Shown: positions 1 through 29,947 of the stretch, piece by piece
Layout: each line of letters opens with the position of its first letter
Position numbering within the stretch: the stretch's first letter is position 1
The notes under the pieces: model-generated
Databases searched by the model: none
Seen by the model: only the letters and a program-made list of their open reading frames with translations
Told to the model about the DNA's origin: nothing
Position numbers and translations under genes: made by a program
Virus record (IMG/VR): IMGVR_UViG_3300024520_000359
Coordinates: 1-29,947 of that record
Source: a virus
DNA length: 29,947 bases
Reading direction: 5' to 3' (one strand)

Positions 1-1
1 G

Positions 2-46
2 GATAGGATTGCTCTAGGTGCTGTAGAGACTTTGGTTCAAAGTTAA
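2..46 (+). CDS. C-terminal end of an unidentified gene (partial)
   Basis: The second reading frame is open from the window edge and ends with TAA at 44-46, giving a C-terminal tail that reads DRIALGAVETLVQS. The stop overlaps the next start as TAATG, a join typical of coupled phage genes. That overlap is the main reason to believe the frame is coding. Too little is present to suggest a product. Confidence 0.4.
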   Translation, partial: DRIALGAVETLVQS

Positions 47-294
47 TGACACTAGACGAATTATTTCCAAACGTAGCCGCGCAAGTTAAGGCGGCTCTAG
101 CTTCAAACGCAGATCAATACGGTGAAGGGCTGACATACGGCAAGCATCAGCAGGAGTTAGATAAGGCGGTGGGTCATTTAATGCAATCACTCATTAATAA
201 TGATAATTCTGAGGATAATACAACGCACAGAATAAGTGCGATTATCCGACTCTTAAAGGTGGCTGAGTTAGATGCGATTACAAATATCGACTAA
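46..294 (+). CDS. Small hypothetical protein, possibly nucleotide-hydrolase-like
   Basis: This is an 82-aa soluble protein with no signal peptide or membrane segment. The pattern QYGEGLTYGKHQQELDKAVG (about residues 24-43), then a histidine, an acidic stretch and a C-terminal helix ending RLLKVAEL, loosely resembles the N-terminal module of phage dATP/dGTP diphosphohydrolase-like proteins (DUF5664). That match is from memory of the pattern and is weak. The start overlaps the preceding stop (TAATG). The end overlaps the next gene by 23 bp, and that gene's ribosome binding site lies inside this one. The position beside a predicted nuclease gene suggests a role in nucleotide or DNA metabolism, which is inference only. 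Confidence 0.6.
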   Translation: MTLDELFPNVAAQVKAALASNADQYGEGLTYGKHQQELDKAVGHLMQSLINNDNSEDNTTHRISAIIRLLKVAELDAITNID

Positions 295-1813
295 ACGAGC
301 TGAGAAAATAGCCCACCATTGGGACTCAGACTCTACACTATTTGAAAACATGCGATCTGCCGGATTAAAAGGCAACGACAGGCGCAGTATGCACCGATAC
401 CGCAGACAGGCCGAAGAGATTACCGGGCAAAAATTAGACCTCAATAGCCCACAAGCACACCAGCAGATAGACTGCCCCTCCACTCTTAATCTCACAGACG
501 CAAGAAAGCATAAGACTTTCGTTGTCACATCACACACTAACGACTCGCCCATTGTCGCCGCATTTTGGGATTCTCTACAGCTTTTCTGTGAATCTAAAAG
601 CGCACAGATCTTAGTCGTACCTCTTAGATACCAGAACAAGAGCGCCATGAACGCGGTCGCTGATTATCAGTGGGATGAGCGGATCTATCCTTATGCGGTT
701 ACAAAAGACTTTCACATACACAAACACCTTGTTATATCGGGCCATAAGCTAAACGCCACTACAGTTAATCCTTTAGCGGGTAAGCAAGCACTAAGCGGCA
801 TTAAGAGCGCGGTCTATGGGCATCCGCAAGTCGCATTGCAAAACGTAGGAACGCCTAAAGACGAATTGCCTAAGTCTATGATGACTACAGGCAGTTGCAA
901 TAAGCCAGTTTATTCATCAAGCGAGACAGGCGGGAAAGCGGCTTTTAATCATTCGGTTGCCGCGGTAATAGTTCACTTAGTCGGTAAAAGATATTTCTTT
1001 ACACAATTAGGTTTTGATGGCGAGGGATTCCAGTTTCTAAACGAGTATTGGACACCTGATGGCGTAGAGAATCGCCATGCTGAGATTGTTCACGGTGACA
1101 TACACGCCTGGTATGAGCGCAAAGACGTAACTAAATCAAAGCTAAGGATTATCGACAGGGTTAAGCCCACCACTCAGATTTTTCATGATTTACACGATCA
1201 GCACATAGGCTCACACCATGCCACTATTCGCGAAAGAGTAGAGCAAGCCTTGAAGGGTGAGGTGTCGATAGAAAAAGAAGTCAGGCTTTCTATTGATTAC
1301 ATAGAGCGCATCGGCAAGGGTACAAAAAATTTAATCGTAGGCTCTAACCACAACGACCATTTAGACCAATGGCATGGCTCGTATAAGGTAGAGCGCGACC
1401 CATACAACGCCAAGTTTCACGGCTGGCTTTCTAGCCAGATTTACGGCACTGACAGGAATTGTCTGCAGGCTTGTTTTGATCAATTTGGTTGTAAAGTCCA
1501 TTACGAATTTATATCAAGAAATAAACGCCACAGCATCTCAGGCGTGGACACCTCACAGCACGGGGATAAAGGCGTGAACGGTGCGAGGGGAAGCGCACAA
1601 GGGTTCAGCATGACAATGTTAAAAACCATGATCGGACATGGACACTCTGATGGAATATTTAAGGGATGCTGGCAAGTAGGCACTAGCGCGGATGGCATGA
1701 CCTACGCAAACGGTTACAGCACTTGGACGCTCACGGATGGGATAATATACCCTAACGGCAAACGCGCACTAATCCGGCATATTAACGGCAAGACTATTGC
1801 TGATTATCTGTAA
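272..1813 (+). CDS. T5 A1-like metallophosphoesterase (predicted DNase)
   Basis: This 513-aa protein has the ordered metal-binding motifs of the calcineurin/Mre11 metallophosphoesterase fold in its second half. They are D276-x-H278 in GDIHAW, an aspartate near residue 306 in HDLHDQHIGSHH, N359-H360 in GSNHND, and G455-H-G-H458 near the C-terminus. This order, with TTGSCN (about 205-210) and the GKAAFNHS segment upstream, is characteristic of phage proteins related to the T5 A1 pre-early protein, which is linked to host DNA degradation and shut-off. The N-terminal 50 residues are basic and may form a helix-turn-helix. AAGGTGG lies about nine bases before the ATG. A DNase role is expected from the family. 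Whether it attacks host DNA here is inference. Finding it near an integrase is unusual, because the best-known member is in a lytic phage. Confidence 0.82.
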   Translation: MRLQISTKRAEKIAHHWDSDSTLFENMRSAGLKGNDRRSMHRYRRQAEEITGQKLDLNSPQAHQQIDCPSTLNLTDARKHKTFVVTSHTNDSPIVAAFWDSLQLFCESKSAQILVVPLRYQNKSAMNAVADYQWDERIYPYAVTKDFHIHKHLVISGHKLNATTVNPLAGKQALSGIKSAVYGHPQVALQNVGTPKDELPKSMMTTGSCNKPVYSSSETGGKAAFNHSVAAVIVHLVGKRYFFTQLGFDGEGFQFLNEYWTPDGVENRHAEIVHGDIHAWYERKDVTKSKLRIIDRVKPTTQIFHDLHDQHIGSHHATIRERVEQALKGEVSIEKEVRLSIDYIERIGKGTKNLIVGSNHNDHLDQWHGSYKVERDPYNAKFHGWLSSQIYGTDRNCLQACFDQFGCKVHYEFISRNKRHSISGVDTSQHGDKGVNGARGSAQGFSMTMLKTMIGHGHSDGIFKGCWQVGTSADGMTYANGYSTWTLTDGIIYPNGKRALIRHINGKTIADYL

Positions 1814-1894
1814 GTTTATCCGCGTCCAAGTGTAAGCCAGGCTTAACCTTGCAAATCTCGCATGGCGCGGAAGGTTTACAACCCTAGACTATAC

Positions 1895-2065
1895 TCACAA
1901 TCCCACCTCAATTAGTTCACGTCTAGGCGAATACAACACGCCACATTCAACGATAAAGCCCTTAGCTATCCATTGGTATACTTGCGGCACTTTAACGCCT
2001 TGAGCCTTCGCAAATTCTACCTTTGAGCCGTTGTAGTTCGCTGTTATGTATTCGGCTAGGGTCAT
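1895..2065 (-). CDS. Small Cro-like helix-turn-helix protein
   Basis: This 56-aa protein is too short for most gene callers. It reads MTLAEYITANYNGSKVEFAK and then VKVPQVYQWIAKG, the layout of a Cro/YdaS-type helix-turn-helix with the recognition helix around residues 25-35. The start codon lies 2 bp after the stop of the 134-aa gene upstream, so it is probably translated from the same leftward transcript. It is likely a DNA-binding regulator. An imperfect palindrome, TTAAGCG-AAA-CACTTAA, lies over the promoter of this three-gene operon at 2694-2710 and would be a natural target for self-regulation. That pairing is inference. It is distinct from the Cro candidate at 8583, so the phage appears to carry two small HTH regulators. 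Confidence 0.7.
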   Translation of the reverse strand: MTLAEYITANYNGSKVEFAKAQGVKVPQVYQWIAKGFIVECGVLYSPRRELIEVGL

Positions 2066-2067
2066 GA

Positions 2068-2472
2068 TTAAACCAACTCTAGTGCTTCTTTTACAGCAAT
2101 CATAGCTTTAACGTCTTGGTGTCCTTTATACTCAAATCTAGACGCTTCTTCTACACTCAAAAACTTACAAGCCTTCAAGTCTTGAGCTATTGAATCTTGA
2201 GCGCACTCTAAAGCTGATGGCGCAACGTCTACAGATTCAAACTCTGAACCGTTATGATCACCAAATTCAACAGCGACACCATCACGGACTAAAATCTCTT
2301 TTAGTTCGTGCGGCAAGTCATCACCATAGCAATTAATCGCAGTTTCTTCATTCCATGTCACATAGATCATGTTGTGTTCAGATTCGGCAATATTAATTAT
2401 GTCTGACTCATTTCTGGCAATCCATGCGGTTGCGGGCATTTGGTGTGGCACTTCAAGTATAATTGTTGTCAT
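2068..2472 (-). CDS. Acidic hypothetical protein
   Basis: A 134-aa soluble protein with no family I recognise. It is strikingly acidic: about 26 Asp/Glu against about 9 Lys/Arg. The acidic residues are spread along its length, and it has no membrane or signal segment. The start is supported by an AGGA ribosome site in a leader that is almost identical to that of the neighbouring 42-aa gene. A hairpin with a TTCG loop lies in the leader. It belongs to a short leftward operon beside the integrase, a common place for accessory genes. Its charge would suit a DNA-mimic or anti-defence role, but nothing else in the sequence shows this. Confidence 0.7.
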   Translation of the reverse strand: MTTIILEVPHQMPATAWIARNESDIINIAESEHNMIYVTWNEETAINCYGDDLPHELKEILVRDGVAVEFGDHNGSEFESVDVAPSALECAQDSIAQDLKACKFLSVEEASRFEYKGHQDVKAMIAVKEALELV

Positions 2473-2496
2473 TGTCTTAATCCTTTGTTGGTTGAT

Positions 2497-2512
2497 GCGC
2501 CCCGAAGGGCGC
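2497..2512 (-). promoter_or_regulatory. TTCG-loop hairpin in a leader region
   Basis: On the minus strand this reads GCGCCC-TTCG-GGGCGC, a perfect 6-bp GC-rich stem closed by the exceptionally stable UUCG tetraloop. No T-run follows, so it is not a standard terminator. It lies between the 42-aa gene and the 134-aa gene, just upstream of the latter's ribosome site. It could stabilise the 5' end of a processed mRNA or tune expression between the two genes. Confidence 0.6.
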
Positions 2513-2522
2513 GGTTGGTTTG

Positions 2523-2651
2523 CTATATTATTTGAAAGCTAACTAATCTTCCTTCTTTAACTAGAGAAGTTAATGCTTTTGTGTAATCGCTAATGTGAAT
2601 GCTTACTTTTTCAACTTTTCCGCTTTTGTATGTAATTTTGATATTTAACAT
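2523..2651 (-). CDS. 42-aa hypothetical protein
   Basis: This short leftward gene encodes 42 residues beginning MLNIKITYKSGKVEKVSIHI, a pattern of alternating polar and hydrophobic residues that suggests a small beta-sheet protein followed by a helix (DYTKALTSLVKEG). It has an AGGA ribosome site about eight bases before ATG, in the leader shared with the 134-aa gene. It is the first gene after the predicted promoter at 2691-2719. No family is recognised. The leader conservation is the best evidence that it is translated. Confidence 0.6.
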   Translation of the reverse strand: MLNIKITYKSGKVEKVSIHISDYTKALTSLVKEGRLVSFQII

Positions 2652-2690
2652 TGTCTTAATCCTGTGTTGGTTGTTTGCTTCGATGTAGTA

Positions 2691-2719
2691 ATATTAAGCG
2701 AAACACTTAAACTATGCAA
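2691..2719 (-). promoter_or_regulatory. Predicted leftward promoter with an overlapping palindrome
   Basis: On the minus strand a TTGCAT -35 (2714-2719) and a TAATAT -10 (2691-2696) are separated by exactly 17 bases. The palindrome TTAAGCG-AAA-CACTTAA at 2694-2710 covers the -10 and most of the spacer, so a bound repressor would block polymerase. Its half-sites resemble the TTAAG/CTTAA operators of P22-type repressors. The -35 match is modest. Confidence 0.45.
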
Positions 2720-2951
2720 GCATTATTTTCAAATTTAGCGCAAATAATTACGCCTAGCCACCTTCAAGCCATTGATATACAACGGCTATCACTTGCCCGC
2801 TCTGAGCACCAGATACAAAAACTCTAACCCTTTGATTTTATTGAATATTTAATTAAATCAACGGTTTAGCACAATAATGATAGATAACACTTAGCCACAT
2901 TTGGTAACATATAACCACATTAAACCAGAATGATTGCGCCAAAAGTGCGCC

Positions 2952-2990
2952 AAATTTACTATAAATTTATAAGACGCTTATAGTAAATTT
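2952..2990. repeat. 13-bp perfect inverted repeat just upstream of int
   Basis: AAATTTACTATAA (2952-2964) and TTATAGTAAATTT (2978-2990) are exact inverted copies separated by 13 bases. The right arm ends 11 bp before the integrase ATG. The position suits an operator for an Xis-like or integrase protein, or an arm-type recombination site. There is no T-run, so it is not a terminator in either direction. Confidence 0.75.
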
Positions 2991-3001
2991 ATAATAGAGC
3001 T

Positions 3002-3952
3002 ATGGCTACAATTCGCAAGGTCGGCAAGAAGTACAGGGCTGAGATTAGAAAGAACGGTGTTTCTAAGTCTCGAAACTTTAGCACCAAAGGCGAGGCTCAA
3101 TATTGGGCTAAGAACACCGAAAAGATAATCACAGGCGAGATTGATTATTCCAGCCAAGTCACATTTGAGCAAGCGGCTAAACGATACCTTTCAGAGCAGT
3201 CACAGCGCAAGGGCGCAAGGTGGGAGTCTGTTCGCATCCACAAGCTGTTAAATTCAGGTTTAGGTCTTTACACGCTAGGTCAATTAAATCCGCAATTCTG
3301 GAAAGCCTGGATTAACGAGCAGACCATTTCACCATCAAGCGTTAGGCGTGAATTAGCATTAATTAGCGCGGTATTCCGTGAGTCTATCGAGTGGGGCTAC
3401 ATAGATCACAACCCTTTGCACGATGTTAAAAGCCCTAAATCAGCAAGGCCGCGAGATAGGATTATCACGGATACTGAGATTGATTTAATCAATAATCATT
3501 TAGCGAAGGGTAAAGGCTCAAGCCATCAGATTAGAATCGCGTTTAATCTGGCACTTTTAACCGGAATGCGGCGGGGCGAAATACTATCGCTTGATTGGTC
3601 GCAAATTGACCTAGAGCGCAGATACTTAACCCTGCTTGATACTAAGAACGGCGACAAGCGTGACGTACCGTTAAGCACAAGTGCTTTGGATGTGATTAAG
3701 GCGGTTGAGGGGCGGCAGGGGGCGTTATTTACCGTAAATGCTGACGTACTATCAAGTACGTTTAGGAAGGCGTGTAAATCGCTTGGAATTGTAGATTTAA
3801 GGTTTCACGACACCAGGCATAGGGCGGTTATGGATTTGAGTAAAAAGTTGTCAGTAATCGAATTAGCGAGGGTAATAGGTCACAGAGATTTAAAATCACT
3901 AATGATCTACTACCACCCTAGCGCGGAAGATTTAGCGCGGCTGCTGGATTAG
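3002..3952 (+). CDS. int: Tyrosine recombinase, phage integrase
   Basis: This 316-aa protein catalyses site-specific integration and excision between attP and attB. An N-terminal arm-binding region (about 1-50) and a SAM-like core-binding domain (about 52-140) precede the catalytic domain. The full catalytic set is visible: R190 in GMRRGE, K215 in DTKNGD, H269-x-x-R272 in FHDTRH, H294 in GHRD, and the nucleophile Y303 or Y304 in MIYYH. Length and motif spacing are normal for the family, so it should be active. The ATG is chosen because it begins the typical short N-terminal strand; the upstream ribosome site (AGAGCT) is weak, so expression may be low. The 3' end overlaps the convergent excisionase-like gene by 35 bp. 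Confidence 0.95.
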   Translation: MATIRKVGKKYRAEIRKNGVSKSRNFSTKGEAQYWAKNTEKIITGEIDYSSQVTFEQAAKRYLSEQSQRKGARWESVRIHKLLNSGLGLYTLGQLNPQFWKAWINEQTISPSSVRRELALISAVFRESIEWGYIDHNPLHDVKSPKSARPRDRIITDTEIDLINNHLAKGKGSSHQIRIAFNLALLTGMRRGEILSLDWSQIDLERRYLTLLDTKNGDKRDVPLSTSALDVIKAVEGRQGALFTVNADVLSSTFRKACKSLGIVDLRFHDTRHRAVMDLSKKLSVIELARVIGHRDLKSLMIYYHPSAEDLARLLD

Positions 3953-4148
3953 GCGGAATCCAGAATTTACGCAAATAAGCCTCAAAGTGCGCTCGGTGAA
4001 TGTATACCGTTCGACCAAATCGGTGACAGCCATACATCGACTTAATCTCAGGCAGATACTTGTTCTCAAACGTGCCTTTTGATATGGGTAATTGCTCGAC
4101 CATTTGCTCGACAGTCAAGCACTCGTTTAGCGGTGGCGGTCTATTCAC
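3918..4148 (-). CDS. Excisionase-like winged-helix DNA-binding protein
   Basis: A 76-aa protein starting with GTG, preceded by AGAGGTG. The sequence LTVEQMVEQLPISKGTFENK (about residues 11-30) and then RFGRTVYIHRAHFEAYLRKF follows the pattern of MerR/Xis-like helix-turn-helix proteins: a helix-turn-helix, then a wing and a helix ending in the usual [FW]xxYL segment. As the last gene of the leftward early operon, convergent with and overlapping the integrase, it is placed where directionality factors usually occur. Xis is the best call, but a generic phage DNA-binding protein cannot be excluded. The start overlaps the preceding gene's stop by 8 bp. Confidence 0.65.
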   Translation of the reverse strand: MNRPPPLNECLTVEQMVEQLPISKGTFENKYLPEIKSMYGCHRFGRTVYIHRAHFEAYLRKFWIPPNPAAALNLPR

Positions 4149-4542
4149 CCTGCACCTCTATCAATTCGTGGCGTTCTCCAAAAGTGTACGCGCCATTGTC
4201 TAGCCTAACCTCATACTCATAATCATCGCTAAAATTAGATTGAGGTGTTTCCATAATTGCACCTAAATCACCCTTAGCCCAAACCCTATCCCCCACCTTA
4301 AGCGGCTCTAGCTCTATTGGGATGGGGTGGTAGGATAGGATTTCAACCCATTCAAGATCAAAATTGATATTGCACGTCACATCAAAAAAATAAAGGGTGT
4401 CATCATTTAAATTGGTGTTGTAACCATTAGCGACAAACAAAAGGTTTCCATCTTCCTCATCAAACAGCTTTAACTCCACCCCATCACAATTAGGCTGGTC
4501 TAGTAGCTTGCGGATTTTCTCTATTTTCTCAGCGTTGTTCAT
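4141..4542 (-). CDS. Hypothetical protein with a C-terminal small-barrel-like segment
   Basis: A 133-aa soluble, acidic protein with an excellent AAGGAG ribosome site six bases before ATG. The N-terminal helix (AEKIEKIRKLLDQPNCDG) is followed by strand-rich sequence. The C-terminal part, LKVGDRVWAKGDLGAIMETP and then YEVRLDNG, resembles a Tudor/KOW/SH3-like barrel, in which VGDRV opens the first strand. That fold guess comes from pattern only. It overlaps both neighbours and is clearly part of the leftward early operon. No function can be assigned. Confidence 0.75.
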   Translation of the reverse strand: MNNAEKIEKIRKLLDQPNCDGVELKLFDEEDGNLLFVANGYNTNLNDDTLYFFDVTCNINFDLEWVEILSYHPIPIELEPLKVGDRVWAKGDLGAIMETPQSNFSDDYEYEVRLDNGAYTFGERHELIEVQGE

Positions 4543-4786
4543 ATTTGCTCCTTATTGCTTTGGCTTGCTCTAATACAAACCCCAATGCAAAACTTGCGCC
4601 TTTATGCTGGTTATATTTTGCGCGAAACTTAGACATCTTCAACTTTTTTTCCTCGCCTAAATACCCGCTAATCTCACTCACAATCATCGCTACCACTTCG
4701 TCTAGCGCGGGGTTAGTGGGTTCGCTTTTTTGAATGGCTACATCTGAGAGTATTGACTCCACTTCGTTTAAATCTACCTTACTCAC
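4529..4786 (-). CDS. Hypothetical helical protein
   Basis: An 85-aa mostly helical, soluble protein. A GTG start is chosen because GGAG lies eight bases upstream. The first 40 residues are acidic and the last 40 are basic (EKKLKMSKFRAKYNQHKGAS). The end overlaps the next gene by 14 bp. About 80 bp separate it from the SSB gene upstream, the largest gap in this operon; only 15-16 codon frames occur there. No family recognised. Confidence 0.65.
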   Translation of the reverse strand: MSKVDLNEVESILSDVAIQKSEPTNPALDEVVAMIVSEISGYLGEEKKLKMSKFRAKYNQHKGASFALGFVLEQAKAIRSKYEQR

Positions 4787-4867
4787 TGTCTTACTCCAGT
4801 CATACGTTTAGCGTTAATCGTTCGGGCTTAAGCGTACACCTAAGCCCCATCCAAAATTCATGCAAAA

Positions 4868-5284
4868 TCAGAACGGAATGTCGTCATCAAAGCCTTCCGC
4901 CTGGGGATGACCTTGAGGGTTTGGTTGCCTTGCAGATGGGTCGTGGTTCTGCTTCTGGTTTTGCGTATTGCTTTGTCCATCGCTTGCGCTAGTCAGCACC
5001 ACATCATTAACAAACAGCTTGTTATCAAAGTATGTCTTGCCGTTATACTCGCGCTTATCGGTTCGGTGTTCGCCGTATATGGTGACTTGCTTTCCTTTGG
5101 TTAGGTATTGACCCAGTGATTCGGCACGTTTACCCCATAAAGAACACTTGTAATATTCTGTGTGCTGCTTGTCTCCAAACCCTTGATTATTCGCCACATC
5201 AAAGCCGCATACAGCCTTGCCATCACTTGTGAAGCGTGTCTCAGCGTCTTTGGTTAGGTTGCCTGTTATTACTAATAAATTCAT
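4868..5284 (-). CDS. ssb: Single-stranded DNA-binding protein
   Basis: This 138-aa protein binds ssDNA during replication and recombination. An OB-fold covers about residues 1-100, beginning NLLVITGNLTKDAETRFTSD, with the YYKCSLWGKRAE and GEHRTDKREY segments typical of SSB. A Gln/Asn/Pro-rich linker follows. The acidic tip DDDIPF, which docks partner proteins, is intact. It lies in one leftward operon with an exonuclease and a single-strand annealing protein, forming a recombination set. Its start overlaps the upstream stop as ATGA. Confidence 0.95.
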   Translation of the reverse strand: MNLLVITGNLTKDAETRFTSDGKAVCGFDVANNQGFGDKQHTEYYKCSLWGKRAESLGQYLTKGKQVTIYGEHRTDKREYNGKTYFDNKLFVNDVVLTSASDGQSNTQNQKQNHDPSARQPNPQGHPQAEGFDDDIPF

Positions 5285-5472
5285 GCTGCTTTCTCCGTTC
5301 GTTTAAGTTGTTCTAGCTCTAGCATTAACATTTCAGCTTCATCGCAAAGCTCCATTAGAATCCACCTAGCGCGCTCTATTAGCTCGAAAGTGTCCGCCGT
5401 AATAGGGCTTTCTTCATTGATGTAACTAAGCTCTCTAGCTACTGCTCTTTCATTCAAATATCGGTCTTTCAT
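5281..5472 (-). CDS. Hypothetical 63-aa helical protein
   Basis: A small acidic protein, predicted as two helices (about 4-18 and 25-58), the second leucine- and glutamate-rich (LCDEAEMLMLELEQLKRTEK) with coiled-coil character. It overlaps the exonuclease gene and the SSB gene by ATGA at each end. It sits between two DNA-metabolism genes, but nothing in the sequence itself shows a function. Confidence 0.65.
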   Translation of the reverse strand: MKDRYLNERAVARELSYINEESPITADTFELIERARWILMELCDEAEMLMLELEQLKRTEKAA

Positions 5473-6113
5473 AATCCCACCATCCTCTTGTAAATTGCTC
5501 TGGTTGCTTCAACATCACGAGCGCAATACTCCGCAATCTCGTCTATTTTTCCTGCGTTGTAATACTCGTAAACTTGGCTTCCATTCATGCCGGACTTAGG
5601 CGTTGGCACTCCAAACGCTAGACATAAGTTATCAAGGCTGTATTTGTCTCGACTACCACATGCAAACATCGTCATGGTGTCATCAATCGGCATATCCCAG
5701 GGCTTGCCGCCATGCCTAAACAATGGCTTCATTCCGTTAATCATCATTCGCTGAGATAGAAAAGGCGCATCAAATCCGAGTATGTTGTGACCGACTAACG
5801 TATTGGTGCAATACTCCTGGTCTTGAGTTTTAACCCTGCAAGCCACATTCCGAAACGCTTGCAAAATATCGGCTTCCGTTCCCGCTCGCATAACCTTTAC
5901 TGGCTCGTCATCAATAGCAAAGCCAATCATTAAGACTTGACCAAATAACCCGCTTAAGCCTGTTTTATGTACCGCCTCTGGCTTATGTGCTTCGATGTAC
6001 GCCTCGATCTTTTCAGGGTCTTTGTAGTTCCCTGGTGCGCTAAGTTTACTCACTACGCGCTCTATTATTTCGGGGCGCTCAGTCGGGATAGTTTCAATGT
6101 CTAGATAAATCAT
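5469..6113 (-). CDS. DEDDy-type 3'-5' exonuclease
   Basis: This 214-aa protein resembles the exonuclease domain of family B DNA polymerases as a stand-alone enzyme (PF10108-like). Three motifs place the catalytic acids: D5 and E7 in YLDIET, D115 in HNILGFD, and D200 in EYCARD. Y196 sits four residues before D200, which makes it a DEDDy enzyme using two metal ions. Length is normal. It is translationally coupled (ATGA) to the annealing protein upstream and to the 63-aa gene downstream. With SSB and the annealing protein it probably forms a recombination or repair set like lambda Red, although its 3'-5' polarity would differ from that of lambda exonuclease. Confidence 0.88.
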   Translation of the reverse strand: MIYLDIETIPTERPEIIERVVSKLSAPGNYKDPEKIEAYIEAHKPEAVHKTGLSGLFGQVLMIGFAIDDEPVKVMRAGTEADILQAFRNVACRVKTQDQEYCTNTLVGHNILGFDAPFLSQRMMINGMKPLFRHGGKPWDMPIDDTMTMFACGSRDKYSLDNLCLAFGVPTPKSGMNGSQVYEYYNAGKIDEIAEYCARDVEATRAIYKRMVGL

Positions 6114-6736
6114 GCCGCTTTCTCCGATTCAAAACGCTTAGAAAATTCAACGCCTTTGGCTCTGATAGCGTCTGCTAGTTCAACCTCATTCCATCCATTG
6201 AAATACTTAACGGCCTCAGTCGTTAGAATCCTCAGCATTTCGATGTTTTGCGATTTATCCATCGCATGAACATTCAAATCAAACTGCTCTTTGTGTGGCT
6301 TTCTAGGTTCTGCAAATCGCACAGGATCAGGTTCTTGGTTCTTTTCAGCCGATGGAATATCCTCACCAGCATAGATGTAGCTACCTAATCCAAACATGCT
6401 TATGGCTTTAGCGAAACACCGCATTCTTGCGTTATTGATATGAAACGCATCGGGATTAGGTATCGCGTTATTAGTGTTGTTCATCACAGGCAACAACATT
6501 GTTCTGCTTATGCTGTGATCACCTTTTTTAAGCGTAACCTTTACGCCTACAGTCATGGTTTGATCTAGCTCATAAGTGGGCTTTAACCATTTATAATTAG
6601 ATTCAGGGTAGTTATCCATTAGTGTCTGCCAAGCCCAAACCCAAGACAGGTACGTTAGGCGACCCTTCTTTTTGGTGTGTTCGTTCACATTGATTGCGCT
6701 CAATGTTTCCCATGATTCTTTTGCGAAACTGCTCAT
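6110..6736 (-). CDS. Sak3/DUF1071-type single-strand annealing protein
   Basis: This 208-aa protein likely anneals complementary single strands in phage homologous recombination. The N-terminal signature LSAINVNEHTKKKGRLTYLS and then WVWAWQTL (about residues 12-40) is typical of the DUF1071/Sak3 group of annealing proteins. The segment NNARMRCFAKAISMFGLGSY (about 101-120) is the conserved helical block. The C-terminal 70 residues are less conserved and may contact SSB or DNA. The start at 6736 fits the family N-terminus and has AGGT upstream, even though it overlaps the preceding gene by 125 bp. The adjacent exonuclease and SSB support the role. Confidence 0.85.
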   Translation of the reverse strand: MSSFAKESWETLSAINVNEHTKKKGRLTYLSWVWAWQTLMDNYPESNYKWLKPTYELDQTMTVGVKVTLKKGDHSISRTMLLPVMNNTNNAIPNPDAFHINNARMRCFAKAISMFGLGSYIYAGEDIPSAEKNQEPDPVRFAEPRKPHKEQFDLNVHAMDKSQNIEMLRILTTEAVKYFNGWNEVELADAIRAKGVEFSKRFESEKAA

Positions 6737-6821
6737 TGTCTAACCTCATTTGTTCGATAAGCTGTTTTAGTTCTTCGGATAGCTTCTTACACCTATCCCA
6801 CTGGTCTTTGTCTGGATTCAT
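6612..6821 (-). CDS. Hypothetical 69-aa protein with a long overlap
   Basis: I place the start at the ATG at 6821 rather than at an upstream in-frame ATG at 6896, because this start overlaps the stop of the 53-aa gene as ATGA. The N-terminal half is a charged helix (KKLSEELKQLIEQM). The C-terminal 42 residues lie entirely within the first codons of the annealing gene in another frame, so their sequence is constrained. The protein may be real only for its N-terminal half. No family recognised. Confidence 0.5.
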   Translation of the reverse strand: MNPDKDQWDRCKKLSEELKQLIEQMRLDNEQFRKRIMGNIERNQCERTHQKEGSPNVPVLGLGLADTNG

Positions 6822-6979
6822 ACAGCGCCAAAGAGCATCAAAGCCAAGCCAAGCGCAAGTCCGGCTAATATGTCCGAGCCGTTTACCCTTAACCATCGAT
6901 TGATGTAGAAAAGCTGAGACTCTAGGCTGTACTTAGTTCTGAGTTTCAGGCTCATTTGTTTTTTCTTAGTGAATGTCAT
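6818..6979 (-). CDS. 53-aa protein with a C-terminal membrane segment
   Basis: A short gene filling an otherwise empty stretch. The N-terminus is very basic (TFTKKKQMSLKLRTKYS) and the C-terminus is one hydrophobic helix (DILAGLALGLALMLFGAV, about residues 36-53). This suggests a tail-anchored or single-pass inner-membrane protein. Its start overlaps the preceding gene by 14 bp and its stop overlaps the next start by ATGA, which strongly suggests translation. Early-operon membrane peptides in phages can alter host physiology or exclude other phages. That is inference. Confidence 0.6.
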   Translation of the reverse strand: MTFTKKKQMSLKLRTKYSLESQLFYINRWLRVNGSDILAGLALGLALMLFGAV

Positions 6980-7196
6980 CGTGTGTTACTCCAAGTAATG
7001 TTGCGGTTAATCGGTTCTGCCTTGCGTATCTATTAGCCCTAACTAAAGGTCTAACTGCCTCGCCATGCGCTGATTCGTTTGCTATCTTCAATGATCGAAA
7101 AACAGGCACTTTGTCGGCTAAATGATCGCTTTCGATGTACCAATTGCGACCCTCAAAGTTGCGGTAAAAGTCGTCTTGTAATTGTTCGTGGTTCAT
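6966..7196 (-). CDS. Hypothetical 76-aa protein
   Basis: A small soluble protein, mixed in charge, with a basic Arg/Asn-rich middle (RPLVRANRYARQNR). Its ATG overlaps the stop of the 100-aa gene as ATGA and its 3' end overlaps the 53-aa gene by 14 bp. It is part of the leftward early operon driven from the left promoter near 7532-7560. No family recognised. Confidence 0.65.
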   Translation of the reverse strand: MNHEQLQDDFYRNFEGRNWYIESDHLADKVPVFRSLKIANESAHGEAVRPLVRANRYARQNRLTATLLGVTHDDIH

Positions 7197-7495
7197 TTGA
7201 TCGCCTCACAATCTTCCGTTAGCTTCTCTGCCCAAAAATCAAAACGCTCCGCAAAGTTTGCGCGGTAATTACCTGTCAGCCGTTCGATAATCATTGCCTT
7301 TAGATTCAGAGCCGCACTTTCTGGCGACTCACCTATCAGGCATACAATGTCGTCACGACTAGAGTCTGCTAATGATTCACCTATACGCTTTAGATTCTCG
7401 CGGTGGGCGTTGTATCTATCCTCTGCCGCATCGTTCTCAGCGATTAGCTCTAGAAACTCGTTTCCTTCTTTTATGCTGTTTTGTGCTCTATTCAT
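7193..7495 (-). CDS. Hypothetical 100-aa protein, first gene of the leftward operon
   Basis: A mostly helical, acidic soluble protein. An in-frame ATG exists 48 bp upstream (7543), but I choose 7495. AGGTGAG lies just upstream of it, and the earlier ATG would sit inside the promoter/operator. This makes it the first gene of the leftward early transcript, with an untranslated leader of roughly 30 bases. Early first genes in lambda-like phages include antiterminator N, but the protein lacks a clear arginine-rich motif. No family recognised. Confidence 0.65.
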   Translation of the reverse strand: MNRAQNSIKEGNEFLELIAENDAAEDRYNAHRENLKRIGESLADSSRDDIVCLIGESPESAALNLKAMIIERLTGNYRANFAERFDFWAEKLTEDCEAIK

Positions 7496-7531
7496 AATCT
7501 CACCTGGTTGGTGTATTGCTTTGATGGGTGT

Positions 7532-7560
7532 ATTTAAACACAATGTTTATCTAAAGTAAA
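7532..7560 (-). promoter_or_regulatory. Left early promoter (pL-like)
   Basis: On the minus strand a TTTACT -35 (7555-7560) and a TTAAAT -10 (7532-7537) are separated by 17 bases, each matching four of six consensus bases. Transcription would begin near 7525 and enter the leftward early operon at 7495. Repressor half-sites overlap both elements, so repression in the lysogen is expected. Confidence 0.5.
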
Positions 7561-7583
7561 CAACAATATAAACAAATGTTTAT
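7535..7583. promoter_or_regulatory. Left operator cluster, TAAACA half-sites
   Basis: The half-site TAAACA/TGTTTA recurs. TAAACA-CAA-TGTTTA lies at 7535-7549, a lone TAAACA at 7557-7562, and ATAAACA-AA-TGTTTAT at 7568-7583. The same half-site recurs in the region on the other side of the repressor gene (8515-8572). Two matching clusters flanking a CI/C2 repressor are what OL and OR should look like. Confidence 0.65.
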
Positions 7584-7600
7584 TTATTTTCAGTGGGCAT

Positions 7601-7624
7601 AAAAAAACCGCCCGAAGGCGGCTT
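7601..7624 (-). terminator. Rho-independent terminator of the repressor operon
   Basis: On the minus strand CCGCC-TTCG-GGCGG is followed directly by seven T. Flanking AAG/TTT pairs can extend the stem to about eight base pairs with one G-U. It lies 34 bp after the lipoprotein gene and just before the left operator, so it separates repressor transcription from the leftward early operon. Confidence 0.88.
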
Positions 7625-7657
7625 GGTGAAGCGGGGCGGTTTAGCGTTGTACGGCGG

Positions 7658-7747
7658 TTACAATGCTGTGACGTTATTTCTATCTATTGGAGTAATGGCG
7701 CATCCGGTCAAAAGCGCAAGCGCCAGGGCGGTTATTGATTTATACAT
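7658..7747 (-). CDS. 29-aa predicted lipoprotein in the repressor operon
   Basis: This very short gene follows the repressor by 9 bp, with GAGGAT seven bases before ATG. The product has a signal peptide with lysine near the start, a hydrophobic core (ITALALALLTG) and a lipobox ending LLTGC. Cleavage and lipidation at C16 would leave a 14-residue lipopeptide. The residue after Cys is Ala, not Asp, which favours the outer membrane under the usual +2 rule. Sharing the repressor transcript, it should be made in the lysogen. This is the position of lysogenic-conversion or superinfection-exclusion genes, though the exact job is unknown. Bacteriocin-release or entericidin-like peptides are alternatives. 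Confidence 0.65.
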   Translation of the reverse strand: MYKSITALALALLTGCAITPIDRNNVTAL

Positions 7748-7756
7748 TGCTATCCT

Positions 7757-8479
7757 CTAAAGGTTTCCTGACCCACTACGATTAACAACTCGGCCTATTA
7801 CCTTGAATGTCTCATTATCGGAATACTCGGAGTCGTACTTAAATCGAGGGTCTGATTGATTGTCTGATTGTGCAATAACTACATTGCCTTTTATGCTTAA
7901 CCGCTTAACGATTACAACACCATCAACAACGAAGGCGTAGACGTTACCGTTCACTATCTGGTTCTGTTTGAGGTCTATTAGAACGTCATCACCATCAAAT
8001 AACGTGGGGTGCATTGAATCACCATCAATGTCTAATACAACAAGATCGGTAGACTTGGCTTTGCTCTTTCTAATCCAGTCAGCTCTAAATGCTATCGGCT
8101 TGTCTGCCATGACTAAGCCGTTGTTGTCGCTGCCAAATCCTGCTGACGCGAGAACGTCTAATTTGCGAACCATTACAAAATCCCCCTCAGGTAAGTCTAA
8201 CGGAACGTCATAGGCTAACACAGGGCGAAATTGAGACAAATGCCTGTTATCTCCATTTAATGTTTTTTTTTCTGTGACTAGATTTAGCTCGCCCCGCTCT
8301 AAAGCATCACGATCTAAACCCAAAACCTCTGCAAGTTTCGTAACCTCTTTTGCTGGTATTCCTCTAACCCTCCAATTATTTATGTTCTGTGGTGACGTTC
8401 CGATTTTATCGGCAAGCCAGTTATTTTTCTTCTTCAGTTGAGCCAATCGCTCCTGGACGATTTCAAATATTGTTTTCAT
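7757..8479 (-). CDS. cI: CI/C2-type prophage repressor with S24 self-cleavage domain
   Basis: This 240-aa protein keeps the prophage silent by binding operators on both sides of its gene. The N-terminal helix-turn-helix is at about residues 20-45 (WLADKIGTSPQNINNWRVRG). The C-terminal LexA/S24 peptidase domain has the scissile pair A113-G114 in LASAGFG, the nucleophile S155 in GDSMHP and the general base K192 in VIVKRL. The set is complete, so RecA-stimulated self-cleavage and SOS induction are expected. It is transcribed leftward, probably from a promoter with -35 near 8516-8521 and -10 near 8494-8499. A small lipoprotein gene follows in the same operon. Confidence 0.95.
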   Translation of the reverse strand: MKTIFEIVQERLAQLKKKNNWLADKIGTSPQNINNWRVRGIPAKEVTKLAEVLGLDRDALERGELNLVTEKKTLNGDNRHLSQFRPVLAYDVPLDLPEGDFVMVRKLDVLASAGFGSDNNGLVMADKPIAFRADWIRKSKAKSTDLVVLDIDGDSMHPTLFDGDDVLIDLKQNQIVNGNVYAFVVDGVVIVKRLSIKGNVVIAQSDNQSDPRFKYDSEYSDNETFKVIGRVVNRSGSGNL

Positions 8480-8493
8480 AGCCTTATTTTATT

Positions 8494-8521
8494 TTGATAC
8501 TGCTTCGATAGTAATAAACAA
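8494..8521 (-). promoter_or_regulatory. Predicted repressor-maintenance promoter (pRM-like)
   Basis: On the minus strand a TTGTTT -35 (8516-8521) and a TATCAA -10 (8494-8499) are separated by 16 bases. It would transcribe the repressor gene starting at 8479. The -35 coincides with an operator half-site (TAAACA, 8515-8520), so the repressor may regulate its own synthesis here. Confidence 0.4.
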
Positions 8522-8572
8522 AACGAGTTTATTTGATAAACATTCGCTTGCATTAAATAAACAATACGTTTA
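8515..8572. promoter_or_regulatory. Right operator cluster, TAAACA half-sites
   Basis: The half-site seen at the left operator recurs as TAAACA-AAACG-AGTTTA (8515-8531), TAAACA (8537-8542, partner degenerate) and TAAACA-ATA-CGTTTA (8558-8572). Three spaced sites between divergent repressor and Cro-like genes match the OR1-OR2-OR3 plan. The last has the same 15-bp spacing as the left site at 7535-7549. Confidence 0.65.
8533..8561 (+). promoter_or_regulatory. Right early promoter (pR-like)
   Basis: TTGATA (8533-8538, five of six consensus bases) and AATAAA (8556-8561) are separated by 17 bases. Both overlap operator half-sites. Transcription would begin near 8568, only about 15 bases before the Cro-like ATG. 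An alternative TTGCAT/TATGCT pair (8549-8554 and 8572-8577) would give a leaderless transcript. Confidence 0.5.
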
Positions 8573-8582
8573 TGCTTCACGC

Positions 8583-8774
8583 ATGAATGATGAAATTAAA
8601 CAGATTGAGCTTCACGGCTCAACCCAAGTAGCCAAGAGAATGTCTGAGAGGACAGGCTCTAAATTCTACCCTCAGTTAATCCAACACTGGAAAAATCGCG
8701 GCGTTCCGTACAAATGGAAAGATGCTTTTTGCGCAGAGTTTGGAATAACAAAACAACCGAACCACAACTCCTAG
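8583..8774 (+). CDS. Cro-like/YdaS-like antirepressor
   Basis: A 63-aa basic protein divergent from the repressor. The pattern GSTQVAKRMSERTGSKFYPQ, then LIQHWKNRGVPYKW, is a helix-turn-helix with a recognition helix near residues 29-38, similar to Cro/YdaS proteins. It is expected to bind the shared operators and shut off repressor synthesis during lytic growth. There is no clear ribosome binding site before the ATG, and the predicted transcript start is very close, so initiation from a leaderless or nearly leaderless mRNA is possible. Confidence 0.75.
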   Translation: MNDEIKQIELHGSTQVAKRMSERTGSKFYPQLIQHWKNRGVPYKWKDAFCAEFGITKQPNHNS

Positions 8775-8782
8775 TGATGTTT

Positions 8783-8817
8783 GCCCCCAATGCCTAAACG
8801 CGGCGGTGGCTTTTTTT
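8783..8817 (+). terminator. Weak candidate terminator after the Cro-like gene
   Basis: GCCCCC (8783-8788) can pair with GGTGGC (8805-8810) apart from one mismatch, and is followed by seven T (8811-8817). This is the position of lambda tR1. The loop is 16 bases and the stem is imperfect, so termination may be partial. Confidence 0.35.
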
Positions 8818-8831
8818 ACCGAGGATAAATT

Positions 8832-9053
8832 ATGTACCAAGACATTAAAGCAATTAAAAGCGTAGCGGTCAGAACAGTAATAGACGAATACACAGCCGAA
8901 GCTATGAACGAGGTCGTAAGCCTTTGTCATACACAGGTGAGCGCATTTGTGCGTAGTGCTATCGAACATGAGATTGCTAATTTTCATGCAGCTAAGTCTA
9001 TCGGGCGTGGTGACAAACAGCCAGACCTATTAAGCGTTCACAAAGTAGCGTGA
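8832..9053 (+). CDS. Ribbon-helix-helix regulator at the CII position
   Basis: A 73-aa protein with GAGGAT seven bases before ATG. A beta strand (KSVAVRTVID, about 9-18) followed by two helices (EYTAEAMNEVVSLCH and QVSAFVRSAIEHEIANF) gives the Arc/CopG ribbon-helix-helix pattern, so it probably binds DNA as a dimer. It occupies the place of the lambda cII gene between Cro and the replication genes, but CII itself is a helix-turn-helix protein. It may control early rightward transcription. That is inference from position. Confidence 0.65.
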   Translation: MYQDIKAIKSVAVRTVIDEYTAEAMNEVVSLCHTQVSAFVRSAIEHEIANFHAAKSIGRGDKQPDLLSVHKVA

Positions 9054-9071
9054 TTGGTCTTTTTTTTAACC

Positions 9072-9090
9072 AAAAAGTGTCTAACTTTTT
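9072..9090 (+). promoter_or_regulatory. Perfect AT-rich hairpin before the replication genes
   Basis: AAAAAGT-GTCTA-ACTTTTT is a perfect 7-bp inverted repeat with a 5-base loop. It is preceded by a run of eight T (9060-9067). No GC-rich core is present, so as a terminator it would be weak. It could be an operator or an mRNA structure in front of the replication operon. Confidence 0.45.
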
Positions 9091-9109
9091 ACCAACTAGG
9101 GGAATATCA

Positions 9110-9139
9110 ATGACTAATTTAAAGGCGGTGTATCACTGA
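9110..9139 (+). CDS. Nine-codon leader reading frame
   Basis: A nine-residue frame (MTNLKAVYH) starts seven bases after AGGGGAA, a better ribosome site than the one available to the next gene. Its stop overlaps the following ATG as TGATG. It could act as a coupling leader that delivers ribosomes to the replication gene. The peptide itself is probably unimportant. Confidence 0.35.
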   Translation: MTNLKAVYH

Positions 9140-9873
9140 TGAATTTTTACCCTCACCACATTAGCGACTTTAACAACGCAACACGACATTTAACACGTGT
9201 TGAACGGAGCGTGTACAGAGATGCAATAGAACTGTACTACGACACCGAATCTGTACTAACAGACGACATTGATCGCTTGCAGAAAAAACTTTTATGCCGT
9301 TCTGATGAAGAAAAACAGGCACTAATTGACGTTTTAGACGAGTTTTTTGACTTGCATGGTGATGGTTATTTTCACGAGCGATGCGACCATGAACTATCCA
9401 AATACCGCGCAAACATTAACGCGAAGGCGAAAGCCGGCATTGCAAGTGCTAAGGCTCGCAAACATAAAGCAGCAGAGCGCAAACAGAATTCAACACGTGT
9501 TAAATCTAGTTTAACAGCCGTACATAACCAAGAACCAATAACCAATAACCAAGAAGAGAGAGGGCAAAAGCGAAAAAGCCGCTTTATGCCACCCTCGCTA
9601 GATGACGTGAATGCTTATTGTCTTGAGCGTAGTAACAAAATAGACGCAGAGACTTTTCTCAATTTCTATAAGTCTAGCGACTGGATGCGCGGCAATACAA
9701 AAATAAAAGACTGGAAGTCTTTGGTTAGAACGTGGGAAAGCCGAGACAGAAAAAACCAAGACATTAGTAAACTCAGCGATGACCAGCTCATAACTCAGGC
9801 TGAGAAGCTAGGCATACACACTCAAGGCATGTATCGCAATAACTTGATTTCAGCGATTGAGGCGAAGCAATGA
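9139..9873 (+). CDS. DUF1376-domain replication protein
   Basis: A 244-aa protein. The N-terminal 95 residues, starting MNFYPHHISDFNNATRHLTR and then VERSVYRDAIELYYDTE, are the DUF1376 domain found in phage replication proteins. A basic, low-complexity linker (about 96-150) follows, then a C-terminal helical domain with FLNFYKSSDWMRGNTKIKDW, typical of O-like proteins. It probably recognises the phage origin or loads the helicase encoded immediately downstream, with which it overlaps (ATGA). No iteron-like repeats are obvious within the gene by eye. Role inferred from domain and neighbour. Confidence 0.82.
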   Translation: MNFYPHHISDFNNATRHLTRVERSVYRDAIELYYDTESVLTDDIDRLQKKLLCRSDEEKQALIDVLDEFFDLHGDGYFHERCDHELSKYRANINAKAKAGIASAKARKHKAAERKQNSTRVKSSLTAVHNQEPITNNQEERGQKRKSRFMPPSLDDVNAYCLERSNKIDAETFLNFYKSSDWMRGNTKIKDWKSLVRTWESRDRKNQDISKLSDDQLITQAEKLGIHTQGMYRNNLISAIEAKQ

Positions 9874-11174
9874 TTGAGAACCAACCACCTCAAAGCGAAG
9901 ATGCAGAACAGTCCGTGTTAGGCGCGATGTTGATCGAGTCGCGTTGCATTGATGACGTTGCCGATATTTTGCTACAGGCTGATTTCTACCGAAAAGAACA
10001 CCGAGAGATTTACAAGACAATTATTGACTTGAGCGCGGAGGGTTCAGCCGTTGATGTGGTGACAGTTTCGGATGTTATCGGTGATTTGGCTTATCTCAGT
10101 TCGTTAGCTAAGAACACACCTTCGACCCATAACGCGAAGTCATACGCCAGGATAGTACGCAAAAACGCAAAGCTCAGATCAATCATTGAGATATGCGGCG
10201 ATGCGATAAGTGAGGCGTTTGGTGATAACTCACCGGACTACGTTGCCAATAATCTTGGCAACAAGCTAGACGCGATCGAATCAGTGAATGACAACACAGC
10301 GCAAGGAATGAAGGAAATAGCGCGGTTGGCTGTGAATGAGTTAGAGGCTAGACACCAAGCGAAAACAGACTTAATCGGATTCTCTACAGGTTTGGCGGAT
10401 GTTGATAGAGCCACAGGCGGACTAACAGGTGGTTCTCTGGTTGTTATCGGTGGTCGGCCCGCAATGGGTAAGACTTGCTTTGCGCTAAATATCGTAGACC
10501 GAAAACTGGCTGATGGTGGTGTCGGGATCATGTTCAGTATGGAAATGGGCAAGACAGAGGTATTTAACCGACAGTGGGCGGCTAAGTCTGGAATCAGTCT
10601 CAAGAAAATACGCCAGCCCAAAACTCTAGCAGATGACGAATGGCATAGATTAACGCCAGCTAGTTCGATTCTAGCCGATTACAAGCTATTGATTGATGAC
10701 CAAAGCGGCTTACACCTTAACCAGATTAGATCAAGGGCTAGAGCCTACAAGCGCAAACAAGGCGGATTGGATTTCATAATTGTTGATTACCTAACGCTAA
10801 TGAATTTAGGCGAAGGCGACAACCGAGTAAATCAGATAGGCGAAGTCACGAAGGGGCTTAAAAACCTGGCGCGGGATTTAGATATTACCGTGATTCTACT
10901 TTCACAGCTCAATCGAAGTTTAGAGAGCAGACCAAATAAACGGCCAGTTATGTCAGACCTTCGAGATTCAGGCTCAATCGAGCAAGACGCTGACGTAATC
11001 GCATTTTTATACAGGGATGAAGAATATAAGCCAGACACCGAGCAGAAGGGTATTGCAGAGGTGAATTTTGCCAAACAACGCAATGCGGCTACGGCTGTAG
11101 TTCGTTTGGTTTTCAAGGGTGAGCTACAAAGATTTAGTGATATGGCTTATCCACAATTTAACGGAGGTCAGTAA
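9870..11174 (+). CDS. dnaB: DnaB-type replicative DNA helicase
   Basis: A 434-aa hexameric helicase. The N-terminal DnaB domain (about 1-105) starts PPQSEDAEQSVLGAML. The RecA-like ATPase has Walker A at 194-202 (GGRPAMGKT), Walker B at 301-308 (DFIIVDYL) and the LSQLNR motif at 344-349. EQDADVIAFLYRDE (about 371-384) and KQRNA (402-406) match the C-terminal DnaB segments. Length is slightly below bacterial DnaB, as is usual for phage copies. It should unwind the phage replication fork. It overlaps both neighbours. Confidence 0.95.
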   Translation: MIENQPPQSEDAEQSVLGAMLIESRCIDDVADILLQADFYRKEHREIYKTIIDLSAEGSAVDVVTVSDVIGDLAYLSSLAKNTPSTHNAKSYARIVRKNAKLRSIIEICGDAISEAFGDNSPDYVANNLGNKLDAIESVNDNTAQGMKEIARLAVNELEARHQAKTDLIGFSTGLADVDRATGGLTGGSLVVIGGRPAMGKTCFALNIVDRKLADGGVGIMFSMEMGKTEVFNRQWAAKSGISLKKIRQPKTLADDEWHRLTPASSILADYKLLIDDQSGLHLNQIRSRARAYKRKQGGLDFIIVDYLTLMNLGEGDNRVNQIGEVTKGLKNLARDLDITVILLSQLNRSLESRPNKRPVMSDLRDSGSIEQDADVIAFLYRDEEYKPDTEQKGIAEVNFAKQRNAATAVVRLVFKGELQRFSDMAYPQFNGGQ

Positions 11175-11986
11175 TGTTAGTAACAACGAGACAAGCTAGA
11201 AACACACTAAGAGCCAAAGGCTTTAATCCAAAGCTGGTTAATTGTTTGAACGGTGAGCTTTTAGAGGTGAACCTAAGCAATTTTGTCCTTTTGTATGACC
11301 CAATGAATAAGCGGTGGCGCAAGCGTAACGAGCCTTCACTTTGGGTTAAGTGCAAGACAGTTCCAGGCTTTCTTAATCAAGCGAAGAAGTTTTTGGTTAA
11401 AAAGAAAAAGGTGAGAGCTAAGAGAATTATTAAGCCAACAGAAAGCCAACAGGCATACATGGACAGCCTTTGCAGTCAATTAAACATTGATTACGTTAAT
11501 TGTAATACAAAGTCTGAGGCCATAGCTGTAATTGACGAGCTTGTTAAGCGTAAGAAAAACAAAGCAGAGATTAGATCAATCGACTCAAACCCAAATGCTC
11601 CAAGAAAGTATAAGGGGCTTTCTATTCAGTTCAACAGGTATGAATTTGATCGTCTTGGGGAGGCTGTAGCGGCTTCTGGGATGGGTGTTAATGAGTTTGT
11701 TAGGGATGCGTTATTTGAGGCTGAGTTGAAGATGCAGACTAAGCTAGAAAACAGCAACCCTTACGACCCTAATGAACCTAGAACGCAGCTAGTTGACGGC
11801 AAGACCAGTTCGTTTAAAACAATCGGATTACAGTTCAACCGTTACGAATGGTGGGAGCTAGAGCAAGCCGTAAAGAAGTCTAAACGCACGACTAACTCAA
11901 TAATAAGAGAGGGTTTAATTAAGGAAGTCGAGGCGGTTAGTGTTGATGATTTACGCCAGCGAGAAAAGGCGCGGGGGGGCAAATAA
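11174..11986 (+). CDS. Protein with tandem ribbon-helix-helix repeats
   Basis: A 270-aa basic protein made of recognisable modules. Residues 1-80 are of unknown fold and end in a lysine-rich stretch. Residues about 88-127 (PTESQQAYMDSLCSQLNI, then TKSEAIAVIDEL) resemble a small helical motif seen in many phage and bacterial proteins, of DUF3072 style. Two C-terminal repeats follow at about 146-186 and 215-252. They share QFNRYE, a helix with an AV pair, an N (VNEFVRD / TNSIIRE) and a final Arg-x-x-Leu, and fit the ribbon-helix-helix pattern. A single chain could therefore form an intramolecular RHH dimer. It starts at the helicase stop (TAATG). Role unknown; DNA binding is likely. Confidence 0.75.
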   Translation: MLVTTRQARNTLRAKGFNPKLVNCLNGELLEVNLSNFVLLYDPMNKRWRKRNEPSLWVKCKTVPGFLNQAKKFLVKKKKVRAKRIIKPTESQQAYMDSLCSQLNIDYVNCNTKSEAIAVIDELVKRKKNKAEIRSIDSNPNAPRKYKGLSIQFNRYEFDRLGEAVAASGMGVNEFVRDALFEAELKMQTKLENSNPYDPNEPRTQLVDGKTSSFKTIGLQFNRYEWWELEQAVKKSKRTTNSIIREGLIKEVEAVSVDDLRQREKARGGK

Positions 11987-12312
11987 TGTTCACATACACA
12001 CAAAGTTCAAAATTATTGAACACGCCAAACCTTGAAGATGTAGTCCAAATGTTCTTAACCGGAGAGCCTGATTTCAGAAACAGCGATGGCACTAAGCGCA
12101 TGGAGAAGGCAGGAAAGCAAACAATTAAGATTCCGGCAGGAGTAATCGAGCGCATAGCTATCGGCTACAAGCGAGCAAACGGATACGGCAAGGCATACGC
12201 TCAAGAGCAAGCCGACAAGCTAACGGCGCAAGGCACGAAGATTTCGCAGGGTACTTTGCTTAAACGGATTCACGACTTTAATAAGGGCAAGACTTACAGG
12301 GGTTTCTTATGA
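11986..12312 (+). CDS. Hypothetical 108-aa protein
   Basis: A soluble, basic protein whose start overlaps the previous stop (TAATG). The second half, IPAGVIERIAIGYKRANGYG followed by QEQADKLTAQGTKISQGTLL, is helical and could hold a helix-turn-helix near residues 86-103. It lies between the tandem RHH protein and a cluster of tiny membrane genes. No family recognised. Confidence 0.65.
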   Translation: MFTYTQSSKLLNTPNLEDVVQMFLTGEPDFRNSDGTKRMEKAGKQTIKIPAGVIERIAIGYKRANGYGKAYAQEQADKLTAQGTKISQGTLLKRIHDFNKGKTYRGFL

Positions 12313-12440
12313 TCGGATTAATTATTTTATGGATAGTCTGCGTTTTATTCGTCATCTATCAAGTGGCGGCTGGATTTGGCTGTAAGTGGGTCGATCAAGT
12401 GGAATTTAGAATTAAGCAGATATTCGGAGGCTGGAAATGA
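12309..12440 (+). CDS. 43-aa single-pass membrane protein
   Basis: A tiny gene starting inside the preceding stop (ATGA). The N-terminal 23 residues (MIGLIILWIVCVLFVIYQVA, then AGF) form a membrane helix and the remainder is short and amphipathic. Its stop in turn overlaps the next start by ATGA, so it belongs to a chain of coupled small genes. Function unknown. Confidence 0.55.
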   Translation: MIGLIILWIVCVLFVIYQVAAGFGCKWVDQVEFRIKQIFGGWK

Positions 12441-12514
12441 TTGGAATAGGACTATTTTGCGTATGGCTTGCGGCTATTTACTTCGCGTCAGAGGTAGGAG
12501 CGTTTGACTTATGA
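12437..12514 (+). CDS. 25-aa membrane peptide
   Basis: A 25-residue frame that is almost entirely hydrophobic through residue 17 (MIGIGLFCVWLAAIYFA) and has a short polar tail. GGAGG lies six bases before ATG, and both ends overlap neighbours by ATGA. These joins and the strong ribosome site make translation plausible despite the size. It begins MIG, like the gene before it, and may be a diverged duplicate. Confidence 0.45.
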   Translation: MIGIGLFCVWLAAIYFASEVGAFDL

Positions 12515-12726
12515 AACATCACAGAGCTAAAGCGCCGTTTGAATCCGTACTTAATGCGCGGCGGTGGTACGACAATTCATGCTTAGGTTATACGGAATTA
12601 ACAAGGCTAATTAACGAATTGAGCGAGCCTAAGCTAATCAACCAGGATTGGGATAAGCCTCGGCCAGAGATTGTTAAGCGTTCGACTATGGTCGGATGGA
12701 TAAACGAGTTGAGGGGTTACGCATGA
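12511..12726 (+). CDS. Hypothetical 71-aa basic protein
   Basis: A soluble, basic protein with a conserved-looking aromatic core (ARRWYDNSCLGYTELTRLIN) and a C-terminal VGWINELRGYA. Arg/Trp content and two short helices would allow nucleic-acid binding, but no family is recognised. It overlaps both neighbours by ATGA. Confidence 0.6.
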   Translation: MKHHRAKAPFESVLNARRWYDNSCLGYTELTRLINELSEPKLINQDWDKPRPEIVKRSTMVGWINELRGYA

Positions 12727-12827
12727 ACCGCGAAGAAACGATTACATCCAAGATGATGGAATATGCCGACCTAGTTTGCAGGCTGAGTAACGAGATTGAT
12801 GAGTTATTAGGGGTAGAAGATGAATAA
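12723..12827 (+). CDS. 34-aa hypothetical protein
   Basis: A very short acidic helical frame, MNREETITSKMMEYADLVCR and then LSNEIDELLG. It begins in the preceding stop (ATGA) and ends 8 bp inside the next gene. GAGGGG at 12711-12716 lies about six bases upstream. Function unknown; it may serve mainly as a coupling element. Confidence 0.45.
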   Translation: MNREETITSKMMEYADLVCRLSNEIDELLGVEDE

Positions 12828-13059
12828 TCAGCAAATAAGGCTAAGTGAGCTTACAGGCCAGCTAAACGAAATTATGGCGGCTGAGACTCACCAGACAGAG
12901 ACAGCAAACCAAGAGCGCGAAAGGTTGACAGCTAGAAAGGCTGAGGTTCAGAGAGAAATTAACGCTCTAGAGAAACAGCGACAAGAGCATCATAAGGCAA
13001 AACAACAAGCGTTGCTGGATAGGCTCGAATGTCCGAACGGAGGCTGTCCAGATGATTGA
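12820..13059 (+). CDS. Coiled-coil protein of 79 aa
   Basis: Residues 5-68 form one long charged helix (for example ERERLTARKAEVQREINALE) with heptad character. A short Cys-containing tail (LECPNGGCPDD) follows. The Cys-x4-Cys pair could bind metal or form a disulphide. AGGGG lies about nine bases before ATG. Upstream and downstream overlaps support expression. Function unknown. Confidence 0.65.
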   Translation: MNNQQIRLSELTGQLNEIMAAETHQTETANQERERLTARKAEVQREINALEKQRQEHHKAKQQALLDRLECPNGGCPDD

Positions 13060-13231
13060 TTTAACTTTTATCATAATTTTGGGCATGGCTGGGGCAATGG
13101 CTTTGCATGTTGCGTTTAGCTTTCTTCGTCATAACGCAGACTTAACCGGACTAATCGGTTCGGGGTTTGGGCTGATATGCGCCGCAAGTACGATTTATTG
13201 CGCGTGGTTGATTTATGGGGGTGGGATGTGA
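13052..13231 (+). CDS. 59-aa two-helix membrane protein
   Basis: Two hydrophobic segments (about 5-25 and 33-55) joined by a short polar loop (RHNAD) predict a small inner-membrane hairpin. The start overlaps the coiled-coil gene stop by 8 bp, and GGAGG lies 7 bases upstream at 13039-13043. The stop overlaps the next GTG start. It could resemble a holin by topology, but it lies in the early/middle region far from the late operon and no endolysin neighbours it, so I do not call it one. Confidence 0.55.
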   Translation: MIDLTFIIILGMAGAMALHVAFSFLRHNADLTGLIGSGFGLICAASTIYCAWLIYGGGM

Positions 13232-13560
13232 GTCAAATTCACGAGATAGCCAGCGAGGCTTTAACCTACCTAGCTCAGACAGACGAAGATTGCGCTAAGG
13301 CTAAGGCGCACATGAAAGGCTTGGAGTACAAGATTAAACGAGTTTTAGCACAGCAGACTTTACAGGCTACAGCTAAGACAGCAGGGGAGCGTAAATGCGT
13401 GGCAGAAGCAAGCGAGGCATATCAAGCGATTACTGAGGGTTATGAATCGGCTGTGTTGGACTATGAATTATTAGCGACTAAACGAGCAACACAATTAGCG
13501 CGATTTGAATGGGCGAGAAGCATGAACGCGAACAAGCGGCAGGGCGGGGGTAATCTGTGA
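13228..13560 (+). CDS. Hypothetical helical protein upstream of the HNH gene
   Basis: I choose the GTG at 13228, which overlaps the preceding TGA and follows GGGGGTGGG, over an in-frame ATG at 13177 that would lie well inside the membrane-protein gene. The 110-aa product is almost all helix, rich in Ala, Lys and Glu (AKAKAHMKGLEYKIKRVLAQ), with coiled-coil character. A protein with this pattern often precedes an HNH gene in phages. Function unknown. Confidence 0.65.
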   Translation: MSQIHEIASEALTYLAQTDEDCAKAKAHMKGLEYKIKRVLAQQTLQATAKTAGERKCVAEASEAYQAITEGYESAVLDYELLATKRATQLARFEWARSMNANKRQGGGNL

Positions 13561-13988
13561 AGCGTGACGCACTAGACGCAGCATTCAGCGAGGCAGTAAG
13601 AGAGCGCGATAACTGGACTTGTCAGAATTGCGGGATTATCGACACTAACGCTCAAATGGGCGGTAGACCATCGGTTATGGATTGCTCACACATCATAAGC
13701 CGTAAGTACGTTAGCACTAGGACATATCCAGACAACGCTTTATGTATTTGCAGGGGGTGTCACAGAAAGCTAGGCGATAACCCACCGGCACACGCAAAAC
13801 TCGCTAAAAGCGTATTGGGTGAGACTCGTTATCAATGGCTAACGGAACGACACGCAAACAACATGATTAAGTACACAAAGGCAGATAAGCGCGAAATGTC
13901 GAAACATTATCGAGATGAGGTTAAGCGAATGCGAAAGGAACGATCTAATGGTTTTGATGGTTTTATTGACTTAGTGGCGTGGGATTGA
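13557..13988 (+). CDS. HNH endonuclease (NinG/Rap-like)
   Basis: A 143-aa nuclease with a zinc-bound HNH core. C22-x-x-C25 and C65-x-x-C68 are the likely metal ligands. H45 in DCSHI, N60 in PDNAL and H69 in CHRKLG supply the H-N-H residues. A basic C-terminal third may bind DNA. In lambda-like phages an HNH protein at this place, late in the nin region, is NinG/Rap, which acts on recombination junctions. A homing-type or packaging nuclease is an alternative. It starts with ATG overlapping the previous stop (GTGA/ATGA arrangement). Confidence 0.82.
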   Translation: MKRDALDAAFSEAVRERDNWTCQNCGIIDTNAQMGGRPSVMDCSHIISRKYVSTRTYPDNALCICRGCHRKLGDNPPAHAKLAKSVLGETRYQWLTERHANNMIKYTKADKREMSKHYRDEVKRMRKERSNGFDGFIDLVAWD

Positions 13989-13990
13989 TT

Positions 13991-14440
13991 ATGGGTAAGA
14001 CAATCAAGGCAGAGATACAGCCTGATGTCATTGTTAAGGGTCGGGCAAGGTTTGATTTAGCAGACGCATCGCTAAAACAATGGGCGAGGGATTATCAAGA
14101 CTGCAAAAAGGATATAGAACGCTTAACAGGTGCGCCATACTCACCGCCATCTAAAAGGTCTGGCTTCGTATCAAGTGATGAAGCGAACAATTATCGTAGC
14201 CAGATTATTAACGGCATGAGTCCATATAATCGGATGTTCTTACAATGCCACTACCTTGAGCGGGATGGGTACATAGGCAGGCTGTATGAAAGCATAAGAC
14301 AGGGCATTAACGAGGGCAGGGGTGACTATTCAATGCGCGTTAAAGGTCTTTACTTCGAGAGACTAGGCACAACAAGAGCAACGTATTACCGCGATTTAAA
14401 GGATGCTCAAGATGAATTTATTGCCAGAGGTGGAATTTAA
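13991..14440 (+). CDS. Candidate late transcription regulator (Q-like position)
   Basis: I use the ATG at 13991, two bases after the HNH stop, instead of the GTG at 13979. The 149-aa basic protein ends in a segment reading RVKGLYFERLGTTRATYYRD and then LKDAQDEF. This resembles the sigma-region-4-like helix-turn-helix of phage late regulators such as the ArpU/RinA type. The central block NRMFLQCHYLERDGYIGRLY is aromatic-rich. It is the last gene before a promoter-terminator pair and the late operon, exactly where antiterminator Q sits in lambdoid phages. Function is inferred mainly from place. Confidence 0.6.
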   Translation: MGKTIKAEIQPDVIVKGRARFDLADASLKQWARDYQDCKKDIERLTGAPYSPPSKRSGFVSSDEANNYRSQIINGMSPYNRMFLQCHYLERDGYIGRLYESIRQGINEGRGDYSMRVKGLYFERLGTTRATYYRDLKDAQDEFIARGGI

Positions 14441-14463
14441 TTGAAAAAACTTGCAAAGAATAC

Positions 14464-14492
14464 TTGATTGTGTCTTGCGACTACTGTATGCT
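14464..14492 (+). promoter_or_regulatory. Predicted late promoter (pR'-like)
   Basis: TTGATT (14464-14469) and TATGCT (14487-14492) are separated by exactly 17 bases, each matching four of six consensus bases. Transcription would begin near 14499 and meet the terminator at 14533-14567 after about 70 bases. No repressor half-site is apparent here. Confidence 0.55.
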
Positions 14493-14532
14493 TATACAGG
14501 TAAGGGTTGAGTAATGCGCCCAAAGAAACAAT

Positions 14533-14567
14533 AAGCCTCACTCATTAATTTGGGTGGGGCTTTTTTT
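14533..14567 (+). terminator. Strong rho-independent terminator (tR'-like)
   Basis: AAGCCTCAC (14533-14541) pairs with GTGGGGCTT (14554-14562) over nine positions including one G-U, with a 12-base loop and seven T. It lies between the predicted late promoter and the entire packaging/structural operon, so read-through or antitermination would be needed for late gene expression from that promoter. Confidence 0.88.
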
Positions 14568-14673
14568 ATTCCATATCGGGATACAGAATAAACCCGCCAC
14601 AACATCACTCAATAGGGGCTGGAAAAGCTACCACTTTACGATATTGGGCGGGTAATTTACACAGGGCTTATAA
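14568..14673 (+). other. Non-coding spacer with a long-range inverted repeat
   Basis: No gene is visible between the terminator and the methyltransferase start. ACCCGCC (14592-14598) and GGCGGGT (14647-14653) are exact inverted repeats 48 bases apart, giving a possible closed RNA domain in the leader of the late transcript. A cos site or structured leader is conceivable, but no supporting motif is recognised. Confidence 0.45.
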
Positions 14674-15795
14674 TTGATTGTAAAAAATGCCGACGTAGAC
14701 AGCTTAATACCTTACGTTAATAACGCAAAAGTACACAGCGATAAGCAAGTCGGAATGATTGCCGCATCAATTAAGGAGTTTGGCTTTAATAACCCCATAC
14801 TGGTTGATGGAGAAAGGGGCGTTATGGCGGGTCATGGTCGGTTGCTGGCTGCAAAAAAGCTAGGGATGGCCGAAGTACCCACTATTGAGTTGTCTCACCT
14901 TACAACCGCACAGAGAAAGGCATACATCCTGGCAGACAATAGGCTTGGAGAAGTCCATACTGAGTGGGATATGGAGCTAGTCAATAACGAGCTTCAGTTC
15001 TTAAACGAGTTAGATTTTGATGTTGAATTAACGGGCTTCGAATTGCCTGAAGTCATCGAGGACGGATTAACTGACGAGGACGCAGTACCAGACTTGCCAG
15101 AGACACCAATAACAAAGCCTGGTGACGTCTGGATATTGGGTAATCATAGATTGATGTGCGGCGACTCTACCAGCATTGCCGATGTTGATAAGTTGATGGA
15201 TGGCGTTTACCCTGATTTAATACATACAGATCCTCCGTATGGAATGAGCGCCGTTTCAAAGTCAGGCGTTCTGTCTGCGAATTATGGCTCTGACATAATG
15301 GGTGATGATAGCGCTGATGTGGCTAAGGATGCTTTCGGGCTGATTTATGGTCTCTTTCCCAAATCTAAGCATATTTGGTGGGGGGCAAACTATTACTGTA
15401 GCGTTCTTCCAGACAGCGAGTGTTGGTTGGTTTGGGATAAAAACAACGGCCAGAGCGATCAAACTGACTGCGAGCTGGCTTGGGCTAATTTTAGAAGCGT
15501 TGTTAGGCAATTCACGCAGGCCAGTGAAAAAATAAACAGAGTACATCCTACTCAGAAGCCTGTTGGCTTAATGGAGTGGATTATTAAGCGGTTTAGCTTA
15601 ACGTCGGACACTATCGCTGATTATTTTGGTGGTTCAGGGTCTACGTTAATTGCGGCAGAAAAAAACGGGATCAAGTCTTTTGTTATGGAGTTCGACCCTA
15701 AGTTTTGCGATGTTATTATCAATCGGTGGCAGGAATTCACAGGCAAGAAAGCTATGCTAGAAACTGGTGATTATTACGATGACCTTGCAGCATAA
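14674..15795 (+). CDS. ParB-domain / DNA methyltransferase fusion
   Basis: A 373-aa protein with two domains. Residues 1-90 are a ParB/sulfiredoxin-like domain, including MAGHGRLLAAKKLG (51-64) and a QRKAYILADN segment (80-89). Residues about 150-365 are a beta-class amino-methyltransferase with the catalytic DPPY (186-189) ahead of the AdoMet-binding DYFGGSGST (316-324), plus HPTQKP (291-296). It should methylate adenine N6 or cytosine N4 in phage DNA, probably protecting it from restriction. The start is TTG, with AGGG about seven bases upstream. This combination is common in phages beside terminases. The target sequence is unknown. Confidence 0.9.
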   Translation: MIVKNADVDSLIPYVNNAKVHSDKQVGMIAASIKEFGFNNPILVDGERGVMAGHGRLLAAKKLGMAEVPTIELSHLTTAQRKAYILADNRLGEVHTEWDMELVNNELQFLNELDFDVELTGFELPEVIEDGLTDEDAVPDLPETPITKPGDVWILGNHRLMCGDSTSIADVDKLMDGVYPDLIHTDPPYGMSAVSKSGVLSANYGSDIMGDDSADVAKDAFGLIYGLFPKSKHIWWGANYYCSVLPDSECWLVWDKNNGQSDQTDCELAWANFRSVVRQFTQASEKINRVHPTQKPVGLMEWIIKRFSLTSDTIADYFGGSGSTLIAAEKNGIKSFVMEFDPKFCDVIINRWQEFTGKKAMLETGDYYDDLAA

Positions 15796-16165
15796 ACTAA
15801 CAGACAAGCAAGAGCGTTTTGTATCTGAGTACCTTATTGATTTAAACGCTACTCAGGCGGCTATCAGGGCGGGTTACAGCAAAAAGACAGCGCAGCAACA
15901 AGGCTCTGAAAACTTGTCAAAACCTGTTATCTCAGAAGCGATAGCAAAAGCCAAAAATGAGGCAGCTAAACGCAACGAGACAACGGTTGATATGATCGAC
16001 AAGATGCATAAAGCTGCTTATTCCGTAGCGCAAAAGAGCAGACAGCCGAGCGCAATGACGCAATCGGCTCAGAACCTGGCAAAGTTGCATGGATTGATAA
16101 CGGATAAGCAAGATATAAACCTAACGCCTCCTAAAATCGAGTACATAGTGCCGCATGCGTCTTGA
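15779..16165 (+). CDS. terS: Terminase small subunit
   Basis: A 128-aa protein that recognises phage DNA for packaging. The N-terminal segment LTDKQERFVSEYLIDLNATQ, then AAIRAGYSKKTA (about residues 6-37), is the helix-turn-helix signature of the Terminase_2 family. The remainder is helical, for oligomerisation. The ATG at 15779 has GGTGA eight bases upstream; an earlier GTG at 15767 lacks one. It overlaps the methyltransferase gene by 17 bp and the large subunit by 11 bp. Confidence 0.9.
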   Translation: MTLQHKLTDKQERFVSEYLIDLNATQAAIRAGYSKKTAQQQGSENLSKPVISEAIAKAKNEAAKRNETTVDMIDKMHKAAYSVAQKSRQPSAMTQSAQNLAKLHGLITDKQDINLTPPKIEYIVPHAS

Positions 16166-17399
16166 GCCTACCGTTCCACAACATAGCTTTATAACATCAA
16201 AGGCTAGATACCCGTTAATGCTTGCGGGGTATGGAGCTGGCAAGACTGAGGCATTAATTAATCGGCGGTTAATACAGGCGTTCCAGTACCCTAAGAACGA
16301 CTTTGCTTTTTATGAGCCTACATACGATCTGATAAGACAGATTGCGTATCCTAGATTTGAAGAGAAGCTAGAAGAGTTAAGGATTCCGTATAAGCTGATT
16401 AAGTCACCGACTAATGAGTTACACATAGCGGGATGCGGTCGAATAATATTTCGATCAATGGACACACCCTCTAGGATTATCGGTTATGAGGTTGCAGATT
16501 CAGACGTAGATGAGCTAGACACTCTAAGCCGTGACGATGCGGCGGAGGTTTGGCGCAGGGTCTTAGCTAGAAACAGGCAGAAGAAGTTTGATGGTTCGCC
16601 TAACACTATTGGGGTAGCTACAACGCCGGAAGGCTTTAGATTTGTCTACGAAGCGTGGGAAAAAGAGCCGAGACCAGGGTATGAGATTATACGAGCGCCC
16701 ACCTCTAGCAATTTAAAGAACCTTCCTAGCGGCTACATAGAATCATTGCGGGATATGTACCCGCCGAATCTGTTAGACGCTTATCTTGATGGAAAGTTTG
16801 TTAATTTAACGAGTGGAACGGTTTACACAAGTTTTAACCGTGTTGATTGCGGCAGTTCAGAGTCGATACAGCCTAACGAGCCTTTATACATCGGAATGGA
16901 TTTTAACGTGGGCAACATGTCTAGCGTAACCCATGTGATGCGCGATGGAATGCCACATGCGGTGGCTGAAATATCGCAGGGCTACGATACGCCACAAGTA
17001 GGTCAGATTATCAAGCAGCAGTACAAAGATGCGGGTCACGCTATTTACGTCTATCCAGACTCTAGCGGTGGCAGTCGAAGCACAAAAGACGCATCAATCA
17101 CGGATATACAAATATTGAGGCAATTCGGATTCACGGTAAGGGCTAAGGGCAAGAACCCGCCCATAAAAGACCGTGTTAACGCAATGAATGCGGCGTTTGT
17201 TAGGGGTTACAAAGTGAATACGGCTTTATGCCCTGAATACACACGAAGCCTAGAACAGCAAGCATACGACAAAAACGGAATGCCGGATAAAACACAAGGG
17301 CTAGACCATCACAACGATGCTGGCGGCTACTTTATTAATTATGAGATGCCTATCGTGAGGCCAGTCATACAGAGCCATGCGGTGGCAAGCGGTTATTGA
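16155..17399 (+). CDS. terL: Terminase large subunit
   Basis: This 414-aa motor and nuclease drives DNA into the procapsid. The ATPase has Walker A GYGAGKT (25-31), an acidic Walker B around DSDVDELD (115-122) and a coupling motif ATT (155-157). The RNase H-like nuclease has D249 in GMDFN, D302 in YPDSSG and D388 in DHHNDAG. The domain order and length are normal, and all catalytic residues are visible. Packaging type (cos or headful) cannot be read from the sequence. It ends at the portal start (TGATG). Confidence 0.95.
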   Translation: MRLEPTVPQHSFITSKARYPLMLAGYGAGKTEALINRRLIQAFQYPKNDFAFYEPTYDLIRQIAYPRFEEKLEELRIPYKLIKSPTNELHIAGCGRIIFRSMDTPSRIIGYEVADSDVDELDTLSRDDAAEVWRRVLARNRQKKFDGSPNTIGVATTPEGFRFVYEAWEKEPRPGYEIIRAPTSSNLKNLPSGYIESLRDMYPPNLLDAYLDGKFVNLTSGTVYTSFNRVDCGSSESIQPNEPLYIGMDFNVGNMSSVTHVMRDGMPHAVAEISQGYDTPQVGQIIKQQYKDAGHAIYVYPDSSGGSRSTKDASITDIQILRQFGFTVRAKGKNPPIKDRVNAMNAAFVRGYKVNTALCPEYTRSLEQQAYDKNGMPDKTQGLDHHNDAGGYFINYEMPIVRPVIQSHAVASGY

Positions 17400-18706
17400 T
17401 GAATAAAAAACACCACAGCAAAGAACGGCATGAGCGCCTAACCTCGATTAAAAAGGTTCGGGATTTTATCGCGGGTCAAGCCGTTGTTCACAAGGCGGGT
17501 GAATGTTATTTGCCTAAAACTGCTGGAATGAAGTCTCGCGGTTCGGTTGGTGTGGATCATTACAACGCGTACAAGCTACGCGCTCGTGTTCTGAGCTTAG
17601 TTCAATTCACAGAGAATGGCGTGATCGGTTTAGCGTTCAAGAACGCGCCAGAGGTAGACGTACCGTTTGATGTGGTAACGATTAACGGCAGAACGGCTGA
17701 AAAGTTAGCGCGTGATATTTTGCGCGAGGTCTTAGAGGCTGGTGACGTTGTTTTGGTTGTCGATGCGCCTGTCGGTGGTGGCGACCCTTACATCGTGGAG
17801 TATAAAGCAGAAAACTTTATTAATTACGCCGTATCTGATTCTGATGATTCAAAGATAACGGCGGCTATGTTTAGTGAATCGTACTTTGACGAAGATGATA
17901 CCTACCAGGAAGAACCAATAGAGAGATACAGAGAGTATCGGCTTATTGATGGAAAGCCGCACGTTCGCGTTTTAGATGAGGACGAAAACCAAATAGGCGA
18001 AGAAGTGGTATTACCTTTTGATTATCTGCCTGTATTTATTGCGGGTAGCGTAGACAACCACCCTAGCGCCGACCCTATACCATTATTACCTGTAGCTGAT
18101 GCAGCAGAGGCTATATATCAGGTGAGCGCGGATTATCGCCAGTTCTTGCATAACTACGGACAGAAAACACCCTATGCGACAGGCGTTAGACCTGAAGAGG
18201 TGACAGCCATTCTAGCGGGTGGTTTTGGTGTTGGCGCGTTCCTAACGGCTGAGAATGAATCGGCTAAGTTTGGCGAGATTGGCGGCACTGAGGGGAGCGA
18301 AGAGGCTTTCAGAAAGGCGATACAAGATGAGCTTTTAATAGCTGAACAGTACGCGGTCACTATTAGTCAAAAGGGTGACGGTGTTGAATCTGCGGAGTCT
18401 GTCCGAATGAGGGCAACGGCAAAACAGGCAACAATAGTCACTATTTTAAATTCAATTTCTGCGGCAATTACTTCGGCTGTTGAGTGTATGGCGCAATGGT
18501 CTGGTAGGGGTGGCGAGGTAACGGTTCAGTTATCAACCGATTTTACCTTTACTGAGGCGAGCGACAGGCTGTTGACGGCGTTAAATGCTGCGGTGGCATC
18601 TCAAGTACTGCCTGTGTCCGTTCCTCGTGAGTATGCGCGGCGTTCAGGTCTTACAGACAAGACAGACGAAGAGATGGATGCGGAGATTGTAGATAGACCT
18701 TTTTAA
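17399..18706 (+). CDS. Portal protein (DUF4055-like)
   Basis: A 435-aa dodecameric connector through which DNA enters the head. The overall layout fits DUF4055-type portals: an N-terminal wing (about 40-100, HYNAYKLRARVLSLVQF), a long acidic middle (about 150-210), PVFIAGSVDNHP, LLPVADAAEAIYQVSADYRQ (about 225-250) and a helical stem and crown. The ATG at 17399 overlaps the terminase stop. A TTG three bases earlier is an alternative. Gene order immediately after the large terminase supports the call. Confidence 0.88.
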   Translation: MNKKHHSKERHERLTSIKKVRDFIAGQAVVHKAGECYLPKTAGMKSRGSVGVDHYNAYKLRARVLSLVQFTENGVIGLAFKNAPEVDVPFDVVTINGRTAEKLARDILREVLEAGDVVLVVDAPVGGGDPYIVEYKAENFINYAVSDSDDSKITAAMFSESYFDEDDTYQEEPIERYREYRLIDGKPHVRVLDEDENQIGEEVVLPFDYLPVFIAGSVDNHPSADPIPLLPVADAAEAIYQVSADYRQFLHNYGQKTPYATGVRPEEVTAILAGGFGVGAFLTAENESAKFGEIGGTEGSEEAFRKAIQDELLIAEQYAVTISQKGDGVESAESVRMRATAKQATIVTILNSISAAITSAVECMAQWSGRGGEVTVQLSTDFTFTEASDRLLTALNAAVASQVLPVSVPREYARRSGLTDKTDEEMDAEIVDRPF

Positions 18707-18749
18707 GCGGTAGCGGAGCTACTAAAACATAAATGCTCGGAGAGTAATA

Positions 18750-19496
18750 ATGCCTATTGATTTTACAAGTTTTAAAAGACCGGACACGATTCCACAAGAA
18801 GCTTTAGAAAGCCCGGAATTAATTAGATTCATCAATGAGTCGATTGATCGACAAGTTGAAGCAACCGCAAGCACAGCGCGAGATCAGGCTGAGAAAGCGG
18901 TAAGAGATAAAGCCATAGCAGACCAAAAGGTAGAGGATCTGCGGAAGCGTTTAGATGACGCTCAAACAGGCGGAAGCGGTAATGATGCTATTGATAAGTT
19001 GAAGGCTCAACTGTCGAAGGCAAAAGAAGAGGCCGCACAAGAATACAAAGCACAATTAGATTCAATCAAATCTGATAACGACAGCTTAAAGGCTAAGTTA
19101 GACGAAACAGAGTTATCTAATTACATGCGAACACAGATACAGGAATACAACGCAAAATACCCGCAGCTTAAAGCGGTGGATGGTGCGGAAAAGTATTTAG
19201 TAGAAGAAGGAAAGAGAGCATTTAAAAAGACTGAAAGCGGCGAGTTTCGCGCCTTTGATGGTGATAAGCCATTAACTAGCGCAAGCGGTTTTATGACTGG
19301 GGTAGAGTTTTTGTCTAACCTCCGTGATAACCCAAGTACTCGTATTTTCTTCGGTCAAACACAAGGTAGCGGAGCTACTGGAAGCGGGGCAAGCGGAGCT
19401 GGTAGCAAGATAATTTCAAGATCAGATTTTGAGAAACTTAATCCAAATGAGCGAATGAGTAAAGTCAAATCTGGCGTAACTATACAAGATAACTAA
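18750..19496 (+). CDS. Capsid scaffolding protein
   Basis: A 248-aa protein that is almost entirely charged helix from about residue 20 to 130 (for example KLKAQLSKAKEEAAQEYKAQ), a coiled coil typical of scaffolds. A Gly/Ser-rich linker (GSGATGSGASGAGS, about 209-222) and a basic C-terminal helix follow, which in such proteins contact the coat. GGAGAG lies before ATG. Position between portal and coat matches the P22-type head module. Scaffolds evolve fast, so sequence alone is modest evidence. Confidence 0.8.
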   Translation: MPIDFTSFKRPDTIPQEALESPELIRFINESIDRQVEATASTARDQAEKAVRDKAIADQKVEDLRKRLDDAQTGGSGNDAIDKLKAQLSKAKEEAAQEYKAQLDSIKSDNDSLKAKLDETELSNYMRTQIQEYNAKYPQLKAVDGAEKYLVEEGKRAFKKTESGEFRAFDGDKPLTSASGFMTGVEFLSNLRDNPSTRIFFGQTQGSGATGSGASGAGSKIISRSDFEKLNPNERMSKVKSGVTIQDN

Positions 19497-19509
19497 AGGG
19501 TATTAAAAA

Positions 19510-20658
19510 ATGGCAAATGTATTAACCGATTTAGCTGCTGATATTTACATCGCGGCTGACAACGTAGGGCGTGAAGCTGTAGGTTTCATTCCATCCGTAA
19601 CAATTAACCGAGGCACTGAGTCTGCTGCTGTGGGCCAAACTGTGCGCTCACACTTCACGCGACAAGTTGCGGCTGGTGACTTGACTCCATCTATGACTGT
19701 TCCAGAGGGTACAGATCAGACAGTGGATAACAAGACCATGACGCTTACTAAGCAACGCGGCGTAGCTATCCCCTGGACTGGTGAAGATGTTAAATTTGCT
19801 GGCGGTGGTGCTGGTTATGAGACTATCTATGGTGATCAAATTGCTCAGGCAATGCGTACCATCACAAACGAGATCGAGACAGACCTAGCGACAGAGGCTT
19901 ATACTAACGCTTCACGCGCTTTCGGTACTGCGGGTACTACTCCCTTCGGTTCTAACTTTAACGACATTGCAGAGCTTCGCCAGATTATCTTTGATAACGG
20001 TCAGCCTGTAAATGATGGGCGTTTGTCGCTGGTTGTTAACTCACTAGCCGGAACGAACCTTCGTCAGCTTGCACAGCTACAAAAAGCAAATGAAAGTGCT
20101 GATAGTTCGCTATTGCGTCAAGGCGCTTTATTGGATTTGCAGGGATTTATGCTTAAAGAGTCTGCACAAGTTCAAAGCCACACTAAAGGAACGGCCACAG
20201 GTCTTGATGCTGCTGGCGGCGAGCCTGTTGGTGAATCTTCTATCGTGCTAGATGGCGGCGATGGTGGAACTTTGCTTTCTGGTGATGTTGTGACTTTCGC
20301 TGGCGATACTAACAAGTATGTTGTTAACACTGGTTTCACCGCTGCGGGTGGTACTGCTGTTATTGGTACGCCTGGACTACAGGCGGCTCTAGCTGATACT
20401 GTCGAAATGACTATTGGTAACGACTTCACGGCTAACGTGGGTCTACACCAGTCTGCAATCGAGCTTGCTATGCGAGCGCCTGCGAAACCTTTTGGTGGCG
20501 ATGCGGCTCAGGACGTTATGATCGTTCAAGACCCGCATTCGGGTTTGACGTTCGAGATCAGCGTTTATAAGGGCTTCAACAAAGCAATGATTTATGTTGC
20601 GGCTGTTTGGGGTTATAAAGCGTGGAGACCTGACGCAATCGCTCTATTATTGGGCTAA
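19510..20658 (+). CDS. Major capsid protein, P22-like family
   Basis: A 382-aa coat protein that forms the HK97-fold shell. The N-terminus (MANVLTDLAADIYIAADNVG, then REAVGFIPSV) and the segment AVGQTVRSHFTRQ followed by DLTPSMTVPEGTDQTV are typical of the P22-like group. Residues about 225-300 are rich in Gly, Thr and Val and look like an inserted beta domain (VVTFAGDTNKYVVNTGFTAA), comparable to the P22 I-domain. A strong AAGGG ribosome site and a terminator after the gene suit a highly expressed structural protein. Confidence 0.92.
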   Translation: MANVLTDLAADIYIAADNVGREAVGFIPSVTINRGTESAAVGQTVRSHFTRQVAAGDLTPSMTVPEGTDQTVDNKTMTLTKQRGVAIPWTGEDVKFAGGGAGYETIYGDQIAQAMRTITNEIETDLATEAYTNASRAFGTAGTTPFGSNFNDIAELRQIIFDNGQPVNDGRLSLVVNSLAGTNLRQLAQLQKANESADSSLLRQGALLDLQGFMLKESAQVQSHTKGTATGLDAAGGEPVGESSIVLDGGDGGTLLSGDVVTFAGDTNKYVVNTGFTAAGGTAVIGTPGLQAALADTVEMTIGNDFTANVGLHQSAIELAMRAPAKPFGGDAAQDVMIVQDPHSGLTFEISVYKGFNKAMIYVAAVWGYKAWRPDAIALLLG

Positions 20659-20667
20659 TAACTACCG

Positions 20668-20699
20668 CGCCCCTGAGATAATATCAAAGGGGCGTTTTT
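20668..20699 (+). terminator. Terminator after the major capsid gene
   Basis: CGCCCCT (20668-20674) pairs perfectly with AGGGGCG (20688-20694), has a 13-base loop and is followed by TTTTT. It lies directly after the coat gene. Partial termination here would make capsid mRNA more abundant than downstream genes, or antitermination may override it. Confidence 0.85.
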
Positions 20700-20702
20700 A
20701 TT

Positions 20703-20840
20703 ATGACTAAGAAAACAAAGAAGAAAGTAAGCAAGAAGGTTGTCGCTGATACAGTGGCAGTTACTCGCAACGGCGACACGGTTAATGTAAAACCTGAAAA
20801 GCTAGAGAGCTTTCTAGCGGCTGGCTGGTTGCGTGGTTGA
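20703..20840 (+). CDS. 45-aa basic protein in the head module
   Basis: A short gene starting just after the terminator. The lysine-rich N-terminus (TKKTKKKVSKKV) is followed by NGDTVNVKPEKLESFLAAGW, a pattern seen in small phage head proteins. It overlaps the minor head gene by 8 bp, suggesting coupling. The 63-aa gene at 23699 has a related layout and may be a paralogue of sorts. Exact role unknown. Confidence 0.6.
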   Translation: MTKKTKKKVSKKVVADTVAVTRNGDTVNVKPEKLESFLAAGWLRG

Positions 20841-21948
20841 AGTTGATAAGCTAGAGGATTTGATAGGTAGACACCAGTTAAATTCTCACAGGTTCGGGAG
20901 CTATGTAAAGAACCGAATTAATAAATTACTAGAAAGGTCTGACGCTAGGTTAACGGCGCAGATCAGCGAATTGCTCGATGGTCTAACGGCTAAAGAGGTG
21001 GAGTTACTTGTTTCGGGTAACTACACAACAAAAAGACTTATTGCGCTAAGGGATAGCTTAAACGAGCTACAGGCGGCGATAAATACATCGGTTCTAAATG
21101 TTTTAGACTCGGACGGTAGAGACTACGCAGGATATGAAGTAAGGCGTGGGGCGCAAGTTGCGTATGCTTCGGGTGTTGACGACATAGGCACTAAGATTAG
21201 CACTTCTCAGGCTTATGCGGCGGCAATGGCTAGACCTATGCAGGGGCGTTTTATCCGTGATTATGTCCGTGATATTTCGGCAAATCATAAGAAAGAGATA
21301 AGGGCTGCGATTACTGAGGGTTATGTTTTAGGCGAGAATCTACAGACGATAATGTCTAGGATTAAAGGCACTACCGCAGCCAAACGCTCTGATGGTTTGC
21401 TGTATAAGCGTAACGGAATGATTGAACGGTTGATAGTTAGAAACTCGCTCACTCACATTTCAGCCGTTGCACAGATGGAAGCGTTCAAACAATTAGAAGT
21501 TGACGAGTATTACTTAAGCACTGTCTTTGATGGGCGCACCTCTAAGATTTGCGCGAGCTTGAACAGTAGCGGTGTCAAGTATTACAAGGTTGGCTCTGGT
21601 TTATTGCCTCCACTACATCCCGGCGGGTGTCGCACTATTGCGCTACCTAAGCCGATGGGTAAGAGCAGCATAGAAAAGCCCTTCATCGCTGACACACGGC
21701 CTCTGAGCAAGATTCCAAAGGCGGATAGGGCGGATGTAATAGGCAAGACTAAAGCGACAAGCTTTGAGGGCTTCTTAAAACGTCAAGACGCTGGCTTTCA
21801 GCGAGAGTGGCTAGGCGAGGCGCGGTATAAGCTCTGGAAGGAGGGGATACCACTAAGCGGCTTTGCAGACCCTAGAAAGGGGCTTGTGTATAACCTAGCT
21901 GAGTTAGAGGCTAAGAATAAAACGGCGTTCACGGCGGCGGGGCTTTAG
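20833..21948 (+). CDS. Mu F-like minor head protein
   Basis: A 371-aa protein of the Mu F / SPP1 gp7 group, injected or internal head proteins bound to the portal. The diagnostic region is in the C-terminal part: DGRTSKICASLNSSG, then GSGLLPPLHPGGCRTIALP (roughly residues 236-276). The N-terminal two thirds are helical. The start is GTG, overlapping the 45-aa gene. Family membership is secure; the exact task in the particle is not. Confidence 0.88.
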   Translation: MVEVDKLEDLIGRHQLNSHRFGSYVKNRINKLLERSDARLTAQISELLDGLTAKEVELLVSGNYTTKRLIALRDSLNELQAAINTSVLNVLDSDGRDYAGYEVRRGAQVAYASGVDDIGTKISTSQAYAAAMARPMQGRFIRDYVRDISANHKKEIRAAITEGYVLGENLQTIMSRIKGTTAAKRSDGLLYKRNGMIERLIVRNSLTHISAVAQMEAFKQLEVDEYYLSTVFDGRTSKICASLNSSGVKYYKVGSGLLPPLHPGGCRTIALPKPMGKSSIEKPFIADTRPLSKIPKADRADVIGKTKATSFEGFLKRQDAGFQREWLGEARYKLWKEGIPLSGFADPRKGLVYNLAELEAKNKTAFTAAGL

Positions 21949-21962
21949 TTTATACTGTCTTA

Positions 21963-22175
21963 ATGGGCGGATTGAAACTAATAGAAGGAGGCGACAAACC
22001 TCGCGTTAAGGACACGCAGGGGCGCGAGCGTATCCAATGCCCTGAATGCGGCAACAGAGCCTTCAATGAGGTTATATTAAATCCTAGCAGGGGTAAAAGC
22101 CTAGACTGGGATAAACGGACAGGGGTTAGGCGGCTGCAATGCGCCAATTCCAAATGTAAAAAGATCGTGACTTAA
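21963..22175 (+). CDS. Small zinc-ribbon protein
   Basis: A 70-aa basic protein with C26-x-x-C29 in CPECG and C60-x4-C65 in CANSKC, a four-cysteine set expected to bind zinc. The spacing of about 30 residues between knuckles fits a zinc ribbon. It lies between head and neck genes and ends just before a terminator. It probably binds nucleic acid or a protein partner. Function unknown. Confidence 0.75.
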   Translation: MGGLKLIEGGDKPRVKDTQGRERIQCPECGNRAFNEVILNPSRGKSLDWDKRTGVRRLQCANSKCKKIVT

Positions 22176-22198
22176 AAAGCGATTAAATGAAATTCAAG

Positions 22199-22222
22199 AG
22201 ACTGCTTCGGCGGTCTTTTTTT
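22199..22222 (+). terminator. Terminator with a TTCG loop
   Basis: AGACTGC-TTCG-GCGGTCT forms a 7-bp stem (one G-U) with a UUCG loop and a run of seven T. It lies inside the late operon between the zinc-ribbon gene and the connector gene, so it may divide head from neck and tail expression unless overridden. Confidence 0.88.
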
Positions 22223-22236
22223 ATGGGTGATAGAGA

Positions 22237-22704
22237 ATGGCTTTAGTAATCGAATTAGGCGCACCGACCACAGGGGCTAATACCTATGTAACGGTTGCGG
22301 AGTTTGACACCTATTTGACCGACAGGGGTTATACGGTAACGGCTGACAAAGAGCCTTTGCTTATCAAGACGTTTGATTTTATGCAGACGTTGGACTGGTT
22401 AGAGGATAACTCGTTTTATCGAAACTCTTTTGGGTGGTTCGACCCTCGCATTAAGTACGCATACACAATCTATCCGGCGCATAAGAACGGACAGTGTGAG
22501 ATAGCGTACAGAATGAGTTTAGGTGTTGACCCAGGCGCAGAGCCAGACCAATTAGTGAAGCGTGAGAAAGTTGACGTTTTAGAGACTGAATACTTTGGCG
22601 GTAACTCTAAAGGCTCGGCTATTAGTTTACTTCTATCAATGCCAATCGCTTACGGAATACTCAAAGATCATTTAGTAACTAGCCCTTATTTACAACGCGC
22701 ATGA
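22237..22704 (+). CDS. Head-tail connector/adaptor protein
   Basis: A 155-aa protein starting ELGAPTTGANTYVTVAEFDT, then YLTDRGY, the typical N-terminus of phage adaptor proteins (often annotated as DnaT-like). It has aromatic helices around residues 48-80. GGGTGA precedes ATG. It is the first of four connector genes (22237-23702) linked by 4-31 bp overlaps between the capsid and tail-tube genes. It probably docks under the portal. Confidence 0.75.
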   Translation: MALVIELGAPTTGANTYVTVAEFDTYLTDRGYTVTADKEPLLIKTFDFMQTLDWLEDNSFYRNSFGWFDPRIKYAYTIYPAHKNGQCEIAYRMSLGVDPGAEPDQLVKREKVDVLETEYFGGNSKGSAISLLLSMPIAYGILKDHLVTSPYLQRA

Positions 22705-23036
22705 ATGAGAGAGAGATAGCCTCTGCGACTAGACTAATTGCGGCAAAAGGTCGTGACATATCCCTAGTTTCTCTAACGCCTTCAGGCGATGCGTGGAATC
22801 CAACAAACAGCGAATCATCACAGACAGTTAAGGCGGTGCAAACTGGCTTTACTAATGCGGAAGTTTCAAGCGGTTTAGTTGAATTAACAGATGTTAAATA
22901 CTTAGTTGATGCGGTAGTAGAACCTACTACATCAATGCGGATAGTTGATGATTCTAAGACGTATTCGATTAAAGCAGTTATGGCGGTTAAGCCCGGTGAG
23001 AGTGTCATTTTATACAAGGTGATAGCAGGTGGCTAA
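22701..23036 (+). CDS. Head closure (stopper) protein
   Basis: A 111-aa beta-rich protein. FTNAEVSSGLVELTDVKYLV is followed by a strand-rich end typical of head-closure proteins, which gate DNA release at the neck. Its start overlaps the previous stop by ATGA and it overlaps the next gene. The call rests on order and secondary-structure pattern. Confidence 0.65.
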   Translation: MNEREIASATRLIAAKGRDISLVSLTPSGDAWNPTNSESSQTVKAVQTGFTNAEVSSGLVELTDVKYLVDAVVEPTTSMRIVDDSKTYSIKAVMAVKPGESVILYKVIAGG

Positions 23037-23322
23037 TTTAAACGCATTGATTAAAAAATATAAGGGTAAGCATTCGGCTATTCATAAGGGCGCTTGTCTT
23101 GAGCTAAACACTCGAATCACTGAGTCTACGCCAGTTGACACAGGCAGAGCGCGTCAATCGTGGTCTCCTCAAGGGTCACTAAGAATAGGCGAACCTTATC
23201 AATTCTCTAGCGGGTTGTCTTACATCAGGCCACTAGAGTACGGTCATTCACAGCAAGCGCCCACTGGAATGTTGAGAATAAATATTCGTAATTGGGGCGA
23301 CATTGTGCGGGGTCAGGTATGA
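23029..23322 (+). CDS. HK97 gp10-like neck/tail-completion protein
   Basis: A 97-aa protein with a GTG start. The block TPVDTGRARQSW (about 35-46) followed by YIRPLEYGHSQQAPTGMLR is the well-known signature of the HK97 gp10 group, which joins head and tail. It overlaps the preceding gene by 8 bp and the next by 4 bp (ATGA). Confidence 0.85.
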   Translation: MANLNALIKKYKGKHSAIHKGACLELNTRITESTPVDTGRARQSWSPQGSLRIGEPYQFSSGLSYIRPLEYGHSQQAPTGMLRINIRNWGDIVRGQV

Positions 23323-23702
23323 GCTTTGTTGCGGCGAATGATGCGTTAAATACCGCAATAGCGGCGCTTGGTTATCCAGTGGCGTGGCCTAACGTGGTTT
23401 TCAATCCTACCGTTAACCATCTGCGCGTTAATGTCTTAGGGTCGCGTTCAGAGCTTCACACATTCGGACTAGATCGAATCCCTGCAACGCTACAAATTGA
23501 TTGTGTAGTTAAAGAGGGCGATGGAGCTAATGTGGCGGCGGCAATGGCTGACGTAATACAGGCGGCGTTTAGTCGCGGCGATACGTTCACAGAGGCGGGT
23601 ACTACGGTTCGAGTAGATAGAGAGCCTTATACAAGCACAGGGATAATTTCAAACGGCTGGTACTCGTTACCAGTTTCAATACCTATTGAGAGGTACAAAT
23701 GA
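23319..23702 (+). CDS. Tail terminator protein
   Basis: I start at the ATG at 23319, which overlaps the previous stop as ATGA and has CAGG upstream, rather than at an earlier in-frame codon at 23292. The 127-aa product (for example WPNVVFNPTVNHLRVNVLGS, then RIPATLQIDCVV and a final PVSIPIERY) has the alternating strands of phage tail terminators, which cap the tube at the head side. Order between the gp10-like and tube genes agrees. Confidence 0.75.
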   Translation: MSFVAANDALNTAIAALGYPVAWPNVVFNPTVNHLRVNVLGSRSELHTFGLDRIPATLQIDCVVKEGDGANVAAAMADVIQAAFSRGDTFTEAGTTVRVDREPYTSTGIISNGWYSLPVSIPIERYK

Positions 23703-23890
23703 GCAACAAAGTAAAGATTTATAAGGGCGATTTAGTAAACGCTATTTATCCGTGTGAGCTAGATGGTTATAAAAAGAACGGATGGAGTGACAAACCTGTC
23801 GCGCCAGAAGTAAAGCAAGACGCAGAGGTCGGCGACCCGGCAGAAGCGAAACACATTAAACCAGAAACAAAATTTAAACGAGGCAAATAA
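23699..23890 (+). CDS. 63-aa basic protein before the tail tube gene
   Basis: A small soluble protein, coupled at both ends (ATGA upstream, overlap with the tube gene downstream). The N-terminal part KIYKGDLVNAIYPCELDGYK, then KNGW, resembles short phage proteins with a C-terminal basic tail (KPETKFKRGK). Similar layout to the 45-aa gene at 20703. Function unknown. Confidence 0.6.
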   Translation: MSNKVKIYKGDLVNAIYPCELDGYKKNGWSDKPVAPEVKQDAEVGDPAEAKHIKPETKFKRGK

Positions 23891-24348
23891 TGGCTACTAA
23901 TATTTTATCGGGCGCAATCTTTAGCGTAAGTGCTGGCACACCAGCAACACAAGACGAAGCGGGTTATGAGGCTTTGACTTTCACGGCCCTAACATCGGCT
24001 GAAATTATGGATTTTTCAGGGTGGGATGATTCATGGGAGACTCGCACTGATGATTCTTATTCTACATCACCTGTGGGCTCTAAGAAGATTCGTAAGGCTT
24101 TCGGTGATGTTACTTTAACGCTGAAATACGACAAAACAAACACGGCTTTCTACGGAATTATAAACACAGCTTACGATTCGCAAACTGATTTGTTAGCGTG
24201 TAAGTTCTTGTCGTCTAACGCTGTGGACAATATCTTTTTTCAAGCTACGGTTATCAAGGCGAACATTAAGGGCGGTTCTGGTTCTGATGAAGAAACTTTC
24301 GAGCTAGTTCTAGCGCCACAAACTGAAACTGTTGCAGGAACTGAGTAA
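23890..24348 (+). CDS. Major tail tube protein
   Basis: A 152-aa beta-rich protein that would stack as hexamers to form the tail tube. Segments FSGWDDSWETRTDDSYSTSP and KAFGDVTLTLKYDKTN (about 40-80) match the typical tube-subunit pattern, followed by FELVLAPQTETV. Its place before the frameshifted chaperones and tape measure is diagnostic. It overlaps the next gene by one base (TAATG). Confidence 0.85.
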   Translation: MATNILSGAIFSVSAGTPATQDEAGYEALTFTALTSAEIMDFSGWDDSWETRTDDSYSTSPVGSKKIRKAFGDVTLTLKYDKTNTAFYGIINTAYDSQTDLLACKFLSSNAVDNIFFQATVIKANIKGGSGSDEETFELVLAPQTETVAGTE

Positions 24349-24776
24349 TGGCTGACTTAAGTAACTTAAAAGTTATTGAAGAGTCGCAAGCTTTAGAGCT
24401 TCTTGATCCATATACGGATGAGAAGCTTCTAAACGATGAAGGAAAGCCGATGGTCATTTATTTATTCGGTGGCGAAACAAAGCTTTCTAAGTCGGTAGAG
24501 CTTGAACTATCTCGCGGCGACAAGGCGGGTAAGAAAATCAGTGATGTGGAAATGGAGCGCAGACTCTATAAAAAGCTTGCTCGATTAACTGACCGCTTTG
24601 ATGGTGTGCAGATGAACGGCGAAATGCTGGTTAATGATTTTGACACAGCGTTTAACCTTTACAAAGACTACCCATTTCTAGCGGTTCAAGCGGCCCAATT
24701 CATATCTGACCGTACCCATTTTTTGGGAAACTCGCAAAAGACCTCGCAAGCTATCTCGCAGTTAGCATCTGGCTAG
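24348..24776 (+). CDS. Tail assembly chaperone, short form (gpG-like)
   Basis: A 142-aa helical protein made by normal decoding. It should bind the tape measure protein during tail building. The slippery heptamer GGGAAAC lies in the last 16 codons at 24725-24731. Ribosomes that do not slip end at 24776 after NSQKTSQAISQLASG. Order between tube and tape measure genes is that of lambda gpG. Confidence 0.85.
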   Translation: MADLSNLKVIEESQALELLDPYTDEKLLNDEGKPMVIYLFGGETKLSKSVELELSRGDKAGKKISDVEMERRLYKKLARLTDRFDGVQMNGEMLVNDFDTAFNLYKDYPFLAVQAAQFISDRTHFLGNSQKTSQAISQLASG

Positions 24777-25126
24777 CGGCAATCCCTGAGGGGGGTAATG
24801 AGCCAAGAAGTTCAAAGTATAAATTAGATACGCCTGATGTTTCAGAGGGTGAGTATTTATTGAAAGCCTTAAACGAAATTGGCTTGTTTACCTCTAGCGG
24901 TGGGCAGTTTGTAGGTCATACGTTCCAAGAATTGAGGGCGTATCAAGAGGCTATGGGTATCGCCTTCGATCCCTGGGAGTCCAACACTTTAACTATGTTG
25001 TCGCGCACTGCGGCTCACTGGACAAATGTGTCCAGACGAAAAGACGCACCAAATCCGCTAGGCAACACAGCCGAGGAAATGGAAGCGAAAATCAAACGTA
25101 TAGATGATCTGATATTTAAAAAATGA
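24348..25126 (+). CDS. Tail assembly chaperone, frameshifted long form (gpGT-like)
   Basis: A -1 shift at GGGAAAC (24725-24731) joins the first 128 codons to the overlapping frame, which is open from there to the TGA at 25124-25126, giving a product of about 259 aa. The second part has no good start of its own: the region 24777-24859 has only a TTG at 24860. Its N-terminal residues after the slip read LAKDLASYLAVSIWLAAIPE. The stop overlaps the tape measure start (ATGA). The arrangement mirrors lambda G/GT, where a few per cent of ribosomes shift. Confidence 0.85.
24725..24731 (+). promoter_or_regulatory. -1 programmed frameshift site
   Basis: The heptamer is in the required phase, G GGA AAC, so both tRNAs can re-pair on GGG AAA after a one-base backward slip. 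A run of six T immediately precedes it. This is a classical XXXYYYZ slippery site, close to lambda's GGGAAAG. A downstream stimulatory structure is not obvious. Confidence 0.88.
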
Positions 25127-28100
25127 GCGACATTGCACAACTTGGTTATAGGGTAGACACTAGCGGTCTAGTCAAAGGTGAAAAAGCCCTAAACCGTATG
25201 GGTGCGGCTGGCGATAAGGCAGAAAAAGGCTCGAAGCGACTCTATGCTAGTTTCTCAAAGTTAGCTGTACCTGTAGCTGCGCTTAGTGCGGCCATTGGTG
25301 GCGCAATACTACCATTCGCTAAGTATCAAACTGCGTTAGCTGAAGTTAATACACTTCTAGGCGCAGATCAGAATATCAATGATTATTCTAAATCTATCCG
25401 TGAATTATCCAAGCAATTCGGCACTGATCAGAGCGCACAGGCTAAGGCTTTTTACAATGTAATCTCGGCGGGTGCGTCTAGCGCGGCTGAGGCGACCAGC
25501 ATAATGGCTTCGGCTAATAAGCTGGCGTTAGGCGGCGTGACTGACATTGCAACGGCCTCGGATGGTTTAACTAGCGTATTGAATGCGTACAGCTTAGACG
25601 CATCCGAGGCTGGCAAGGTTTCGGACATTCTTTTCGCCACAATGAAAAGCGGCAAGACTACCGTAGGCGAATTGTCTGGATCACTTGGTAAAGTTGCCCC
25701 CATAGCCTCACAGGTGGGCGTAGGGCTAGACGAATTAAACGCTGCAATAGCGACCATTACTAAGGGCGGTGTCTCGACTGTAGAGGCTGTCACTCAAGTA
25801 AAGGCGGCGCTATCAAATGTATTAAAACCCTCCAAAGAAGCGGCAGACCTAGCCGCAGATTTAGGCATTAACTTTTCAGTAGCCGGACTAAAGGCGCAAG
25901 GCTTCTCAGGCTTCATTCAAGAGGTAGCAACCAAGACAGGCGGAAGCGAGGAGCAGCTAGCCAAGCTATTCGGGAGTATTGAGGCTGTCCAGGCGATCAT
26001 GCCTCTAGCGGGTGCTAAAGCTGGCGACTTTGCCAACATCCTAGATCTAGTTAAAAACAGCGCGGGGTCTACCGATGAAGCTGTCGCTATTATGTCTGAC
26101 ACCCTCACGGTTAAGTTCAACAAAGCAATGGCAAGCCTTAAAGATATGGCTTTGACTATTGGCGATGCGCTTAGCCCTGCAATAACCTTCCTTGTCGATT
26201 CCTTTCAATTTCTTTTAGATGTTCTATCCCCTGTTGTCACCGTTCTAGGTACAGCACTCAAGGGCATTCAACTCTTAGCCGTTGGCGCGTTTGACCTTTC
26301 TGTTGCTTTTGCTGACAGCCTTATTGGTTCAGTTGTTGGCTTCTTTGACGTTCTAACTAATAACGCAGTTTCTGACGCTATTGGATGGTTTAAAGACTTA
26401 GCGGGGGTTGTAGGCAACGAATTAAGTTTCGCCTTTAATAACTCTAGGCTGGTTGGCATCGCAATGGTTCGCGGTGTGCTTGTCTCTATCGAAAAACTAA
26501 AGTATGGCTTTGGCGTATCTGCGGCATTTATAAAAATGTCCTTTGTTAAATCAATTGACGTTATTCGCAAGCACTTCGCGGGTCTTTTCGAGTCAATAGC
26601 TAAAGGGCTGAGGTTCGCTGGCTTTGATGATATGGCTGACGGTCTTGATGGCGTTATAAAGAACATCAAGGGCGCTCAAACGGCTACCCAAACTTACAAC
26701 GCAAAAATCAAGGCATTAAAAGCCACTAAAGACAATGCGATAAAATCAATCATCACTATTACTGATGAAATGGCAGAGTTTGAGATTGCAACCAAGCAAA
26801 CAACAAAAGCTACAGTTGAGCAGGGGGAGTCTTCAGACGACACGATTGTATCGCAGCTTAAATTAGTAGAAGCAACCAAGCTCACATGGGAAGAGTACAA
26901 AAAGAGCAAGGGCGTTATTGATGGGGTTATTGAAAAAAACGATGACCTAGTTAAAAGCAACAACATCGTTTCTGACGCATGGGAAGATGCAAACCGTAAG
27001 ATTTTCGACTCGATGCAAACCTTCTTTCGTGATGGTTTGGATGGATGGGATAACTTCGGCGATTCGGTCAAAGACATAGTTAAGGACATGATCGCGTCTA
27101 TTCTCGCGCAGATCACGCAATTATTAGTGTCTAACGCTTTCAAAAAAATGATTAGTTTTCTGACAGGAGGCAACAAGTTTGGAGGCACTGGTTTATTCGA
27201 TGGCATAGGCGAGCTATTTGGCGGCAAGTCTGGCGGCGGTGGCTCAGGTGGTGGCGGTTTAGGTTCAATCACAAGTCTTGCAGGCGGCATTAAGTCAGCC
27301 ACTAGCGCAATCGGCGGATGGTTAGGGATGGGTAGCGCGGCAGTCGGCGCGGTAAATGTTGCGGGTTCTGCGGCGGTGGCTTCGTCTATGGCGGCATCGG
27401 CAAGCATGGCGGCATCAATGACAAGCTTGGGGGCTGGAGCGGCGGGTGCTGGCTCTGCTGGAACGGTTGCTTTCGGCGGTCATTTGGGCGGTGGAGGGAT
27501 AAGTTCGGCTATTGGTGCGATTCCTGGTTGGGGATGGGCGGCATTAGCGGCGGCTGCTGTGTTGGCTATTGGAAGCGGCGCAAGAACACCACAAGAGCTA
27601 GGCGAAGATCAGCTTCAGGCGGTTGATGACGCGACTAAGGCGGGGCGCAATACTCAGGTGCAACTAGGATCGGTTGGCGGTGTAGCTACCAGCTTTCTAG
27701 GCGGCTTTGATGAAAACTCTACATTTTTTGGTGTCGATTTACTCAAAGACGAATTACAAAAAGTTGGTGACGTTCTAAAGAATAAGTTTGGTTTTGACCA
27801 AGCTCTAGCACTTAAGGATGGAGTCATTAGATTGGAAGATTTCAGCCGTGAATTTAGCGAAAACAACGAGGAGATAGTCGCAGAGGTTCAAGCCTCTATC
27901 CTTATCGCTAAACACGCCTTTGATGATGCTGAGTTAGCTAAGGTTAAATCTTTGGGTAAGTCTGTTGTCGCAATGGATCGGCTCTATGATCAATCTGCGG
28001 ATAGCGGTAAATCTGCGGCTGACAGGCTTAAAGAGGCGTACATGGGCGCGTTTGGTGCGTCTGAGGATGCGGCTACAACTGCCCTAGCTAATATGGGGCT

Positions 28101-28443
28101 AGAGACTGAGCGACTTGCTCAAATATTCGACTCATCAAGCAACGAGATACTAGCCACATTAACAGGCGTGGCTACTGATGGCTTAGGGCTATTCGGTCAA
28201 AGTATCTCTGAGATGGGCGATCAAGCACAAACAACGCTAACTTCAATCGAAGATAGGATTAACGGCGTATCTGTAGCGGCTCAGAATAGCGCGGGTCAGG
28301 TTGTTAATGCCTACGATGGGGCTTATGACAGAGTGCAAGGATTAGATGACGCTTTCTCAAGAAGGCTACTCCAAAAATTAGACCAGATCACGGATAACTC
28401 TAGTGTTACTCGTGGTAACAGCCAGCCACTAGCGGGTATTTAG
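25123..28443 (+). CDS. Tail tape measure protein
   Basis: A 1106-aa protein that sets tail length and probably helps DNA pass the membrane. The N-terminal 340 residues hold the TP901-type core (for example EVNTLLGADQNINDYSKSI and VGELSGSLGKVAPIASQVGV). Hydrophobic segments lie around 360-420 and 790-822. A Gly/Ala/Ser-rich stretch (about 700-790) and a helical C-terminus complete it. At roughly 1.5 angstrom per residue, helix packing would give a tail of about 160 nm, a family rule of thumb rather than a measurement. It overlaps the chaperone stop. Confidence 0.92.
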   Translation: MSDIAQLGYRVDTSGLVKGEKALNRMGAAGDKAEKGSKRLYASFSKLAVPVAALSAAIGGAILPFAKYQTALAEVNTLLGADQNINDYSKSIRELSKQFGTDQSAQAKAFYNVISAGASSAAEATSIMASANKLALGGVTDIATASDGLTSVLNAYSLDASEAGKVSDILFATMKSGKTTVGELSGSLGKVAPIASQVGVGLDELNAAIATITKGGVSTVEAVTQVKAALSNVLKPSKEAADLAADLGINFSVAGLKAQGFSGFIQEVATKTGGSEEQLAKLFGSIEAVQAIMPLAGAKAGDFANILDLVKNSAGSTDEAVAIMSDTLTVKFNKAMASLKDMALTIGDALSPAITFLVDSFQFLLDVLSPVVTVLGTALKGIQLLAVGAFDLSVAFADSLIGSVVGFFDVLTNNAVSDAIGWFKDLAGVVGNELSFAFNNSRLVGIAMVRGVLVSIEKLKYGFGVSAAFIKMSFVKSIDVIRKHFAGLFESIAKGLRFAGFDDMADGLDGVIKNIKGAQTATQTYNAKIKALKATKDNAIKSIITITDEMAEFEIATKQTTKATVEQGESSDDTIVSQLKLVEATKLTWEEYKKSKGVIDGVIEKNDDLVKSNNIVSDAWEDANRKIFDSMQTFFRDGLDGWDNFGDSVKDIVKDMIASILAQITQLLVSNAFKKMISFLTGGNKFGGTGLFDGIGELFGGKSGGGGSGGGGLGSITSLAGGIKSATSAIGGWLGMGSAAVGAVNVAGSAAVASSMAASASMAASMTSLGAGAAGAGSAGTVAFGGHLGGGGISSAIGAIPGWGWAALAAAAVLAIGSGARTPQELGEDQLQAVDDATKAGRNTQVQLGSVGGVATSFLGGFDENSTFFGVDLLKDELQKVGDVLKNKFGFDQALALKDGVIRLEDFSREFSENNEEIVAEVQASILIAKHAFDDAELAKVKSLGKSVVAMDRLYDQSADSGKSAADRLKEAYMGAFGASEDAATTALANMGLETERLAQIFDSSSNEILATLTGVATDGLGLFGQSISEMGDQAQTTLTSIEDRINGVSVAAQNSAGQVVNAYDGAYDRVQGLDDAFSRRLLQKLDQITDNSSVTRGNSQPLAGI

Positions 28444-29947
28444 ATGACGGCTCAAACTATCCTGGCAAGTAATCGCGCAGTTACGATTGTCTTAGAGGTT
28501 CGCACAGATAACACAAAGGTTTTGCCGGCATCTTATTCTGATTGGGTGGGCGGCCCGTCTATGCTTGCTTATCCTCTAGGCGTGACGGTTGAGGATAATA
28601 GTTTGTTGTATTTATCGACTGGCGCGGTTGCGGGGTTAGCTTATAACGAAGTTGTCTTTAGCGACTTTTTTGTTGAGCGTTCACTAGCTGCACCTTTCAC
28701 AGGTGGCGGTGGTTTGTCCATTAACGGATTGCCTAATGCTCCAAGTTTTGCGGGTTTAGACATATTTGTCGCTGGTGATGATTTAGAGCTTTATGCAAGA
28801 GACTGGGAAAATAAACCGTTTACGCTTTATGTAGGCTATGAGGGTGATGATTGGGCTAATTTCGAAGTCTACATCACAGGCAAGACTATCGGACACTCAT
28901 TGATTAACGATGGGATTCAAGTTGATTTAAGCCTTAATCCTACTGGTACAGACAAGCTATTTCCTGTTAGCCGTTTTGATGATGGAAGGGTTAAGCCTTA
29001 CATCTTTGGCGCGGTTAAGAACATAAAACCGATCAAGGTTAATCCAGACAATGATGATGGTTTGTGGATGTTTCACAATGGAACGGTAGCCACTACAGAC
29101 ACTGAGATTTCTAAAGCACCATTCGCGCTTTTCAGCCCGAAAGATGACTACGGTTATGGGGTTATTGCCTATCAGGGATTAAACGGTTTTACTGACGCAA
29201 CAAATGATTTTCCTGCTGACTACATAGATGGCGATGCCAAAATTAAGACGCTGAGTAATTATATAGAGATAACAGTGCCAGACCAAGTTACTTCAGGGTT
29301 TACCGACTCGGCGGCGATATTTTTTTCTAGCGGATCACTAACTAGCGCACCTTCGGGTAGGTTTATTTGGGAGATAGATGTCGAGCTAGACCCTACTAGC
29401 ACCATTGATAATTGGGAATCGGCTTTTTCAAACAAGCAAAGGTTTTCTAAAACCATAACCACTATGAGGGGGGTCAGTCTAGTATCTGGGGAAATATTCG
29501 GCGGGGGTATTTACTGCGCTAAAGCGGCAGACGGATCGGAAAACAGCGAAACCATAATTGTTAGGGTTTATGAGTTGAGAATAATCCCAACGCCTGCAGC
29601 GTCAGATATTCGGGTATTTAATCCATCTTCAGGGAGGTTTTTAACAACTCCCACTTTCAGAATACCAGACGTTACATTATTGACGCAATCTCTGCCTAAC
29701 TTCATCGCTGTCTATGATGATAATGGGTTGCTAAAAACAGCAAACGACAACACCGACTTTGTGATTAACGCCATTGGAGACACGACAAATAATGATTTAG
29801 TCGCAGCTTGTCAGTATATCTCAACACAGGCTAACGGCACTGATTCGCCTGTCACGTCTAGCATAACATCGCCCACAGTTGGGATCTATTGCGATAAGGC
29901 TAAACCAATTGTGCGGTGGGGGCGTGAGTGGTGCGACTCTACGGACG
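28444..29947 (+). CDS. Distal tail or tail-tip protein (partial, runs off the window)
   Basis: The frame starts with ATG directly after the tape measure stop and stays open for 501 codons to the window end with no stop. The product is beta-rich with few charged helices (for example VFSDFFVERSLAAPFTGGGG and VYITGKTIGHSLINDG, about residues 69-158). A later block around WEIDVELDPTSTIDNW (about 312-327) could be a carbohydrate-binding-like module. Position after the tape measure gene suggests a distal tail or baseplate hub component. The real length and C-terminal domains are unknown. Confidence 0.75.
   Translation, partial: MTAQTILASNRAVTIVLEVRTDNTKVLPASYSDWVGGPSMLAYPLGVTVEDNSLLYLSTGAVAGLAYNEVVFSDFFVERSLAAPFTGGGGLSINGLPNAPSFAGLDIFVAGDDLELYARDWENKPFTLYVGYEGDDWANFEVYITGKTIGHSLINDGIQVDLSLNPTGTDKLFPVSRFDDGRVKPYIFGAVKNIKPIKVNPDNDDGLWMFHNGTVATTDTEISKAPFALFSPKDDYGYGVIAYQGLNGFTDATNDFPADYIDGDAKIKTLSNYIEITVPDQVTSGFTDSAAIFFSSGSLTSAPSGRFIWEIDVELDPTSTIDNWESAFSNKQRFSKTITTMRGVSLVSGEIFGGGIYCAKAADGSENSETIIVRVYELRIIPTPAASDIRVFNPSSGRFLTTPTFRIPDVTLLTQSLPNFIAVYDDNGLLKTANDNTDFVINAIGDTTNNDLVAACQYISTQANGTDSPVTSSITSPTVGIYCDKAKPIVRWGREWCDSTD

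Follow-up and report, generated by a model that had tools for sequence, protein, structure and literature searches.

A Predicted Programmed −1 Frameshift at a Tandem Slip Site in a Phage Tail Assembly Chaperone Gene

The window analyzed here, which is the whole stretch of a metagenome-derived IMG/VR virus record (29,947 bases), is predicted, with a probability of roughly 0.94, to carry a programmed −1 frameshift in the G/G-T-type tail assembly chaperone gene of a long-tailed phage. The shifting itself is very likely, as judged from conservation among relatives. Frameshifted tail chaperones were first described long ago in lambda and are widespread in long-tailed phages; the locus is an ordinary, well-supported example of this lambda G/G-T kind, and its sole feature beyond routine interest is a tandem slip site, which is also found with AAG in one distant relative (L038).

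Locus, Reading Frames and Gene Neighborhood

The chaperone locus is set in an ordinary head-tail module, in which genes for the terminase subunits, portal, scaffold, major head protein, head morphogenesis protein, adaptor, head closure, neck protein and tail terminator all lie 5′ of the chaperone. From the terminator onward, the order is terminator, small ORF, probable major tail protein, chaperone ORF1/ORF2 and tape measure, with the following coordinates:

23292–23702, + strand: tail terminator (Pfam PF13554, E 1e-19)
23890–24348, + strand: probable major tail protein, assigned only by its position 3′ of the tail terminator and 5′ of the chaperone gene
24348–24776, + strand: ORF1, G-like tail assembly chaperone (ATG at 24348, TAG at 24774–24776; 142 aa unshifted)
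24710–25126, + strand: ORF2, open stretch in the −1 frame (TGA stop at 25124–25126)
24860–25126, + strand: shorter ORF of 88 aa from a TTG, which an ordinary gene caller would list instead of ORF2
25123–28443, + strand: tail length tape measure protein, 1106 aa (PHROG 991, E 1e-65; Pfam PhageMin_Tail, E 5e-31)

As with lambda G/G-T, the pair is placed directly 5′ of the tape measure gene and 3′ of the tail terminator. The ORF at 23890–24348 has no family match in PHROGs or Pfam. The ATG of ORF1 shares bases with the stop of the preceding ORF (TAATG), and the stop of ORF2 overlaps the tape measure start (ATGA). ORF2 would be used from about 24731, as the T-like C-terminal domain of a fusion with ORF1 of about 259 aa. 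The first-pass annotation of this DNA had described the second frame as open for 131 codons and as lacking a good start codon. The open length is exactly that, counted from 24731 to the TGA at 25124–25126; the absence of a start stands for everything before TTG 24860, the first ATG, GTG or TTG in the −1 frame, but is qualified by a GAGGG at 24845–24849, which lies 10 nt 5′ of that TTG.

A near-identical contig (IMGVR_UViG_3300024518_002080, L001) differs from the window by one mismatch over 20731–27263. After 27263, the two differ inside the tape measure gene, with about 218 bases in the window (27264–27481) against 107 in the contig, and beyond this stretch their identity is 96%; the contig is, as aligned, a length variant of the tape measure relative to the window.

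Protein Identity of ORF1 and ORF2

The AlphaFold2 model of ORF1 (pLDDT 89.5) matches several named tape-measure or tail chaperones in BFVD (E 2e-5 to 1e-3, TMq 0.56–0.68), including those of Caulobacter phages Sansa and CcrColossus and of Escherichia phage Seurat, and the matches come in short (161 aa) and long (310, 268 and 268 aa) forms. Among solved structures, VIA-align places the HK97 tail assembly chaperone (2OB9) and YqbN (3KLU) at the top, both with Z 5.1, a middling score by itself, followed by a next row at Z 3.4. Neither the Foldseek search of the ORF1 model nor the structure search of the ORF2 model against the PDB returns a match at E ≤ 0.001. On the strength of its model, ORF1 folds like phage tail or tape-measure chaperones. 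Family profiles point to the same identity through the relatives: phrog_313 ('Tail assembly chaperone') matches 18 of the 33 aligned ORF1s (best E 1e-21), and Pfam PF23812 (Phage_TAC_18) matches 28 of the 33 aligned ORF2s at E ≤ 0.01 (best 2e-19). Individually, the two ORFs of the window fall below the curated thresholds of PHROGs and Pfam, with no phrog_313 match at 0.01 for ORF1 and, for ORF2 against PF23812, an E of 0.09–0.1 and about 13 bits (13.2) against a cut-off of 27.

The Slippery Site

The zero-frame codons around the slip site read CAT TTT TTG GGA AAC TCG. Within them, the 13-mer TTTTTTGGGAAAC is composed of three overlapping X_XXY_YYZ heptamers, each in phase with ORF1:

24719–24725, + strand: T_TTT_TTG, first in-phase heptamer (codons TTT TTG)
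24722–24728, + strand: T_TTG_GGA, in-phase bridging heptamer that links the other two
24725–24731, + strand: G_GGA_AAC, last in-phase heptamer (codons GGA AAC), as reported in the first-pass annotation

T_TTT_TTG starts six bases 5′ of G_GGA_AAC, and ORF1 continues for 14 codons past AAC. The earlier placement of the shift at GGGAAAC, in exact phase with ORF1, is correct as to phase, and GGGAAAC occurs only once on the + strand of the window (24725–24731). As a description of the site it is incomplete, for GGGAAAC is the end of TTTTTTGGGAAAC, and T_TTT_TTG and T_TTG_GGA were missed; altering GGGAAAC alone could leave shifting through T_TTT_TTG.

In-phase heptamers occupy 26 of the 6,814 positions in the long + strand ORFs of the window, three of them at the slip site. 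When the codons of ORF1 are shuffled (20,000 times), at least one in-phase heptamer falls in the overlap with P = 0.12 and at least three with P = 0.0013; because a heptamer in the overlap is not rare among the shuffles (12%), the single-sequence case is only suggestive.

RNA folds, which covered 12 sequences, predict no stimulatory structure downstream of the window's site (z +0.16 over 100 nt; between −0.71 and +0.18 for three other downstream lengths), and a stimulatory hairpin is not claimed, since all four stretches fold no better than shuffles. The folds downstream of the L010 and L038 slip sites are likewise unremarkable, and no Shine-Dalgarno-like stretch is seen just 5′ of the window's slip site. 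The missing structure is weak evidence against a shift, because frameshifting in P2 is reported to occur without a hairpin (PMC3091744). As for the motifs, a further source (PMC4066793) rates G_GGA_AAC as low-efficiency in E. coli, yet very likely used by insertion sequences, and places U_UU.U_UU.G among efficient motifs for the eukaryotic system only, not for E. coli.

Among the 12 sequences, the only fold that stands out is that of L012 (z −4.5, with 0 of 200 shuffles as stable). At L012:414–513, where the slip heptamer is T_TTT_TTC, a strong hairpin with 11 bp arms starts a few bases past the heptamer; it is likely a stimulator there, of a kind absent from the window.

Comparison with Relatives

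Relatives were collected from IMG/VR contigs and named phages by profile and tblastn searches, and the resulting 67 loci were grouped at 80% ORF2 identity into 39 clusters, which at this level of clustering are not fully independent. L058 and L060, which start inside ORF2 and have no ORF1, were left out of the 39-cluster count. Copies were not entered (L001, L002, L009, L103 and L106 for the window's near-identical contig; L059, L061–L071 and other repeats; L094 and L107), and L108 and L109 stand outside the 39 clusters. Among the 107–109 phage records matching ORF2 of relatives, 17 regions were examined. The window's ORF1 as sole query matched no phage record, and ORF1 homology rests on alignments A2 and A6 together with the adjacency of ORF1 to a homologous ORF2; two scans of genome contigs found no relatives in bacterial genomes.

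In all 39 clusters a −1 shift is required to join the two frames; a +1 shift is required in none, and the frames are fused in none. As expected of a lambda-type gene, the second ORF overlaps the first in the −1 frame without a good start of its own, both in the window and in 38 of 38 other clusters. An in-phase X_XXY_YYZ heptamer is found in the overlap in 34 of the 39 clusters, against 2.5 expected from how often such heptamers occur in the remainder of these ORF1s (25 of 4,921 positions, or 0.5% per codon), and the two wrong phases hold heptamers in the overlap in 4 and 3 clusters. This comparison is decisive for the predicted slip site. The original proposal of a programmed −1 frameshift in tail chaperones, and with it the explanation of an otherwise orphan frame at 24777–25126, thereby gains strong support from the relatives.

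The letters of the site vary from cluster to cluster. A_AAT_TTT serves alone in nine clusters, G_GGA_AAC alone in six and T_TTT_TTG alone in six; A_AAT_TTT is joined by T_TTT_TTG in three; T_TTT_TTC and A_AAT_TTC are found in two each; and T_TTT_TTA with T_TTA_AAG, A_AAT_TTA, and C_CCA_AAG are found in one each. The three-heptamer site is present with AAC in two clusters (the window and L010) and with AAG in one (the distant L038, with the sequence TTTTTTGGGAAAG). L010 has the same break and the same 13-mer, TTTTTTGGGAAAC, at 53–57% protein identity to the window (53% for ORF2), and the slip sites of the relatives are no more than a few codons apart. The five clusters without a heptamer (L051, L053, L055, L093 and L095), which include the Listonella/Vibrio phiHSIC group, all have T_TTT in phase at the same place, as read by eye; for a Z_ZZN tetramer of this sort (U_UU.U), shifting in E. 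coli is reported when a strong stimulator is present (PMC4066793).

Several relatives show features of their own. Vibrio phages 381E49-1, P23, vB_VaS_L1, 1.276.O, K67, phiHSIC, F89 g1 and 2.095.A (L050–L057), as well as L109, have a homologous −1 chaperone pair with no X_XXY_YYZ heptamer and with T_TTT in phase followed by A, T_TTT being all that is in phase in L109; the heptamer-less Vibrio phage group is a possible single-tRNA slip family. In Vibrio phage F89 g1 (L056) and L057, an insertion of opposite-strand genes separates the chaperone pair from the tape measure gene, and in the former it includes an HNH endonuclease. In Mannheimia phage 1152AP2 (L108, 1606–2348), gp15 and gp16, annotated as two hypothetical proteins, have a lambda-type in-phase G_GGA_AAG in their overlap.

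Coding Evidence and Alternatives to a Frameshift

Between the window and L010, the 27 codons from the ORF1 stop to TTG 24860 differ 8, 6 and 15 times at codon positions 1, 2 and 3 of the −1 frame, against 6/14/7 and 14/7/6 in the other two frames; by this pattern of differences, the −1 frame before TTG 24860 is under protein-coding constraint. Moreover, the −1 frame is conserved from the slip point onward across the family. In the AlphaFold2 model of ORF2 (pLDDT 94.5), the first helix comprises residues 2–20 and begins at the slip site, and TTG 24860 would begin at residue 48, which is 46 residues past the start of that helix, so that the 88 aa ORF is without the first helix of the modeled domain.

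These observations bear on the reading that no shift occurs and that ribosomes start separately on ORF2 at TTG 24860, through internal or coupled initiation, to make an 88 aa protein. The GAGGG 10 nt 5′ of the TTG speaks for such initiation, as does the practice of the relatives' annotators, who enter the two frames as separate genes; but the protein so made would be missing helix 1, along with a few residues of helix 2, from a domain predicted with confidence, the coding constraint is already present 5′ of the TTG, and the in-phase heptamer is kept in 34 of the 39 clusters, and separate initiation is accordingly very unlikely. Alternatively, given that the record is metagenome-derived, ORF1 and ORF2 might be one gene broken by an indel, through sequencing error or decay. 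The chance of this is next to negligible, as a second IMG/VR contig is identical across the whole ORF1/ORF2 region, L010 preserves break and 13-mer in spite of its divergence, and every cluster is broken at the same place with no fused gene. It is also highly improbable that the slippage is transcriptional and not ribosomal: a homopolymer of six T is present, but a run of this length is short for slippage by a polymerase, and the layout persists in clusters with A_AAT_TTT or G_GGA_AAC, which have no such T run. A programmed ribosomal shift is the preferred reading.

Which Heptamer Would Slip

The position of each slip site was measured as the number of residues from the second slipped codon to a conserved aromatic in ORF2; the anchor pattern for this aromatic was hand-adjusted so that it skips three false anchors (SYL, TYA and HYA), and L035, L099 and L104 have no anchor. 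For TTTTTTG, 10 of 12 clusters, among them the window, have a spacing of 15 residues to the aromatic, and the remaining two have 14; TTTTTTC lies at 15 in both of its clusters, and AAATTTT at 16 in the 10 anchorable of 12. Where G_GGA_AAC is the only heptamer, it lies at 17 in all five anchored clusters, and the sixth (L035) was also at 17 by an earlier count. In the window and L010, G_GGA_AAC lies 13 residues before the aromatic, four codons off the position of the GGGAAAC-only relatives; C_CCA_AAG of L089 is likewise at 13, so slip sites do wander and the position argument is not absolute. By virtue of the shared 15-residue spacing, T_TTT_TTG is the positional homologue of the site of the TTTTTTN-only relatives, and the earlier choice of GGGAAAC as the site loses ground to it. 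Judged from these positions, the window's G_GGA_AAC looks like an addition downstream of T_TTT_TTG; the latter probably ranks at least equal to it as a shift point, and both heptamers may contribute. From the codons, the two fusion products differ by one residue, namely HFLGK-LAKDL after a slip at T_TTT_TTG and HFLGN-LAKDL after a slip at G_GGA_AAC.

That the shift occurs only or almost only at G_GGA_AAC, with the upstream T6 run incidental, is unlikely. This heptamer is in phase in the window, is the sole heptamer in 6 of 39 clusters and is the predicted site in KL1, Colossus and HCTV-1; yet the six GGGAAAC-only clusters place it at 17 residues and not at 13, T_TTT_TTG in the window has the spacing of 15 seen in 10 of 12 TTTTTTG clusters, and TTTTTTG by itself serves a further 6 of 39 clusters. 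The converse, a shift at T_TTT_TTG with GGGAAA incidental, is possible but falls short of probable: the positional homology with the TTTTTTN relatives and the P2 precedent (PMC3091744) are in its favor, and against it GGGAAA(C/G) follows TTTTTTG in the window, L010 and the distant L038, which amounts to 3 of 12 TTTTTTG clusters and at least two lineages, when the rate of in-phase heptamers in the rest of ORF1 is 0.5% per codon. The choice of TTT TTG GGA AAC for F-L-G-N likewise counts against an incidental GGGAAA, with P 0.009 by the window's codon usage, a post hoc figure in which the −1 frame also constrains the bases. It can be put forward, with comparable reserve, that TTTTTTGGGAAAC is a selected two-chance site, whose heptamers, each weak in E. 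coli, would set the chaperone ratio without an RNA structure and would yield two K/N isoforms; if so, two same-phase heptamers six bases apart would give successive ribosomes two tries.

Proposed Mechanism and Significance

Under the preferred −1 frameshift, most ribosomes would read ORF1 through to the stop at 24774 and release the 142 aa chaperone, and a minority would slip one base back within TTT TTG GGA AAC and go on in the −1 frame to 25126, thereby producing a fusion of about 259 aa with the ORF2 domain at its C-terminus. In re-pairing at T_TTT_TTG, TTT would stay on TTT and TTG would move to TTT; ribosomes that have passed this heptamer could re-pair at G_GGA_AAC, with GGA moving to GGG and AAC to AAA. 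In lambda, gpG attaches to the tape measure and the T domain of gpGT to the major tail subunit, and both proteins leave (PMC5009743). By analogy, the ORF1 protein would coat the tape measure and the rare fusion would bring the major tail subunits. The frames, the phase, the conserved layout and in-phase slippery sequence, and the chaperone families and fold are observed; the occurrence of the shift, its rate, the heptamer used and the division of labor are what we infer.

The analysis supplies a correct gene model for a chaperone that gene callers split; in the relatives examined, annotation either gives the second half a late start and lists it as a short protein of its own or omits it. Across the family, the slip site retains its position to within a few codons but varies in sequence (AAATTTT, TTTTTTC/G/A, GGGAAAC/G, CCCAAAG or a bare TTTT), a pattern that helps in searches for genes of this type. 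Should both of the window's heptamers be functional, the site would also be a compact experiment of nature on whether the effects of weak slip sites in succession are additive.

Comparison with Known Systems

The E/E+E′ pair of P2 shares with the window its first heptamer, TTTTTTG (PMC3091744); P2 differs in being a myophage, and the window's site runs on into a second heptamer. GGGAAAC is the predicted slip site of Burkholderia phage KL1, Caulobacter phage CcrColossus and HCTV-1. KL1 is similar in its product sizes, with gp18 of 142 aa and gp19 of 264 aa against 142 and about 259 aa here, but in KL1 a further gene separates chaperone from tape measure, and the ORF1 stop follows immediately on the slip site, whereas ORF1 of the window runs 14 codons past AAC. 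In CcrColossus, the pre-tape-measure chaperone (268 aa) is itself a structural match of the ORF1 model.

Unannotated homologues with the same layout and a homologous ORF2 are found in Vibrio phages phiHSIC, 230E39-1, K67 and others, and also in Salicola phage CGphi29, Acinetobacter phages Effie and MD-2021a, and Mannheimia phage 1152AP2. These differ from the window in their slip sequences (A_AAT_TTT, T_TTT_TTC or G_GGA_AAG, and only T_TTT in the phiHSIC group). Finally, lambda gpG/gpG-T resembles the locus in adjoining the tape measure gene, in its two overlapping frames, and in a −1 shift near the end of the first frame that gives a G-like protein and a longer fusion. Genes of the lambda type are characterized by a fusion made at a few per cent and by two products that tail assembly requires but virions lack. 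The slip sequence is G_GGA_AAG in lambda against TTTTTTGGGAAAC in the window, and the likeness is one of layout.
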